From contig CACLQI010000003.1 of NCBI GenBank assembly GCA_902608975.1, positions 1 through 64,000 of the forward strand: DNA of 64,000 nucleotides. Reading direction: 5' to 3'. Position 1 is the first letter of the stretch. Every line of letters begins with the position of its first letter. Positions 1-64,000 of the stretch are shown here, one piece after another. The stretch is from an uncultured Pelagibacteraceae bacterium. Lineage in GTDB: Bacteria > Pseudomonadota > Alphaproteobacteria > Pelagibacterales > Pelagibacteraceae. The notes below the pieces were generated by a model. The model saw nothing but the letters and a program-made list of their open reading frames with translations, did not search any database and was not told where the DNA came from. Position numbers and translations under genes: made by a program.

Positions 1-522
1 ATGGGATCTTCTTTGTTTAAATCGCTATTTCCTGATGAAAAACCTAAAGTTGCTTTACTTAATATTGGATCTGAAGAGTTAAAAGGTAATGAGATTATTA
101 AAGAAACATATAAAAAATTAAATCAAATAAATAATGAAGATTTTGATTTTAAAGGCTTCATTGAAGGAAGTCATCTAATGGATGGAGAAGTAAATGTAAT
201 CGTTGCTGATGGTTTTACTGGTAATGTTGCATTAAAAACTGCTGAAGGAACTGCTAACTTTATTACTAATGAATTAAAAAAAACTATGTCTAACTCACTT
301 TTAGGTAAAATATCAGCATTGTTAAATTTTAATAATTTAAAAGCATTTAAGAATAGACTTGACCCTAGGCTATATAACGGTGCAATTTTTATAGGTCTAG
401 ACTCTCCCGTAGTAAAAAGTCATGGTGGCACTGATTACATAGGATTTTATAATTCATTAAATGTTTGTGAAAAAATAGTAAAAGGTAACTTGATAGAAAA
501 AATAAAAAAAAATATAGGTTAA
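1..522 (+). CDS. plsX: Phosphate acyltransferase PlsX, C-terminal part
   Basis: This is the C-terminal half of PlsX, which makes acyl-phosphate from acyl-ACP for membrane phospholipid synthesis. The family is usually about 340 residues and 173 are visible, so the gene starts before the window and the ATG at base 1 is probably internal. Family motifs are seen in 'GFIEGSHLMDGEVNVIVADG', 'GFTGNVALKTAEG' and 'LYNGAIFIGLDSPVVKSHGG'. The stop is one base before the ihfA start. In many alphaproteobacteria fabH lies between plsX and ihfA; here it is absent. Confidence 0.93.
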   Translation: MGSSLFKSLFPDEKPKVALLNIGSEELKGNEIIKETYKKLNQINNEDFDFKGFIEGSHLMDGEVNVIVADGFTGNVALKTAEGTANFITNELKKTMSNSLLGKISALLNFNNLKAFKNRLDPRLYNGAIFIGLDSPVVKSHGGTDYIGFYNSLNVCEKIVKGNLIEKIKKNIG

Positions 523-523
523 A

Positions 524-817
524 ATGAGAAATAACTTAACCAAAAAAGACATAATAAATTCAATTTATATGCAAATAGGTTTTTCAAAAAAAATATCTGA
601 AAATTTATTAGAAGATATTTTAAATACGATAATCGAAAATTTAATAACTAATAAAAAAGTTAAAATCTCAAATTTTGGTACATTTTCTTTAAAAAAAAAA
701 AATAAGAGAATAGGAAGAAATCCAAAAACTAAAGAAAGTAAAATCATCACAGATAGAAATGTTATAACATTTAAACCATCAAAACAGTTTAAAAGTTTCA
801 TAAATAGCCATGAATAA
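524..817 (+). CDS. ihfA: Integration host factor alpha subunit (HU/IHF family)
   Basis: A 97-residue DNA-bending protein of the HU/IHF family. It has the N-terminal helical dimerisation part ('LTKKDIINSIY'), the beta-sheet core ('VKISNFGTFSLKKK') and the DNA-contact arm 'GRNPKTKE', which is typical of IHF rather than HU. The position next to plsX and a MerR-type gene is the usual alphaproteobacterial place for ihfA, which supports alpha over beta. It starts 1 nt after the plsX stop and overlaps the next gene by 8 nt, so the three are probably cotranscribed. Confidence 0.88.
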   Translation: MRNNLTKKDIINSIYMQIGFSKKISENLLEDILNTIIENLITNKKVKISNFGTFSLKKKNKRIGRNPKTKESKIITDRNVITFKPSKQFKSFINSHE

Positions 818-1187
818 ATATGATAACGCATATAAATCAATTGGTGAAGTTGCAAAACTATTGAATCTAATTAATAAAAAAAATGGTAATCTTAACACTC
901 ATACAATTAGATTTTGGGAAAAAGAATTTAAGCAAATAAAACCTAAAATTTTAACAGGTAAAAGAAGATATTATGATCAAAGAGATATTTTACTACTAAA
1001 AAAAATTCAGTTCTTGCTCAAAGATCAAGGTATGACAATAAATGGTGTTAAAAAACTCTTAAATAACAATAAATCTTTAAAACTTGACGAAATGAAAAAT
1101 AATTCTATAAGTGAGGGCAGTTTAAATATTAAAACTAAACTTAAAAAAATTTTAAATATAACTAGAGATTTAAAAAAACTTAAATAA
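810..1187 (+). CDS. MerR-family transcriptional regulator
   Basis: A 125-residue protein with a MerR-type winged-helix domain at about residues 8-75. 'SIGEVAKLL' is the first helix-turn-helix, 'THTIRFWEKEF' the recognition helix, and 'GKRRYYDQRDILLLKKIQFL' the wing and following helix. The C-terminus is short, lysine-rich and has no cysteines, so it shows no metal-binding effector site. It overlaps ihfA by 8 nt. The same plsX/ihfA/MerR arrangement is common in alphaproteobacteria, and its target is not evident from the sequence. Confidence 0.85.
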   Translation: MNKYDNAYKSIGEVAKLLNLINKKNGNLNTHTIRFWEKEFKQIKPKILTGKRRYYDQRDILLLKKIQFLLKDQGMTINGVKKLLNNNKSLKLDEMKNNSISEGSLNIKTKLKKILNITRDLKKLK

Positions 1188-1195
1188 TTATTTTT

Positions 1196-1387
1196 ATGGC
1201 AAAAAAAACTCATGTTAAAGTTCGACTTGTTCCTGAAGCTAAACCAGATAGTCCTTTTTTTTATTATGTTAAAAAACCTGCTGGTGGTGAAAAAGCTAAA
1301 GTTAAACTAAAAGCTAAAAAATATAATCCAACAACAAGAAAACACGAAGTTTTTATTGAAAAAAAACTTCCCCCTCATAGTAAGTAA
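1196..1387 (+). CDS. rpmG: 50S ribosomal protein L33
   Basis: A 63-residue basic protein matching L33: 'KVRLVPEA' at the start, 'FFYYVKK' in the middle, and 'LKAKKYNPTTRKHEVFIEKKL', which corresponds to the L33 C-terminal strand segment. It has no CxxC pairs, so it is the zinc-free form. It is slightly longer than the usual 50-55 residues, with a Gly/Lys insert near residue 30. It starts 8 nt after the MerR gene and its stop abuts the convergent chorismate mutase gene. Confidence 0.88.
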   Translation: MAKKTHVKVRLVPEAKPDSPFFYYVKKPAGGEKAKVKLKAKKYNPTTRKHEVFIEKKLPPHSK

Positions 1388-1678
1388 CTATTTTTTTTTA
1401 AAATTTCTTTTTTCATAATTTATATATGACCAGATCATATTTTCCCAGATTCTTTTCGTAATTTTTGGGTCAATATTATTTTTAATAGATTTTTTTCTAA
1501 TTTTACTTAAAATTATTTTAATTCTTTTTCTATCAACTATTTGTTTTTTATAACTTTTTAGATTCAAAACTTCATTAACTAAATTAGTTCTTTTTTTTAT
1601 TAACTTAATAAATGAGTTATCTAGTATATCCAGTTTCTTTCTTAAATTATCTAATTTTTTTTGTTTTATCGGCGACAT
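1388..1678 (-). CDS. aroQ: Chorismate mutase, AroQ type
   Basis: A 96-residue all-helical protein with the AroQ-fold pattern. 'LDNLRKKLDILDNSFIKLI' is helix 1 with the substrate-binding Arg, 'KKRTNLVNEVLNLK' carries the second Arg and Lys, and 'VDRKRIKIIL' corresponds to the D-x-x-R stretch. The usual Glu after that Arg is Ile here, so activity is likely but not certain. It would convert chorismate to prephenate for Phe and Tyr synthesis. It is convergent with rpmG and divergent from heme A synthase. Confidence 0.8.
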   Translation of the reverse strand: MSPIKQKKLDNLRKKLDILDNSFIKLIKKRTNLVNEVLNLKSYKKQIVDRKRIKIILSKIRKKSIKNNIDPKITKRIWENMIWSYINYEKRNFKKK

Positions 1679-1721
1679 TAATTCAGTTGGATTTATATAT
1701 AATTATTATATTTATTATCTT

Positions 1722-2738
1722 ATGTACATAGAGAATAAAGAATTAAAATCTAGCATATCTAATTGGCTTCTTATGATGTTTTGGATGATTTCAATAATGA
1801 TTGTAGTTGGTGGTCTTACAAGGTTAACAGATTCAGGTTTATCAATAACTAAATGGCAACTATTTACAGGTATTATCCCACCATTTAGTGAAACACAGTG
1901 GATGAAGTATTTTAATTTATATAAAGAAATACCAGAATTTAAACTACAAAATTACTCTATGTCATTACAAGAATTTAAAATAATTTTTTGGTGGGAGTGG
2001 TTACATAGATTTCTTGGACGTTTAATTGGTATATCCTTTTTGTTACCACTTATATATTTTTCTATAAAAATAGGTTTTTTTAAACTATTCAATTTTTATA
2101 TTATTTTTTTTCTTATATGTGCCCAAGGTTTTATTGGTTGGTATATGGTATCAAGTGGTTTGGTTGAAAGAGTTGATGTTAGCCACTATAGATTAGCTAT
2201 TCACTTGATAGTTGCTTTTTTTATACTATCTTTAATATTTTGGAATTATTTATCTTTAAAAAATATCGTTTTATCAAAATCCAAAATACATATTTATTTA
2301 CCCATAATATTTTTATTTTTAATTTATTGTCAAATATCTATCGGTGCTTTTGTTTCAGGTATGGATGCTGGTACAATTTATAATTCCTGGCCATTAATGG
2401 GATCTAGTTACTTTCCTGACGATAATTCTTTTTCCAATTTATTTAATATAAATGCTTTTAACGATCCTTCAATTGTGCAGTTTATGCATAGAAATTTAGC
2501 TTATGTTATATTTTTTTTCTATTTAATTATTTTATACAATGTTTATAAAAGAAAACTTAAAGATTTATATTATTCATCAATTGTACTTGGATTACTTTTA
2601 ATCTTTCAAATTATATTAGGAATTTTTACTTTATTATATGGCGCACAGATAATTCTTGCATCCATGCACCAAATAAGTTCAATTTTTTTAGTCAGTTCTT
2701 GTATATATTTTTTATATATAAATACAAAATTTAACTAA
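1722..2738 (+). CDS. ctaA: Heme A synthase (COX15/CtaA family)
   Basis: A 338-residue inner-membrane protein with about eight hydrophobic helices. It oxidises the methyl group of heme O to give heme A for cytochrome aa3 oxidase. Family motifs are 'VGGLTRLTDSGLSITKW' near residue 28, 'WWEWLHRFLGRLIG' near residue 90 with a heme-ligand His, 'HYRLAIHL' and 'FMHRNLAYV'. The last also supplies a His, and 'ASMHQISS' another. The length is normal for the alphaproteobacterial COX15 type. The 3' end overlaps the convergent metY gene by 8 nt. Confidence 0.93.
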   Translation: MYIENKELKSSISNWLLMMFWMISIMIVVGGLTRLTDSGLSITKWQLFTGIIPPFSETQWMKYFNLYKEIPEFKLQNYSMSLQEFKIIFWWEWLHRFLGRLIGISFLLPLIYFSIKIGFFKLFNFYIIFFLICAQGFIGWYMVSSGLVERVDVSHYRLAIHLIVAFFILSLIFWNYLSLKNIVLSKSKIHIYLPIIFLFLIYCQISIGAFVSGMDAGTIYNSWPLMGSSYFPDDNSFSNLFNINAFNDPSIVQFMHRNLAYVIFFFYLIILYNVYKRKLKDLYYSSIVLGLLLIFQIILGIFTLLYGAQIILASMHQISSIFLVSSCIYFLYINTKFN

Positions 2739-4059
2739 CAGCCTTAAGACTTGGTTTGCCTGATGACTCTAATGCTTGATTTAGGTCTTCAATAATATCA
2801 TCAGGATGTTCTATACCTATTGATAAACGAACATATCCAGGTGTTACACCAGCAGCTAACAATTCCTCTGGTGTCAATTGACTGTGTGTAGTTGTAGCCG
2901 GGTGTATTGCTAAACTTCTCGCATCACCTATATTAGCTACATGATAAAACATTTTTAAGGACTCAATAAATTTTTTACCTGCTTCTACACCACCTTTGAC
3001 TTCAATTCCAACTAAAGCACCATTACCACCTTTAAAATATTTTTTTGCTCTAGCCGCTAAATCACCTTTGTGTAGAGTTGGGTAAATAACTCTTTCTACA
3101 TTTTTATGTTTACCTAAAAAATCAACGACTTTTTCTGCATTTGAACAGTGTTGTTTCATTCTAAGCGGAGCTGTTTCTAAACCTTGAATAATACCCCACG
3201 CATTATCTGGAGCTAGTGGTGCACCTAGGTCTCTAAGCAAACAAACTCTGGCTCTTACTGCAAATGCAACGTTAGCTCCTGTTAGTTGTGGTACAACTTC
3301 ACCCCAAACTGCACCTCCATAACTCGCATCTGGTTCATTGAAAAGAGGTTGCCTTTTAGGATTAGCAGTCCAATCAAAATTACCTCCATCAACTAGGCAT
3401 CCACCAATAACTGTTCCATGACCACCAATAAATTTTGTTAGTGAATGAACAACAACCGCAGCACCATGTTCAATTGGTTTACAAATTACTGGTGCAGCTG
3501 TATTATCCATTATTAATGGTATATTAAGTTTTTTTCCTATATCAGCAACTTCTTGAATTGGAAAAACTCTTAAATATGGATTTGGTAATGTCTCTGCATA
3601 AAAACATCTAGTTCTTTCATCAACTAATTTTTCAAAATTTTTAGGATCAGAAGGATCTGCATATCGACATTCAATACCAAGTTTTTTTAATGTATGCGTA
3701 AATAAGTTAACTGTTCCTCCATATAAATCTGTTGAACTAATAAAGTTATCACCAGATTGACATACATTCATTATAGCAAAGGTTGATGCTGCTTGACCAG
3801 ATCCTACTGTTACACAAGCTAGTCCACCTTCTAGAGCTGCAACTCTTTTTTCTAACACGTCATTAGTTGGATTCATTATCCTTGTATAAATATTACCAAA
3901 TTCTTTTAATGCAAAAAGGTTGGCAGCATTTTCAGTATCTTTAAACTGATAAGAAGTTGTTCTGTAAACAGGTACAGCAACAGCTGTTGTTGCTGGATCA
4001 CTTCTGTAATCCCCACCATGCAAAGCTATAGTTTCAGGATTTTTAATATTTTTTGACAT
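2731..4059 (-). CDS. metY: O-acetylhomoserine sulfhydrylase (Cys/Met metabolism PLP enzyme)
   Basis: A PLP enzyme that joins sulfide or another thiol with O-acylhomoserine to give homocysteine or methionine. The PLP lysine lies in 'VVHSLTKFIGGHG'; other family blocks are 'PVYRTTSYQF', 'VTVGSGQAAS', 'YGGTVNLF' and 'LSIGIEHPDDIIEDL'. The ORF track starts at 4107, but the Met at 4059 is preferred: GGAGGG lies just upstream and the longer form would read through the riboswitch-like leader. This gives 442 residues, normal for MetY. Hom, encoded downstream in the window, feeds the homoserine branch. Confidence 0.93.
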   Translation of the reverse strand: MSKNIKNPETIALHGGDYRSDPATTAVAVPVYRTTSYQFKDTENAANLFALKEFGNIYTRIMNPTNDVLEKRVAALEGGLACVTVGSGQAASTFAIMNVCQSGDNFISSTDLYGGTVNLFTHTLKKLGIECRYADPSDPKNFEKLVDERTRCFYAETLPNPYLRVFPIQEVADIGKKLNIPLIMDNTAAPVICKPIEHGAAVVVHSLTKFIGGHGTVIGGCLVDGGNFDWTANPKRQPLFNEPDASYGGAVWGEVVPQLTGANVAFAVRARVCLLRDLGAPLAPDNAWGIIQGLETAPLRMKQHCSNAEKVVDFLGKHKNVERVIYPTLHKGDLAARAKKYFKGGNGALVGIEVKGGVEAGKKFIESLKMFYHVANIGDARSLAIHPATTTHSQLTPEELLAAGVTPGYVRLSIGIEHPDDIIEDLNQALESSGKPSLKAVS

Positions 4060-4068
4060 TTTCCCTCC

Positions 4069-4128
4069 ATTTTTATTTTTTAGTGCTTTTGATAATTCAA
4101 GGTGCACAAGTAAATTTAAATACCTTCG
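4069..4128 (-). promoter_or_regulatory. SAM-II-like riboswitch in the metY leader
   Basis: On the minus strand, AAGGT (4122-4126) pairs with ACCTT (4099-4103), enclosing a loop that begins ATTTAAATTTAC and ends GTGC. That GTGC (4104-4107) can pair with GCAC (4083-4086) downstream, followed by TAAAAAAT, which can pair with the U-rich part of the loop. This is the H-type pseudoknot layout of SAM-II, and the conserved-looking AUUUAA and CUAAAA stretches are present. The GGAGGG site lies directly after it, fitting translational control by S-adenosylmethionine. SAM-V shares this topology and is the main alternative. Confidence 0.62.
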
Positions 4129-4154
4129 AAAAATTTTTTTCGTATTAATAGTTT

Positions 4155-4160
4155 ATTATA
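4155..4160 (-). promoter_or_regulatory. -10 element of the metY promoter
   Basis: TATAAT on the minus strand is placed so that transcription would start near 4148, about 20 nt before the first strand of the predicted riboswitch. No convincing -35 was found at 16-18 nt spacing. Confidence 0.45.
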
Positions 4161-4236
4161 ATTTTGATACTAGGTGCAAGTTATTAAAAAAGGGAAATTT
4201 GTTGTTGTTTTTAAACAATTTTATACAACCTAGCAA

Positions 4237-4264
4237 TTGACATTTACCTAATAAGAAGTATTAA
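4237..4264 (+). promoter_or_regulatory. Promoter of the rplM-rpsI operon
   Basis: TTGACA at 4237-4242 and TATTAA at 4259-4264 are 16 nt apart, a good sigma-70 pair. The expected start site (about 4271) is only about 3 nt before the rplM ATG at 4274, and no ribosome binding site is visible, so the transcript may be nearly leaderless. Confidence 0.6.
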
Positions 4265-4273
4265 TCCTGCACA

Positions 4274-4732
4274 ATGACTAAGTTTCTTAAAAAAAGCGAT
4301 ATATCATGCAATTGGTTTGAAATTGATGCTAAAAATGCTGTAGTAGGTAGACTTGCTACAGTTATATCTAAAATTATTAGAGGAAAAAATAAAAACACAT
4401 TTAGCCCTCATGTTGATCATGGAGACTTTGTTGTAGTTAAAAATATTGAAAAAATAAAGTTTACTGGAAAAAAATTTCAAAATAAAAAGTATTATAGACA
4501 TACAGGACATCCAGGAGGCATAAAAGAAACTACACCTGAAAAATTATATAAAAAAAAACCTAACGAAAGTCTTAAGCTTGCTGTAAAAAGAATGTTGCCA
4601 GGTGGTGTTTTGGGACGAAAACAACTTACAAAATTAAAAATGTATACTGGTGAAAACCATCCGCATGCTTCGCAAAATCCTACTATTTTAGATCTTTCAA
4701 AATTAAATAACAAAAATATAGTTAGAAATTAA
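4274..4732 (+). CDS. rplM: 50S ribosomal protein L13
   Basis: A 152-residue L13 homologue. Family blocks are 'WFEIDAKNAVVGRLATVISK', 'FSPHVDHGDFVVVKNIEKI', 'YYRHTGHPGGIKE' and 'AVKRMLPGGVLGRKQLTKLK', in the correct order and spacing, with only a short C-terminal extension. It binds 23S rRNA early in large-subunit assembly. It is followed after 7 nt by rpsI, the standard bacterial pair. Confidence 0.97.
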   Translation: MTKFLKKSDISCNWFEIDAKNAVVGRLATVISKIIRGKNKNTFSPHVDHGDFVVVKNIEKIKFTGKKFQNKKYYRHTGHPGGIKETTPEKLYKKKPNESLKLAVKRMLPGGVLGRKQLTKLKMYTGENHPHASQNPTILDLSKLNNKNIVRN

Positions 4733-4739
4733 ATTATAA

Positions 4740-5156
4740 ATGAACGAAGTTTCAATTAAACCAGATTTTAAAGATATTAAATATGCTACTGGAAAAAGAA
4801 AAAAAGCTATAGCTAAGATTTGGTTAAAAAAAGGATCCGGTAAAATATTTGTAAATGGTAAAAATTATGAAGATTATTTCAAAAGATCAAATCATAAAAT
4901 GCAAATTTTAAAACCTTTTGAAGTTACAAACCAATCAACTAGTTTTGATGTTAAGTGTAATGTAAAAGGCGGGGGACACACAGGCCAGGCAGGAGCCATG
5001 GTTCATGGAATTTCAAAAGCATTACTTCAATTTGATTCGACTCTTAAATCTACTCTTAAAAAAGAAAAACTGACCACTAGGGACTCTAGAGCTGTAGAAA
5101 GAAAAAAATACGGTCATAAAAAAGCAAGAAGAAGCTTTCAGTTTTCTAAAAGATAA
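4740..5156 (+). CDS. rpsI: 30S ribosomal protein S9
   Basis: A 138-residue S9. It has 'YATGKRKKAIAKIWLKKGSG' at the start of the conserved domain, 'VKGGGHTGQAGAMVHGISKAL' in the middle and the basic C-terminal tail 'KKARRSFQFSKR', which ends in the Lys-Arg that reaches the P-site tRNA. It is cotranscribed with rplM. A run of about twelve T follows the stop, but no clear hairpin precedes it. Confidence 0.97.
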   Translation: MNEVSIKPDFKDIKYATGKRKKAIAKIWLKKGSGKIFVNGKNYEDYFKRSNHKMQILKPFEVTNQSTSFDVKCNVKGGGHTGQAGAMVHGISKALLQFDSTLKSTLKKEKLTTRDSRAVERKKYGHKKARRSFQFSKR

Positions 5157-5191
5157 TTTTTTTTTTTTTCTATTAACTGTTATAATAAAAA

Positions 5192-6217
5192 ATGGCTAAG
5201 CTTAAAGTATTAATCGCAGGTTCTACTGGTTATATTGGAATAGAACTAATTAAAATTTTATACAAACATAAAAATGTTTTTATAAAATATTTATGTGGAA
5301 ATTCTTCAGTAGGAAAAAAAATTTCCTTTTTTGATAATTCGTTAAAATCAAAAAAATTACCCAAAATAACTAAATTTAACAAATCTTACCTTAATAATAT
5401 AGATGTAATATTTACTGCACTACCAAATGGTGAAGCCCAAGCGTTATCAAAAAATCTATTACCTAATAATGTATTAATTGATATAGCTGCTGATTTTAGG
5501 CTCAACAGTTCAAAGAATTATTTAAAGTGGTACAAACAAAAACATAGAGCTCCAAACAATATAAAAAAAAGTATTTATTCTCTTCCTGAATTTACAGGTA
5601 AAGTTATCCAAAATTTTAAAATAATTTCATGTCCAGGCTGCTATCCTACTTCAATATTATTACCTTTAATTCCACTTATAAAAGCAAAATTGATTAATCT
5701 AAAAAGTATAATAGCCGATTCAAAATCAGGCTATTCAGGCGCTGGTAGAGGTGTTCATAAAATTTATGCTAAGAAAAATCTTTATGATTCACTCAAAGCT
5801 TATGGCGTTGGCTTTCATAGACACAATTCAGAAATTGAACAAGAACTAAAAAAATATACAAAGAACAAAAAAATAGATATCACTTTTACACCACATTTAT
5901 CACCAATGTTTAAAGGCATATTAAGCACTATATATATTGAAACAAAACATGGAGTTTCTATAAAAAAACTTAACCATACACTTAAAAAAACTTTTCAAAA
6001 AAAACATTTTATTAAAGTAAAGAAAATAAATACTTTTATAAGTACAAATGATGTTATTAATACGAACGATTGTCATATATCAATATGTAAAACAAAGTAT
6101 AAAAATAAATATATTATTTTATCAGCTATAGATAATTTGATAAAAGGAGGATCTGGTCAAGCAGTACAGAATATGAATATTAAATTTAATTTACCTGAAA
6201 CTAGAGGTCTATCATGA
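5192..6217 (+). CDS. argC: N-acetyl-gamma-glutamyl-phosphate reductase
   Basis: A 341-residue ArgC, which reduces N-acetylglutamyl phosphate to the semialdehyde in arginine synthesis with NADPH. The N-terminal Rossmann loop is 'AGSTGYIGIELIKIL', the catalytic Cys sits in 'ISCPGCYPTS' near residue 150, and the catalytic His in 'GFHRHNSEIEQEL'. Length is normal for the long ArgC type. A TATAAT (5181-5186) lies 5 nt before the ATG, so initiation close to a leaderless start is possible. The stop overlaps the next ATG by 4 nt. Confidence 0.95.
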   Translation: MAKLKVLIAGSTGYIGIELIKILYKHKNVFIKYLCGNSSVGKKISFFDNSLKSKKLPKITKFNKSYLNNIDVIFTALPNGEAQALSKNLLPNNVLIDIAADFRLNSSKNYLKWYKQKHRAPNNIKKSIYSLPEFTGKVIQNFKIISCPGCYPTSILLPLIPLIKAKLINLKSIIADSKSGYSGAGRGVHKIYAKKNLYDSLKAYGVGFHRHNSEIEQELKKYTKNKKIDITFTPHLSPMFKGILSTIYIETKHGVSIKKLNHTLKKTFQKKHFIKVKKINTFISTNDVINTNDCHISICKTKYKNKYIILSAIDNLIKGGSGQAVQNMNIKFNLPETRGLS

Positions 6218-6624
6218 ATAAATTTTACATAGTGTTGTTTTATTATGCATTTTTAACATCAATGAGTTCAAATGTTAATGCTTGGGAGACAAATCTAAAA
6301 TCAGGTTGTATAAATGAAAATTTAGATCCATGTTCGTCAGAAGAAATTTCATCAATTAAATCTTCTGAGCAAAGTGAGCTTAATTTAGATGAAGTTACCG
6401 ACGATAATGAAAAAAAAATTGATCCAAAAATAGATAAAAAAAAGAAGAAAATAACTAAAAAAAAAAAAGTAGTAAAAAGAAAGGAAAAAAATATTTTTAA
6501 AAGATTTTTATTCAATAAATCTGGTAAAAATATTGATTTTGATAAAAATAATTCATTTGAAGATTTTAAAACTTCACTTATAGAATATAATAATAATAAA
6601 GATTATCCCAATATAGATAATTAA
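6214..6624 (+). CDS. Secreted lysine-rich protein of unknown function
   Basis: I do not recognise this 136-residue protein. Residues 1-23 form a Sec signal peptide likely cleaved after 'SSNVNA', leaving a mature start 'WETNLKSGC' with two nearby Cys (CINENLDPC). An acidic Ser/Glu stretch follows, then a block of about 25 mostly Lys/Arg residues (near 70-95), then a short polar tail. It overlaps argC by 4 nt and sits 2 nt before hom, so it is translated within this amino-acid synthesis operon. The charge-segregated layout suggests an envelope, nucleic-acid or polyanion contact, which is speculation. Confidence 0.6.
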   Translation: MNKFYIVLFYYAFLTSMSSNVNAWETNLKSGCINENLDPCSSEEISSIKSSEQSELNLDEVTDDNEKKIDPKIDKKKKKITKKKKVVKRKEKNIFKRFLFNKSGKNIDFDKNNSFEDFKTSLIEYNNNKDYPNIDN

Positions 6625-6626
6625 TT

Positions 6627-7916
6627 ATGAAAAAAAATGTAAACATTGCTGTAGTTGGTTTAGGACAAATAGGTAATTATTTATTAAATGAATTAAATAT
6701 TAAAAAAAAAGATATAGAAATTAAAACTGGTAAAAAAATTAAAATTGTTGCCATATCAGCAAAAAATCCTCAAAAAAAAAGAAAATTTAAAATAAATAAA
6801 AAGATTTTCTTTAAAAACCCAGTTGATATTATTAAAAAAAAAAATATAGATATTCTGTTTGAGTGCATTGGCAATTCAGATGGCATATCTAAAAAAATTG
6901 TTGAGCTTTCTTTAAAAAATAAAATTCATGTAATAACTCCAAATAAAGCGCTAATTTCAAAACATGGCGACTATTTATCAAAAGTTGCAGAAAAAAATAA
7001 AGTAAATTTAGAATTTGAGGCATCGGTGGCAGGAGGTATACCAATTTTAAGAACAATCAAAGAAGGATTAGCCACTAATAAAATTACTAAAGTTTATGGA
7101 ATTTTAAATGGAACGTGTAATTATATTCTATCTGAAATGGAAACTTCAAAAAATACATTTTCTAATGTATTAAAAAAAGCACAGCATTTAGGCTATGCAG
7201 AACCTGGAAATCCTAAGCTTGATTTAAACGGATATGATGCCTTTGCAAAAGTAAGAATCTTATCATCACTTTCTTTTAATAAAAAAATTTCTAATAAAAA
7301 ATGTTTGATGGAGGGGATTGAAAATATTGATTACAAGGACATTGAAATTGCTAGTCAATTAAATTTTAGAATAAAATTGCTAGGAATTACAGAAATAATT
7401 AATAACAAGCTATTCGAAAGAGTTCATCCATGTCTTGTAAATAAAGAAACCTATATTGGTAATGTAAATGGCGTTATGAATGCAGTTATTGTTCATGGAA
7501 AACCAATTGGTGAAAGTATTTTTCAAGGTGAGGGTGCTGGTCCTGAGGCAACTTCATCAGCTTTAATGTCTGATTTTTTATCAATTTTAAGAGGGAATAT
7601 TAAATATCCATTCGGTATACCTAATACTAAAAGGAAAACTGCATATACTTACAATATAAGAAATTATTCTAACTCTCTATACTTAAGATTTGAAGTTAAA
7701 GATAAACCAGGAGTTCTTTCTCAAATTACTCACCAATTAGCAAAAAAAAAGATTTCCGTAGAGAGATTGATACAAATACCTAACCATAAAAATAAAACAG
7801 CCTCTATAGTTATTATTACCCATAAAGCTAACGAATATAACTCACAAAAATGTATTAAATCACTAAGAGCTAATAAAAATATATTAAAAAACCCTGTCTT
7901 GATTAGACTTCTTTAA
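6627..7916 (+). CDS. hom: Homoserine dehydrogenase
   Basis: A 429-residue enzyme reducing aspartate semialdehyde to homoserine, the branch point to Thr and Met. The NAD(P) site is 'VAVVGLGQIGNYLL' at residues 7-20. 'ITPNKALIS' and 'EASVAGGIPILRTIKEG' are catalytic-domain blocks and 'GILNGTCNYILSEM' is the family signature. A C-terminal ACT domain begins near residue 350 ('LRFEVKDKPGVLSQITHQL'), so feedback control by threonine is likely. It sits 2 nt after the secreted orphan and 1 nt before the AEC transporter. Confidence 0.96.
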   Translation: MKKNVNIAVVGLGQIGNYLLNELNIKKKDIEIKTGKKIKIVAISAKNPQKKRKFKINKKIFFKNPVDIIKKKNIDILFECIGNSDGISKKIVELSLKNKIHVITPNKALISKHGDYLSKVAEKNKVNLEFEASVAGGIPILRTIKEGLATNKITKVYGILNGTCNYILSEMETSKNTFSNVLKKAQHLGYAEPGNPKLDLNGYDAFAKVRILSSLSFNKKISNKKCLMEGIENIDYKDIEIASQLNFRIKLLGITEIINNKLFERVHPCLVNKETYIGNVNGVMNAVIVHGKPIGESIFQGEGAGPEATSSALMSDFLSILRGNIKYPFGIPNTKRKTAYTYNIRNYSNSLYLRFEVKDKPGVLSQITHQLAKKKISVERLIQIPNHKNKTASIVIITHKANEYNSQKCIKSLRANKNILKNPVLIRLL

Positions 7917-7917
7917 A

Positions 7918-8817
7918 ATGGAAATTTATATCAAGCTTTTTGAGGTACTTTTTCCAGTTTTTTTTGTAGTTGGTATTGGTTATTATATAGGATTAAAGAA
8001 ACCAAAATTAGATACGTCTTTTATTACTGATTTTGGAGCCAATATAGGTTCACCTGCGATAATTTTCTATTCTGTTGTAACTACTGGATTAACTTTTGAT
8101 TTATTTAAATCTTATTTTGTTTACTATTTAATAGCTATAATCGGCTTTTCATTTATAGGGATTATTTTTTTGTTTTTTTTAAAAAAAGACATAGTAATGG
8201 AGTTACCTCCTTTTATATTACCCAATACCGGTAATATGGGTCTTCCTATATGTCTATTTGCATATGGGTCACAAGGATTGGGTGTTGCTGGTGCAATTTC
8301 GTGTTTGATAATTCTATTTCACTTTACTTTAGGTGTTTTTCTTGCGAGTAAAAAATTTAATTTTGGTGTAATTATAAAAAGCCCATCCTTCTATGCAATT
8401 TTTATATCAGTTATCTTTCTTTATTTTGATTTAGATGCTCCAAATTTCATCATTAATACAACTATGTTGTTAACATACGCTACAATTTTTTTGATTATGA
8501 TGTCTTTAGGAATAGCTTTAACTAGACTTAAAGTTTTTTCTTTCGGTAATGCATTAATTTCATCTTTTGCAAGAGTAATAATTGGACCTATTATTGGTTA
8601 CGCAATCATTATTTATTTTAACCTCACTGGTTACGCTGCTGGTGTATTATTAATACAATGTTCAATGCCTAGTGCTGTGTTAACTTATTTAGTTGGATCA
8701 ATGTATTCTCCTAAAAAAATTGTTGATAATATTGCTAGCATGATTGTTGTATCTACTATTTTATCATTTGTAACAGTACCAATTATAGTGTTTATTTCTT
8801 TAAAGTATTTTTTTTAA
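7918..8817 (+). CDS. AEC-family transporter
   Basis: A 299-residue membrane protein of the auxin-efflux-carrier family, with about ten hydrophobic segments in two halves. Family features are 'PVFFVVGIGYYIGLK' at the N-terminus, the 'LPNTGNMGLPICLFAYG' unwound-helix motif near residue 100, and 'IQCSMPSAVLTYLVG' in the matching position of the second half. Bacterial members move organic acids or amino-acid-like anions; the substrate here cannot be read from sequence. The gene starts 1 nt after hom and is probably in the same operon. Confidence 0.85.
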   Translation: MEIYIKLFEVLFPVFFVVGIGYYIGLKKPKLDTSFITDFGANIGSPAIIFYSVVTTGLTFDLFKSYFVYYLIAIIGFSFIGIIFLFFLKKDIVMELPPFILPNTGNMGLPICLFAYGSQGLGVAGAISCLIILFHFTLGVFLASKKFNFGVIIKSPSFYAIFISVIFLYFDLDAPNFIINTTMLLTYATIFLIMMSLGIALTRLKVFSFGNALISSFARVIIGPIIGYAIIIYFNLTGYAAGVLLIQCSMPSAVLTYLVGSMYSPKKIVDNIASMIVVSTILSFVTVPIIVFISLKYFF

Positions 8818-8823
8818 ATTTTA

Positions 8824-9672
8824 ATGAAAGCTATAGTACTAAATTTATTAGCATGGATAATGCTTCCCATAATGGATGGCTTTGCTAAATATTTAAGTAC
8901 AACAATCCCTGTATTGCAAATTACCTGGTCTAGATATTTTTTTACTGTTGTTATTGCTTTACCAATAATGTTAATTTTTTTTAGAAAAAATTTTAAATGG
9001 ACAGAACAACCGAAACTTCAATTGATTAGAGGCTTACTTTTGTTTAGTGCTAATATTTTATTCTTTTATTCAATATCAATTATATCATTAGCTAAAGCTT
9101 TAACTTTAGCTTTTATTGCCCCATTAATAGTCACTATTTTGTCTCCGGTCTTTTTAAATGAAAAAGTAGGTATTAGGAGGTGGGCTGCTGTTATAGTTGG
9201 ATTTATTGGATCTTTAATTGTTCTAAGACCAGGTTTTGTTGAAATTAATTTAGCAGGTATAGCAGCTTTAGGGACTGGTGTTTTGTATGGTTTTTATCTG
9301 ATTGTAACAAAAAAATTACACAAATCAGATCATCCATTACTAACACTTTTATTAACAGGTGTAGTAGGGGCTATTATAGGATCGTTAATAGTGTCATTTA
9401 TTTGGGTTGAACCAACCATTAAAGAGTGGTGTATGATGTTTGCAATAGGTTTTTTTGCATCAATAGGTCATTTATTTTTAATACTATCTTTAAAATATGC
9501 AGATGCATCAAAACTTGCACCTTTTGGCTATTTTGAAATTATAACTAATATTGTAATTGGCTATTACTTCTTTAGCCACTTCCCAGATAACTGGACTTTC
9601 TTAGGTTTGTTCATAATTATTTCATCAGGTATTTATATATTTAGGAGAGAGACTTTTAAAAGATCAAATTAA
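8824..9672 (+). CDS. EamA/DMT-family transporter
   Basis: A 282-residue drug/metabolite transporter-type protein with ten predicted helices in two EamA repeats. The first repeat ends 'LNEKVGIRRWAAVIVGFIG' and the second includes 'LILSLKYADASKLAPFGYFE', both typical boundaries. The substrate is unknown; export or uptake of a small metabolite is the family norm. It lies 6 nt after the AEC gene and is the last gene before a long gene-free stretch. Confidence 0.85.
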   Translation: MKAIVLNLLAWIMLPIMDGFAKYLSTTIPVLQITWSRYFFTVVIALPIMLIFFRKNFKWTEQPKLQLIRGLLLFSANILFFYSISIISLAKALTLAFIAPLIVTILSPVFLNEKVGIRRWAAVIVGFIGSLIVLRPGFVEINLAGIAALGTGVLYGFYLIVTKKLHKSDHPLLTLLLTGVVGAIIGSLIVSFIWVEPTIKEWCMMFAIGFFASIGHLFLILSLKYADASKLAPFGYFEIITNIVIGYYFFSHFPDNWTFLGLFIIISSGIYIFRRETFKRSN

Positions 9673-10113
9673 TATATTAATGTAATACATTAATTTACTA
9701 ACTTAAATTATTGATTTAATTCAATATTTTTAAAAAGTTAATGTAATTTATTAAGTTACAAAATACTAAGTTTTATCGCAAAAATCAGCATAATAATATT
9801 AACAAATTAAATAACGATAAAAAAGGTAGCAAATTAGAGGATTCTAAGAGGTTCTAAGAATAAATAATAAGAAATTAAATCATAACAGTTAAAATATAAT
9901 AAAAAAAGTTATAAAAATGTCTATTTTTAGAGTCAAAAAAACTGTTGATAGACAAAGATTCTAGAGTATTGCAGAAAAGGAATATAGCGTTTAAACGCTC
10001 ATAGAAGGGGTATATTTAGCGATATAATGATATTCAGTACAACCCAAGGGAGAAAATAAAAATATTATCAGAAGAGGGATCTAACAGTAAAAAAACGTTG
10101 GAATTATTAGCTT
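9673..10113 (+). other. Gene-free AT-rich stretch of 441 bp
   Basis: No credible coding sequence on either strand. It contains a perfect 14-bp palindrome AGCGTTTAAACGCT (9986-9999), a close direct repeat TTCTAAGA-gg-TTCTAAGA (9842-9859), and one copy of an 11-bp repeat found again beside the structured RNA. A frame opening at 9918 reads 'MSIFRVKKTVDRQRF' and then meets several stops. It may be a decayed gene but has no match I can name. The stretch borders the recombinase region. Confidence 0.5.
9779..9789 (+). repeat. 11-bp direct repeat, left copy
   Basis: CAAAAATCAGC, repeated exactly at 10583-10593. The pair brackets ogt and the structured RNA. It is short enough to be chance in AT-rich DNA. 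Confidence 0.35.
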
Positions 10114-10383
10114 TTAGAACGAAAAACCTTCTTTTTTTAGTAACCTTTTCTTGGCTTTTGTACCTCCGGCAGAAGAAAAACCACCCAGACTTCCATCAGA
10201 TCTAATAACTCTATGACATGGCACTCTAGGCGCGTATGGGTTCTTACCACATGCATTAGCCACAGCTCTAGCTGATTTGGGTCTATTTATAGCAATAGCA
10301 ACCTGTTTATAGGTTTTTACCTTACCTTTAGGTATTTTTATAAGATATCTCCAAACTTTATTCTGAAATTTAGTGCCTTGCAT
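10114..10383 (-). CDS. ogt: Methylated-DNA--protein-cysteine methyltransferase (Ogt/MGMT type)
   Basis: The catalytic domain of an alkylguanine-DNA alkyltransferase. The acceptor Cys is in 'RVPCHRVIRSDGSLGGF' near the C-terminus, the helix-turn-helix Arg finger in 'SARAVANACGKNP', and the domain opens with 'FQNKVWRYLIKIPKGKV'. I start it at the Met at 10383 (89 residues). The ORF-track extension to 10476 reads through a terminator hairpin and has no family similarity. The protein consists of the catalytic domain alone, without the N-terminal domain of full-length Ogt, like short alkyltransferase-like forms but with the active Cys kept. It looks richer in G+C than neighbouring genes. Confidence 0.85.
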   Translation of the reverse strand: MQGTKFQNKVWRYLIKIPKGKVKTYKQVAIAINRPKSARAVANACGKNPYAPRVPCHRVIRSDGSLGGFSSAGGTKAKKRLLKKEGFSF

Positions 10384-10397
10384 GATTTTATAAATTG

Positions 10398-10441
10398 AAA
10401 AAACCCCTGTTTCCTTGTGCTTTTTACGGCACAAAGAACAG
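10398..10441 (-). terminator. Strong intrinsic terminator ending the structured RNA
   Basis: On the minus strand, CTGTTCTTTGTGC and GCACAAGGAAACAG form a 13-bp stem with one bulged A and a 7-8 nt A-rich loop. GGGG and six T follow. It ends 14 nt before the ogt start codon, so it would either end a separate RNA or attenuate ogt. Confidence 0.85.
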
Positions 10442-10580
10442 TAGTTTTGGCACGTCGTTGTATGCGCTACCGCCATGCCTTCCGCCCTACAATTTTAGCG
10501 CTACTCTGTAGGACTTTCTGCCCCCTGGGCTTGAACCTCTCGGTTTTTCCCCAATCGGCCAGTTAAGGGTTGCCCCTTAA
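10398..10580 (-). ncRNA. Unassigned structured RNA, about 180 nt, upstream of ogt
   Basis: G+C is about 54% over the 138 nt I counted (10442-10579), in a genome where only stable RNAs are GC-rich. Read on the minus strand it contains a 7-bp hairpin TTAAGGG-GCAA-CCCTTAA, a hairpin AACC-GAGA-GGTT, an 8-bp stem GTCCTACA/TGTAGGGC, a 5-bp stem GGCAT/GTGCC, and the terminator. Both short loops are GNRA only on this strand, which fixes the sense. I find no tRNA fold, tmRNA tag frame, RNase P core GAGGAAAGUCC or SRP core. It is either a free small RNA or a leader controlling ogt. The 5' end is approximate. Confidence 0.7.
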
Positions 10581-10582
10581 TT

Positions 10583-10593
10583 CAAAAATCAGC
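10583..10593 (+). repeat. 11-bp direct repeat, right copy
   Basis: Second copy of CAAAAATCAGC (first at 9779). It lies just upstream of the structured RNA in its own direction. Confidence 0.35.
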
Positions 10594-10676
10594 TTATCAA
10601 ACAATAAAAGTTGTATGTATCACTTTATTGTTGAATATATTGATTTTTTAACACCTGTGAATATTGGGGATAATTT

Positions 10677-10841
10677 TTAAAATATTAGCAATACTATAGC
10701 TACTATAAATCCTAACATAATAAGCCCAAATATTGATGCAATTATTTTATTTCTAGTTTTTTCTTTTAATGATGGCCAATAGTTCATTATCATAAATGTT
10801 CCAATAATTACTATTAATCCAATTAAAATATATTTTGGCAT
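10677..10841 (-). CDS. Small membrane protein, 54 residues, unknown function
   Basis: This gene is too short for the ORF track. It begins 'MPKYILIGLIVIIGTFMIMN', has a short basic loop 'WPSLKEKTRNK', then a second hydrophobic helix 'IIASIFGLIMLGFIVAIVLL'. Two membrane helices with a positive loop between them are the only visible features. It lies between the structured RNA and the divergently transcribed recombinase, reading toward the RNA. The regular hydrophobic pattern and use of a whole intergenic space support a real gene, but I cannot name it. Confidence 0.55.
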   Translation of the reverse strand: MPKYILIGLIVIIGTFMIMNYWPSLKEKTRNKIIASIFGLIMLGFIVAIVLLIF

Positions 10842-10862
10842 ATTTTACTTTAATTTATTTTC

Positions 10863-10891
10863 TTGACTTTAAAAATGAGATATATTATAAC
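10863..10891 (+). promoter_or_regulatory. Promoter of the tyrosine recombinase gene
   Basis: TTGACT (10863-10868) and TATAAC (10886-10891) with 17-nt spacing, one of the best sigma-70 matches in the window. The start site would be near 10898, inside the inverted repeat that follows. Confidence 0.65.
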
Positions 10892-10916
10892 TTCCGATAA
10901 TTAATGGTTATCGGAA
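10892..10916. promoter_or_regulatory. Perfect 9-bp inverted repeat at the recombinase start site
   Basis: TTCCGATAA and TTATCGGAA are exact inverted copies separated by 7 nt (TTAATGG). The repeat begins immediately after the -10 and covers the predicted start site, ending 6 nt before the ATG. Arms of about this size with a 6-8 nt spacer also match the core site of tyrosine recombinases. It may be an autoregulatory operator, a recombination site, or both. Confidence 0.65.
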
Positions 10917-10922
10917 ATTATT

Positions 10923-11879
10923 ATGAATGAATTAGTAACTGATGTAAAAAGTCTCGAATTGGAAACTTTAAAAAACTTAAAGAATTCTAAATCTTATAAT
11001 ACTTTAAGAGCATATCAGGCAGATTTTAAGGACTTTTCAGCTTTCTGCTTTAAAAATGGACTATCCTCAATGCCTACAGAGCCTAAAATATTATCAATTT
11101 ATCTTACATATTTATCTAAATCATCAAAATTTAGTACTTTAAAAAGAAGAATAGCCTCTATAAGCGTGATTCATAAGATGAAAGGACATTATTTAGATAC
11201 AAAACATCCAATAATAATGGAAAACCTTCATGGAATTAAAAGGACTCTAGGAGCAAAACAAATATCAAAAAAACCTATATTAATCAACGATTTAAAATTA
11301 ATAATTAATGTAATTGATCAAATAAAAATTAAAGATAAAACCGGTTTAAAAGAATTGAAAGCTAAATCATCAGATGTAAAAAGAGATAAGGCAATAATAC
11401 TTTTAGGATTTGCAGGTGGTTTTAGAAGATCAGAATTAGTAAATATAGATTATGAGGACATTGAGTTTGTTCAAGAGGGTGTCAAAATAATAATTAAAAG
11501 ATCTAAAACAGATCAGTATGGTGAAGGAACCATAAAAGCTATCCCCTACTTTGATAATGAAAAATATTGTCCTGTAAAAGCTTTAAAAAATTATATGAAT
11601 TATGGATTTGCAAAATCAAATAAGGGAAAAATATTTGATATTTCAGATAAATCAGTAGCACTTATAATAAAAAAATATGCCGAAAAAGCAGGCTTAGATT
11701 CAGCCAAATATGCTGGACATAGTTTAAGATCTGGATTTGCTACGTCAGCAGCTGAATTTGGTGCCGAGGAAAGAAATATTATGGCCATGACAGGTCACAA
11801 AACAACACAAATGGTTAGAAGATATATTCAGGAAGCAAATTTGTTTAAAAATAACGCTCTTAACAAAATAAAAATTTAA
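10923..11879 (+). CDS. Tyrosine recombinase / site-specific integrase
   Basis: A 318-residue integrase of the lambda-Int/XerCD superfamily. The N-terminal SAM-like DNA-binding domain is at about residues 10-100 ('YNTLRAYQADFKDFSAFC'). The catalytic domain has all expected residues: Arg in 'GGFRRSELVN', Lys in 'IKRSKTDQ', His-x-x-Arg in 'GHSLRSG', His in 'MTGHKTTQM' and the nucleophile Tyr in 'VRRYIQEA'. It is complete and probably active. It is not XerC or XerD by context. It has its own promoter and a 9-7-9 inverted repeat, and it is convergent with the polysaccharide cluster, its stop overlapping by 4 nt. Confidence 0.92.
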   Translation: MNELVTDVKSLELETLKNLKNSKSYNTLRAYQADFKDFSAFCFKNGLSSMPTEPKILSIYLTYLSKSSKFSTLKRRIASISVIHKMKGHYLDTKHPIIMENLHGIKRTLGAKQISKKPILINDLKLIINVIDQIKIKDKTGLKELKAKSSDVKRDKAIILLGFAGGFRRSELVNIDYEDIEFVQEGVKIIIKRSKTDQYGEGTIKAIPYFDNEKYCPVKALKNYMNYGFAKSNKGKIFDISDKSVALIIKKYAEKAGLDSAKYAGHSLRSGFATSAAEFGAEERNIMAMTGHKTTQMVRRYIQEANLFKNNALNKIKI

Positions 11880-12559
11880 AACAAATAAGAAATTAATTTT
11901 TTTATTTTATCAGAAATATTTATCTTTTTATCTAGATTGTAAAAATAATTAATACTCTCTCCTTTTAATATAAATGCAATATTTTGATGTAAATAAATAG
12001 ATTTAACTTTACCATCAAACTTATTTTTACTAAAAAAAGGTCTATCATTTTTTTCATAATTTATTGAGTCAAATAAAGATTTAATAAAATTCATAGACGT
12101 ACTTTTTTTATTTAAATTAATTCTTGATCCACCAAATCTCGGGAAGTAGGAAGTTTGCAAATCTTCTATTACATAAAAACCTCCATCATTTAGATATGGG
12201 AATAAATATTTGAATGAAGCAATAATATGTTTTGATTGATGACTGCCATCATCAATAATTATATCAAAGTTGTCATATTTACCAATTAAAGACTGTAAAA
12301 ATTTTTTATTAGATTGGTCACCTATTAATATTTCAGTATTATTAATCTTAAAATTTTTTTTCTTAATATCGATTCCACAAATTTGAGCTTTAGTGAAATA
12401 CTCTCTCCAGATACGAAGACTGTCTCCGTCTTCAATACCAATTTCTAGAATATTTATTTTTTTATCTTTAAAATTTGAAAAATATTTATCATAAAGCTGG
12501 ATGAAACCTGAAATATTTTTGGAAGAGGGATATTTTTTTCCAATTTCAACAAGGTTCAT
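11876..12559 (-). CDS. Class I SAM-dependent methyltransferase (macrocin O-methyltransferase-like)
   Basis: About 227 residues with a Rossmann methyltransferase fold: motif I 'INILEIGIEDGDSLRIW', the acidic strand 'AQICGIDI', and 'FDIIIDDGSHQSKHIIASF' followed by 'LNDGGFYVIEDLQTSYF'. That last pair is typical of sugar O-methyltransferases of the demethylmacrocin type. I place the start at 12559, where ATGA overlaps the upstream stop; the track's 12586 start overlaps more. In this cluster it probably methylates a surface glycan sugar. The target is inferred. Confidence 0.8.
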   Translation of the reverse strand: MNLVEIGKKYPSSKNISGFIQLYDKYFSNFKDKKINILEIGIEDGDSLRIWREYFTKAQICGIDIKKKNFKINNTEILIGDQSNKKFLQSLIGKYDNFDIIIDDGSHQSKHIIASFKYLFPYLNDGGFYVIEDLQTSYFPRFGGSRINLNKKSTSMNFIKSLFDSINYEKNDRPFFSKNKFDGKVKSIYLHQNIAFILKGESINYFYNLDKKINISDKIKKLISYLF

Positions 12560-13497
12560 ATAATTTCTTTCCATTTTAAAGGCCAAAAGTCAATATTATT
12601 TATTTTAAAATCTGAGAAAAAATTGTCACTTGGTCTGCAGATAAATTTGTCAGGATTTGGAGAAAGCCAAGCACCCCACCAGTTAAATGAAGAAGGTATT
12701 ACAATATGATGTTTGCACTGAGAAATAAGAAACATATCAAGAGATCTTTTATCTAAATTTGAAAGGAAATTATTATCATGATTTACTTTAACAATTTTGC
12801 AATGAAATAAATCCATATTTAAATCATGTAAGTCGTTACTCCATAAATAAAAAATAGGATTATCAATCTTATTTTTTAAATATTCTATCGATTTGTTGAT
12901 AAAATTAATCTGTTCATTTGCGAAATTAGCTGATTTTTTTTTATTAAGTTCACTTTTTGTTGTTTTTCCTTCTATAAATCTATTTTGACGTAAGCATATT
13001 GAAACTGAGTTGTTTTTAATAATATTATTATAATGATTTGATTGTTTATACTTTATTTCGTTTATAAATTTAAATTCATTTATTATTTCATTGGTAATAT
13101 CTACAAAGTATTTTTCAGTTTCAAAATAACCCTCTAAAAAAATATTATTTGATAAGTTCATGTCATGTATGCTGTCATTATACATTGTTATTTTATTGTT
13201 ATCTTTAGGCTCTATATAAAATTTTTTCTCCTTAATGTATGGATTCATTTTTTTTAACAATTTCCTTCTTAAGTACCCCCATTTTCCAATGAATTTAAAA
13301 TTTTTATTTGCTTTATTTGACGTAATTGAAAAATTATCAAGTGCATATTTACTAATATTTTTTTTTGATAAAAATGCGGTTTCATTATCAATATATAACT
13401 CTCTATTAAGTTTCTTTGCTATGGCAAATGATGATGCATACATAAACATTTGATTTCCAATCTCGTTTGAGATTCTAATTGTTAATGTTTTTCTCAT
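12556..13497 (-). CDS. Glycosyltransferase family 11 (alpha-1,2-fucosyltransferase-like)
   Basis: A 313-residue GT11-like enzyme. The N-terminal 'SNEIGNQMFMYASSFAIAKKL' matches the family's G-N-Q-x-F-x-Y-A motif, 'SICLRQNRF' lies where the H-x-R acceptor motif is expected, and 'IPSSFNWWGAWLSPNPDK' is the conserved C-terminal block. It would transfer fucose or a similar deoxy-sugar from a GDP donor. No GDP-fucose synthesis genes are in the window. It overlaps both neighbours by 4 nt (ATGA), so translation is coupled. Confidence 0.85.
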   Translation of the reverse strand: MRKTLTIRISNEIGNQMFMYASSFAIAKKLNRELYIDNETAFLSKKNISKYALDNFSITSNKANKNFKFIGKWGYLRRKLLKKMNPYIKEKKFYIEPKDNNKITMYNDSIHDMNLSNNIFLEGYFETEKYFVDITNEIINEFKFINEIKYKQSNHYNNIIKNNSVSICLRQNRFIEGKTTKSELNKKKSANFANEQINFINKSIEYLKNKIDNPIFYLWSNDLHDLNMDLFHCKIVKVNHDNNFLSNLDKRSLDMFLISQCKHHIVIPSSFNWWGAWLSPNPDKFICRPSDNFFSDFKINNIDFWPLKWKEII

Positions 13498-14531
13498 AGA
13501 GTTTTTTTAAGTGAAAATTTCATCTTACTTATTGTTTTGTTTATATTTTTATTAGGTACAATGAAATCATAACCTTTGTATTTAGGCTTAAATTCATACA
13601 AAGCATTTTTATATCTTCTAAAATCTTCACGTGATTTTATATCACAATAAAACAGATCAAGAACTGGTCTTTTTTCAATGGACGCTAAATTTGTCATCAT
13701 ACCATGAAAGCCAACAACTTTATCTGCATTTCTAATTAATTTATATAATTTAATACCTTTAATATTATCGTATAAATATATACGAGATTTGTTAATTTTT
13801 TTTGTATTATTAAAAAAATCTATTACATTATAATTCTTTTCATAATTATGATTTTGATTACTTAATTCTATATCTTTTGTAAAAATAACATTTTGTTTAT
13901 ATTTTAAAAATTCATTTAAGATTAAATCTAGCTCACTTAAACCCCATCCCAACTTTTTAAAATTTGAAAATTTTAAGTGAAAATATATATAATTAACTAT
14001 TTTAAAATCATTATTATTTTGAATTTCTGATGGTAAGTTAATTTTATATTTTTGTTTAAAATTTAAATCTTTTGTTAATTCAACTTGTAATTCTGAAGTT
14101 GATTCTCTTTTGTTTATTTTGTCACGTTCATTAATAACTAAAAAATATAAATATTTTCTAAGAAAACTTAATGGTCTTTTATAATTATTTACATTGTTAA
14201 TACATAAACCATAAAATTTTATTTTTCTGAAAAGTATAGGGAGATAATAATAAAAAGTTTTTGGTGAAAGAATATATGCTGATTTAAAAGATCCTTTAAT
14301 TAGCTCAATCAAAATTTTTATTTTATCAATTAACTTAAGATCATAATTCAAAATTTTAATTTCAGTATTTTTAAAATTTAAAAGAAATTTAAAATTTTTA
14401 CTTCTTTCAGATAAATATATAGTTATTTTTGTATTTTTGTCGTGATTAGCTATGTTATTAATAGCATCAAGACTTTGTACCAAGTCTCCAACTGCATCAT
14501 TTTTAAATATAATAATTTTTTTTTTATTCAA
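13494..14531 (-). CDS. Glycosyltransferase family 9 (heptosyltransferase-like)
   Basis: A 345-residue protein resembling LPS heptosyltransferases. The N-terminus 'IIIFKNDAVGDLVQSLDAI' matches the GT9 start (x-x-G-D-x-x-x-x-x-P-x-x-x-x-L), and the C-terminal half has 'ADKVVGFHGMMTNLASIEKRPVLDLF', corresponding to the donor-binding G-x-D-x-G-x-x-H-x-A region, though with replaced residues. It probably adds a core or surface sugar. It begins 2 nt after the aminotransferase gene and overlaps the fucosyltransferase by 4 nt. Confidence 0.72.
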   Translation of the reverse strand: MNKKKIIIFKNDAVGDLVQSLDAINNIANHDKNTKITIYLSERSKNFKFLLNFKNTEIKILNYDLKLIDKIKILIELIKGSFKSAYILSPKTFYYYLPILFRKIKFYGLCINNVNNYKRPLSFLRKYLYFLVINERDKINKRESTSELQVELTKDLNFKQKYKINLPSEIQNNNDFKIVNYIYFHLKFSNFKKLGWGLSELDLILNEFLKYKQNVIFTKDIELSNQNHNYEKNYNVIDFFNNTKKINKSRIYLYDNIKGIKLYKLIRNADKVVGFHGMMTNLASIEKRPVLDLFYCDIKSREDFRRYKNALYEFKPKYKGYDFIVPNKNINKTISKMKFSLKKTL

Positions 14532-14533
14532 TT

Positions 14534-15634
14534 TTAAAAAGAGTTAATGACTTTAATTATTTTTTTAATTTCATTTTTCTTCAAATTTGGATCTATGGGC
14601 AAACTAATTCCTTCATTTGCTATTCTTTCAGCATTTACATATTTTTGTCTTGGAAATTTTTTCTTCAGTGCTTTTAGTTGATGTATAGCATGTGGGTAAT
14701 GAAAAGCATATTGTATTTTATTATGATTTAATATTTTGATTAATTTTTTTCTTTGTTTCGAAAGAATAATATATTGATGAAACACACAGCTTTTTGAATA
14801 TATTAATTTTGTTATTTTTTTGTTATCTAAAAACTTTTCATAACTTTTGGCAATAATTCTTCTTTTTTTGTTGTTTTCTTTTAATAATTTTAATTTAACA
14901 TTTAATATTGCCGCTTGTATTGTGTCGAGCCTACTATTGTACCCTACTCTATTATGTATATATTTTTTATCAGACCCAAGGTTTCTTAAATTTTTTAAAA
15001 TTTTATAATATTTTTTCGAATTTGTTGTGATTATACCGGCATCACCATATGCTCCTAAATTTTTTCCTGGATATAAGCTGAAGCAGGATATATCCGCAGA
15101 TGATCCGATTTTTTTGTTATTTTTTGAGCTATCATCTAGTGAACCATGTGCCTGAGCGCAATCATCAATTAAATAAATCTTATTCTTACTTGATTTAATT
15201 ATTTTCTTTATACCACTAAGATTCGACGTGGAACCATATAAATGTACAGGCATAATAACTTTCGTTTTACTATTAATTTTTTTTTTAATTTGATTTATGT
15301 CAATGGTAGGTTTGTTTATATCAAGATCAACTAGAACAGGTTTTAAACCAGCGTTTAAAATTGAAAATGCAGTTGAGCAGTAAGTCATAGCTGGAATTAT
15401 TACTTCAGAATTAGTTGGTAAATTAAGGGATTTTAATGAAAGTGTTAGAGCATCAGTACCATTCGCACAACTTACAGCATAATTTGAACCAACAAACTTT
15501 GAAAATTTTTTTTCAAAACTAAAAACCTCATTTCCGAGTATATAGTCACCTTTATTAAAGATTTTTTTAATTTTACTTAAAATTTTATTGTGGATTTTTT
15601 TATCTAAGTTATATAAATCGTAAAATTTGATCAT
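14534..15634 (-). CDS. DegT/DnrJ/EryC1/StrS-family sugar aminotransferase
   Basis: A 366-residue PLP enzyme that aminates a keto-sugar nucleotide. Visible blocks are 'AVSCANGTDALTLSLKSL', 'VIIPAMTYCSTAFSILNAG', 'YLIDDCAQAHGS' and the PLP Lys in 'SLYPGKNLGAYGDAGIITT'. The C-terminal part has 'HQYIILSKQRKKLIKIL'. It is divergent from the Gfo/Idh dehydrogenase gene, and a dehydrogenase-aminotransferase pair of this sort makes 3-amino sugars (GnnA/GnnB, WlbA/WlbC types). It is first in an operon with two glycosyltransferases and a methyltransferase. Confidence 0.92.
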   Translation of the reverse strand: MIKFYDLYNLDKKIHNKILSKIKKIFNKGDYILGNEVFSFEKKFSKFVGSNYAVSCANGTDALTLSLKSLNLPTNSEVIIPAMTYCSTAFSILNAGLKPVLVDLDINKPTIDINQIKKKINSKTKVIMPVHLYGSTSNLSGIKKIIKSSKNKIYLIDDCAQAHGSLDDSSKNNKKIGSSADISCFSLYPGKNLGAYGDAGIITTNSKKYYKILKNLRNLGSDKKYIHNRVGYNSRLDTIQAAILNVKLKLLKENNKKRRIIAKSYEKFLDNKKITKLIYSKSCVFHQYIILSKQRKKLIKILNHNKIQYAFHYPHAIHQLKALKKKFPRQKYVNAERIANEGISLPIDPNLKKNEIKKIIKVINSF

Positions 15635-15728
15635 TAATAATTCTATTAAATAAAAATTGCTATAACGTTAATTAGTTACTATAGGTTTTATTTATTTACA
15701 ATAAGATTATAAAATATAAATATAAAAT

Positions 15729-16712
15729 ATGTCAAAAAACAATAAAGTTGTTCTTGTAGGCGCAGGGTACTGGGGAACGAATATTGCTAAAAATTTGGTA
15801 AAACTTAATAAAAAATTTTTAGTATGTGATTTAAATAAAAAAAAATCAAATTTATTAAAAAAAAGATTTCCAAACAATATAATTGTTAATAACAATTTTA
15901 AAAAATTATTAAAAGAAGAAAAAAATAATCACTTTATATTTGCCACTCCACCATCTAAAAATTTTAAATTGATTAAATTAGCAATTAAAAATAATAAGAA
16001 AATATTTATTGAAAAACCAGGATTTAAAAATACTTATCAAATTCAAAAATTAAAAAAACTTTTTCCTCAAGGTGTTAAAAATTTAACTTTTGGGTATATT
16101 TATTTGTTCAATAACTATATTAAATTTTTAAAAAAATTTATTAACAATAAAAAAAATGGTAAAATATTGTATGCAAAATTTCAAAGACAAAATCTTGGAC
16201 CAATAAGAAATGATGTTAACGTATCATATGATTTGTCAGCTCATGATATATCTATATTGATATATTTATTTGGTAAAAAAATTAAGTTAATTAACTCAAA
16301 TAGCTATAAAATATTAAATAACAAAATATCTGATATATCTAACCTTAGTTTTAAAGTTAATAATTTTTATACTGACATTAATAATAGCTGGTTAAATCCG
16401 GACAAAATAAGAAGAATAATTTTAATTACTACAAAAAAAATGCTTTTATTTGACGAAATGAAAGCTGATGAAAAAATTAAAATTTATAATAAGTACGCTG
16501 TTTATCCAAAATTAGAGAAACTTAAAAATAATTTTTTTTCAAAGGAAGCGAAAATTTATGATGGATTAAATTTTTCACCGCCAATAAAAGAAAATGATCC
16601 ACTCTTTGATGAAATTAAATATTTTTTAAGTAATAAAAAAACTTTTATAAATAAATTCACTAACATTAATTTTGCAGAAAATGTTTTGCAAATACTTCAA
16701 AAAGTAAAATAA
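15729..16712 (+). CDS. Gfo/Idh/MocA-family sugar dehydrogenase
   Basis: A 327-residue NAD-dependent oxidoreductase. The N-terminal Rossmann loop 'VVLVGAGYWGTNIAKNL' is the form seen in nucleotide-sugar dehydrogenases. 'FIEKPGF' holds the catalytic-site E-K-P motif near residue 97, and 'SYDLSAHDISILIYLFG' the conserved His block. It probably oxidises a ring hydroxyl of a UDP-sugar for the divergently encoded aminotransferase. The protein is unusually rich in Lys and Asn even for this genome. Confidence 0.85.
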   Translation: MSKNNKVVLVGAGYWGTNIAKNLVKLNKKFLVCDLNKKKSNLLKKRFPNNIIVNNNFKKLLKEEKNNHFIFATPPSKNFKLIKLAIKNNKKIFIEKPGFKNTYQIQKLKKLFPQGVKNLTFGYIYLFNNYIKFLKKFINNKKNGKILYAKFQRQNLGPIRNDVNVSYDLSAHDISILIYLFGKKIKLINSNSYKILNNKISDISNLSFKVNNFYTDINNSWLNPDKIRRIILITTKKMLLFDEMKADEKIKIYNKYAVYPKLEKLKNNFFSKEAKIYDGLNFSPPIKENDPLFDEIKYFLSNKKTFINKFTNINFAENVLQILQKVK

Positions 16713-16715
16713 GTT

Positions 16716-18797
16716 TTAAATTGTTTTATCTATAATTTCTTTTGTAATTTTTTTACTATTAAACAGTTCAAAATATCTTTTTTTACCTTGTTTCGCATAA
16801 TGATCAATTTTATTAGGATTTCTTAGCATTTTTTCAATTTTGGATCCAAGATCATTTATGCTTGTGTAGAAACCCATTTCATCATTATCAAAGAAATCGC
16901 TAAATTTAGTTTTTTCATCTATGAATGTATATATCCCATTACCAATTAACGAAGCAATACGATTGCTTGAAGTATACTTTAAAGGTTTTCCTCTACTAAG
17001 ATTTAATGCAATTTTACACTTAGATAACTCATCGTAAAAATCATAATTCCATTTAGGTTCATGATTTGATACACCCAATATATTATAATTAAATTTGGGA
17101 AATCTATTCATCAGTGTATTAATAAAAAACTCTCTTTCATCAGACTTGCCTCTTTTTAATTTTCCAAAATTAACTCCATGACTAAAAGCAAAAAAAAGAT
17201 CTTTATATTTATGTTGATTTTCAAAAATGTTTAAATTTTCGATATTTTCATCTACTGGTATTGGTAAAAAATACATTTTAGATCTTTTGATTTTTGATTT
17301 TACTTCGCTGGGATGTGTTGTTAAAAAATAGCTATCTATTAAATTATTATTTTTTTCTACTAAGTTTAAATTTTTCTTCCAGTTTGGTCCATTCCCTTTA
17401 TAACCTAAAGCATCTTCATACCACAAAACAAATTTAGAGTTATATTTACTTTTTATATCTAATATAGTTTCCGGCTCTAATATATTATTATGTCCAAAAA
17501 TTACTAGATCCGGGCGGTAATTTTTACATATTGTAACTACTTTATTGTTAATTACAGGATTTTTATCTGAAACTAAACTTTTACTTAAAAAACCTCTATA
17601 ACTAAAATTTATCACATCATGATTATTTCTTATAAAACCTTTTGATAATTTATTAGCTATAGAAATATTAAATAATCTATGATCATTTTTTTCATCAAAA
17701 GTTGAAATATGTAGTATTTTTAATCTTTTTTTAATTGAGGAGTTTGTATTGAATATCAAATTAGATTTTTTCCAAGTGTCAATTTTATTTACTTTTTTTT
17801 TAATTGTATGAACTACAGAACGAAAATTTTGTAACTGAATTTTTTTTCTTTTAATGGGATCGTCTATAAGATTTTTAATTTTATTATACAAATCATCTTC
17901 TGTTACATTGTTAATAAATAAAGGATTTTGAAAAGTTTCAGGTAATCCACCATTTTTTGAGGTTATTGTTGAACATCCATATGCAGCTGACTCCATAGCT
18001 GTTCTACCAAAGGGTTCTTGCCATTTAGATGGAACGACTGAAATTGACGATTTCTTGTAGTAATTTAATATTTGGTTGTGTGTAATCCAATCAACAACTT
18101 TAAATCTTGGATGATCAAAAAAATGCTTTTCACGAGGCTCATTCCCAATTGCTAAGGCTTTCCATTTTTTATATTTGTTTAAAATTCTAATTACAGATTT
18201 ACCAAAAACGTCATATCCTTTTGATGAATTTAATTTTCCACTAAAAATTATTATATTTTCTTTTTTTGGAAATTTATTTAGTGGCTTAATAGCTGGATAT
18301 AAAATATCACAATTGTTTCTATATTTATAAGGTAAACCTTCAAAAAATTTGTTTTTTACCCATTTGCTAACAAAATATATTTGATCAGTATTTTCAGCTA
18401 TAAAAATTCTTTCTTTTACAGTGGAAGATCCTCTTAAATCTAGTGGATTATTATGAAAAACAAATATAATTTTTGTGTTAATTTTTTTTTTCAACAAATA
18501 AACTAAAGATTCCGGTCTGTTATGTATTTCAATTATTTTGAATTTATACTTTAAAAATTCATTATATAATCTCGATGTATATGTTATATTTTTTTTAACA
18601 AATGTTCCTTTAAAATCTAATGATTTAAAATTTTTTGAAAATGGTTTATATTTTTTTTCAAGATTTCCATATACAATTGTTTGATTTTTAAGATCACTCT
18701 CTAACATGTAATCTTTTACCCATATTGAAGCAGCGCCAGCTTGATCTTCTGTGTATTGTTCTTTGTAAGGTAAAAGTATAGCTATATTTTTATTCAT
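16716..18797 (-). CDS. Two-domain glycosyltransferase (GT4 plus CgeB-like domain)
   Basis: A 693-residue fusion. Residues 1 to about 360 form a GT4 enzyme: acceptor-side 'TDQIYFVSKWVKNKF', nucleotide-sugar domain 'IIFSGKLNSSKGYDVF' and the E-x7-E block 'QEPFGRTAMESAAYG'. Residues about 365-693 are a second GT-B-like unit resembling CgeB/spore-maturation glycosyltransferases: 'RPDLVIFGHNNIL', 'KFVLWYEDALGYKG', 'ALNLSRGKPLKYTSSNRIA' and 'NGIYTFIDEKTKF'. Two active sites in one chain suggest consecutive additions to a repeat unit. It overlaps the acyltransferase gene by 8 nt. Confidence 0.82.
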   Translation of the reverse strand: MNKNIAILLPYKEQYTEDQAGAASIWVKDYMLESDLKNQTIVYGNLEKKYKPFSKNFKSLDFKGTFVKKNITYTSRLYNEFLKYKFKIIEIHNRPESLVYLLKKKINTKIIFVFHNNPLDLRGSSTVKERIFIAENTDQIYFVSKWVKNKFFEGLPYKYRNNCDILYPAIKPLNKFPKKENIIIFSGKLNSSKGYDVFGKSVIRILNKYKKWKALAIGNEPREKHFFDHPRFKVVDWITHNQILNYYKKSSISVVPSKWQEPFGRTAMESAAYGCSTITSKNGGLPETFQNPLFINNVTEDDLYNKIKNLIDDPIKRKKIQLQNFRSVVHTIKKKVNKIDTWKKSNLIFNTNSSIKKRLKILHISTFDEKNDHRLFNISIANKLSKGFIRNNHDVINFSYRGFLSKSLVSDKNPVINNKVVTICKNYRPDLVIFGHNNILEPETILDIKSKYNSKFVLWYEDALGYKGNGPNWKKNLNLVEKNNNLIDSYFLTTHPSEVKSKIKRSKMYFLPIPVDENIENLNIFENQHKYKDLFFAFSHGVNFGKLKRGKSDEREFFINTLMNRFPKFNYNILGVSNHEPKWNYDFYDELSKCKIALNLSRGKPLKYTSSNRIASLIGNGIYTFIDEKTKFSDFFDNDEMGFYTSINDLGSKIEKMLRNPNKIDHYAKQGKKRYFELFNSKKITKEIIDKTI

Positions 18798-19386
18798 AAA
18801 GTGGATGTTCTTTTATTAAGCCCTTAAATCTTATAATTTCTTTTTGTATAACTTTGGAACTAATTTTTTTTCTTTTTAAACCTATAATATTTTTTTTAAT
18901 TTTTTTTATAGGGTTTCCTGCATAAATCTGACCTGGGATCACCTTAAATTTTTTTGTTACGATGGTACCCATACCGAGCATTGAGTAAGTTCCAATAATT
19001 TGATTTTGATGGACTATAACATTAAAGCCTAATTGTGAGTCTTTCATAACTCGTGTGTTACCACCAAGCGTAACGTTATTACTAAAAACAACATTATTTT
19101 CAATATGACAATCGTGGGCTATGTGACTTAAAGTCATAAAATGACAATTATTTCCAATATAGGTAATTTTTTTTATTTTAGTTGGCAAGTGGACTGTTGA
19201 AAATTCTCTAAAAATGTTATTATTTCCAATTTTAATATTTCCAAAGGATTTACCGTTAGTATGTTGGGCATCGGTTCCAATAATAACATATGGTCCTATA
19301 ACATTATTTTTTCCTATTATTAAACGTTTCCAATTAATTATAGCTGTTTTGTGAATATAATTACCTTTGATTTTTTTAAAATTCAT
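18790..19386 (-). CDS. LpxA-like hexapeptide-repeat acyltransferase
   Basis: A 198-residue left-handed beta-helix acyltransferase. It shares LpxA-specific motifs: 'IFREFSTVH' (LpxA I-R-E-F), 'TLSHIAHDCHIEN' with the catalytic-position His, and 'FNVIVHQNQIIG'. It ends soon after 'YAGNPIK', so the C-terminal helical domain of LpxA (about 260 residues) is mostly missing. It is more likely a dedicated sugar-nucleotide acyltransferase than the housekeeping LpxA. With the nearby DegT and Gfo/Idh genes it could N-acylate a 3-amino sugar. It overlaps both neighbours. Confidence 0.82.
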   Translation of the reverse strand: MNFKKIKGNYIHKTAIINWKRLIIGKNNVIGPYVIIGTDAQHTNGKSFGNIKIGNNNIFREFSTVHLPTKIKKITYIGNNCHFMTLSHIAHDCHIENNVVFSNNVTLGGNTRVMKDSQLGFNVIVHQNQIIGTYSMLGMGTIVTKKFKVIPGQIYAGNPIKKIKKNIIGLKRKKISSKVIQKEIIRFKGLIKEHPLYE

Positions 19387-19630
19387 TTTTACTTTTTATA
19401 CTAGCCCTTAATTTATAATTTTTTTTTAATTTATATTCTTCTTGCATTGCTTTGATTTTTGACTTGTATTTTTTAAAATATATTAATTTCCACTTTTTTC
19501 CTTTTGTAAATTTAGCCCCTTTTCCAGAATTATGTAGTTTTAATCTTTTTTCAATATTATTCGTATATCCTACATAAGATATTGTTTTTTTTTTGTTCTT
19601 TGACGCAATTAAATAAACTGAATATTGCAT
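19376..19630 (-). CDS. GIY-YIG domain protein (YhbQ/UPF0213-like)
   Basis: An 84-residue single-domain GIY-YIG protein. 'YSVYLIASK' and 'ISYVGYTNNIEKRLKLHNSG' give the Y-x-L and Y-x-G strands and the catalytic Arg, and 'AMQEEYKLKKN' supplies the metal-binding Glu. Small stand-alone members are common in bacteria and have a poorly defined DNA role. The start codon is only 2 nt from the CCA end of tRNA-Glu on the same strand, so it may be released from a tRNA-mRNA precursor. It overlaps the acyltransferase gene by 11 nt. Confidence 0.85.
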   Translation of the reverse strand: MQYSVYLIASKNKKKTISYVGYTNNIEKRLKLHNSGKGAKFTKGKKWKLIYFKKYKSKIKAMQEEYKLKKNYKLRASIKSKNEF

Positions 19631-19632
19631 TG

Positions 19633-19707
19633 TGGCGGTCCCTAGGGGAATCGAACCCCTCTTTCGAGGATGAAAACCACGTGTCCTAACCGATAGACGA
19701 AGGGACC
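19633..19707 (-). tRNA. tRNA-Glu (anticodon TTC)
   Basis: A full cloverleaf: acceptor GGTCCCT/AGGGACC, D arm GTCT/GGAC, anticodon loop TTTTCAT giving TTC, T arm AGGGG-TTCGATT-CCCCT, and encoded CCA. The anticodon stem CGTGG/CCTCG has a T-T mismatch in the middle pair. It borders the polysaccharide cluster. Confidence 0.95.
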
Positions 19708-19750
19708 GAATTTGGATCTTTTATTGTAAAATATTATATTTATCAAGTTT

Positions 19751-20692
19751 TTATAATATTTCTTTTACAATTATTTTAGTCATAGAGCTATGTTTATGTG
19801 TAACTAATGTTTCAGTTAAGTATTTTTTGTCTTTTAAAACGACACCATCTACTAAATCTCCAGATGTTATGCCTGTGGCACAAAAAATTGAGTCACCTTT
19901 TATTATTTCATTTAGATTATATTTTTTTTTTAAATCTGATATGCCCATTTTTTTTGCTCTTTCAACTTCATTAGTTGTTTTAAAAATAAATCTACCTTGA
20001 AATTTACAACCAAATGCATCTAAAGCACACGCTGCCAAAACACCTTCTGGACCACCACCTATACCTAAAAATAAATCAACATTATATTTTTCATTGGTAA
20101 CAAGTAAAGCACCTGATATATCGCCATCTGTGATCAGTTTTAAATTAACTTTTAATTTAATTAATTCATTAATAATATCCTTGTGTCGAGGTCTGTCTAA
20201 AATACAAACTGTTAAATTTTCTACTTTTTTATTTGTAGCATCAGATAAATTTTTAATATTTTTTGTAATTGAAAAATCAAGATCAATAGCATCATTAGGC
20301 AAATTTTTACCATAGGCGATTTTATTCATATATGTTTCTGGTGCTTTAAAAAGATTACCTTCTTCTGCAATAGAGATAACAGATAAACCACCAGGCATAT
20401 TATTTGCAACAAAATTAGTTCCTTCAAGAGGATCAACAGCAATATCAACGTTTAAACCATGTCCAGTACCAACTTTTTCTCCAATATATAACATGGGAGC
20501 TTGATCTAGCTCACCTTCGCCTATCACGACTTTACCATTAATATCTAATTTATTTAATTCGGATCTCATAGCATTAACTGCTGCTTGATCTGCCGATATT
20601 TTATCTTTCTTGCCAATAAAATTTGAAGCAGATATTGCACCTTTTGAAGTTATATTAGCAAACAAATCAATATATTTTTTATTTAGTGACAT
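19751..20692 (-). CDS. glpX: Fructose-1,6-bisphosphatase class II (GlpX)
   Basis: A 313-residue GlpX, which dephosphorylates fructose 1,6-bisphosphate in gluconeogenesis. Conserved parts are 'DQAAVNAMRSELNKLDINGK', the metal-site motif 'IGEGELDQAPMLY', 'VDIAVDPLEGTNFVA' and 'LITDGDISGALL'. I start it at 20692, where TAATG joins the sbmA stop to the ATG and the family N-terminus 'NKKYIDLFANIT' begins. The track's 20758 start adds 22 residues that shadow the sbmA end. Confidence 0.93.
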   Translation of the reverse strand: MSLNKKYIDLFANITSKGAISASNFIGKKDKISADQAAVNAMRSELNKLDINGKVVIGEGELDQAPMLYIGEKVGTGHGLNVDIAVDPLEGTNFVANNMPGGLSVISIAEEGNLFKAPETYMNKIAYGKNLPNDAIDLDFSITKNIKNLSDATNKKVENLTVCILDRPRHKDIINELIKLKVNLKLITDGDISGALLVTNEKYNVDLFLGIGGGPEGVLAACALDAFGCKFQGRFIFKTTNEVERAKKMGISDLKKKYNLNEIIKGDSIFCATGITSGDLVDGVVLKDKKYLTETLVTHKHSSMTKIIVKEIL

Positions 20693-21684
20693 TAGATTTT
20701 TTGTTTTGAGATTAAATTCGACTCTAATTTTCTTTCGAATTCTCTTAATCTTTTCCATACAGAAATTAATTCAACTATTGTTGACCAACTTTTTACTAAA
20801 TATTGCAATGAACCTTCAACTCGACCGAATGCTCTTGTGATTTGTTGAACAAAACCTAATGTTATCGCTCCTGTGACTATGGTAGGTGCTAAAGCAAGAT
20901 ATGGAACAATAACCATTCCTTGAAAGTAACTCCATTTTACCGTGTTAAAATATAAGTAATGAAAATATGATTTATAATGTATTCCTCTAACTCTATTGTA
21001 CAGTTGACCTATAGTTGGAGGAGCTGCTCTAATTGGATCATCTTCACCATGTACTAATTCTTTTCGATATCCTGCTTCTTCTTTTTGTATATCATATTCT
21101 ATACCAGGTAATTTAATTCCAACAGCAGCTAACAAAATAGTTCCACCTAGCGCAGAAATTATTGCAACCCAAACTAATGCGTGATCTACTTGACCAATCC
21201 ATGGTAATTTATCAATCTGCTTTGATAAACCCCATAATATTGGAGTAAATGCAACTAAAGTCATCAAACTATCCAACAATCCAGTTCCAAGACCTTCCAT
21301 TATTCTTGCAAATTTGAGCGTGTCTTCTTGAACTCTTTGTGAGGCTCCTTCAGTTAAACGAGCTTTCAACCAATTTTTGTGATAATAATCAGCCATTGAA
21401 GTTCTCCATCTAAACACCCAATGACTAGTAAAAAATCCTGTAAATACAGCTATAATAATCCAAAGACCAGCTATCTTTGCAAATGTAAACAAGTAACCAA
21501 TAAATTCGGCTTCGCTAACGGAATTTGGTGTTGTTAAAGCTTTTTGAAGAGTGTCGTAAAACTCTCCAAACCACTCATTAATTTTTACGTCTAGTTGAAC
21601 TTGATACCATGTAGATACCAATATAAATATTGAACCCAAAATACTCCACTTAAACCAAACTTTAGATGTAAAAAATTTAAACAT
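20692..21684 (-). CDS. sbmA: SbmA/BacA-like peptide transporter, short form
   Basis: A 330-residue inner-membrane protein of the SbmA/BacA family, which imports peptide antibiotics and similar compounds. It aligns closely with E. coli SbmA in 'TSHWVFRWRTSMADYYHKNW', 'EGASQRVQEDTLKFARIME', 'AGYRKELVHGEDD' and 'TLGFVQQITRAFGRVEGSLQ'. Compared with the roughly 406-residue family members it starts at the third membrane segment, lacking about 75 N-terminal residues. It starts directly after the upstream stop, and its own stop overlaps glpX. Confidence 0.9.
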   Translation of the reverse strand: MFKFFTSKVWFKWSILGSIFILVSTWYQVQLDVKINEWFGEFYDTLQKALTTPNSVSEAEFIGYLFTFAKIAGLWIIIAVFTGFFTSHWVFRWRTSMADYYHKNWLKARLTEGASQRVQEDTLKFARIMEGLGTGLLDSLMTLVAFTPILWGLSKQIDKLPWIGQVDHALVWVAIISALGGTILLAAVGIKLPGIEYDIQKEEAGYRKELVHGEDDPIRAAPPTIGQLYNRVRGIHYKSYFHYLYFNTVKWSYFQGMVIVPYLALAPTIVTGAITLGFVQQITRAFGRVEGSLQYLVKSWSTIVELISVWKRLREFERKLESNLISKQKI

Positions 21685-21966
21685 TTATTCTACGAAATTA
21701 TTTGCGTATGATTTTTTTACAACTTTTCTTTTTTTAGGTTCAACTAAATCATATTCAATGTTATTTTTCTTAGCATAATTAATAGCATCTTCTTTATGTA
21801 AAAACTCTAATTTAACTTCAGAAAGAGTGTCGGTGGATGTTTCCCATCCCATCAAAGGGTTTGGCATACCATTTTTTTCATAATATTCCAAAATCCATTT
21901 ATTGCTTTTTCTAAAGCCAGATTGCATTGCAGTTTTGCTGGGTATATAAATTTTTGCTTTTTTCAT
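21685..21966 (-). CDS. NDUFS4-like ETC complex I subunit protein
   Basis: A 93-residue protein of the family conserved with mitochondrial NDUFS4, an accessory part of NADH dehydrogenase in alphaproteobacteria. 'KIYIPSKTAMQSG' opens the domain, then 'KSNKWILEYYEKN', 'LMGWETSTDTLSEVKLEF' and 'AINYAKKNNIEYDL'. The start is at 21966. The track's longer form (22083) is a translation of the tRNA-Pro gene ('[20 protein letters not shown]') and should be dropped. Confidence 0.9.
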   Translation of the reverse strand: MKKAKIYIPSKTAMQSGFRKSNKWILEYYEKNGMPNPLMGWETSTDTLSEVKLEFLHKEDAINYAKKNNIEYDLVEPKKRKVVKKSYANNFVE

Positions 21967-21970
21967 ATAA

Positions 21971-22047
<77 letters not shown>

Positions 22048-22140
22048 AATGGTAACTAATACAGTAGTTAATAGTAATTTCAAAGGATAAATATTACCAA
22101 AAATGAAGAAATTTAATAAAAATCTGATATATAAGAAAGC

Positions 22141-22590
22141 ATGATAATACCATGCCCATCATGTAAGAAAAAATTTGAAGTTGAAGCATCTTTAATTCCA
22201 AATGAAGGAAAGATGTTACAATGTGGTTTTTGTAGTGAAAAATGGTTTTTCAAGAAAGAACCAAAAAAAAAAGTTATAAAAGAAGTAAAAAAAATAATAG
22301 ATAAAACAACAGAAAAAATTCATAAAAATGTTCCTGATAGTACAGAAAAAATAATAAATGAGGCTGAAAAAGCTATTACAAAAAAAAATAGTAAAATTAA
22401 TAATACAAATAGTGTTAATATTTTAAGTTTTTTGGTTGTTTTTATTATTTCAGCTATAGCAATTATCATTTTGGCTGATACTTTTAAAAATTCAATTAAA
22501 ATTTTTATTCCAGGTTTTGATATAGTTCTTTCCAATTTGTATGAAAGTTTTAATGACGTTTTTCTTTTTTTTAAAGATTTGCTTAATTAA
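22141..22590 (+). CDS. MJ0042-type zinc-ribbon membrane protein
   Basis: A 149-residue protein. Residues 1-40 are a zinc ribbon of the MJ0042/FmdB-like type, with 'IIPCPSCKKKFEV' and 'MLQCGFCSEKWFF' giving two CxxC pairs. A Lys-rich linker of about 55 residues follows, then one membrane helix ('ILSFLVVFIISAIAIIILA') and a short tail. Alphaproteobacterial homologues often carry this ribbon on a single-pass protein of unknown role. It starts 2 nt upstream of nhaA and is probably cotranscribed with it. Confidence 0.8.
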   Translation: MIIPCPSCKKKFEVEASLIPNEGKMLQCGFCSEKWFFKKEPKKKVIKEVKKIIDKTTEKIHKNVPDSTEKIINEAEKAITKKNSKINNTNSVNILSFLVVFIISAIAIIILADTFKNSIKIFIPGFDIVLSNLYESFNDVFLFFKDLLN

Positions 22591-22592
22591 AC

Positions 22593-23765
22593 ATGATTAA
22601 TTATATATCTGCACCATTTAAATGGTTTTTTAAACTTGAAGCAGCAAGTGGTCTTGTTCTATTGTTAGCTGCAATTATTGCACTTTTCATAAGTAATTCT
22701 AGTTTAAGTAATTTATATTTTTCAACTTTAAATGAATATTTATTTATTGGAGTTAATAATTTTGGAATAAAACTTTCTGTAATTCATTGGATAAATGATG
22801 GTTTGATGGCTATTTTCTTTTTCTTTGTAACATTGGAAATTAAAAGAGAGTTTTTACAAGGTGAATTATCTAATATTAAGCAAGCTATGTTACCAATAAT
22901 TGCTGCAGTTGGTGGAATGTTAGTGCCTGCTTTATTTTATGTGTTTATTAACTGGGGTGATAGTGAAACTTTAAATGGATGGGCAATACCTTCAGCAACA
23001 GACATTGCTTTTTCACTTGGTGTACTTTCTCTATTAGGAAAAAGAGTACCTTTGTCACTCAAAGTTTTTTTGACTGCTTTAGCAATAATTGATGACTTAG
23101 GTGCAATATTAATAATTGCATTATTTTACTCTGGTGATTTAAATATTAAATACCTAACACTAATGTTTTTAGCTTTTTTAATTTTGTTAATTATAAACAA
23201 ATTTAATATTAAAAAAATTTTACCATATTTATTTATAGGAGTGTTACTTTGGGACTTTACTCATAACTCAGGAATTCATGCAACAATAGCTGGTGTTTTA
23301 TTAGCTGCTACAATACCTCATAGAAAAAAAGAAAAAGACTTTTCTCTACTAATTAAAATAGAACACGCAATCAGCCCATATGTTGCATTTGGTATTATGC
23401 CATTGTTTGCTTTTGCAAATGCAGGTGTATCGTTAGAGGGGCTATCATTTCAATCACTACTAGATAAAGTTCCTCTAGGTATTTTATTGGGATTGTTTGT
23501 AGGTAAACAATTAGGAGTTTTTGTTTTTTCTTATGTATCTATAAAATTAAGAATTGCTCAAATGCCAAATAATTCAAATTGGTTTAATTTTTATGGTGTT
23601 GGAATTCTAACAGGTATAGGTTTTACAATGAGTCTATTTGTTGGAAATTTAGCTTTTGTAGAAAATCTACAATACATGGATGGAGTTAAAATTGGAGTTT
23701 TAACTGGATCATTATTATCAACTTTGGCTGGATACTTTCTAATATTACTTACTTCTAAAAAATAA
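22593..23765 (+). CDS. nhaA: Na+/H+ antiporter NhaA
   Basis: A 390-residue NhaA. The ion-binding Asp pair is in 'ALAIIDDLGAILIIALFYSG' near residue 162. 'HWINDGLMAIFFFFVTLEIKR', 'WAIPSATDIAFSLGVLSLLG' and 'FGIMPLFAFANAGVS' are other signature blocks, and 'GIGFTMSLFVGNLAF' is near the C-terminus. It exchanges internal Na+ for external protons, which suits a marine cell. It follows the zinc-ribbon gene by 2 nt. Confidence 0.97.
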   Translation: MINYISAPFKWFFKLEAASGLVLLLAAIIALFISNSSLSNLYFSTLNEYLFIGVNNFGIKLSVIHWINDGLMAIFFFFVTLEIKREFLQGELSNIKQAMLPIIAAVGGMLVPALFYVFINWGDSETLNGWAIPSATDIAFSLGVLSLLGKRVPLSLKVFLTALAIIDDLGAILIIALFYSGDLNIKYLTLMFLAFLILLIINKFNIKKILPYLFIGVLLWDFTHNSGIHATIAGVLLAATIPHRKKEKDFSLLIKIEHAISPYVAFGIMPLFAFANAGVSLEGLSFQSLLDKVPLGILLGLFVGKQLGVFVFSYVSIKLRIAQMPNNSNWFNFYGVGILTGIGFTMSLFVGNLAFVENLQYMDGVKIGVLTGSLLSTLAGYFLILLTSKK

Positions 23766-23774
23766 ATTATTGTT

Positions 23775-24323
23775 ATGAAAAAAATACTAATATTAGTTAT
23801 ATCTATATTTATGATTTTTTTTAAGAATTCTTCAGAAGCAACCTATGATAAGTTAATTTATGATTTTACAATTAATTCAATAACTGGTGAAGTCATTAAT
23901 TTTGCTGATTACAAAAATAAACCAATTCTTTTAGTTAATGTTGCAAGTTATTGTGGTTTTACTAGCCAATATAATGATTTACAAAAACTATGGGAAAAGT
24001 ATCAAAAAAAAAACGTGATAGTTATTGGTATTCCATCCAAATCTTTTAATCAAGAAAAAAATACAAACGAGGAAGTTAAAAATTTTTGTAAAATAAATTT
24101 TAATATAGATTTTCCTTTAACAGAAATCCATGATGTTAAAGGAAAAAATGCGCATGATATTTATAAATGGGCTAAAAAAAATTATGGAAAAGGAGCTATT
24201 CCAAAATGGAACTTTCATAAAATTCTTATAGATAAAAATGGTAAAATTATTGATACCTTTGTATCTTTTACTAATCCTATGTCTAATAAAATTATAAATG
24301 TTATTGAGAAAATTCTTAAATAG
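23775..24323 (+). CDS. Glutathione peroxidase family protein, exported
   Basis: A 182-residue cysteine-type glutathione peroxidase. Residues 1-22 are a hydrophobic signal peptide. The peroxidatic Cys is in 'LLVNVASYCGFTSQY', the Gln-equivalent region is 'VIGIPSKSFNQEK', and the Trp-Asn pair is in 'IPKWNFHKILID'. There is no selenocysteine codon. It reduces peroxides, probably in the periplasm and with thioredoxin-like donors. It is 9 nt after nhaA and convergent with the epimerase gene, overlapping by 8 nt. Confidence 0.9.
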   Translation: MKKILILVISIFMIFFKNSSEATYDKLIYDFTINSITGEVINFADYKNKPILLVNVASYCGFTSQYNDLQKLWEKYQKKNVIVIGIPSKSFNQEKNTNEEVKNFCKINFNIDFPLTEIHDVKGKNAHDIYKWAKKNYGKGAIPKWNFHKILIDKNGKIIDTFVSFTNPMSNKIINVIEKILK

Positions 24324-25197
24324 TTTTATTTATAAATTTTTCTATGTAATTTTTAAGACTTTCTTTACCAAAATATTTATATACTTTATTCGATAAATTC
24401 ATATTTGTTAGCGCAGACGCATATCTTTCACCAGGACGTTTTGGTAGAAATTTAATTCTTGATTTAAACATTTTTGCTACATTTAAAATTGAATAACTTT
24501 TGTGGTGAGCTATACTGTAATGTCTGCATCGTTTCTTTTTCCATGCCAAATAACAAACTTCAACAGTATCATTAATATGTGTAAATCTTCTTGTTTGTGT
24601 ACCAGGTCTTACTATAGGAAGTGGTTTATTTTTTTGATAATAATTTTCAAAAATTCCAATTACAGTTGACATTTTACCTTCACAAATTTGATTTGGACCA
24701 TAAACATTATAAAAATAAATTACTTCATACTTAAAATTGAACCATTTTTTAAGATTTTCCAGTAGCTCAAGATTTTTTGCTTTAGTAAAAGCGTAAGGTG
24801 ATAAATTTTTATCGTTGCCTTTATTGCCTAAAGTTGCCGATGTAGCTGAATATATAAGTTTTACATTATTTTTTAAACAGTAATTAAAAACAGCATTACT
24901 TCCTATAGTATTTGAATCTATGCATTCATTCATTTTAATAAAACTTTGATAAATTCTTGCAAATTCACCAAAATGAAATATGGAACATATTTCTTTATTT
25001 TTTAATAAAGCAAAAATATTTTTTGTATCGCCTTTGATATAATTAATTCTTTTTGATTTGATGTGGTTTTTTTTAAAACCTGATGAATAATTATCAATAC
25101 TGATAATCTTAAATTTTGTTTTTTTTAATAAAAGATTTATTAAATTACTCCCTACAAAACCTGCACCACCTGTTACTACAATATGTTTTTTTTTCAT
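24316..25197 (-). CDS. NAD-dependent sugar epimerase (GalE-like)
   Basis: A 293-residue extended short-chain dehydrogenase. 'VVTGGAGFVGSNLINLL' is the NAD loop, 'LIYSATSATLG' holds the catalytic Ser/Thr, 'SPYAFTKAKNLEL' the Tyr-x-x-x-Lys pair, and 'VYGPNQ' the substrate-binding block. It most resembles UDP-glucose 4-epimerases, but substrate choice cannot be settled. It starts directly after the stop of the upstream MBL gene and ends the metG-tatD-MBL operon. Confidence 0.85.
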   Translation of the reverse strand: MKKKHIVVTGGAGFVGSNLINLLLKKTKFKIISIDNYSSGFKKNHIKSKRINYIKGDTKNIFALLKNKEICSIFHFGEFARIYQSFIKMNECIDSNTIGSNAVFNYCLKNNVKLIYSATSATLGNKGNDKNLSPYAFTKAKNLELLENLKKWFNFKYEVIYFYNVYGPNQICEGKMSTVIGIFENYYQKNKPLPIVRPGTQTRRFTHINDTVEVCYLAWKKKRCRHYSIAHHKSYSILNVAKMFKSRIKFLPKRPGERYASALTNMNLSNKVYKYFGKESLKNYIEKFINKTI

Positions 25198-25971
25198 TTA
25201 AATATAAAATGATAATCCGTCGTAAGCTGGTTTTACATTCTTCGGAAGAATTTTCAATAAATAATTATAATCAAGATCTGAATGTAAATTCGTTAAAATT
25301 GTTTTTTTTGGTTTAATTTTTTTAACTAAATAAAGCACATCATCAAGATTAAAATGAGATGGATGTGGAGCCATTTTTAGACAATCTACAACAAAATAAT
25401 TTAAATTAAAAAAATGCTTTAAGTCCTTTTTATAAATTTTATTTACGTCACTAGCATATGCACACGTATCATTAATAATAAATGCTAGGCAATTAATATT
25501 ACCATGTTTTACTTCAATAGATTTTATTTTAATTTTTTTTTTTTTATACGTAAAAATAATTTTTTTTTTAAACTTTTTAAAATTTAAAATTGCAGGATAA
25601 TTAGTTTTATCAATAAAACAGTAAGAAAAGTTTTTTTTTAAATATGTTTTTGTATAAGAATTTGTATAAACATCAATTTTTTTTCTTTGCTTTAAATAAA
25701 AGATTCTTAAATCATTAATACCATGCGTTTGATCTCCATGAGAGTGACTGTAAAAAACACTACTAACATTTTTTACCTTTTCTCTAATTAGTTGAGTTCT
25801 TAAATCAGGTGATGTATCAAATAGTATTGTAAAATTTTTATTAGAAATCATTGCAGAGCATCTTGTTCTATAATTTTTCTTTTGTTGTGGGTTACAGTTC
25901 CCCCAGTTACCATCGGCTCTAGGCACACCCAGCGAGCTACCACACCCCAAAATAGTGAATTTGATTGGCAT
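25198..25971 (-). CDS. MBL-fold metallo-hydrolase (PhnP-like)
   Basis: A 257-residue metallo-beta-lactamase-fold enzyme. 'FTILGCGSSLGVPRADG' is the N-terminal signature, and two metals are bound by 'SHSHGDQTHGINDLR' (H-x-H-x-D-x-x-H), 'VKHG' and 'CAYASDVN'. The family includes PhnP-type cyclic phosphodiesterases. The metG-tatD-MBL order is common in alphaproteobacteria, though the substrate is unsettled. It overlaps tatD by 1 nt. Confidence 0.85.
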   Translation of the reverse strand: MPIKFTILGCGSSLGVPRADGNWGNCNPQQKKNYRTRCSAMISNKNFTILFDTSPDLRTQLIREKVKNVSSVFYSHSHGDQTHGINDLRIFYLKQRKKIDVYTNSYTKTYLKKNFSYCFIDKTNYPAILNFKKFKKKIIFTYKKKKIKIKSIEVKHGNINCLAFIINDTCAYASDVNKIYKKDLKHFFNLNYFVVDCLKMAPHPSHFNLDDVLYLVKKIKPKKTILTNLHSDLDYNYLLKILPKNVKPAYDGLSFYI

Positions 25972-26735
25972 TAACTAAAAAATAAACTATTAAAATTGTT
26001 TGTTGTAATTATATCTAGTTCGTTTTCATCAATTTTTTTAATATCGGCTAATTTTTTTAAAGTATATTTTATATAAGAAGGTTGATTTTTTTTTCCTCTC
26101 ATAGGCACAGGAGATAAAAAAGGACTATCAGTTTCTATTAATAATTTATTAGATGGAATTTCTTTAAAGGTCATTTGTAACTCAGAACTATTTTTAAAGG
26201 TAATGATACCACTAGCAGAAAAAAATGCATCAAGGGATAATAGTTTATTCATAAAGTTTTTAGAACCAGTATAGCAATGCATTAAAATTTTAATTTTTTT
26301 TTTTTTATTATATGCATTTAGAATATCAAAAGTTTCATTTTCAGCATTTCTAGAATGGACAACTAGTGGAATATTTAAATTTAAAGATGCTTCTATATGA
26401 TTTTTAAAACTTTTAATTTGTGATTCTTTGTCGCTATTATTGTAAAAAAAATCAAGTCCTGTTTCACCTACTCCAATAATTTTTTTATTCTCTTTTATGG
26501 GTTTAATTATTTCCTCAGGAGCTAATATACTATCTTTTGTTTCATGAGGATGTATACCAAATGTTCCATAAATCATATTATCATATTTTATTATAGTAAT
26601 AATATTTTCAAAACTTTTAACTGTAGTGCATATAGTTAGTATTTTCTCTACACCATTTTTTTTAGAATTCAAAATAACTTCATTTAAATTTTTAAAAAGT
26701 GGTTCGTGGTCTAAATGACAGTGTGAATCAATCAT
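25971..26735 (-). CDS. tatD: TatD-family metal-dependent DNase
   Basis: A 254-residue TIM-barrel hydrolase. 'MIDSHCHLDHEP' gives the H-x-H metal site, 'IGVGETGLDFFY' the Glu, 'PLVVHSRNAE' and 'ILMHCYTGS' two more His, and 'LLIETDSPFLSP' the Asp. It is probably a 3'-5' nuclease. It lies between metG (4-nt overlap) and the MBL gene (1-nt overlap). Confidence 0.93.
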   Translation of the reverse strand: MIDSHCHLDHEPLFKNLNEVILNSKKNGVEKILTICTTVKSFENIITIIKYDNMIYGTFGIHPHETKDSILAPEEIIKPIKENKKIIGVGETGLDFFYNNSDKESQIKSFKNHIEASLNLNIPLVVHSRNAENETFDILNAYNKKKKIKILMHCYTGSKNFMNKLLSLDAFFSASGIITFKNSSELQMTFKEIPSNKLLIETDSPFLSPVPMRGKKNQPSYIKYTLKKLADIKKIDENELDIITTNNFNSLFFS

Positions 26736-28267
26736 AATTTTTCAATCTTTTTAAATAGTATATTTATTTTATTAATTTTTTGACCCTTTTTTAGAAAATT
26801 ATTATTCTTTATACTCTCAAAAGAAATTTTGTCTTCATTAATATTGAAAACTTTAAGCACCTTCATGGAAGTATCGGGAATTATTGGATATAATAAAATT
26901 GAAATTTTCCTAATTAACTCTAAAGAAACATATACTATTGTATTTAGCCTATCAATATCATTTTTTTTTTTCCAAGGTTCTTCATCATTAAAATACTTAT
27001 TGGAAGCAAAGAGACGTTCGATTATATAGTTAACATAAGAATTTATATCTTGTTTGTTAGTATACTCTATAAGATTATTATAATTATCTTTGAAATTATC
27101 TAAAATTTTTAAGTCTGTATTGGAAAAACTGATATTTTTTGGAACTTCAGAGTTAAGGTTTTTTTCATTAAATGCTGTAACACGTTGACATAAGTTTCCA
27201 TAATTATTTGCTAAATCACTATTAATACAATTTTCTAATTTTTCTTTAGAAATATTTCCATCATTTCCAAACGATACTTCTTTAATTAAATAATATCTTA
27301 ATGGATCTAAACCATATTTTTTAATAATTTCAATTGGATCTAAAATATTACCCTTTGATTTAGACATTTTTTCTTCACCCGATAAAATCCAGCCATGGCC
27401 ATAAACTCTTTTGGGGGGTGGTATATCTGCCGCTAAAAGAAAAGCTGGCCAATAAACTGCATGAAATCTTAAAATATCTTTCCCAATTAAGTGTACTGTT
27501 GCTGGCCAGAATTTTTTGTAAAGATTGTTACTTATATCTGGATAGTTTAAAGCGCTTAAATAGTTTGTTAATGCATCAAGCCAAACATATATAACATGTT
27601 CGCTATTAGATGGAACCTTGATTCCCCAAGAAAAAGATTTTCTACTTACTGATAAATCTTTTAAACCTCCTTTAACAAAACTAATTACTTCATTTTTTCT
27701 GCTTATAGGTAAAATGAATTCTGGGTTTTCATCGTAAAACTTTAGAAGTGGCTTTTCCCATTTCGATAACTTAAAAAAATATGACTCTTCCTCAAGCCAT
27801 TCAACATCGGAAGCAGATATTTTTGCTTTTTTGACACCATCAATATTTTCAATTTCTTCTTCAGAGTAAAAAGCTTCATCTGAAACTGAGTACCAGCCGG
27901 AATATTTAGATAAATAAATTTCATTTTTTTTTTCAAGAATTTTCCATAAATTTTCTACTGATTTAAAATGTCTGCTTTCTGTTGTTCTGATAAAATCATT
28001 ATTTGAAAGATTTAATGTTTTAGATAGATCTCTAAAAGTAACACTAATTTCATCACAAAAAACTTTTGGATCCTTACCTTTGCTTTCAGCCGCTCTTTGA
28101 ATTTTTAAACCATGTTCATCGGTTCCGGTTAAAAAGAAAACATTTGACCCTTGAATTTTTTTAACACGAGCAAAAAAATCTGCAATTATGCTTGAATAAG
28201 CATGCCCCATATGAGGCTTTGCAGATGGATAATAAATAGGTGTAGTTATATAAAAATTTTCAGCCAT
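26732..28267 (-). CDS. metG: Methionyl-tRNA synthetase
   Basis: A 511-residue class I synthetase of the shorter MetG type without the C-terminal tRNA-binding domain. The HIGH-type site is 'PSAKPHMGHAYSSIIADF', and the KMSKS loop is 'EEKMSKSKGNILDP' near residue 300. An anticodon-binding helical domain follows. The connective insert has no four-Cys zinc knuckle, as in the zinc-free MetG class. It overlaps holB by 8 nt and tatD by 4 nt. Confidence 0.96.
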   Translation of the reverse strand: MAENFYITTPIYYPSAKPHMGHAYSSIIADFFARVKKIQGSNVFFLTGTDEHGLKIQRAAESKGKDPKVFCDEISVTFRDLSKTLNLSNNDFIRTTESRHFKSVENLWKILEKKNEIYLSKYSGWYSVSDEAFYSEEEIENIDGVKKAKISASDVEWLEEESYFFKLSKWEKPLLKFYDENPEFILPISRKNEVISFVKGGLKDLSVSRKSFSWGIKVPSNSEHVIYVWLDALTNYLSALNYPDISNNLYKKFWPATVHLIGKDILRFHAVYWPAFLLAADIPPPKRVYGHGWILSGEEKMSKSKGNILDPIEIIKKYGLDPLRYYLIKEVSFGNDGNISKEKLENCINSDLANNYGNLCQRVTAFNEKNLNSEVPKNISFSNTDLKILDNFKDNYNNLIEYTNKQDINSYVNYIIERLFASNKYFNDEEPWKKKNDIDRLNTIVYVSLELIRKISILLYPIIPDTSMKVLKVFNINEDKISFESIKNNNFLKKGQKINKINILFKKIEKL

Positions 28268-29198
28268 TTAATATTTTTGTTTTAAACTCCATAAATAGGT
28301 TTTCACTATTTAAATTAAATTTATTAGAATTATAGGTCATTTTATTAAATTTATTATAAAATAAAATAATATTTTCTTTTGATGTTGATTCGTTTAAAAT
28401 TTTTAAAAAGTATAATTGTATAAAATTATAAATATAATATTTAATAAAATTGTTTTTTTTATAATAACCATCGTTAATTAATAAAAATAAAAATGACTTT
28501 AAAGTAAATTTTGTTAGATCAATATCATTATCTTTTGAAAATTTAACAATGTTTATGATTTCACCTGGGGTATTGTAGTAACTAACGAGATCATAACTTA
28601 TATAATCAAATATATTAGCTCCTAAAATTGAATTAGCTATTTCAATTGATTGGTTAAATTTAAGATTTAATTTAAAAGTTAAACATCTAGACTTTAATGT
28701 ACTTTTGATACTTTTTTTGCTGTCATGCGATAATAAAAAAAAAAGATTTTCATTAGGTTCCTCTATAACTTTAAGTAATGCATTAAGAGAATTTACATTA
28801 AGATTTTCCACATTATCTATAAAAACAAATCTTGGCTTGCTATTTAAACTAGATTTATTTGTGTAGCTAAACATTTCCCTAACTTGCGAAATTTCAATAT
28901 TATTTTTATCATTAATCGTATCAATCAAATAAAAGTTGGGATGCGATTGATTTTTAATTAATTTAAATGATTTATTTTCCATACAAATAGTATTATTAGC
29001 TAAATTATATTTAAACTCTTCTTCTTGAGAAAAAATATAATTTATAAAGTGATATATCAAAGTGGATTTTCCACTACCCTTTGGTCCACTTAATAATATT
29101 TTATTTGATAGATTGTTACTATGAAAAAGCTTAACGAGTTCATTTAAATATTCACTTAAACCGTATAAATTACATTGTAGTTTTGGATTGTTATTCAT
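28260..29198 (-). CDS. holB: DNA polymerase III delta-prime subunit
   Basis: A 312-residue clamp-loader protein. The P-loop is '[17 protein letters not shown]' near residue 40, 'RFVFIDNVENLNVNSLNALLKVIEEP' is the Walker B/SRC region, and 'STLKSRCLTFKL' is the sensor block (S-x-x-S-R-C). The C-terminal domain is poorly conserved, as usual. Its place between tmk and metG is the standard alphaproteobacterial one, with 4- and 8-nt overlaps. Confidence 0.93.
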   Translation of the reverse strand: MNNNPKLQCNLYGLSEYLNELVKLFHSNNLSNKILLSGPKGSGKSTLIYHFINYIFSQEEEFKYNLANNTICMENKSFKLIKNQSHPNFYLIDTINDKNNIEISQVREMFSYTNKSSLNSKPRFVFIDNVENLNVNSLNALLKVIEEPNENLFFLLSHDSKKSIKSTLKSRCLTFKLNLKFNQSIEIANSILGANIFDYISYDLVSYYNTPGEIINIVKFSKDNDIDLTKFTLKSFLFLLINDGYYKKNNFIKYYIYNFIQLYFLKILNESTSKENIILFYNKFNKMTYNSNKFNLNSENLFMEFKTKILNG

Positions 29199-29812
29199 TT
29201 TGTTAACTTTTTAAATTCAGAAATTATAATTTTTTTATTTGTTAATATACTTTTATTAGAATCAATAATTTTATACTTATTTTTATTTTTTGCATATAAT
29301 TTTAAATATCCATTTTGCACCTTAGTGTAAAAACTCATTTTAAATTTATCATATCTGTTTAAAGTCTTACGTTTTAATAATCTGTTTTTCATATTTTTTT
29401 TACTTACTAAATTTAAAAATGTAAGATTAGTTTTAAAATTTTTTAAAAGAAAACTATTAATAGAATTTATTAAATTTATGTTAATACCCATACCATAATG
29501 TTGGTAAGCTAGTGTAGAATCTGTAAATCTATCAATTAATATAACTTTTTTTTTATAATTTTTTATAAGTAAATTTTGTAAATTCTCATTTCTTGCAGCT
29601 AAATATAAAAGTAGGTCAGTGTTTTTGTGAAATTTAGATTTGTTATTAAGAATTAGTTTCCTTATTTTTTCTGAATTAAAATGGCCTCCGGGTTCTCTGA
29701 TTTTTATAAATTTAATTTTTCTTTTTTTTAAAAAATTAGACAAGTGTTTTATGTGTAAAGTTTTACCTGAACCTTCAACACCTTCAAAAACGACTATAGG
29801 TTTTTTATACAT
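29195..29812 (-). CDS. tmk: Thymidylate kinase
   Basis: A 205-residue dTMP kinase. The P-loop is 'VVFEGVEGSGKTLHIKHL', the family motif is 'IKIREPGGHFNSEKIR', and the D-R-(F/Y) block is 'VILIDRFTDSTLAYQHYG'. The lid region 'NRLLKRKTLNRYDKF' is Lys/Arg-rich. It makes dTDP for DNA synthesis. It overlaps the carboxypeptidase gene by 8 nt and holB by 4 nt. Confidence 0.95.
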   Translation of the reverse strand: MYKKPIVVFEGVEGSGKTLHIKHLSNFLKKRKIKFIKIREPGGHFNSEKIRKLILNNKSKFHKNTDLLLYLAARNENLQNLLIKNYKKKVILIDRFTDSTLAYQHYGMGININLINSINSFLLKNFKTNLTFLNLVSKKNMKNRLLKRKTLNRYDKFKMSFYTKVQNGYLKLYAKNKNKYKIIDSNKSILTNKKIIISEFKKLTK

Positions 29813-30956
29813 CGCCCCAGATTAAATAGTTTATTGACTTTATTAACCTGTTAATAATGTTTAATTTTTTAATGTCTTCAAACGCTAAAACTTCATATTC
29901 GTTTATTATTTCATCTTTATAAAAAATTTTTAAAATACCTAAAACATCATTTTTTTTAATAGGTGCTTTTACTGGCCCTTGATATTCAACTACAGCTTTA
30001 AGATATCTTTTTCTAGCTTTTGGAATTGTTTTGTATACGTTTTTATTAACATAAACTTTAACTTTATCTTTATTTCCCAACCAAACATCCAATTCTGTTA
30101 ATTCAGAATCTTTTTTTACTATCTCGATCAAATCGAAATGTGTCCTGCCCCATGCAAGTAGTTTTGCAGATTCTCTCGATCTCTCTTTTTTAGTTTTAAA
30201 TCCGCTAGCTACAGCAATTAATCTTCTATTCTTTCTATATATCGATGATGCTAGAGAATATTTTTCTACAGCCAAATACCCAGTTTTAATTCCGTCGGCA
30301 CCTATATTTTTGTATAATAATGGATTTCTATTTCCTTGGGTAATTGGATCTCCTCCTGTTCTGTCCCATGTAAATTCTTTTTCTTTAAAATATTCATAAT
30401 AGCTTGGATAATTTTTTATAAGATAGTTTGACATCAACAAAATATCTCTGACCGTTGAATAATTGTCAGGATCGTTTATTCCTGATGAGTTAGAAAAATT
30501 TGTATTATTCATTCCTATTTCTTTTGCTTTTGATGTCATCAAAACAGCAAATTCTTCTTCAGATCCAGCTATACCTTCCGCAAGAGCTACACATGCATCA
30601 TTACCAGATGCAACGATTATACCTTTTAATAAATTTTCTACTGAAACTTCGTCATTTACCATTATAAACATTGATGAAAAACCAGCTTGGGATAAACGCC
30701 ATGCATTTTCTGATATCATAAACTTATCGTCTAAACTTAAATCACCTTTTTTAATTAACTCAAATGCTATTATTGAAGTCATAATTTTAGTCATAGATGC
30801 GGGATAGATTTCTCTGTCTGCATCTTTTTCAAAAAGTATCTCACCAGATTGGTAGTCTTGAAGAATTACAGTAGGAGCTTTTATGTCAAATTTAGCAATT
30901 GCAAAAGTGCTTATTAATAAATTGAATAAAATAAAATATAATAAATGCTTAATCAT
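29805..30956 (-). CDS. D-alanyl-D-alanine carboxypeptidase (DacA/PBP5 type)
   Basis: A 383-residue penicillin-binding protein that trims peptidoglycan stem peptides in the periplasm. Signal peptide at residues 1-22 ('LLISTFAIA'), catalytic 'ASMTKIMTS' (S-x-x-K), 'VASGNDACVAL' (S-x-N) and 'GIKTGYLAVE' (K-T-G). The PBP5 C-terminal domain ends in an amphipathic helix ('IINRLIKSINYLIW') for membrane attachment. It lies in a cell-wall operon with a SPOR lipoprotein and MltB. Confidence 0.95.
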   Translation of the reverse strand: MIKHLLYFILFNLLISTFAIAKFDIKAPTVILQDYQSGEILFEKDADREIYPASMTKIMTSIIAFELIKKGDLSLDDKFMISENAWRLSQAGFSSMFIMVNDEVSVENLLKGIIVASGNDACVALAEGIAGSEEEFAVLMTSKAKEIGMNNTNFSNSSGINDPDNYSTVRDILLMSNYLIKNYPSYYEYFKEKEFTWDRTGGDPITQGNRNPLLYKNIGADGIKTGYLAVEKYSLASSIYRKNRRLIAVASGFKTKKERSRESAKLLAWGRTHFDLIEIVKKDSELTELDVWLGNKDKVKVYVNKNVYKTIPKARKRYLKAVVEYQGPVKAPIKKNDVLGILKIFYKDEIINEYEVLAFEDIKKLNIINRLIKSINYLIWGDV

Positions 30957-31704
30957 TTTTAATAATTTCTATATTTTCAAAGTTTAGCATATTTATATCA
31001 TTAAATGTTTTTTTTAGAGTGATTAAGTCATCAAATGGACCTAAAAAAACTCTGTAATTTGTTTCAGAAAGAGATTTAAGGTTAATTTTATCAACTGTAG
31101 TCTCCTCTTTAATTCTTTCTATCATTAAATTAGCTGAATCAATAAAATAAAAATCCGCAATTTTAATTATATATGAGAATTTATTTTTATTAACTTTTTT
31201 TACCATTTTTTTATTTGAACTTAAATCATTAATACTTATAGATTCAACTGGAGCTTTATTTGCGACTTTTTTCTCTTCTTCAAAAGTTTTTGCTTTTTTT
31301 GCAACAAAAGAAGAATTGTTTAATATTTCAGTAATTTCAATATAAGGCTCTTTTAAATCTAATTCAATAGCTGTTGCTATACGTTTTGTTATCACGGAAT
31401 TGTTAAAATTTGGATATTTCGAATTTTTTCCAACTTTAACAATTATAGATTTATTATTCATATTATTTTTAATCTTCACTGTTGACCCTTTTTTTAAATT
31501 TTTCTGAAGAACTACCAAATCTCTATCGTCTAATTTTGATGATATAATTTTTTTTTCGTAAAGCTTGTAATCATAAACTAAAGCAAAACCATTATTTTTA
31601 AATCCAGATTTAATTGATCTTTCATCTACTTTATTAGTAGTTTTATTAATTGAACAAGAGTTTATCAGAATAAGAAATAAAAATATAAAAAATTTATAAT
31701 TCAT
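30949..31704 (-). CDS. RlpA-like SPOR-domain lipoprotein
   Basis: A 251-residue lipoprotein with signal peptide and lipobox 'LILINSCS'. The middle (about 40-135) looks like a reduced RlpA/double-psi barrel: 'LKKGSTVKIKNNMNNKSIIVKVG' and 'ITKRIATAIEL'. The C-terminus (about 175-250) is a SPOR domain ('YIIKIADFYFIDSANLMIERI', 'YRVFLGPFDD') that binds denuded septal glycan. The catalytic Asp and His of RlpA are not evident, so it may bind without cutting. It overlaps both neighbours by 8-11 nt. Confidence 0.78.
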   Translation of the reverse strand: MNYKFFIFLFLILINSCSINKTTNKVDERSIKSGFKNNGFALVYDYKLYEKKIISSKLDDRDLVVLQKNLKKGSTVKIKNNMNNKSIIVKVGKNSKYPNFNNSVITKRIATAIELDLKEPYIEITEILNNSSFVAKKAKTFEEEKKVANKAPVESISINDLSSNKKMVKKVNKNKFSYIIKIADFYFIDSANLMIERIKEETTVDKINLKSLSETNYRVFLGPFDDLITLKKTFNDINMLNFENIEIIKND

Positions 31705-32695
31705 TAGATATTTTATCTTTTAATGTGCAAACAGCTAAAGCAAATCTTAACGAGCGGTTCCATTTTAAAATTAATTCATAATTATCAAATGTTAAATATG
31801 CAGGTGCCAAATTTTCTGCATCAGGAATAATATCTTTATCGGGAGTTATCACTCCTATTATAACTTTATCAGATAATTTTAATTTTTCATTATTTAATAT
31901 ATATTTTTTAATTTTATTATAACTAGTTTTGTTTTTGATTTTTCTCGCTGAAGTATTTAAATATTTTTTTGGTATTTTATTTGAAAGTTTAGCACTTTTA
32001 AAACATGTATTATTTTTTTTCCATCCAATTTTATTGATATAATTAGCAGCAGAAGCAAACGAATCTTCTATTTCTTTTAATTGAATTACACTGTTATTGT
32101 CATAATCAATAGCATAACTTTTTATTGTTGACGGCATAAACTGAAAATTTCCAAATGCTCCAGCCCATGAACCATAAAGTATGTTATAGTCAATTATACC
32201 TTGATCTATTAATTGAAGAATTGTTATTAATTCACTAGTAAAAAAATCTCTTCTTCTTTTATCATAACTTAATGTAGCAAGTGATGATAAAATATCCATT
32301 TTTCCAAGATATTTTCCAAAATTAGTTTCTATGCCCATAAGTGCTAATAATAATTCTTTTTCAACCAAAAATTCTTTTTCTACTTGATCTATCAATTTTT
32401 TATTTTGTTTATAAATTTTAATAGCATTTTTAACTTTTTTAGATGAGGTTCTTTTGCTTATATATGTTTTTGTATCTTCATAAAATTCAGGTTGAAATCT
32501 ATCATACTCTATAACCTTAGGATTAAATTTAACTTTAGACATAGATATATTAAAAGTTTGTTCTGAAATTCCATTTTTAATAGCAAGTTTTTTAAATGAT
32601 TTAAGCCATATATCAAAGCTTTCGTCGGCAGCGTATACATTTGAGAGAAATGTAATATAAAAGAAAATTAATAAAATTTTATAAATTTTTTTCAT
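31694..32695 (-). CDS. mltB: Lytic murein transglycosylase, MltB family
   Basis: A 333-residue MltB-type enzyme that cleaves peptidoglycan glycan strands. There is a signal peptide at 1-22. The catalytic Glu is in 'ALMGIETNFGKYLG' near residue 125, followed by 'SWAGAFGNFQFMPSTIKSYA', the family's substrate-groove block. It is the first of three wall genes (mltB, SPOR lipoprotein, carboxypeptidase) that run into tmk-holB-metG. It overlaps rarD by 17 nt. Confidence 0.93.
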   Translation of the reverse strand: MKKIYKILLIFFYITFLSNVYAADESFDIWLKSFKKLAIKNGISEQTFNISMSKVKFNPKVIEYDRFQPEFYEDTKTYISKRTSSKKVKNAIKIYKQNKKLIDQVEKEFLVEKELLLALMGIETNFGKYLGKMDILSSLATLSYDKRRRDFFTSELITILQLIDQGIIDYNILYGSWAGAFGNFQFMPSTIKSYAIDYDNNSVIQLKEIEDSFASAANYINKIGWKKNNTCFKSAKLSNKIPKKYLNTSARKIKNKTSYNKIKKYILNNEKLKLSDKVIIGVITPDKDIIPDAENLAPAYLTFDNYELILKWNRSLRFALAVCTLKDKISNEL

Positions 32696-33560
32696 ATAAA
32701 TCCTTTAGATAAATAAATACAGCTATCCATATAATAATAAAACTAATTAACTTGTTCATAGTGAAAGGCTCATTAAAGTAAAAAAAACCAAGTAAAAATT
32801 GACTTGTTGGTGTCACAAAAAATATTAACCCTGAGGTTGCCATTGTTGTTTTCTCCAAGCCTTTAATAAACAAAAATAAAGGAATCACAGTCATGACCCC
32901 TCCTAGAAACAACAATAATATATTAATAGGTTCATCTATAGTGAAGTTATTGTGACCAGATTTATAAATAAAATACCAGATAACAAGTGAAATTGGTAAA
33001 ATATATAAGCTTTCAATAAATAACCCTACATCTGTATCAACATTTATTTTTTTTCTTAATAAATTATAAAAACCCCAAAAAAAAGCTACCAAGAATCCTA
33101 TCCATGGGAACGATTCTAAATTAAAAAGTAAATATAAAGATGATATAATTACAGCAAAAATTGCTAATTTTCTTTGAGCATTAATTTCTTCTTTTAAAAA
33201 AATATATCCCAAAAATACATTTAATATAGGAAAAATAAAATAACCGTAACTAGCATCGATAATTTTATTTACTGAAATAGCATAAATCCAAGTACCCCAA
33301 TTTAAAAAAATTAATATACTTGTTAAAAAAAGAATTATTAAATTTTTTTTTTGTTTAAGTATTTTTTTAAAAACATAAAATTTTTTAAATACTAGAGTTG
33401 ATATAAATAAAATTAAACATGTCCAAATTAATCTATGAATTGTAACTTCTAAGGCACCCAACGAAGAAATATGTTTAAAAAAAACTGTACCTAATATACC
33501 CCACCATAATGATCCAGCGGTTGCATAAAATATTCCTTTTTTAAACTGAGATTGCTTCAT
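32679..33560 (-). CDS. rarD: RarD-type EamA transporter
   Basis: A 293-residue, ten-helix protein of the RarD subfamily of EamA transporters. Typical parts are 'GIFYATAGSLWWGILGTVFF', 'LEVTIHRLIWTCLILF', 'NWGTWIYAISVNKIIDASYGYFI' and 'TTMATSGLIFFVTPTSQFLLG'. The family's substrate is unknown despite its old chloramphenicol-sensitivity name. Its end overlaps mltB by 17 nt. Confidence 0.9.
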   Translation of the reverse strand: MKQSQFKKGIFYATAGSLWWGILGTVFFKHISSLGALEVTIHRLIWTCLILFISTLVFKKFYVFKKILKQKKNLIILFLTSILIFLNWGTWIYAISVNKIIDASYGYFIFPILNVFLGYIFLKEEINAQRKLAIFAVIISSLYLLFNLESFPWIGFLVAFFWGFYNLLRKKINVDTDVGLFIESLYILPISLVIWYFIYKSGHNNFTIDEPINILLLFLGGVMTVIPLFLFIKGLEKTTMATSGLIFFVTPTSQFLLGFFYFNEPFTMNKLISFIIIWIAVFIYLKDLYEKNL

Positions 33561-33638
33561 AAAATAATTTGAATTCTATTCTTTTATATATCATTTTTAA
33601 GTTGAAAAGGTTCTAAAATCGGATAAACACTAGCGCAT

Positions 33639-33728
33639 GGAGAGATGGCTGAGCGGTTGAAAGCACCGGTCTTGAAAACCGGCAAAGGGGCAACTCTTTC
33701 CTGGGTTCGAATCCCAGTCTCTCCGCCA
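33639..33728 (+). tRNA. tRNA-Ser (anticodon TGA)
   Basis: A 90-nt class II tRNA: acceptor GGAGAGA/TCTCTCC, anticodon loop CTTGAAA giving TGA, a long variable arm (AAAGGGGCAACTCTTT), T loop TTCGAAT, and encoded CCA. It ends next to the convergent sdhE stop. Confidence 0.96.
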
Positions 33729-33983
33729 TCATAACTGAAAATCTTGAAATTTTTTTACTAATTTTGTATTTCTAAATTTTAATTTCGATTCATTTTTTTT
33801 AATAGATATTAGATTTTCATCATCCAAATTAACTAAACTATCAAGTTCTTTAAGCTGATTTATATCAATTTCATTAATGATTGATTTAACAAAACTAGTA
33901 ACTAATATATCCATTTCTTTTGATCCTCTATACGAGGCCCTATAAATAATTTTATTTTTAAGATCTTCTTTATTTTGTGACAT
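33729..33983 (-). CDS. sdhE: FAD assembly factor SdhE
   Basis: An 84-residue SdhE/DUF339 protein that promotes flavin attachment to succinate dehydrogenase. 'IIYRASYRGSKEMDILVTSF' contains the R-G-x-x-E-x-D signature that contacts the flavoprotein. The start at 33983 fits the family; the track's start at 34067 overlaps recG and adds an unrelated hydrophobic leader. It is divergent from recG with 17 nt between the start codons, the usual alphaproteobacterial neighbourhood. Confidence 0.93.
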   Translation of the reverse strand: MSQNKEDLKNKIIYRASYRGSKEMDILVTSFVKSIINEIDINQLKELDSLVNLDDENLISIKKNESKLKFRNTKLVKKFQDFQL

Positions 33984-34000
33984 AACTATATAATTAAAGA

Positions 34001-36040
34001 ATGACTTCCTATGAATATTTGTTATCAGATATAGATACCATAAAAGGTATTGGAAATAAAACTGCAAAATTATTTAAAAAAAAAAATATTAATACTATTT
34101 TTGATCTTCTTTGGAGTTTACCTAGAGATTTCATTGATAGAGAAAACTTAGTTAAAATTAATGAGTTACAAATAGGTAAAATTCAAACAATTGTAATAGA
34201 TGTAAAAAAATATGTTTTTCCTAGAGTGAGAAACTTGCCTAATAGAGTGTTGTGTGAAGATGATACAGGAAAATTAGAATGTGTTTTTTTTAATAGTTAT
34301 GAAGGATATATTAAAAAAATTCTTCCTATTAATGCAAAAGTAACAATAAGTGGAAAAATTGGATATTATAAAAAAAAATATCAAATAACAAATCCAACAC
34401 ATATATCGTCAGATAATAATTCTGTTAAAAAGATATTTACAAATTATAATTTAACAGATGGATTAAATGAAAAAAAATACTATAAAATAATTAATGATGT
34501 TTTAGAAAATATCCCAGATTTAAAAGAATGGCATAGACCTGAAATATTAAATAAATTCAACAATATATCTTGGAAAGATTCTATATTAGAACTTCACAAT
34601 CCAAAAAATATAAAAAGAAAAGGTTTTTTTTTAAATAGACTAATATTTGATGAAATTATTTCAACTTTTTTAATTAATTCAAATATTAGAAATAATATTA
34701 AAAAAATTAAAAAAAGAAAAAAAATTTTTGGTTTAAAGCCTTTTAACAGTATTAAAAAAAAAATAAATTATAAGCTTACAAACGACCAAATTAATGCACT
34801 GGAAGAAATAAATAGAGACCTTAAATCAGATAAAAAAATGTTTAGGCTTTTGCAAGGTGATGTTGGTAGCGGAAAAACAATTGTTGCTCTTATAGCGTCA
34901 TTAAATGTAATAAAAAGTAGTTGTCAAGTTGGATTTATGGCTCCCACTGAAATTTTGGCAAAACAACATTATGAGCTAGCAAAGAAATTATTTGATAAAA
35001 AAATAAATGTAGCACTTTTAACAAGCAAAACTGATTATAAGGAACGCAAAAAAATCTTAGATAACTTAAATAAAAATAAAATTAATATGTTAATTGGTAC
35101 ACATTCTTTGTTTCAAGATAAAATAAAATTTTTTAATTTAGGACTAATAATAATAGACGAACAACATAAATTTGGAGTAAAACAAAGAAAAAAATTATCT
35201 GACAAAGGTGGTGATGATTGTGATATTTTGGTTATGTCTGCAACCCCAATACCGAGAACTATGGTTATGACAATCTTCGGAGATATGGATACGTCGGTTA
35301 TTAAAAATAAACCCAAAAATAGAAAGGAGATAAAAACTTACAGTAAACTTGATACTAAACTTGATGAAATTATTTCATTTGTTAAAAAACAAATAAATAA
35401 TAATAATCAAATATTTTGGGTATGTCCTCTAATTGAAGAGTCTAAAAAAATTGACCATCAATCTGCTATACAAAGATACGAGAGTCTAAAAAAGAAATTT
35501 AATTATAAAGTTGGATTATTACATGGATCAATGGAAAAAGATAAGAAGAATGATATATTGTTAAAATTTTTAAATAAGGAAATTGACATTCTTGTATCTA
35601 CTACTGTAATTGAGGTTGGAATAGATTTTCCCGATGCAAATTTAATAATAATCGAAAATGCGAACAAATTTGGTCTTTCTCAACTACATCAACTAAGAGG
35701 AAGAGTTGGTAGAGGATATAAGGACTCATATTGTATACTAATGTTTAAATCTAGTTTGAGCGAAAATGCGAGAAAAAGAATTAATATATTAAAAAATACT
35801 AATGATGGTTTTAAAATATCAGAAGAAGACATGAAATTAAGAGGTTATGGAGATTTACTTGGTTTTAAACAAAGTGGTATTCAAAGCTTTAGATTAGCAG
35901 ATCCAGTTATAAATGAGGATTTATTCTTACTTGCTGAAAAGGAAATTAAAAAAATTGAATTAGAAAAAATAAATATAGATAAATATCTTCCATTACTTAA
36001 ATTGTATGATAGAGCAGATATATTGAACGATTTGGCTTAA
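34001..36040 (+). CDS. recG: ATP-dependent DNA helicase RecG
   Basis: A 679-residue RecG, which remodels stalled forks and branched DNA. An N-terminal OB/wedge domain (about 50-150) is followed by helicase motifs: I 'RLLQGDVGSGKTIVALIA', Ia 'FMAPTEILAKQHY', II 'IIDEQHKFGVKQR', III 'VMSATPIPRTM', V 'STTVIEVGIDFPDAN' and VI 'LHQLRGRVGRG'. Motif II is DEQH, as in RecG. Length is normal. Confidence 0.96.
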   Translation: MTSYEYLLSDIDTIKGIGNKTAKLFKKKNINTIFDLLWSLPRDFIDRENLVKINELQIGKIQTIVIDVKKYVFPRVRNLPNRVLCEDDTGKLECVFFNSYEGYIKKILPINAKVTISGKIGYYKKKYQITNPTHISSDNNSVKKIFTNYNLTDGLNEKKYYKIINDVLENIPDLKEWHRPEILNKFNNISWKDSILELHNPKNIKRKGFFLNRLIFDEIISTFLINSNIRNNIKKIKKRKKIFGLKPFNSIKKKINYKLTNDQINALEEINRDLKSDKKMFRLLQGDVGSGKTIVALIASLNVIKSSCQVGFMAPTEILAKQHYELAKKLFDKKINVALLTSKTDYKERKKILDNLNKNKINMLIGTHSLFQDKIKFFNLGLIIIDEQHKFGVKQRKKLSDKGGDDCDILVMSATPIPRTMVMTIFGDMDTSVIKNKPKNRKEIKTYSKLDTKLDEIISFVKKQINNNNQIFWVCPLIEESKKIDHQSAIQRYESLKKKFNYKVGLLHGSMEKDKKNDILLKFLNKEIDILVSTTVIEVGIDFPDANLIIIENANKFGLSQLHQLRGRVGRGYKDSYCILMFKSSLSENARKRINILKNTNDGFKISEEDMKLRGYGDLLGFKQSGIQSFRLADPVINEDLFLLAEKEIKKIELEKINIDKYLPLLKLYDRADILNDLA

Positions 36041-36654
36041 TTTTTAGGATTAGATGTTCCTGCAGATACAATAAATTTGGAAGCTTCTTCAAATGTCATA
36101 TTTAAAAAAATTAGATCTTTTTTTGGAAACATAATTAGAAATCCACTAGTAGGATTCGGAGTTGTTGGAATAAAAACATTAACTAATTTTTCATTTGTTT
36201 TAGCAGACATTTCAGTTTTATTATCTTTGGTTGCAAAACCAACTGCCCAAGAACCTTTCTTTGGATACTCTACTAACACAACTGATTTTTTACTATTATC
36301 TTTTTTTGTAAAAGTTTCTGTCATTTGACCTATAGCTGAATAGATTGTTCTTAAAATTGGTATCTTTTTGAATAGGTCATCTATTAACTGTAAAAATTTT
36401 TTCCCTAAAAATGATAATGATAAACCTCCCACTATAGTAATTATAACTATAGATAAAATAATTTCTAAACCAGGTATTGAGAAAGGCAAATAAGTGTTAG
36501 GGTTAATTTTTTCGGGAATCAATTTTGAAGAAATACCAATTAAAAATTTAGTTAAATAAAGAGTAATACCAATTGGTATTAATACCACTACTCCTGTAAA
36601 AAAATAGTTACGAAGTTTCAATACTATAGATTTCTTTTTTTTCTTAATAAGCAT
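36037..36654 (-). CDS. DUF502 family membrane protein
   Basis: A 205-residue protein with two membrane helices, 'YFFTGVVVLIPIGITLYLTKFL' near residue 15 and 'GLEIILSIVIITIVGGLSLSF' near residue 58. The conserved DUF502 soluble part follows ('IPILRTIYSAIGQMTETF', 'VVLVEYPKKGSWAVGFAT', 'VFIPTTPNPTSGFLIMFPK'). Its function is not established. It is convergent with recG, overlapping by 4 nt, and divergent from the M48 peptidase. Confidence 0.88.
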   Translation of the reverse strand: MLIKKKKKSIVLKLRNYFFTGVVVLIPIGITLYLTKFLIGISSKLIPEKINPNTYLPFSIPGLEIILSIVIITIVGGLSLSFLGKKFLQLIDDLFKKIPILRTIYSAIGQMTETFTKKDNSKKSVVLVEYPKKGSWAVGFATKDNKTEMSAKTNEKLVNVFIPTTPNPTSGFLIMFPKKDLIFLNMTFEEASKFIVSAGTSNPKN

Positions 36655-36697
36655 AGTCTGTTGTGATTTATAGTAAATTATATAATATATTAAGGAA

Positions 36698-37519
36698 ATG
36701 GATAGAAGAAAATTTTTAACATTTATGGGTTGCGGCTGTTGTAATCTAATATTACCGTCGTGTGGAACAACACCTATAACCGATCGTAGACAATTAAAAT
36801 TAATACCCGAGGCAAAGTTAAATGCCCAAGCTGCTCAGATATATGAAAAAGTCAAAGAAAAAGAAAAACTAATAACTAATACTAAAGAAATTAATCAAAT
36901 AAAAAATATTGGTAAAAAAATGCAAGATTCTATTAGTGAATATTTTTATCAAAGTAATCAAAGTGACCCTACTGCATACTTTGATTGGGAATATATTTTG
37001 ATAGATAATAAAAAAATAAGAAATGCATGGTGTATGCCGGGCGGTAAAATTGCAGTTTACACAGGAATGTTAGAAGTTACTAAAAACGAAGATGGACTTG
37101 CCGCTGTTATGGGGCATGAAATTGCTCACGCTGTTGCAAAACATTCTGTTGAAAGAGCAAGTAGAAATGCTGTAATTAATGTAGCTACTCAAATTACAGA
37201 TGTTCTATCAGGAGGAAAATTATCTCAAGTTAATAGAACAACCGGAATGAATACAGTTGGTCTTCTTACAAGAATAGGAATTTTTAACCCATTTAACAGA
37301 AAACAAGAAAGTGAAGCTGATTATTTGGGTTTAATTTTTTCATCTTTATCAGGTTATGATATTAGAGAAACTCCTTTGTTGTGGGACAGAATGAAAGAAG
37401 TCAATAAAGGAAAAAAAGTTCCCGAGTTCATGAGCACTCACCCTTCAGAGGACAACAGAATTAAAAAAATTAATGAATGGATATACCAAGTGATGATTGA
37501 GTATCCACCAAATACATAA
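36698..37519 (+). CDS. M48-family metallopeptidase with twin-arginine lipoprotein signal
   Basis: A 273-residue zinc peptidase. The catalytic motif is 'VMGHEIAHAVAKHS' (HExxH) near residue 145, and the third ligand Glu is in 'RKQESEADYLGL'. The N-terminus 'MDRRKFLTFMGCGCC' has a twin-arginine followed by a lipobox-like 'LPSCG', so Tat export and lipid attachment are plausible. Members such as LoiP and BepA degrade or assist outer-membrane proteins. The tatABC genes are in the same window. Confidence 0.9.
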   Translation: MDRRKFLTFMGCGCCNLILPSCGTTPITDRRQLKLIPEAKLNAQAAQIYEKVKEKEKLITNTKEINQIKNIGKKMQDSISEYFYQSNQSDPTAYFDWEYILIDNKKIRNAWCMPGGKIAVYTGMLEVTKNEDGLAAVMGHEIAHAVAKHSVERASRNAVINVATQITDVLSGGKLSQVNRTTGMNTVGLLTRIGIFNPFNRKQESEADYLGLIFSSLSGYDIRETPLLWDRMKEVNKGKKVPEFMSTHPSEDNRIKKINEWIYQVMIEYPPNT

Positions 37520-37562
37520 AAAAATACATTTTGAAAAATATCACCAATAAAATGAAACTTTG

Positions 37563-37638
<76 letters not shown>

Positions 37639-37689
37639 AACAGAAAAAACTTATAGACTTTTTTTTAAAATAATCAATGTGTATTAATA

Positions 37690-38802
37690 TTACAACTTGT
37701 TAATATATCTATCATGAAAATCATCAAAAGTGCCATTTTTAATATTAACTCTAATTGATTCCATTAGTTCTTGATAAAAATTAATATTATGCAGAGTTAG
37801 TAACATTGATGCAAGAATTTCATTAGTATTAAATAAGTGATTTAAATAATTTTTACTGTATTTATTAAGATTAAAATTTTCACATTTTGGATCTAAAGGT
37901 CTGTTATCTTTTTTATATTTGGAATTTCTTATATTAATTCTACCGTTCCATGTAAATGCAAGACCAGTTCTACCTGATCTTGTTGGCAAAACACAGTCAA
38001 ACATGTCTATACCTCTTTTAACAGCACCCAAAATATCAGAAGGTGTTCCTACACCCATCAAATATCTAGGTTTATTTTCAGGCATTAAATTTTTTAAACT
38101 ATCTAAAATTTTAAACATTTCTTTTTGAGTCTCGCCGACAGCTAAACCACCAATAGCATAACCATCAAAATTTATTTTAATAAGTTCTTTTAATGATACT
38201 TGTCTCAAGTCATCAAACAAACCACCTTGTACAATTCCAAATAAAGCTTTATGTTTAATATTTCCAAATTCTTTTTTAGATCTCTTTGCCCAATAAACTG
38301 ATAATTCCATTGATTTTTTAATTAATCTATAATCTTTTGATTTTTTTGGACACTCGTCCATAACCATTAAAATATCTGAATTTAAACCTTTTTGTATTTT
38401 TATACTTTCTTCAGGACTTAAAATAAATTTTTTTCCATCAATATGAGAGTTAAATATTGCACCTTTTTCTCTATCAACTTTGTTTAATTTAGATAGTGAC
38501 ATTACTTGAAAACCACCAGAATCAGTTAATATTGGAAGAGGACAGTTCATAAATGAATGGAGACCACCTGCTTCTTTTATTCTATCAACACCAGGTCTTA
38601 ACATTAAATGGTACGTATTTGACAATATGATTTCCGAACCGGTTTTGATAATATCGTCTATAAATGCAGCTTTAATTGTTGCCTGAGTTCCTACTGGCAT
38701 AAAGGCAGGTGTATTTATTATTCCTCTATGTGTTTTTATCTGAGCACATCTGGAATGTTTATTTTTTTCAACTACATTAAAAGAAAATTTTTTTAATGCC
38801 AT
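37690..38802 (-). CDS. tgt: Queuine tRNA-ribosyltransferase, zinc site altered
   Basis: A 370-residue Tgt, which swaps guanine 34 of GU(N) tRNAs for the queuosine precursor. Substrate residues are in 'LTDSGGFQVMSLS', 'FGIVQGGLFDDLRQVS' and 'YAIGGLAVGETQKEM', and the nucleophile Asp is in 'GIDMFDCVLPTRSGRTG'. The usual zinc motif C-x-C-x-x-C near residue 300 reads 'DPKCENFNLNKYSKNYL': only the first Cys remains, although the His in 'LLTLHNINFY' is kept. The fold may be held without zinc, or activity may be weakened. It lies 7 nt after the cyclophilin gene end. Confidence 0.93.
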   Translation of the reverse strand: MALKKFSFNVVEKNKHSRCAQIKTHRGIINTPAFMPVGTQATIKAAFIDDIIKTGSEIILSNTYHLMLRPGVDRIKEAGGLHSFMNCPLPILTDSGGFQVMSLSKLNKVDREKGAIFNSHIDGKKFILSPEESIKIQKGLNSDILMVMDECPKKSKDYRLIKKSMELSVYWAKRSKKEFGNIKHKALFGIVQGGLFDDLRQVSLKELIKINFDGYAIGGLAVGETQKEMFKILDSLKNLMPENKPRYLMGVGTPSDILGAVKRGIDMFDCVLPTRSGRTGLAFTWNGRINIRNSKYKKDNRPLDPKCENFNLNKYSKNYLNHLFNTNEILASMLLTLHNINFYQELMESIRVNIKNGTFDDFHDRYINKL

Positions 38803-38809
38803 TAAGACT

Positions 38810-39370
38810 TTACAATGATTTAAAGCTTATAATTTTATCTGGATTGTCTACAGAACCATTTTTATTTTCATCACCACGTTTAATTTTATCTACGTGTTCC
38901 ATTCCCTCTATTACTTTACCAAAAACTGTATATTGACGATCCAAAAAAGGAGCCGCCTTAAAACATATAAAAAATTGACTATTTGCACTATTTGGGTCTT
39001 GTGATCTAGCCATTGATAAAGTTCCTCTGTCATGCGGTAAGTTATTAAATTCTTGATTTAGGTTAGGTAGGTCTGATCCACCAGTGCCAGCTCTATTCAG
39101 GTCAAAATCACTATTAGAAGAGTTTCCAAATTTGACATCACCTGTTTGGGCCATAAATCCATCTATAACTCTATGAAAAACAACATTATCATACTTTCCA
39201 TCGTTAGCTAATTTTTTTATTCTCTGAACATGATTTGGTGCTACATCTGGAAATAATTCAATTTTTACTTCTCCATCTTTTAACTTTAATATCATTGTGT
39301 TTTCTCCTCCCATTGAGTTGTTTGTTGTTAATATGAATATAATTAATAGCCTTAATAAAAAATTAATCAT
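38810..39370 (-). CDS. Cyclophilin-type peptidyl-prolyl isomerase, exported
   Basis: A 186-residue cyclophilin. Residues 1-21 are hydrophobic, suggesting export. 'NVVFHRVIDGFMAQTGD' has the catalytic Arg and Phe, and 'GTLSMARSQDPNSANSQFFI' is the second signature, followed by 'FGKVIEGMEHVDKI'. It catalyses proline isomerisation in the periplasm. It overlaps coaD by 8 nt and is followed by tgt. Confidence 0.93.
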   Translation of the reverse strand: MINFLLRLLIIFILTTNNSMGGENTMILKLKDGEVKIELFPDVAPNHVQRIKKLANDGKYDNVVFHRVIDGFMAQTGDVKFGNSSNSDFDLNRAGTGGSDLPNLNQEFNNLPHDRGTLSMARSQDPNSANSQFFICFKAAPFLDRQYTVFGKVIEGMEHVDKIKRGDENKNGSVDNPDKIISFKSL

Positions 39371-39857
39371 ATTTAAGCTTTAATGCTTTAATGGTACTCT
39401 TGGTAGTAAATTTTTTAACATCTCCACCTAATGATATTATTTCTTTAACAAAGTTAGATGATATAATTTGATTTTCAACATTAGACATTAGAAAAATTGT
39501 CTCTATTGAGTTGTTTAGTTTTCTGTTCATACCAGCTAACTGAAATTCATATTCAAAATCTGAAACTGCTCTTAATCCTCTTAAAATAATATTAGAATTA
39601 TACTTTTTACATAAATTTGTAGTAAGTGATTTAAATGAAATAACTTGGATTTTTTTTTTACTTAGTTTTAAATCAGAATATAATGCTTTTTTAACAATAT
39701 TAATTCTTTCTTCTGAATCAAAAAGATAATTTTTGTTATTAATATCAGATATAGCAACTACAATAGTATCAACAATTTTTAAAGCCTTTTTAATTACATC
39801 AATATGTCCATATGTAATTGGATCAAATGTACCTGGATATATTGCTCTTTTTTTCAT
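39363..39857 (-). CDS. coaD: Pantetheine-phosphate adenylyltransferase
   Basis: A 164-residue CoaD, the fourth step of coenzyme A synthesis. The nucleotidyltransferase motif is 'YPGTFDPITYGHIDVI' (T/H-x-G-H), and 'IILRGLRAVSDFEYEFQLAG' and the C-terminal 'ISSNFVKEIISLGGD' are family blocks. It overlaps the gyrA stop by 1 nt, so the two are likely translated from one message. Confidence 0.96.
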   Translation of the reverse strand: MKKRAIYPGTFDPITYGHIDVIKKALKIVDTIVVAISDINNKNYLFDSEERINIVKKALYSDLKLSKKKIQVISFKSLTTNLCKKYNSNIILRGLRAVSDFEYEFQLAGMNRKLNNSIETIFLMSNVENQIISSNFVKEIISLGGDVKKFTTKSTIKALKLKYD

Positions 39858-42436
39858 TACAGTAAGTTATCATCAATTTTTATAGCTGAAACAACTTTTT
39901 CATCTCCTGATAATTTTATAATTCTTACACCTTGAGTATTTCTACCAGCAACTCTTATTTCTTTAACAGCTACCCTTATAACTCTACCTTTGTTTGTGGA
40001 TATTAATATTTCATCACCTTCATTTACTGGAAAGGATGATGATACATTACCATTTCTATCTGAGTTCACTATTCCAATAATACCTTTTCCGCCTCTATTT
40101 GTAGTTCTAAAATCATAATGAGATGTTCTTTTACCAAATCCATTTACTGTAATTGAAAAAATAAATTTTTCTTTTGCTTTTAATTCTGATTTATCATTTT
40201 TATTTAATTTACCATTTTTTTTATTTACATCTTGATCAATGATTGACAATGACACAATTGAGTCATTATTAGATAAATTTATTCCTTTTATACCTTTTGA
40301 AGATCTGCCTTTAAAAATTCTCAATTTTTTTGAATCAAACCTAATACATTTTCCATTAAATGTACTTAATATTATGTCCTGGTCTTCTCGACATATTTTT
40401 ACACCAACAATTTTATCATTTGTATCTAATTTCATTGCAATTTTTCCAGATGTATTGATTGATGAAAAGTCTTCTAAATTGTTTTTTCTAACTTTTCCCT
40501 TAGAAGTGGCAAAAACTATACAAAGATTTTTCCAATCAGACTCATCGTCAGGAAAAGGCATTATAGAGCTAATTGATTGATGATTTTTTAAAGGCAAAAT
40601 ATTAAACAAAGATTTACCTTTTGAAGAAGAAGATCCTTCCGGTATTTTCCAAGCTTTAATTTTATAAACAAGTCCTTCAGTTGAAAAAAATAGAACTGGC
40701 GTATGTGTATTTACTGACAATGTCTGAACAACAGAGTCTTCGTCTCTCGTTTTAATGCCCGATTTTCCTTTGCCACCTCTTTTTTGTTGTTTGACACTAC
40801 TTAGGGCGCCTCTTTTAATATAACCTTGTAAAGTTACTGTTATTATAACCGCTTCTTTTTGTATAGTTTCTTCTATATCATAATTTAAAACAGCATCTAT
40901 AATTTGAGTTCTTCTTGGTACAGAAAATTTTTCCTTAATACTTTTTAATTCATTGCTTATTACTCTCAAAAGTTCTTTTTTAGAATTTATAATTTTTTTA
41001 AACTGATCAATTAATTCAGAAAGTTTTTTAATTTCAGTTTCTATTTCATTTATACCAAGTGCTGTAAGCTTTTGAAGTCTTAACTCTAAAATTGAGTTTA
41101 CTTGATCATTAGATAAAGAATAAATATTTTTTGATTTTTTTTCATTAACTAAATTAATTAATTTAAGAGATTTATTAATTTTCCATTTCATTTGAAGTAG
41201 TTTCTCTTTAGCTTCGTCAGGATTTTTTGAATTTCTAATTATTTTTATAACTTTATCTAAATTTTCAACACTTACAGATAAACCAATCAATATATGTGCC
41301 CGATCTTCTGCTTTTTTTAAGTCAAATTTAGTTTTTTTAATTACTACATCTTCTCTAAATTTTAAAAAATTTTCTAAGAATTCTTTTAGATTACATGTTT
41401 TTGGTTTGTTATCTACGATTGCTAAAGTGTTAAAACCAAAAGAACTTTCAATAGAAGTAAATTTAAATAATTGTCTTTTAACAGTTTCAGGTTCAGTATT
41501 TGATCTTAAATCTATTGCAACTCTTATTCCTTCTCTATTAGACTCATCGCGTATATCTCTTATTCCTTCAATTTTTTTATCTCTTACAAGCTCTGCTATT
41601 CTTTCATTAAGAACAGATTTGTTAACTTGATACGGTATAGATGAGATTACCAAGCGTTCTCTTCCATTTTTCATTTGTTCAATTTTTATATCTCCTCTAA
41701 TTTTAAATGAACCTCGACCACTTTTGTAACCTTCTTTAATTATATTTTTTCCAATAATTATTCCACCTGTTGGAAAATCAGGTCCTGGTATATGTTTCAT
41801 TAGCTCATTTAACTTAATATCTTTATTTTCAATAAGAGCCAAAGTTCCATTAATAACTTCTCCTAAGTTGTGAGGTGGTATGCTTGTTGCCATACCAACA
41901 GCAATACCTCCAGCACCATTGACTAAAAGATTTGGAAATTGCGCTGGTAAAACTGATGGTTCTTTTTCTGTTTCGTCATAATTGCTTTTAAATTCTATTG
42001 TTTGTTTATCAATGTCGTCTATTAAAAATTGTGAAACTTTTGAAAGTCTAGTTTCTGTATATCTCATAGCTGCTGCAGGATCACCATCAACCGAACCAAA
42101 ATTACCTTGTCCATCAACCAAAGGTAAGCTCATTGAAAAATCTTGAACCATTCTTACTAGTGCGTCATACACTGATTGATCACCATGCGGATGATATTTA
42201 CCAATTACATCTCCTACAATTCTTGCAGATTTTCTATATTGTTTAGACCAATCATATCCACCTTTGTGCATTGCATATAAAATTCTTCTATGTACTGGTT
42301 TTAAACCATCTCTGACATCAGGAAGAGCTCTACTAATAATTACACTCATTGCATAAGACAAATAAGACGAGCTCATTTCCTCATGCATTGATATTAACTT
42401 AATTTTCTTATCTTTTATTATTTCGTTTTTTTGCAT
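39857..42436 (-). CDS. gyrA: DNA gyrase subunit A
   Basis: An 859-residue GyrA. The active Tyr is in '[12 protein letters not shown]' near residue 120. The quinolone-pocket region reads '[18 protein letters not shown]', with Asp in the GyrA-83 position of E. coli numbering unclear without alignment. The C-terminal beta-pinwheel has the GyrA-box-like '[10 protein letters not shown]' near residue 560, which distinguishes it from ParC. It lies 5 nt after ssb. Confidence 0.96.
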
Positions 42437-42441
42437 AAAAA

Positions 42442-42900
42442 CTAAAAAGGAATATCATCATCTAAATCGTTAGATGATTGAGGAATATCTTCTAAACTTT
42501 TTGAGGTACCTTGATTTTTATCGTTCTGTATAGAACCACCTGATGCTCCACCACCAAGCATTGTAAGAGATGAATTATAACCTTGTATTATAATTTCAGT
42601 GGAATACTTGTCTTGGCCTGATTGTTCATCCTTCCACTTTCTAGTAGAGAGCTGCCCTTCTATATAAATTTGAGCACCTTTTTTTAGATATTGTTGGACT
42701 ACATTTACTAAACCTTCATTAAATACAACTATACGGTGCCACTCAGTTTTTTCTTTTTTTTCGCCTGTATTCTTATCTTTCCAAGATTGGCTAGTGGCTA
42801 AACTTAATCGAGCCACACTTTTACCGTTAACCATTTGTTTTATTTCGGGATCTGCGCCTAAACGACCAATTAATAATACTTTATTTAAACTTCCAGCCAT
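42442..42900 (-). CDS. ssb: Single-stranded DNA-binding protein
   Basis: A 152-residue SSB. The OB fold starts '[15 protein letters not shown]' and includes '[30 protein letters not shown]' and 'TEIIIQGY'. A Gly/Ser/Asn-rich linker leads to the acidic tip 'DLDDDIPF', which recruits repair proteins. It is divergent from uvrA across 90 bp, and gyrA follows at 5 nt. Confidence 0.97.
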
Positions 42901-42990
42901 AATATTTTAATATTTTTAAATTAATGATGTACAATTATACCATAATTTTAATCTCATTATTAATTTAATTAAATTTATGCAACAAGAATT

Positions 42991-45867
42991 ATGCAAAAAA
43001 AGATAGTTATTAAGGGCGCAAAAGAACATAATTTGAAGAATATTTCTTTGGAGCTTCCTAAAGATCAGTTTGTAGTAATAACTGGTCTTTCTGGGTCAGG
43101 AAAATCATCATTAGCTTTTGACACAATATACGCAGAAGGTCAAAGAAGATATGTTGAAAGTTTATCAGCTTACGCGAGACAGTTTTTGGATAAAATGAAA
43201 AAGCCTAATGTTGATTTAATTGAAGGATTAAGTCCAGCTATTTCTATTGAGCAAAAAAATACTTCAAAAAATCCTAGGTCTACTGTTGCAACAGTAACAG
43301 AAATTTACGATTATATGAGAGTCTTATATGCTAGAGTTGGAACTCCATATTCTCCTTTCACAGGCAAACCTATTGTATCTCAAACTATATCACAAATAGT
43401 TGATAAAATTAAAAAACTACCAAAAAAGTCAACAATCTATTTGTACTCACCTGTTGTTAGGGGTCGTAAGGGTGAATATAAAAAGGATATATTAGGGTAC
43501 AAAAAAAGAGGATTTAGAAAAATTAAAATAGACAATACTTTATATGATATTGATAAAGTTCCAGAACTTAATAAAAAAGTTAAACACGATATTTCAATAT
43601 TAGTTGATAGAATTGTTTTAAATTCAGATTTAGGAAACAGATTAGCTGAAAGTATTGAATCATCAATAAATCTTTCTAATGGACTTCTTTTTGTTGAGTA
43701 TGAAAATGAAACTTTACCCAAAAAATTTAGGAAAATAGAAAAAATAATATTTTCAACAAAATTTGCGTGTCCAGAAAGTGGTTTTACAATTGAAGAAATT
43801 GAACCAAGGCTGTTTTCTTTTAATAGTCCTTATGGAGCATGTGAAGAATGTGAGGGTATAGGTATCAAGCTTAATGTTGACCCTAATTTAGTAATACCTG
43901 ATGAAAAAAAAACTATTGCCGAAGGCGCTATTGAACCTTGGTCAAAAAGCACAACAATGTACTATGCTCAAACATTATCTTCGTTAGCGAAGCATTATAA
44001 TTTTTCATTAGATGAAAAGTGGAATAAAATAAATAAAAAAATTAAAGATATAATATTATTTGGTTCTGATGATGAAGAAATTAAATTTTCTTATGATGAT
44101 GGGTATGAAAAATATTCATATAAAAAAACTTTTGAGGGTGTAATAAACAATCTTGAAAGAAGATATCTTGAAACTGATAGTGACTGGAAAAGAGAAGAAA
44201 TTGCACAATATCAATCAGACTCAGATTGTGAAAAGTGTAATGGACAGAGGTTAAAAGATGAAGCTTTATGTGTAAAAATTGATGGTTTAAATATAAGCCA
44301 AGTTGCTGAAAAATCTATTTTAGATGCAACATCATGGTTTGAAAGCCTCAACACTAAACTTACTCAAATACAATTAAAGATTGCTGAACATATATTAAAA
44401 GAAATTAACGAAAGATTGAATTTTTTATTAAACGTAGGTTTGGATTATTTAACCTTATCCAGAGTATCTGGAACTTTATCTGGAGGTGAAGCACAGAGAA
44501 TTAGATTGGCATCCCAAATTGGTTCTGGACTTACGGGTGTTTTATACGTTTTGGATGAACCATCAATTGGATTGCATCAAAAAGATAATGTTAAACTAAT
44601 TAATGCACTTAAACGATTAAGAGATTTAGGAAATACAGTTATTGTTGTTGAACATGATACAGAGACAATGGAAAATGCAGATCACATTATTGATTTAGGA
44701 CCTGAGGCTGGAAACAAAGGCGGAGAAATTGTTGCTCAAGGAACTTTTAGTGAAGTGGTAAAAAATCCTAACAGTATAACTGGAAAATATTTATCAAATA
44801 AATTATATATTCAAATACCAAACAAGAGAAGACTAGCAAAAAATGGTAGATTTTTAGAAATCAATGGAGCTACGGGGAACAATTTAAAAAATATAAACTT
44901 AAAAGTTCCTTTGGGTAGTTTTACTTGCGTTACTGGAGTATCTGGTAGTGGTAAATCGACATTAATACTTCAAACTTTGTATAACGCTTTAAATCTGACT
45001 CTTAATAATAATAAATCTAGAAAAGTACCAAAACCTTTCAAAGGATTTAAAGGTATCGAGCTAGTTGATAAAGTAATAAATATCGATCAATCACCAATTG
45101 GTAGGACACCAAGATCAAATCCTGCTACTTACACTGGAGCGTTTGGTCCAATAAGGGATTGGTTTACAGGACTTCCTGAATCTAAAAGCAGAGGATATAA
45201 ACCAGGTAGATTTTCTTTTAATGTTAAGGGTGGAAGGTGCGAAGCATGTGAAGGTGATGGAGTAATTACATATGAAATGCATTTTTTACCAGATGTTTAT
45301 ATACAATGTGATGAATGTAAGGGTACAAGATATAATAGAGAAACATTAGAAATTAAATTCAAAGACAAAAGTATTGCCGATGTTTTGAATATGACTGTTG
45401 ATGAGGGGTGTGAGTATTTTGAAAATATTTCAAATATAAAAACTAAATTACTAACTCTTAAAAAAGTTGGATTAGGATATATAAAAATTGGCCAACAAGC
45501 TACGACTTTATCTGGTGGTGAAGCTCAAAGAATTAAATTAGCCAAAGAACTTTCTAAAAGATCAACCGGTAGAACAATGTATATTTTAGATGAACCTACT
45601 ACTGGTCTTCATCAACATGACATAAAAAAACTTTTAGAAATTTTGCATACTTTTGTCGCATTAGGAAATACTGTCGTTGTAATTGAACATAACTTAGATG
45701 TTATTAAAACCGCAGATTATATTGTTGATATGGGTCCAGATGGTGGTGTAAAAGGTGGAAAAATAATTGCCGAAGGTAAACCTGAGGAAATTTGTGAAAT
45801 TAAAGACAGTTATACGGGTAGTTTTTTAAAGCCTATGTTAAATAACAAATTTAAAAAAACTGCTTAA
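42991..45867 (+). CDS. uvrA: Excinuclease ABC subunit A
   Basis: A 958-residue UvrA, the damage-recognition ATPase of nucleotide excision repair. Two ABC modules are visible: Walker A '[20 protein letters not shown]' (about 32) and '[14 protein letters not shown]' (about 645), and signatures '[17 protein letters not shown]' and '[17 protein letters not shown]'. The second zinc module 'CEACEGDG...CDECKG' is intact, while the first begins 'CPESGFT', with Ser at one Cys position. Length is normal. No LexA-type GTTC-N7-GTTC box was seen upstream. Confidence 0.97.
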
Positions 45868-45897
45868 GTTTTTTGATGGTTTGTGTATAATTAATCT

Positions 45898-46500
45898 ATG
45901 GGAAATCTTTTATCTTCATTACCAAAAACAATACATGCATCTCTTGGATTAGCAATTCTACTTTTTTTAGGCCTATTCTTCGGAAATGATGGTTTTGAAT
46001 TTGATAGATATTTTTGGAGCTGGTTATTTAGATTTATTCATGTAGTTGTTGCGATTATGTGGATAGGCTTACTTTGGTATTTTAACTTTGTTCAAATACC
46101 CAATATGCCTAAAATACCTGACGAACAAAAACCTGCTATAGGAAAGGTTATTGCGCCTGCAGCTTTGTTTTACTTTAGATGGGCTGCGTTATTAACAATA
46201 ATATCAGGTCTAATACTAGGATATCTAAACGGATATCTTCACGAAGCAATGACACTAGGAATTGGATCAGGTGGTGGAAAAAATACAGCTATAGGTATTG
46301 GTATGTGGCTTGGTTTAATTATGGCATTTAATGTGTGGTTTGTAATTTGGCCAAACCAAAAAAGAGCTTTGGGTATAGTCGAATGTGAGCCCGATAAAAA
46401 AGCAAAATCAGCAAGAACTGCAATGCTGTTTTCTAGAACAAATACATTGCTTTCTTTACCAATGCTATTGTCTATGGTAGCAGCACAAAACCTTTATTAA
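45898..46500 (+). CDS. PuuD-like membrane protein (urate hydroxylase N-terminal family)
   Basis: A 200-residue membrane protein with about five helices. 'WLFRFIHVVVAIMWIGLLWYF' followed by 'NFVQIPNMPKIP' is the signature of the urate oxidase N-terminal/PuuD family, which has conserved His residues and binds heme-like cofactors in some members. Known PuuD enzymes also carry a cytochrome c domain, which is missing here, so urate activity is not assured. It follows uvrA by 30 nt and is convergent with secF. Confidence 0.8.
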   Translation: MGNLLSSLPKTIHASLGLAILLFLGLFFGNDGFEFDRYFWSWLFRFIHVVVAIMWIGLLWYFNFVQIPNMPKIPDEQKPAIGKVIAPAALFYFRWAALLTIISGLILGYLNGYLHEAMTLGIGSGGGKNTAIGIGMWLGLIMAFNVWFVIWPNQKRALGIVECEPDKKAKSARTAMLFSRTNTLLSLPMLLSMVAAQNLY

Positions 46501-47396
46501 TCTTTATCTTCTTTTAAAATAGTTTTTTGAGATACTCGAAGAAAAACTAGTATTGGATTTGCTATATATATTGATGAATAAGTTCCAAAAAAAACTCCTA
46601 GTATCATTGCAAAGGAAAAACCTTTTAATATTTCACCGCCAAAGAAAAATATAGAAAATAATGCTAATAAAGTAGTAGCAGAAGTAATTATAGTTCTGGA
46701 TAATGTTTCGTTAATTGAAATATTTGTAAGTTCAAATATTTTAATATCTGAATATTTTTTGAGATTTTCTCTAACTCTGTCAAAAATTACGACTGTATCG
46801 TTCATTGAATATCCAACAATAGTTAAGACAGCAGCGACTATAGACAAGTTTATTTCTAAGCTTAAAAGTGAAAAAATTCCTAAAGTAATTAGAACATCGT
46901 GAAATAAAGCAACTATAGCACCCAAACTAAATTGCCATTCAAAACGTATCCATATGTAAATTAACATAGCAACTAATGATAGTCCTATGGCAATAATACC
47001 TGATTTTAATAATTCAGAACTTACTTTTGGGCCAACATTTTCAACTCTTCTGAATTCGAATCCATTGCCTAATGAAGTAGATAATTTTTTTTTTATTTTG
47101 GATATAAAATTAGGATCATTAAAATTTTTTTTTTCAAATTTAATTAAATAATCACTATCTGTGCCAAACTTTTTGACTGACACATCGCCTAGATTTATTT
47201 GATTTAAAGAGTCTCTTATATTTGAGATTTTAATACTATTATCTGTTGTTCTAAGTTCAATTAAAGTTCCACCTTTAAAATCAACACCAAAATTTAAACC
47301 TTTAAACAGAAGCAAAAAAATAGATAAAATAATTAATATAAATGAAATAATGTTGAATAATTTATAAAATCTATTGAAATATATTTTTTTTATCAT
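46497..47396 (-). CDS. secF: Protein translocase subunit SecF
   Basis: A 299-residue SecF with six membrane helices and a small periplasmic domain. Signatures are 'GLNFGVDFKGGTLIEL' near the N-terminus and 'VGYSMNDTVVIFDRVREN' near residue 205. With SecD it uses the proton gradient to pull proteins across the membrane. It overlaps secD by 4 nt. Confidence 0.96.
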   Translation of the reverse strand: MIKKIYFNRFYKLFNIISFILIILSIFLLLFKGLNFGVDFKGGTLIELRTTDNSIKISNIRDSLNQINLGDVSVKKFGTDSDYLIKFEKKNFNDPNFISKIKKKLSTSLGNGFEFRRVENVGPKVSSELLKSGIIAIGLSLVAMLIYIWIRFEWQFSLGAIVALFHDVLITLGIFSLLSLEINLSIVAAVLTIVGYSMNDTVVIFDRVRENLKKYSDIKIFELTNISINETLSRTIITSATTLLALFSIFFFGGEILKGFSFAMILGVFFGTYSSIYIANPILVFLRVSQKTILKEDKD

Positions 47397-48952
47397 ATTA
47401 ATTTTTCTTTATTTTTATTTTTTATTACATAAATCGATGTCAATAGTCTTGCTATAAAATAGACCGAAAATAAGGTTGTAAAAATACCAACTCCAAGAGT
47501 TACAGAAAAACCTTTTACAGGACCTGACCCCATAAAAAATAAAATAATTGCAGCTAAAAGAGTAGTAATGTTAGCATCAATAACTGCGGTCTTTGATTTT
47601 TCATAGCCACTATCAAAAGCAACTAACTGATTTTTTTCATCTTTTATCTCTTCTTTAATTCTTTCAAAAATTAAAACATTTGCATCAACAGCCATTCCAA
47701 CTGTAAGGATTATACCTGCTATACCAGGTAAAGTTAATGTTGCTTGAAATAAAGTTAAAATTCCAACTAAAAGAAACAAATTTAAAATAAGTGTAATATT
47801 GGCAATTAAACCAAAGATCCTATATTTAAAAATCATAAAACATATTACTAATACAAATCCAATTGCTAATGCAATTACACCAGCATTTATTGAGTCTTGT
47901 CCTAAATCTGGACCAACAGTTCTTTCTTCAATTATATTCAATGGGGCCGGTAAAGCTCCAGACCTTAAGAGAAGGGCAAGGTCAGTTGCTGATTGAAAAG
48001 TGAAATCTCCACTAATTTGTCCTGAACCACTAACTATTGCATCTCTTATAACTGGAGCACTTATAACTTTTCCATCCAAAACTATAGCTAATCTTTTTCC
48101 AATCCCTGTGGAAGTTGCTTTACCAAATCTTTTAGCTCCTACTCTATCAAGATTAAAAGTTACAACTGTTTCATTATTTTGAGTATCCATTGAAGGTTGA
48201 GCATCCAACAAATTATCACCACTCATTATAATTCTTTTGCTAACTATTGCCTCTTCGGAACCATCTTCAAATTCTAATTTTTCTGAACCAAAAGTTTCTT
48301 CAGAACCTTTTATAATAAATCTGAAAGTTAAATTTGCGGTTTTTCCTAATAAATTTTTAATTCTAGATGGATCATCTAATCCAGGAAGCTCAACAACTAT
48401 TCTATCACTTCCTCTTTTAATAATATTAGGTTCATTAGTACCTATCTCATCAACACGTCTTCTAATAGTTTCAAGGGCTTGATCTTGTAAAGAGTTTTTA
48501 ATTTCTACTAATCCATGTTTTGAAAAATTTAATTTAAATAAATTTTTTTCAATAGAAAAAACAAATTTATGAGATTTGTATGTTGGATAATATTGATTGA
48601 TAAAATTATCTTCTTTATCTTCAAGTATTTCTTTGACTTGATTTACTTTATCCTGATTAACCTCAAAAAATAAAGTGTTATCTTCATTAATTTTAAAATT
48701 TTTAAGATTAATTTTTTTTTCTTTAAAAAATTTTTTAAATTCAGATATTGAATTTTGAAGTTTCTGTGTAATTACTGGCGCAGTATCAATTTCTAAAAGT
48801 AAATAAGATCCTCCTTGTAAATCCAGTCCTAAATTTATTTTTTTACTAAATATTAAATTATCAGATTTAATAAAATTAGATAAAAATATTAATACAAAAA
48901 TTAATGTAAATATAGTTATTAGAAAAATTCTAATTTTAGAAAAGTATAACAC
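47393..48952 (-). CDS. secD: Protein translocase subunit SecD
   Basis: A 519-residue SecD. 'INLGLDLQGGSYLLLEID' is the N-terminal signature. A periplasmic P1 region (about 60-320) includes 'QALETIRRRVDEIGTNEPNI', and six helices in the C-terminal third carry 'GMAVDANVLIFERIKEE'. It lies between yajC (17 nt) and secF (4-nt overlap), the standard yajC-secD-secF order. Confidence 0.96.
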   Translation of the reverse strand: MLYFSKIRIFLITIFTLIFVLIFLSNFIKSDNLIFSKKINLGLDLQGGSYLLLEIDTAPVITQKLQNSISEFKKFFKEKKINLKNFKINEDNTLFFEVNQDKVNQVKEILEDKEDNFINQYYPTYKSHKFVFSIEKNLFKLNFSKHGLVEIKNSLQDQALETIRRRVDEIGTNEPNIIKRGSDRIVVELPGLDDPSRIKNLLGKTANLTFRFIIKGSEETFGSEKLEFEDGSEEAIVSKRIIMSGDNLLDAQPSMDTQNNETVVTFNLDRVGAKRFGKATSTGIGKRLAIVLDGKVISAPVIRDAIVSGSGQISGDFTFQSATDLALLLRSGALPAPLNIIEERTVGPDLGQDSINAGVIALAIGFVLVICFMIFKYRIFGLIANITLILNLFLLVGILTLFQATLTLPGIAGIILTVGMAVDANVLIFERIKEEIKDEKNQLVAFDSGYEKSKTAVIDANITTLLAAIILFFMGSGPVKGFSVTLGVGIFTTLFSVYFIARLLTSIYVIKNKNKEKLI

Positions 48953-48969
48953 TTTATATTATATTAATG

Positions 48970-49257
48970 TTATTTTTTTGGTTCCGGAGTATTTAATAGT
49001 CCCTGGATTCCAGTAGATCTAACAACTTCAACCTTAACATCGTCAGATATAGATAATTCAGCTCTATCATTGTCCATAACTCTTTCTACTGTTGCAATAA
49101 TCCCGCCAGAAGTTACAACTTTGTCACCTCTTTTTAAACTTTCAACCATTAGCTTATGATCTTTAACTTTTTTTTGCTGAGGTCTTATTAAAAAGAAATA
49201 AAAAACTACAAATATAAGAATTAGTGGTATGAACTGAGCTATCCCTGAATTTTGCAT
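48970..49257 (-). CDS. yajC: Preprotein translocase accessory subunit YajC
   Basis: A 95-residue YajC with one N-terminal helix ('FIPLILIFVVFYFFLIRPQQKK') and a small cytosolic domain ('LKRGDKVVTSGGIIATVERV'). It associates with SecDF and YidC. It is the first gene of yajC-secD-secF. Confidence 0.95.
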   Translation of the reverse strand: MQNSGIAQFIPLILIFVVFYFFLIRPQQKKVKDHKLMVESLKRGDKVVTSGGIIATVERVMDNDRAELSISDDVKVEVVRSTGIQGLLNTPEPKK

Positions 49258-49309
49258 TTAACTCCTTATTTTATTTTTTATTTATACTATCTGTATTACT
49301 AAAACAACT

Positions 49310-50569
49310 CTATTTCTTTACTATTTTGTCGAGGTTATTCATATAAGGTTTTAGTGCATTTGGAATAATTATTGAACCATCTGTTTGTTGATAGTTTTCT
49401 AGAATTGCAATTAAAGTTCTACCTACTGCTAAACCACTACCATTTAAAGTTCCTAAAAAAACTGTTTCATTTTTTTTATTTTTGTACCTTGCTTTCATTC
49501 TTCGTGATTGAAATGAGCCACATGAAGAGCAACTAGAAATTTCTCTATATTTATTTTCAGATGGTAGCCAAACTTCAATATCAAAAGTTTTTTCAGCACT
49601 AAATCCCATATCTCCAGATGATAAAATTATTTTTCTATAAGGAAGCTCCAATAAATCTAAAATTTTAGTTGCACAGTTGGTCATCCTATCTAATTCATTT
49701 AAACAATTTTCTGGCTCTACAATGCTTACGAGCTCAACTTTGTAAAATTGATGCTGTCTAATCATACCCTTTGTATCTTTTCCATAGCTACCAGCTTCTT
49801 TTCTAAAACATGGTGTAGATGCAACTACTCTTAGAGGTAATTCGTCTGATTGAAATATTTTATCCTTTCCCATATTTGTTAAAATTACTTCTGCTGTAGG
49901 TATTAAAAATTTACGATCATTTTTATCATCAAATTTAATTTCAAACTGATCATTTTCAAACTTAGGAAGCTGACCAGTGCCATACATTGTGTTTTCAGAA
50001 GCGATTAATGGAGGTGATATTTCTTGATAACCATTTTGATTAACGTGAATATCAATCATAAAATTTGAGATTGCTCTCTCAAGTAATGCCAACTTATCTT
50101 TGACGAAAACAAATCTTGATCCTGTTGTTTTAGATGCTAAATCAAAGTCGAGCATATTTAAGTTTTCACCTAACTCATAGTGTGATTTAGGCTTAAAATT
50201 AAATTTAGGCACATTTCCAGATTTAGAAACTTCTAAGTTTGAATTTTCATCTTTACCAACTGGAACGTCATCTTTTGGTATATTTGGTAATGAAGATAAA
50301 ATATTATCTAATTCAACTTTGGTTTCTTTTTGTTTAGTTTCAAGGATATCTATTTTTTTTGAAATAGATTTTGATTTTTCAAATAATTCTTTATTTTTAG
50401 ATTTAGAAATTTCTTTTTTTTCTTTTTCTAGAGTTTCTTTTTCTTGAATTAGTTTTCTATTATTTTCATCTAATTCTAAAATATTTTTTAAATCTACTTC
50501 TAAAAAGCGTTTTTTTAAGGACTCTTGAAATTGATTTGGATCATTTCTAATATCTTTAATGTTATGCAT
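49310..50569 (-). CDS. serS: Seryl-tRNA synthetase
   Basis: A 419-residue class II synthetase. The N-terminal coiled-coil arm (about 30-105) grips the long variable arm of tRNA-Ser. Motif 2 is in 'TPCFRKEAGSYGKDTKGMIRQHQFYKVE' and motif 3 in 'GLAVGRTLIAILENYQ'. A tRNA-Ser(TGA) gene is elsewhere in the window. It overlaps tatC by 8 nt. Confidence 0.96.
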   Translation of the reverse strand: MHNIKDIRNDPNQFQESLKKRFLEVDLKNILELDENNRKLIQEKETLEKEKKEISKSKNKELFEKSKSISKKIDILETKQKETKVELDNILSSLPNIPKDDVPVGKDENSNLEVSKSGNVPKFNFKPKSHYELGENLNMLDFDLASKTTGSRFVFVKDKLALLERAISNFMIDIHVNQNGYQEISPPLIASENTMYGTGQLPKFENDQFEIKFDDKNDRKFLIPTAEVILTNMGKDKIFQSDELPLRVVASTPCFRKEAGSYGKDTKGMIRQHQFYKVELVSIVEPENCLNELDRMTNCATKILDLLELPYRKIILSSGDMGFSAEKTFDIEVWLPSENKYREISSCSSCGSFQSRRMKARYKNKKNETVFLGTLNGSGLAVGRTLIAILENYQQTDGSIIIPNALKPYMNNLDKIVKK

Positions 50570-51326
50570 TATTTTTTGCTTTCTTTTCGATTATATTTAC
50601 AGAAAATATAGATAATTCATATAAAATTAAAAGCGGTATTGCTAAGCCAATCTGTGTTACTGGATCAGGAGGTGTAAGTATCGCTGCTGCTGTAAAAATG
50701 ATAACAATAACATATTTTCTTCTCTCCTTCAAAAATTGTGAATCAACGACACCAACTCTTGCTAGTAAACTTAAAACTACAGGTAATTGAAAACTTAAAC
50801 CAAATGCAAAAATTAATTTCATAATCAGTGATAAATATTCATTTACTTTAGCTTCCAATTGAATTGGTAAACTTGTGTTAATACCTGTAGACTCAAATGA
50901 TAAAAAAAACTTAATTGCTAGCGGCATAATTAAATAATAAACAAGTATTCCACCTAGAAAAAATAAAATTGGTGTTAAAATTAGATAGGGCAAGATTGCT
51001 GACTTCTCATGTTTGTACAAACCTGGTGCTATAAATTTCCATATCTGCATTAAAATAAAAGGACATGTCACAAAAAAAGCAGCAAAAAATGAGACTTTAA
51101 TATAAGTTAAAAAAGTTTCTTGAAGTGCAGTAAAAATTAATCTTCTTTCTACTTCATCATTTTTTACGGCGTTTGAGTATGGTTCTACTAAAAATCCATA
51201 TAAATATTCAGCAAAAAAATAACAAACTATAAAAAAAACAAACAAAAATATAAAAGAATGAATTAATCTTTTCCTTAATTCAACAAGGTGAGAAATAAAA
51301 CCACCTTCATTATCATTCTTTGTCAT
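50562..51326 (-). CDS. tatC: Sec-independent translocase TatC
   Basis: A 254-residue TatC with six helices. 'FISHLVELRKRLIHSFIFL' is the cytosolic N-terminal twin-arginine-binding region, 'ALQETFLTYIKVSFFAAFF' contains the conserved Glu, and 'PLAIKFFLSF' is a later block. It recognises Tat signal peptides. It overlaps tatB by 14 nt and serS by 8 nt. Confidence 0.96.
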   Translation of the reverse strand: MTKNDNEGGFISHLVELRKRLIHSFIFLFVFFIVCYFFAEYLYGFLVEPYSNAVKNDEVERRLIFTALQETFLTYIKVSFFAAFFVTCPFILMQIWKFIAPGLYKHEKSAILPYLILTPILFFLGGILVYYLIMPLAIKFFLSFESTGINTSLPIQLEAKVNEYLSLIMKLIFAFGLSFQLPVVLSLLARVGVVDSQFLKERRKYVIVIIFTAAAILTPPDPVTQIGLAIPLLILYELSIFSVNIIEKKAKNNA

Positions 51327-51537
51327 TTTCGCCTTTGGTTACTTTTTTTTCTTTATTATTTTCATTGTCATTAACATCGATAGCTGAAACTTCTTCTTGT
51401 ATTTGATTTACATATCTTTTTGCGCTGCCGATCCAGGAGCCTATTTTTTTTAGCATAACAGGAAAATCTTTAGGTCCAATGACTATTATTGCTATTGCAA
51501 CAACAATTAATATCTCAAACCAGCCAATTTGTGGCAT
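51313..51537 (-). CDS. tatB: Sec-independent translocase TatB
   Basis: A 74-residue TatB: one N-terminal helix ('WFEILIVVAIAIIVIGPKDFP') with the conserved Glu and Gly-Pro hinge, then an amphipathic helix and a short acidic/basic tail. It is shorter than many TatB proteins. It lies between tatA (5 nt) and tatC. Confidence 0.9.
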   Translation of the reverse strand: MPQIGWFEILIVVAIAIIVIGPKDFPVMLKKIGSWIGSAKRYVNQIQEEVSAIDVNDNENNKEKKVTKGENDKE

Positions 51538-51542
51538 CGGAT

Positions 51543-51743
51543 TTATTCTTTATTATTTGAGTCTTGATTGTTTTCTGAAACGTTTTTTGGCTCAGTATCT
51601 TCAGTAGGGTCAGAAGCCATGCCTTTTTTGAAACTTTTTATACCTTTTGCTACATCTCCCATCAGGCTAGATATTTTTCCTCTTCCAAATAAAAGAACGA
51701 CAAGTATTACAACAACTGCTATTTGCCAAAAACCTATACTCAT
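51543..51743 (-). CDS. tatA: Sec-independent translocase TatA
   Basis: A 66-residue TatA: '[20 protein letters not shown]' is the membrane helix with the F-G hinge, followed by amphipathic '[14 protein letters not shown]'. It forms the pore-like oligomers of the Tat pathway. It is first in the tatA-tatB-tatC order. Confidence 0.93.
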
Positions 51744-51788
51744 ATGTATTTATAACCTTTTTAAATTAATAATTCAAAGTTTCTTTTG

Positions 51789-52478
51789 CTATTTGTCTTC
51801 ATTTTTTAAGGTGCTACTCAACATTTCATCTATGTTTGAATAGATATTTTCTTTTTTCTCTTCTTGTTTTTCTTTATAAAATTTTCCTGTACCAAAAATT
51901 GAAGAATCAATAGCAGTGCTATCAATTAAACCAGCAGAGCCAAGTTCATCAACAGTTGGTAAATCAGATAATTTTTTAAGACTAAAATGACTTAGGAAGT
52001 TATCAGTTGTTACATATTGTATTGGTTTGCCTGGAACATCCTTTCTGCCGTGAGGCTTTACCCAATCCAACTCCATTAAGATTTCTAAAGTATTATTACC
52101 AAAAGCAACACCACGGATTTCTTCAATTTCAGCTCTAGTAACAGGTTGGTGATAAACAATAATTGCAAGAGTCTCAATTGCTGCTTTGGAGAGTTTTTTT
52201 TCAACATTCTTTTGTTGTGACATTAAATCTGACAAATTTTCAGCAGTTCTAAATGACCATTTTTTTGATATACAAATTAAATTGAAGCCTCTATTTGAAT
52301 AGAATTTTTGTAATTTTTCTAAAGTTTTCAACACATTAATCTTTTTTGAAAGTCTAGACTCTATAGTTTCTATATCCAATGGTTCTGCTGCAGCAAAAAC
52401 AATAGCCTCAACTTCTCTATCACCTGAATCAAGTTTTTCTGGGAAATTTACAACGTTGTTTTTTTTTATTTTACTCAT
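51789..52478 (-). CDS. scpB: Segregation and condensation protein B
   Basis: A 229-residue ScpB with two winged-helix domains, 'EVEAIVFAAAEPLDIETIESRL' and 'LSKAAIETLAIIVYHQPVTRAEIEEIRGV'. It binds ScpA and helps load SMC on the chromosome. The last 40 residues are a charged tail. It overlaps scpA by 4 nt. Confidence 0.94.
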   Translation of the reverse strand: MSKIKKNNVVNFPEKLDSGDREVEAIVFAAAEPLDIETIESRLSKKINVLKTLEKLQKFYSNRGFNLICISKKWSFRTAENLSDLMSQQKNVEKKLSKAAIETLAIIVYHQPVTRAEIEEIRGVAFGNNTLEILMELDWVKPHGRKDVPGKPIQYVTTDNFLSHFSLKKLSDLPTVDELGSAGLIDSTAIDSSIFGTGKFYKEKQEEKKENIYSNIDEMLSSTLKNEDK

Positions 52479-53215
52479 TTTTTTTGTTTAACAAATATAT
52501 CAGAAAACAATTTTTCTTGTTTAATTATTAAATTTCCTTCCTTAACTAATTCTAAAGATCCAGAAAAAATTCCAGCTTTTCCAGTACGTTTAGAACTTTT
52601 TTCCAATTTAAAATTTTTAGGAATTAAATCCTCTATATTTTTCCAGCTTGTTAGATTTGAAATAAATTTTTTAATTGTTTTAATTCCATCTTCTGTAGAA
52701 AAAACTGGCAATCTTGGAATATTAATTCTTTGAAAATCTTTTGTCATAATGATGGTAGAATAGTTTTTTAAAAGCTCATATAATGTTAATGAGTATGTGT
52801 TATTGTAAATAGATTTGATTCTACCTTTCATGCCTCTCATATATACATCTTTACCTAAGCGTTTTCTTTTAAGCATTTGATCTGAAAGCAATCTAATTAA
52901 TTCTAATTTTTTTAATTGTAATTTTAATCTTTCCGCAACTTCAAGAGCTTTAAATTCTTCATCATCAGATTCTGGCAACAATAATTTGGACTTTAAATAA
53001 GCTAACCAAGTTGCCATTAGCAAATATTCTGAGGCTAATTCTAAATTAATATTTTTAGCTTTTGTAATAAATTCATGAAATTGATCAGCTAGTTTTGTAA
53101 TTGATATATTTTCTAAATTTACTTTTTGTGATTTGGCAAGATCTAATAAAACATCTAGTGGTCCACTATATTGATTGAGTCTTACCTCAAATTGTTGAGA
53201 ATCGAAATTTTGCAT
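52475..53215 (-). CDS. scpA: Segregation and condensation protein A (kleisin)
   Basis: A 246-residue ScpA. 'YSGPLDVLLDLAKSQKVNLENI' is the N-terminal SMC-binding helix pair and 'ELASEYLLMATWLAYLKSKLLLP' the conserved second block. The C-terminal winged helix is less obvious. It lies 8 nt downstream of nagZ and overlaps scpB. Confidence 0.94.
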   Translation of the reverse strand: MQNFDSQQFEVRLNQYSGPLDVLLDLAKSQKVNLENISITKLADQFHEFITKAKNINLELASEYLLMATWLAYLKSKLLLPESDDEEFKALEVAERLKLQLKKLELIRLLSDQMLKRKRLGKDVYMRGMKGRIKSIYNNTYSLTLYELLKNYSTIIMTKDFQRINIPRLPVFSTEDGIKTIKKFISNLTSWKNIEDLIPKNFKLEKSSKRTGKAGIFSGSLELVKEGNLIIKQEKLFSDIFVKQKK

Positions 53216-53223
53216 AATAAATA

Positions 53224-54174
53224 TTAATTCAAAATTTTATAAAATTTTAATGTTTTTGTAATTATAAATTTATTAACTTTAGGCGAATTTTTGGCAACAA
53301 TCATCATTTCTTTGAATCTACCATTGCAATGCAATACAAGATTACAACCTGCACTAAATGCTTTAATGGTATTATTTTCAATTGAAAATTTCAAACCTTT
53401 CATTGATATATCATCTGTTATTATTAAGTTTTTAAATTTTATTTTATTTCGTATTAAATCTATAACTTTTTTAGAATGTGTGGCAGCATAACTATTGTCA
53501 ATTTTTTGGTAGATAATATGAGCTGTCATTGCAAATAAAGATTTTTTATTTTTAAAAGGATAAAAATCTTTTTTATTTAATAAGCTAATTTTCTCAGTAA
53601 CTATTGGTGTTTTCTTGTGACTATCAACTTTAGCTAATCCATGACCAGGTATATGTTTGATTATAGTGCCAATCTGATTTTTAGTAAATTGATCAATACA
53701 GAAATCGCCAATTTTGCTTACAACTTTAGGATTTGAGCTAAATGATCTGTCACCAATAATATCATTAGAGTTCAATCTTCTAACATCTAGAACGGGAACC
53801 GTGTTTACATTTATACCTACACTTTTGAGTATATATGAAATTTGTTTTGAATAAATTTTATAGTACGGATAAAATTTTTTAATATCTTTTTTATAAATAC
53901 TACCAAAAAAACTTCCAGTAAAAATACTTGTATCAAATAGTTTTTTTAAACGATTAACCCTACCACCCTCTTCGTCAATTAGAATTGGATATTTGGGATC
54001 ATTAAAAATTTTTTTTACATCAGTAGTCAATTTTTTTAATTGATTAAATGATTTAATATTTCTAGAAAAAATAATAACACCCCAAGGTTTATATTTTTTT
54101 AGAAATTTTTTTTCATTAACACTTAATGAAAATGATTTTAAGCCTGTTATAAATGCTCTTCTATTTTTAATCAT
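53224..54174 (-). CDS. nagZ: Beta-N-acetylhexosaminidase NagZ
   Basis: A 316-residue family GH3 enzyme of peptidoglycan recycling. The substrate motif 'IIKHIPGHGLAKVDSHKKTP' has the K-H-(F/I)-P-G-H-G sequence and a catalytic His, and the nucleophile Asp is in 'IITDDISMKGL'. It removes GlcNAc from muropeptides in the cytosol. It overlaps the upstream small membrane protein gene by 8 nt. Confidence 0.94.
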   Translation of the reverse strand: MIKNRRAFITGLKSFSLSVNEKKFLKKYKPWGVIIFSRNIKSFNQLKKLTTDVKKIFNDPKYPILIDEEGGRVNRLKKLFDTSIFTGSFFGSIYKKDIKKFYPYYKIYSKQISYILKSVGINVNTVPVLDVRRLNSNDIIGDRSFSSNPKVVSKIGDFCIDQFTKNQIGTIIKHIPGHGLAKVDSHKKTPIVTEKISLLNKKDFYPFKNKKSLFAMTAHIIYQKIDNSYAATHSKKVIDLIRNKIKFKNLIITDDISMKGLKFSIENNTIKAFSAGCNLVLHCNGRFKEMMIVAKNSPKVNKFIITKTLKFYKILN

Positions 54175-54427
54175 TTTCTAACAATTTCCAGAAATGGTAT
54201 TTTTTTTTATTTTTAGAAACTTTATTTTCAACATATTCAATTACATTACTAGTATCATTTTTAAGTAACGGCAAATTTAATGAATAAATATTAATTTTTT
54301 TATCTAAAGAGCTAATTGATCTATAATAATTTTTTTTATTTTGATCAGAAAAATAAAATTTTCCTATTAAAAAAATAAATAAAAAAATAACTAATAAGTA
54401 AAATACAAATTTTAACTCTTTAAACAT
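54167..54427 (-). CDS. Small single-pass membrane protein in the SPOR-gene position
   Basis: An 86-residue protein with one N-terminal helix ('FVFYLLVIFLFIFLIGKFYF') and a charged periplasmic tail. In many alphaproteobacteria a SPOR-domain protein sits between argS and nagZ. Position and topology match, but no SPOR repeat is recognisable, so this may be a shortened remnant of that gene. It overlaps nagZ by 8 nt and argS by 1 nt. Confidence 0.65.
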   Translation of the reverse strand: MFKELKFVFYLLVIFLFIFLIGKFYFSDQNKKNYYRSISSLDKKINIYSLNLPLLKNDTSNVIEYVENKVSKNKKKYHFWKLLEND

Positions 54428-56160
54428 TACATTTTTTCTGGTGTTTCAACGTTCAATATTTTCATTCCTGATTTAATTACACTTGAAATTGCTTTAAGAA
54501 ATGCAAGTTTTTCATCTGATATTTTTTTATCGTGAGAAACAAATCTTTTACTTTCGTCATCTTTTCCCATATTCCAGTATGAATGAAATTCTGAAGCCAA
54601 TTCATATAAATAAACTGGTAATCTATGTGGCTCTAATTTACTTGAAGCAATTCCAATGCATCTTGGCCACTCAGAAATTTTTTTAAGAATTTTTAATTCG
54701 TCTTTTGTGTATTTAAAATTATAATTTTTAATAATTATATCTTCATCAATTTTTTTTTCTACGTTACGAAATACGGAGGAAATTCTAGCGTAACAATATT
54801 GAACATAGTATAGTGGATTGTCTCTCGATTTTTCTTTAACTTTTGCAAAATCAAAATCCAATTCAACTTCACTGCTTCTATTTAACATTATAAATCTAAC
54901 TGCATCTTTTCCCACCTCATGAATTAAATCTTCAACAGTTATATAGTCACCTTTTCTTTTTGACATTTTAAAAGGTTGTCCATCTTTGATTAATTTAACA
55001 AGTTGACTTACTTTGCATGTAAGTAGATTTTTTTTTCCAGAAATTGCTTCGACTACTGAAGTAATTCTTTTTATATATCCGGCGTGATCTGCGCCTAAAA
55101 TATTTATCAAAACATCATATTTTCTATCAAGTTTATTGTTATGATAAGCAACATCGCTAGCAAAGTAGGTCCATGATTTATCTACTTTTTGTAGGGCTCT
55201 ATCTTTATCGTCACCAAAATCTGTTGATTTGAACAATAATTGTTTTCTTTCAGTCCATTCAGAGTTTTTTTCATTAGCAGGAGCTTTAATTTTTCCCTCA
55301 TAAACAAAGTTATTTTTTTTAAGCTTATTAATAGTTTTTTCTACTTCATTGTTATTTACGATATCAGTTTCTCTAACAAATTTATCGTGAACTATTCCAA
55401 GATTCTTAAGATTAAATTTTATTAATTTTAAAGACTCTTGAACTGATAAACTTGTAAGTTTTGATGATATTTTTTCAAAGTTATCAAAATCTAAATCCTT
55501 ATTGTTTTTGATAATATTTTTCGCAATATCAATAATGTAATCGCCGGGATATAAATCAGCGTTATCTTTAGGAAAAGTCTCTTTTTTGAGAATTTCTCTT
55601 ATTCTTAAATAAACAGATTTTGAAAAATGTAAAATTTGATTTCCATAATCATTAACATAATATTCTTTGCTAACATTATGATTATTAAATAATAATAAAT
55701 TCGATAAAACGTCACCTAGTATTGCTCCGCGACAATGACCAACATGAAGTGGTCCTGTTGGGTTGGCAGAAACAAACTCAATAAGAAATTTTTTTTTTGT
55801 AATTTTTTTATTTACACCAAAATTATTACCACTTGAAATTACTTCTTTTAAAAAATTATTCCAAAAAGAATTTTTAAATTTGATATTGATAAAACCTGGT
55901 TTAGCTATTGAAATATCTTCGATTTCAGCATCATCATTTTTAATTAAACTTACTAATTGATTTGCAACATCTATAGGAGATTTTTTATTAGGTTTAGCCA
56001 AAACCATTGCAACATTGGTTGATATATCGCAATTGAATTGTGGAGGTGGAATATCAACATTTATCCCTTTTAAATTTTCAGGGACTTCAATAAGTTTTTC
56101 TTTGTTAGCCTGTTTAACTACTTTTAAAATTTTTTCTAAATAAAGTTCAAATATATTCAT
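54427..56160 (-). CDS. argS: Arginyl-tRNA synthetase
   Basis: A 577-residue class I synthetase. The N-terminal tRNA-recognition domain covers about 1-110. The HIGH-type site is 'NPTGPLHVGHCRGAILGDV' and the KMSKS-type loop 'QPFKMSKRKGDYITVEDLI', followed by a DALR anticodon domain near the end ('EPHRLPVYLYELASEFHSYW'). It overlaps dgt by 4 nt. Confidence 0.96.
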   Translation of the reverse strand: MNIFELYLEKILKVVKQANKEKLIEVPENLKGINVDIPPPQFNCDISTNVAMVLAKPNKKSPIDVANQLVSLIKNDDAEIEDISIAKPGFINIKFKNSFWNNFLKEVISSGNNFGVNKKITKKKFLIEFVSANPTGPLHVGHCRGAILGDVLSNLLLFNNHNVSKEYYVNDYGNQILHFSKSVYLRIREILKKETFPKDNADLYPGDYIIDIAKNIIKNNKDLDFDNFEKISSKLTSLSVQESLKLIKFNLKNLGIVHDKFVRETDIVNNNEVEKTINKLKKNNFVYEGKIKAPANEKNSEWTERKQLLFKSTDFGDDKDRALQKVDKSWTYFASDVAYHNNKLDRKYDVLINILGADHAGYIKRITSVVEAISGKKNLLTCKVSQLVKLIKDGQPFKMSKRKGDYITVEDLIHEVGKDAVRFIMLNRSSEVELDFDFAKVKEKSRDNPLYYVQYCYARISSVFRNVEKKIDEDIIIKNYNFKYTKDELKILKKISEWPRCIGIASSKLEPHRLPVYLYELASEFHSYWNMGKDDESKRFVSHDKKISDEKLAFLKAISSVIKSGMKILNVETPEKM

Positions 56161-57278
56161 TTAGCACTATTATATAAATTAATTGCATATCTGTCAGTCA
56201 TACCTGAAATAAAATCAGCAATAACTCTAAACTTTTCTTTTTTATTAAACTTACGTTTAGCTAAAAATTTATAAGGTTTTTTTGAAATCAGATTAAATAA
56301 CGATTTTATAATTTTTTTTCCTTTATTATTTTTAGTTAATACTTGAGAATTATTATACATTTTAGATTTCAGAAAAAATCTAATCTCTTTATCAATTATA
56401 TTAAAATTTTCAGAGAAGCTGGCAAGTGTTTTTGGCGAGTTATAAACATCTTTTAAATTTTTAATTTTAAAATATTTTATATTTTTAATTGTATTATTTA
56501 TTAAATCTTTAACCATTAGATCTATTGAGTCTCTAATTATTTGATATATCAAAATTTCTTGGTTTTTACCTTTTAAATTTTTTTTATGGAATTTGAAAAT
56601 TTCCTTAAAAAAATCAATTTCTACTAAATCTTTTAATGTAAATAATTTGGCTTGGATTCCATCCTGTATATCATGATTGTTGTAAGCTATATCATCTGCC
56701 ATAGCAGCAATTTGTGCTTCTAAAGAAGGATAATTCGAAAATTTAATTTTTCCTTTAAGATTTTTTACCCCTATAAGAGTATCAAGTTTTGATTGATCTT
56801 CAAATGGGCCATTATGTTTTAAAAGTCCATCTAAAGTTTCTATCGTTAGATTTAAACCTTTAAATTTTAAATATTTATTTTCCAGGAACATAATTATTCG
56901 TAATGTCTGTAGATTATGATCAAACCCCCCATGATCAATCATGCATTCATTTAACGCATCCTCTCCTGCGTGACCAAAGGGTGTATGACCTAAGTCATGT
57001 GCTAAGCTTAATGTTTCGGCGAGATCATCATTAAGGTTTAAATATCTTGTTATAGATCTTGCTATTTGAGCTACTTCAAGGGAATGAGTAATCCTAGTTC
57101 TGTAATGGTCGCCTCCAGTGTTAACAAAGACCTGGGTTTTATGTTTTAACCTTCTAAATGATGCGCTATGGATTATTCTATCTCTATCTCTTTGAAATGG
57201 ACTTCTATATTGATTAACTGGCTCCTTAAAAAGCCTACCTTTACTTTTAAATAGTCCTATTTTTGAGTAATTTTTCAT
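56157..57278 (-). CDS. dgt: Deoxyguanosinetriphosphate triphosphohydrolase-like HD enzyme
   Basis: A 373-residue HD-domain protein. Metal ligands are in 'RTRITHSLEVAQIARSI' (H), 'LSLAHDLGHTPFGHAGEDAL' (HD) and 'AAMADDIAYNNHDIQD' (D). 'FRRLKHKTQVF' is the N-terminal family block. It splits dNTPs to nucleoside and triphosphate. It is divergent from erpA and overlaps argS by 4 nt. Confidence 0.93.
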   Translation of the reverse strand: MKNYSKIGLFKSKGRLFKEPVNQYRSPFQRDRDRIIHSASFRRLKHKTQVFVNTGGDHYRTRITHSLEVAQIARSITRYLNLNDDLAETLSLAHDLGHTPFGHAGEDALNECMIDHGGFDHNLQTLRIIMFLENKYLKFKGLNLTIETLDGLLKHNGPFEDQSKLDTLIGVKNLKGKIKFSNYPSLEAQIAAMADDIAYNNHDIQDGIQAKLFTLKDLVEIDFFKEIFKFHKKNLKGKNQEILIYQIIRDSIDLMVKDLINNTIKNIKYFKIKNLKDVYNSPKTLASFSENFNIIDKEIRFFLKSKMYNNSQVLTKNNKGKKIIKSLFNLISKKPYKFLAKRKFNKKEKFRVIADFISGMTDRYAINLYNSAK

Positions 57279-57328
57279 CCTTTAAACTTGGTAAATAAAT
57301 ATTATATTAGTAATAACAGTGTTCTTAT

Positions 57329-57646
57329 ATGATTAAAGAAATTAAATTTACAGATAAAGCAATAAAACAAATCAATCATTTGCTTTCAACTAAGGATAAA
57401 GGGTCTTTTTTTAGAATCGCTATCAAGGGTGGTGGTTGCTCAGGTTTTCAATATGATTTTTCTTTCGATCAAAAACAAAATGATGACGATCTAAAGCATG
57501 AAAATATATTGATAGATAAAAATTCAGCAGACCTATTGAAAGGATCTGAAGTTGACTATGCAGAAGAATTAATTGGTAACTCATTTAAAATAAACAATCC
57601 ACAAAGTAAATCTTCTTGTGGTTGCGGTGTATCATTCTCACTTTAA
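57329..57646 (+). CDS. erpA: Iron-sulfur cluster insertion protein (A-type, ErpA-like)
   Basis: A 105-residue A-type carrier. The three cluster cysteines are in 'GGGCSGFQYDF' and 'SSCGCGVSFSL'. It passes Fe-S clusters to target enzymes. ErpA rather than IscA is suggested by the position away from an isc/suf operon and next to dgt-argS. The stop overlaps the xthA start (TAATG). Confidence 0.9.
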   Translation: MIKEIKFTDKAIKQINHLLSTKDKGSFFRIAIKGGGCSGFQYDFSFDQKQNDDDLKHENILIDKNSADLLKGSEVDYAEELIGNSFKINNPQSKSSCGCGVSFSL

Positions 57647-58422
57647 TGTTAATTAGCTCCTGGAATGTTAATTCAGTAAGAGCACGAATAGAAAATATCA
57701 AAGAATATTTAAAAAAATTTTCACCTGATATAATGATGATGCAAGAAATCAAAACTCCTGATGAAACTTATCCTTATGAAGATATTAAATCATTAAAATA
57801 TGAAAATTATGTATTTGGACAAAAAAGTTATAATGGAGTTGCTATTGTTTCAAAGAAAAAATTAAATAATATTCAAAATGATATTTTTAAAGATAAAAAT
57901 AAACAATCGAGAATAATTTCTGCTGAAATAAAACATAAAAAAAAAGATATAACTTTAATAAATATTTACACTCCAAATGGAAATCCAGTAGATACTGAAA
58001 AATATACTTATAAACTTTACTGGTTAGATAGTTTAATTAAAAAATTAAAATCTTTATCTAAACAAAATGAAAATATAATTATAGGTGGAGATTTTAATAT
58101 AATTCCTTCAGCTAAGGATGTTCATAATCCTAAAAGTTATGAAAATGATGCTCTGTTTAGATTGGAAATTAGAAAAAAATTAAGGGAGTTAATTAACTTA
58201 GGTTTTCATGACGCTTATAGATTTATACATCCAGAAAAAGAAGGATATACATTTTGGGATTATACAAGTGGAGCTTGGCAAAAAAACAATGGTATGAGAA
58301 TTGATCATTTTTTAGTATCTAGTTCCTTAATTAATATTGTTAAAGATGTTAAAATAAATAAATTCCCACGTGGCAGGCAAAAACCATCCGATCATACACC
58401 TATTGAAATTGAACTAGCTTAA
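57646..58422 (+). CDS. xthA: Exodeoxyribonuclease III (AP endonuclease)
   Basis: A 258-residue enzyme of the exonuclease III type, cutting 5' of abasic sites. Active-site blocks are 'SSWNVNSVRARI', 'MMQEIKTPD' (metal Glu), 'IIGGDFNIIPSAKDV', 'MRIDHFLVS' and 'KPSDHTPIEIEL' (catalytic Asp-His). I start it at 57646, where TAATG couples it to erpA; the track's 57616 start only reads through erpA. Confidence 0.94.
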   Translation: MLISSWNVNSVRARIENIKEYLKKFSPDIMMMQEIKTPDETYPYEDIKSLKYENYVFGQKSYNGVAIVSKKKLNNIQNDIFKDKNKQSRIISAEIKHKKKDITLINIYTPNGNPVDTEKYTYKLYWLDSLIKKLKSLSKQNENIIIGGDFNIIPSAKDVHNPKSYENDALFRLEIRKKLRELINLGFHDAYRFIHPEKEGYTFWDYTSGAWQKNNGMRIDHFLVSSSLINIVKDVKINKFPRGRQKPSDHTPIEIELA

Positions 58423-59412
58423 AGATTTAATTTTATTTACTAGCTCTTCATTAATATTTCTTGGACCTTTATCTAGTCTATTTTTATGACGTCTTTCACC
58501 TGGAAGTCTAACTCCATCCATTGATTTCATTTTATTAAAAAATTCATCTGCATGTTTAGCCCAATCACTTCCGGAAGTTTTTTCAGGAGAGATTGCTAAA
58601 ATAAACTCTCCCCCACTTGGTGGACCTCCATCATTTTTATCTTTTGCAGCTGTTTCAAAACTAAAGTTATCACCAACTAAAGCTCCTGCCATCAATTCTA
58701 CCATCATTGCTATTGCTGAACCTTTATAGCCTCCAAAAGGAAGTAGTACACCTCCATCAGCTATTGCACCTGGATCAGTTGTTTCTTTACCATCCTTAGT
58801 TAAACCAGTTCCAAGTGGAACTTTATGCCCTTCTCTTTTGGCAACTTGAACTTCACCCATTGCCATTGATGCAGTTGCCATATCATAAACTACTGGAGTT
58901 TTTCCAGGTCTAGGCCAAGCAAATGAAATTGGATTTGTTCCAAACAATGGTTTGATCGCACCCGCTGGTGCAACAGCAGGCTTATAAGAAGTGCAAGCGA
59001 AAGCAACTAATCCTTCTTCAGCTAATTTTTCCGTTTCAGGCCACATCGCAGCCATATGATGAGAATTATTTATTGCAAGTACAGCAACACCATTTTCTTT
59101 TGCAGCTTTTGCTAATTCAGGTAAACCTTTGTTTAAAACTATTGGAGCTAAACAATTATTACCTTTTACTTTAATTACTGATGCTGAAACCTTTTGAATC
59201 TCTGGTTTACCTTTACCATTAATTTTTCCACTTTTTAAACCACTTACATAAGCAGGTAATCTAAATAAGCCATGAGATAATGAACCATCACGTTCAGCGT
59301 TTCTAATTAAATCTGATAGAATAGATGCTGTTTCATCATCACATCCATTAGCCAATAATGTTTTTTTAGCTAAATCAAAAATTTCATCTAATGTAAGGGA
59401 AACTGAACTCAT
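58414..59412 (-). CDS. Ldh2-family malate/lactate-type dehydrogenase
   Basis: A 332-residue NAD(P)-dependent oxidoreductase of the family unrelated to classical MDH/LDH. 'LSHGLFRLPAYVSGLKSG', 'AVLAINNSHHMAAMWPETE' with the catalytic His, 'PLFGTNPISFAWPRP' and 'LLPFGGYKGSAIAMMVELMAG' are family blocks. Members act on malate, ureidoglycolate, lactate or piperideine-2-carboxylate, and the substrate here is open. It is convergent with xthA, overlapping by 9 nt. Confidence 0.88.
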   Translation of the reverse strand: MSSVSLTLDEIFDLAKKTLLANGCDDETASILSDLIRNAERDGSLSHGLFRLPAYVSGLKSGKINGKGKPEIQKVSASVIKVKGNNCLAPIVLNKGLPELAKAAKENGVAVLAINNSHHMAAMWPETEKLAEEGLVAFACTSYKPAVAPAGAIKPLFGTNPISFAWPRPGKTPVVYDMATASMAMGEVQVAKREGHKVPLGTGLTKDGKETTDPGAIADGGVLLPFGGYKGSAIAMMVELMAGALVGDNFSFETAAKDKNDGGPPSGGEFILAISPEKTSGSDWAKHADEFFNKMKSMDGVRLPGERRHKNRLDKGPRNINEELVNKIKSLS

Positions 59413-59454
59413 CCCAACATTAGATATTATTTAGGACTAAATATCAATTTTAAA

Positions 59455-60514
59455 TTAACAACCTTTGAAAGATTTAGACATGTTTTTGATTAAATCAAAA
59501 TATAAATCTTTACCTGGATTAAGAGTAGCTCCTAATGGATCTAAAACACCAGTGCTTATATTCATGTCTTTTGCAACAGCATTAATTATATCAGGATTAA
59601 ATTGAGGTTCTGAAAATACACAACTCACTTTGTCATGTTCAATTATTTCTCTGATTTCAGATAATTGCTCAGCTCCAGGTAATACATCTGTATTTACTGT
59701 AAAAGCTCCTAATACATTAACATCAAATCTTTTTTCGAAATATTGATAGGCGTCGTGGAAAACAATAGATTTAAAGTCTTTATTTAATTCAGACTTCACA
59801 TCTTTTGTTAGTTTATCTAGATCTTTTAAGGCTTTTTTTAAGTTGCTTTTATAAACTGATGCGTTCTTTTGATCTTTTTCAATCAAATGTTCAGCCATTT
59901 CTTTTAAAATTACTTTTGCATTTGAAGGATCTAACCAAATGTGTGGGTCATATTCGCCATGTGCATGACCTTCGTGTCCGTGATCATCGTGGCCGTCTTC
60001 TTTGTGTTCATCATCATGACCGTGATCATCGTGGCCGTCTTCTTTGTGTTCATCATCATGACCGTGATCATCTTCTTTTTTTGCGTGATCATCATGACCA
60101 TCTTCTTTGTGTTCATCATCATGTCCATGATCGTCATGGCCGTCAAAAATATTTCTTTCTCTAAATTTTAACTTATTTAGTCCTTTTATTTCCATTAATT
60201 CAATTTTTTCAGCTTTTTTAGCTATTGATTTTAACGGTTTCTCTAAAAAATTTTCCAAATCTTCCCCAACCCAAAAAATTAGGTCAGCTTCTTGGAGTAT
60301 TTTTGCGTGTGATGGTTTTAATGCAAAACCATGGGGAGAGGCATATCCATCTACTATTAATCCTGGTTTACTTACTCCATCCATTAAATAACTTGCTAGT
60401 GAATGAATTGGTTTAATTGATGCTACAACCTTTGTTTCAGCATTAACAGGTGAAAAAAAAGGTTAATAATGATAAAATTGATAAGATAATTGGTATTTTT
60501 TTTAGATTTTTCAT
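59455..60514 (-). CDS. znuA: Zinc-binding ABC transporter protein ZnuA, frameshifted in the signal peptide
   Basis: A periplasmic zinc-binding protein. The natural start is the ATG at 60514 ('MKNLKKIPIILSILSLLTF'), but that frame meets a stop just after a run of 8 T (60453-60460 on the plus strand). The mature protein ('ETKVVASIKPIHSLASYLMDGV') continues one frame away; a 7-T run would join the two. The track's 60384 start is an internal Met. The body has metal His in 'YASPHGFALKPSHAK', a His/Asp-rich loop, 'PHIWLDPSNA', 'SIVFHDAYQYFE' and 'FSEPQFNPDII'. It may be a sequencing error, slippage-rescued or a new mutation. Confidence 0.88.
59978..60150. repeat. 42-bp tandem repeat encoding the ZnuA His-rich loop
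   Basis: Two exact 42-bp units (59978-60019 and 60020-60061) and then a diverged third. On the coding strand each unit encodes a 14-residue His/Asp/Glu segment of the form GHDDHGHDDEHKED. The copy number is likely to vary between strains. Confidence 0.9.
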
Positions 60515-60533
60515 AATTAAAATATTTAGTTAT

Positions 60534-60566
60534 TGTTATAATATAACATTGTGTAATATTATAACA
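60534..60566. promoter_or_regulatory. Two Zur-box palindromes between znuA and znuCB-zur
   Basis: TGTTATAATATAACA (60534-60548) is a perfect palindrome, and TGTAATATTATAACA (60552-60566) is the same with one mismatch pair. Both match the Zur operator core TGTTATA-N-TATAACA. They fill the 74-bp gap between the divergent znuA and znuC starts, so zinc-bound Zur could repress both directions. Confidence 0.85.
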
Positions 60567-60588
60567 TTTAAATAAGTCAAGTATAAAA

Positions 60589-61335
60589 ATGAGCTCAAAT
60601 AACAATTTATTAGTTAAGTTAAATAATGCTGGTTATCAGCATAATGACAAATGGCTTGTTAAAGGGGTCTCATTAAGAGTTGAAAAAGGAAAAATTGTAA
60701 CTCTTATTGGTCCAAATGGTTCTGGAAAAAGTACAACTGCAAAAATTGCTTTGGGTATTTATAAAAAAATTGATGGGGAAGTTGAAAAATATACAAATAA
60801 AGTTGGTTATGTTCCTCAAAAAATATCAATAGATTGGACATTGCCACTTAGAGTTCGTGACTTTATGTTATTAACAGAAAACCTTAAAGATGAATCAATC
60901 AATGAAGCTTTGTCATTAACGGGAGTGATACATCTCAAAGATAAGAATTTGGGTAATTTATCAGGTGGTGAATTTCAAAGAGTTTTACTAGCAAGGGCTA
61001 TTTCAAAAAAACCAGAGTTATTAGTACTTGATGAGCCTGTACAAGGTGTTGATTTCACTGGAGAGATTGCTTTGTACGAACTAATTAAAAAAATATCAGA
61101 TGAATTAAATTGTGGAATTTTATTAATATCTCATGATTTACATACAGTTATGAGTGCTACTGATCATGTTGTTTGTTTAAATGGTCATGTTTGTTGTTCA
61201 GGATCTCCAATAGATGTTGCAAAAAATAATGAATACAAAGCTTTATTTGGTGAGCAAGCTTCTCAAATACTCTCAAGATATGAACATAAACACGATCATG
61301 TTCATACAAATGATGGTGAGATAAAGAAAAATTAA
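60589..61335 (+). CDS. znuC: Zinc ABC transporter ATP-binding protein ZnuC
   Basis: A 248-residue ABC ATPase. Walker A 'TLIGPNGSGKSTTAKIAL', signature 'NLSGGEFQRVLLARAI', Walker B 'LLVLDEPVQGVD' and the switch His in 'LLISHDLHTVM'. The C-terminus ends with His-rich 'YEHKHDHVHTND', as in other ZnuC proteins. Its stop abuts the znuB start. Confidence 0.95.
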   Translation: MSSNNNLLVKLNNAGYQHNDKWLVKGVSLRVEKGKIVTLIGPNGSGKSTTAKIALGIYKKIDGEVEKYTNKVGYVPQKISIDWTLPLRVRDFMLLTENLKDESINEALSLTGVIHLKDKNLGNLSGGEFQRVLLARAISKKPELLVLDEPVQGVDFTGEIALYELIKKISDELNCGILLISHDLHTVMSATDHVVCLNGHVCCSGSPIDVAKNNEYKALFGEQASQILSRYEHKHDHVHTNDGEIKKN

Positions 61336-62139
61336 ATGTTTGATGATTTTTTTATAAGAGCACTTGTTGCAGGACTTGGGGTTGCACTCGTAACCGGCCC
61401 ACTTGGGTGTTTTGTAGTTTGGAGAAGACTGTCATATTTTGGAGATACACTTGCCCACTCTGCTCTACTTGGTGTTACTTTGGCTTATTCTTTTGAACTG
61501 AACATTGCGTTTTCAGTATTTATAATTTCATCTTTAATAGCTTTAATTTTAATACAACTTCAAAAAAGAACTAATTTACCTGGTGATGCTTTACTTGGAC
61601 TTTTAGCGCACTCTTCACTAGCTGTTGGACTTGTGGTTATCGGTTTTTTAACATTTATTAGATTTGATATTATGGGATTACTATTTGGTGACATATTAGC
61701 AGTGACGGTTGATGATCTATTAATTATATGGATAGGAGGTGCATTAATTTTATTAGTATTAAAATTAATTTGGAAACCTTTATTTGCATCAACTGTAAAC
61801 TATGAATTAGCAGAAGCAGAGGGATTAAATCCTGATAGAGCAAAAGCAATTTTTACAATCTTAATGGCTGCTATTATTGCAATCTCAATCAAAATGGTTG
61901 GATTATTATTAATTACTGGAATGTTAATCATACCTGCCGCTATGGCTAGAAATATTTCTGACAGTCCACAAAAAATGGTAATTTATTCAATCATTGGCGG
62001 ATTGTTATCTGTAGTTATAGGATTATTCTCTTCATTAGAATTTAATACGTCATCTGGACCTTCAATTATAGCGGCCTCTTTATTCTTATTTATCTTGTCA
62101 TTATTAAATATAAAACAATCTATTAAATTGAAAAATTAA
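61336..62139 (+). CDS. znuB: Zinc ABC transporter permease ZnuB
   Basis: A 267-residue permease with about eight helices. Family parts are 'ALVTGPLGCFVVWRRLSYFGDTLAHSALLG', 'PGDALLGLLAHSSLAVGLV' and 'EAEGLNPDRAKAIFTILMA', where the ATPase coupling helix lies. It is translated directly after znuC and followed by zur after 15 nt. Confidence 0.95.
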   Translation: MFDDFFIRALVAGLGVALVTGPLGCFVVWRRLSYFGDTLAHSALLGVTLAYSFELNIAFSVFIISSLIALILIQLQKRTNLPGDALLGLLAHSSLAVGLVVIGFLTFIRFDIMGLLFGDILAVTVDDLLIIWIGGALILLVLKLIWKPLFASTVNYELAEAEGLNPDRAKAIFTILMAAIIAISIKMVGLLLITGMLIIPAAMARNISDSPQKMVIYSIIGGLLSVVIGLFSSLEFNTSSGPSIIAASLFLFILSLLNIKQSIKLKN

Positions 62140-62154
62140 AAAGGAATCAGTAAA

Positions 62155-62556
62155 ATGAATAAAATGCATAAAGAACATTCTCTCACAAAAAATCAGCAAA
62201 TTATTTTTGATTTAATTGATAAATCTACTGAACCATTAAAAGCTTACTCAATACTTTTTAATGTTCAAAAAAAAGGTATTAAAGCTCCATTACAAGTTTA
62301 TCGAGCATTAGATAAGCTAGTTGAAATAGGAAAAATTCACAAAATTGAAAGTAGAAATGCCTTTATAGCCTGTCACAATTCAAGATGTCAGGTAGCAAAA
62401 GCTACTGCTTTTTCAATCTGTGAGATTTGTGAAAAAGTAACAGAAATAAGTAGCGCAGGTCTTTCTAAATACTTAGCTAATTTCAAAGACAAAGATGGTA
62501 TGAAATATAGTAAATACAATCTTGAGTTTTTTGGATTATGTAAAAAGTGTAGATAA
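62155..62556 (+). CDS. zur: Zinc uptake regulator (Fur family)
   Basis: A 133-residue Fur-family repressor. It has a winged helix (about 10-75, 'LTKNQQIIFDLIDKS' and 'QVYRALDKLVEIGKIHKIES') and a dimerisation part with two CxxC pairs, 'CEICEKV' and 'CKKC', for structural zinc. 'IACHNSRCQ' adds possible sensing ligands. Cotranscription with znuCB and the two operator palindromes identify it as Zur rather than Fur. The AAGGA ribosome site is 8 nt upstream. Confidence 0.93.
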   Translation: MNKMHKEHSLTKNQQIIFDLIDKSTEPLKAYSILFNVQKKGIKAPLQVYRALDKLVEIGKIHKIESRNAFIACHNSRCQVAKATAFSICEICEKVTEISSAGLSKYLANFKDKDGMKYSKYNLEFFGLCKKCR

Positions 62557-62600
62557 GTTATTATCTAAAATCAAAATAAAACAAGCTGAAAGGAAAACGT

Positions 62601-62822
62601 ATGTTTATTAAGAAGTATCTTAAATGGATAAGCACATTTTTAGTATTAGTTGGTATTCTATTAACAAACCTAAATATATATCCTTTGAATATATATTTTC
62701 ATGGATTAGGAGTAGTTGGTTGGACGATTGCAGGATTTGTATCTAAAGACAAAGCAATATTAACTAACTTTGGATTGCAAATACCATTGTTTGTAATAGG
62801 AATTTATAAAATTATAATTTAA
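62601..62822 (+). CDS. Small membrane protein, unknown function
   Basis: A 73-residue protein with two to three hydrophobic helices ('WISTFLVLVGILLTNLNIY', 'GLGVVGWTIAGFVSKD', 'LQIPLFVIGIYKIII'). I do not recognise it with confidence. A good ribosome site (GAAAGGAAAA) precedes the ATG, and its stop overlaps the arsC start, so it belongs to the same operon as arsC and the aquaporin. Confidence 0.65.
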   Translation: MFIKKYLKWISTFLVLVGILLTNLNIYPLNIYFHGLGVVGWTIAGFVSKDKAILTNFGLQIPLFVIGIYKIII

Positions 62823-63256
62823 TGAAAAATATCTTGTTTGTTTGTACTGGGAACTCAGCAAGAAGCATTATTGCTGAAGCTATAATTAACAATAATTTCA
62901 ATAATAAATTTAAAGCTTACAGTGCCGGTAGTAATCCAACAGGTAAAATAAATAGTGATATTAAAAAGTTTTTAGAAATGAAAAACTATGATCTGAGCAA
63001 AATAACATCCAAAAACTTTGATATTTTTATTAATAGTGAAATTAAAATGGATCATGTGATTACAGTCTGTAATAATGCAAATAACGAAGTCTGCCCTATT
63101 TGGCCTAAAAAAGATCAAATTATTCACTGGGATATTGAAGATCCTGTATCTAAATTAATAAATTTAAATGAAAATGAAAAAAATAACATTATCTTAAATA
63201 CATTTAATGTTATTAACGAAAAAATTAAAAATTGGATAAAAAATGAAGAACAATAA
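62822..63256 (+). CDS. arsC: Thioredoxin-type arsenate reductase ArsC
   Basis: A 144-residue low-molecular-weight phosphatase-fold enzyme. The phosphate loop 'FVCTGNSARSIIAEA' (C-x5-R) is N-terminal, and 'DHVITVCNNANNEVCPIWP' has the two extra cysteines that set arsenate reductases apart from tyrosine phosphatases. It reduces arsenate to arsenite with thioredoxin. It overlaps the aquaporin gene by 14 nt. Confidence 0.92.
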   Translation: MKNILFVCTGNSARSIIAEAIINNNFNNKFKAYSAGSNPTGKINSDIKKFLEMKNYDLSKITSKNFDIFINSEIKMDHVITVCNNANNEVCPIWPKKDQIIHWDIEDPVSKLINLNENEKNNIILNTFNVINEKIKNWIKNEEQ

Positions 63257-63893
63257 TAAAATTTTCTTGGGCGAGTTTATAGGTAGCTGCTTTTTAGTAA
63301 TGGTTATTGTCGGTTCTGGAATAATGGCTGAAAATCTAACTAATGATAATGCTGTTAGATTATTAGCAAATACAATTGCTACTGGAGCAGGCTTGTTTGT
63401 TTTAATAACATCTTTTGCCAATATTTCAGGTGCTCACCTTAATCCTTTTGTGAGTTTATCAATGTATTTAACTAAAAAAATTAAAGGAAAAGAATTATTA
63501 ACTTATGTTCCTGCACAAATACTTGGTTGCCTTCTGGGAGTTATGTTAGCTAACGTTTTTTTTGAACATAGTATTATTGAATTATCTACAAAAAATAGAG
63601 ATGGTTTTCATATATTTTTATCAGAAATAGTAGCAACATTTGGTCTTATTTTTATTATTTTTGCTACATTAAAAGATGGTAAAACTACAGTAGCTGCATG
63701 TGTTGCTACTTATATATCGGCTGGTTATTGGTTTACTTCATCCACATCATTTGCGAATCCAGCTGTTGCAATTGCTAGAACTTTTACAGATTCGTTTACT
63801 GGCATTAATTACTTAAATACACCAACTTATATATTTGCTGAACTACTGGGTGCTATTGCCGCTGTGTATATAATCAAAAGATTAATCAAGTAA
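63243..63893 (+). CDS. MIP-family channel (AqpS-like aquaporin)
   Basis: A 216-residue MIP protein with six helices and two half-helices. The first pore motif reads 'GAHLNPFVSL' (N-P-F instead of N-P-A) and the second 'FANPAVAIARTFTDSF' is normal. Coupling to arsC by overlap suggests an arsenite exit channel like AqpS in rhizobial ars operons. No arsenite pump is in the window. Water or other small neutral solutes remain possible. Confidence 0.85.
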   Translation: MKNNNKIFLGEFIGSCFLVMVIVGSGIMAENLTNDNAVRLLANTIATGAGLFVLITSFANISGAHLNPFVSLSMYLTKKIKGKELLTYVPAQILGCLLGVMLANVFFEHSIIELSTKNRDGFHIFLSEIVATFGLIFIIFATLKDGKTTVAACVATYISAGYWFTSSTSFANPAVAIARTFTDSFTGINYLNTPTYIFAELLGAIAAVYIIKRLIK

Positions 63894-64000
63894 ATACAAC
63901 TCTGCTAAGAATTTTAAAATTATTAAAGGTAGACATTAATCTTAATTAGTTTAGATCTGAACGAATCCTCGTAAAGTTTCTCAAAAAAATAAATTTAATT

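Follow-up and report, generated by a model that had tools for sequence, protein, structure and literature searches.

SAR11 ranks with the ocean's most abundant groups of bacteria, and expression of the IMES RNAs in seawater has been reported. IMES-2 (Rfam RF02035) is an already catalogued marine RNA family, so the RNA that we describe here is not itself new; the possible novelty lies in a covarying contact between two of its loops and in a promoter region that accompanies the gene at other chromosomal sites. IMES-1 (RF02034), which was named in the same marine motif series, gave no match in 118 Pelagibacteraceae genomes, a result that does not prove absence, as the controls were likewise without a match. 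The sole open paper that we found to name IMES-2 is a squid genome paper, in which it appears as probable environmental contamination (PMC6962438), and IMES goes unmentioned in the main text of a published survey that covered the structured RNAs of P. ubique HTCC1062 (PMC2704228).

Within the window, by which we mean the whole stretch of 64,000 nucleotides that was analysed, cmscan placed RF02035 on the minus strand at 10587-10447, matching the model end to end (positions 1-141) with 160.5 bits and E=3e-42, above the gathering score of the family, which is 54.7 bits. That the RNA of this locus is IMES-2 is virtually beyond doubt. The first-pass annotation had considered it unassigned and possibly new, and had proposed a comparison of the minus strand with all Rfam models as the test of novelty; that comparison returned a clear, high-scoring known family and so disposes of the novelty. 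The RNA and its surroundings are as follows:

10447 to 10587, minus strand: IMES-2 RNA body (Rfam RF02035, model 1-141, cmscan 160.5 bits).
10398 to 10448, minus strand: intrinsic terminator identified by folding, with a hairpin at 10448-10400 and a six-T run at 10403-10398.
10114 to 10383, minus strand: ogt (6-O-methylguanine DNA methyltransferase), a separate gene downstream of the terminator (Pfam PF01035, E 1.1e-32).
10923 to 11879, plus strand: tyrosine recombinase, a divergent conserved neighbour outside the RNA gene (Pfam PF00589, E 9.8e-19).

Of the limits first given for the RNA, 10398-10580, the lower one holds, as the T-run ends at 10398, and the upper one does not: the conserved RNA begins near 10587. 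The hand count of 74 G+C in the 138 nt at 10442-10579 proved exact on recount and lies far above the mean of 26.8% (sd 6.4) across 138-nt stretches of the window; a count of at least 74 occurs in only 16 of the roughly 63,900 such stretches, every one of them at the IMES-2 locus. Folding of the minus strand gave -74.2 kcal/mol against -51.1 +/- 3.9 for shuffled sequences (z=-5.9), in agreement with the earlier reading of a stable structured RNA on this strand. Indels one or two bases long among homologues, together with stop codons in all frames, argue against a coding function. Computation shows a non-coding unit of about 190 nt, present as a single copy in the window's genome, that has a terminator and a conserved upstream region to itself. 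Elsewhere in the window, a SAM-V riboswitch at 4070-4134 scored 50.7 bits, which exceeds its own gathering score.

All five stems that had been proposed from the letters alone are present in the minus-strand fold, namely P1, P2 with its two helices, P3, P4 and the terminator, and the two GNRA loops also found their places, GCAA in P1 and GAGA in P2. The elements of the RNA body, with the changes seen among 51 non-redundant homologues, are:

10563 to 10580, minus strand: hairpin P1 with a GCAA loop; 100% of cells paired, two-sided changes at 4 of 7 pairs.
10518 to 10562, minus strand: hairpin P2, made up of two helices, a conserved internal loop and a GAGA loop; two-sided changes at 12 of 15 pairs.
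10484 to 10514, minus strand: hairpin P3; two-sided changes at 8 of 8 pairs.
10449 to 10479, minus strand: hairpin P4, in which one position is always non-standard (purine-purine); two-sided changes at 7 of 9 pairs.
10496 to 10501, minus strand: P3 loop strand GCGCUA, covarying with 10464-10469.
10464 to 10469, minus strand: P4 loop strand UAGCGC, covarying with 10496-10501.

The nested structure was taken from Rfam. In the 51 homologues 93.5% of cells were paired, compared to 30-42% when partners were slid by one to three columns, and two-sided changes were found at 34 of 45 pairs, so that the stems covary strongly in homologues and the hairpins carry the compensatory changes of the family. 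At alignment columns 125/144 in P4 a standard pair occurs in none of the 51 homologues, and this position is a conserved non-canonical contact. The most strongly conserved unpaired bases lie mostly in loops, in linkers and in the loop-loop contact, with no obvious long single-stranded conserved seed.

From the pattern of covariation we are highly confident that the loops of P3 and P4 pair with each other as a loop-loop helix of 6 bp. Two-sided changes were seen in 28 cells of this helix compared to 6.1 after shuffling, and 95.1% of its cells are paired, in the very sequences in which the helix was spotted by eye, so that the data are not independent of its discovery. The two most variable of its pairs contain no unpaired cell. 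When the loop states were mapped by parsimony onto a tree from which the loop columns had been left out, nine switches of the four-letter state were inferred, nine in each loop, and both loops always changed. Some loop pairs, GUUCUA with UAGAAC for example, are not self-complementary and so speak against loops that merely pair with their own kind; the helix could nevertheless form between two molecules instead of within one. It provides a concrete structural model for IMES-2.

The gene occurs in at least four neighbourhoods. In Pelagibacter the order is recombinase, RNA, ogt and an eamA-like gene; in several other genera the RNA follows mnmA and is itself followed by a convergent gene, and in two further genera the neighbourhoods are different again. 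Of the homologues that could be tested, 50 of 50 have a terminator-like hairpin at the end of the RNA, compared to 0 of 102 control stretches. At the locus itself a simple terminator scan missed the intrinsic terminator, and it was folding that revealed it, at 10448-10398 and ending in the six T that had been noted before. Because of the variety of neighbourhoods, the 50 of 50 terminators and an upstream module found in every neighbourhood, IMES-2 is almost certainly an autonomous gene.

This bears directly on the reading of the RNA as a cis-acting leader or attenuator of ogt, which is suggested by its place directly upstream of ogt and on the same strand in the Pelagibacter loci examined, with ogt starting about 50-60 nt past the RNA in most of them. 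A strong terminator, however, separates the two, the other genera have no ogt nearby and often a convergent gene downstream, and many Pelagibacter ogt loci are without such an RNA, all of which makes a leader function extremely improbable. Nor does the RNA move with the recombinase. The adjacent, divergent tyrosine recombinase and the patchy presence of the RNA within Pelagibacter would fit an RNA carried by a mobile element, as had been proposed; but a recombinase match remains in 27 of the 33 ogt loci fetched that lack the RNA, in other genera the RNA lies next to mnmA or to different genes and no recombinase matched there, and neither patterns searched in viral contigs nor BLAST against phages returned a copy. 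Carriage by a mobile element is hardly credible on this evidence, and the earlier suggestion lacks support.

Some of the neighbouring genes deserve a comment of their own. Many Pelagibacter loci without the RNA (among L033-L110) have AT-rich DNA between recombinase and ogt, with an apparent reading frame for a small membrane protein. The downstream genes in two other genera (L118 and L124) have, by eye, the look of SRAP-type and RmuC-type proteins. A DNA-repair gene may thus sit downstream in three of the four neighbourhoods, which could be coincidence.

Upstream of the RNA, motif searches by expectation maximisation (EM) found three elements:

10594 to 10603, minus strand: weak -10-like region TGTTTGATAA, variable in position (log-likelihood 87.9, shuffled 30.0).
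10618 to 10633, minus strand: conserved proximal upstream element CAACAATAAAGTGATA (log-likelihood 629.9, shuffled 55.0).
10656 to 10673, minus strand: conserved distal tandem element TTATCCCCA-NN-ATTCACA, DnaA-box-like (log-likelihood 642.0, shuffled 77.8).

The tandem DnaA-box-like element (10656-10673) and the CAACnAnnAAGTGATA element (10618-10633) go with IMES-2 in every neighbourhood type: the distal tandem TTATCCaCAnnATTcACA lies about 80-90 nt upstream of the RNA and the proximal CAACtAnAnAGTGAT some 50 nt upstream; in the loci displayed, which span neighbourhood types, the latter sits at -48 to -51. The proximal element CAACAATAAAGTGATA is probably a -35 region with an extension, and the distal element resembles DnaA boxes in its motif. 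In the window's genome the exact distal and proximal patterns each occur only at IMES-2; exact matching was mostly too strict to yield hits in the six other genomes searched. In 12 near-complete Pelagibacter genomes without IMES-2, matches to the upstream element were no commoner than those to a reversed-pattern control, and the matches inspected in genomes lacking the RNA looked coding or unrelated. The module points to control of the IMES-2 gene. We speculate, as an unlikely but specific model suggested by the motifs, that IMES-2 serves as a riboregulator with a pseudoknot, coupled to the state of replication or of DNA damage in SAR11 cells apparently devoid of Hfq and CsrA. Its dedicated promoter would be controlled via the tandem TTATCCMCA-like element by DnaA or by another factor that recognises similar sites, and a protein partner would in turn be controlled by the RNA.

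IMES-2 was found in 134 of the 197 Pelagibacteraceae (SAR11) genomes sampled, with one copy each among the matches listed, and in the order and class samples, too, matches were confined to that family; these samples are partial and many of the genomes incomplete. The loci retrieved via ogt were likewise titled Pelagibacteraceae in most cases. Within the samples, then, the RNA is specific to its lineage, as first supposed. It is absent from 20 genomes of Pelagibacter, the genus to which the window belongs, that are at least 94% complete, implying that it is dispensable there. A broader covariance model built from the 51 homologues in order to find divergent copies gave weak matches in these 20 genomes (best E 0.008, 20.3 bits); since the best of them reads as the rpoA-rplQ coding region, we treat them as chance. 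Presence and absence among near-complete genomes of one genus offer a natural comparison.

How such an RNA works in SAR11 is of interest, as no match to Hfq or CsrA was found in the genomes tested: each was found in none of eight genomes, with positive controls, which makes both an Hfq-dependent small RNA and a CsrA sponge less likely. A trans-acting RNA that regulates mRNAs by base pairing without Hfq is a doubtful, if still plausible, alternative. Such RNAs usually have a gene of their own that ends in a terminator and is preceded, as here, by a conserved region that seems to be dedicated to it, but besides the lack of an Hfq match, the conserved positions here are mostly paired or engaged in the loop-loop contact, and the letters of that contact vary freely as long as pairing is kept, unlike a seed that has to recognise many mRNAs. 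The best overall explanation, which we hold to be somewhat likelier than all others taken together, is an autonomous RNA with a loop-loop contact that acts in trans by binding a protein; for the protein-binding mode of action itself, inferred mainly by exclusion and from the concentration of conservation in structure, the chances are about even. Transcription would start near 10587, with the conserved upstream elements controlling the promoter, and would end at the intrinsic terminator; the P3-P4 contact would close up the 3' half and make it compact, and the RNA would then act as the structured partner of a protein, sequestering or scaffolding it, and would be neither a leader of the neighbouring gene nor an Hfq-dependent antisense RNA.

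Of the known RNAs, 6S (RF00013) is similar in length to IMES-2 and also stands alone, and a replacement of 6S in this lineage that binds RNA polymerase would be consistent with the finding of RF00013 in 0 of 31 relatives, when the same search was positive in 5 of 14 control genomes. SAR11 6S could, however, be too divergent for the RF00013 model; the locus has no sequence-structure match to that model, its four hairpins with a loop-loop contact differ in architecture from the one long stem and central bubble of 6S, and many near-complete Pelagibacter genomes are without IMES-2, so that we regard a 6S replacement as very unlikely. The IMES-2 motif itself agrees with the locus in its full-length match, in the same nested hairpins and in being a separate RNA gene. 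It differs in that the RF02035 covariance model is nested and contains neither the P3-P4 loop-loop helix nor the upstream module, both of which are described at this locus.
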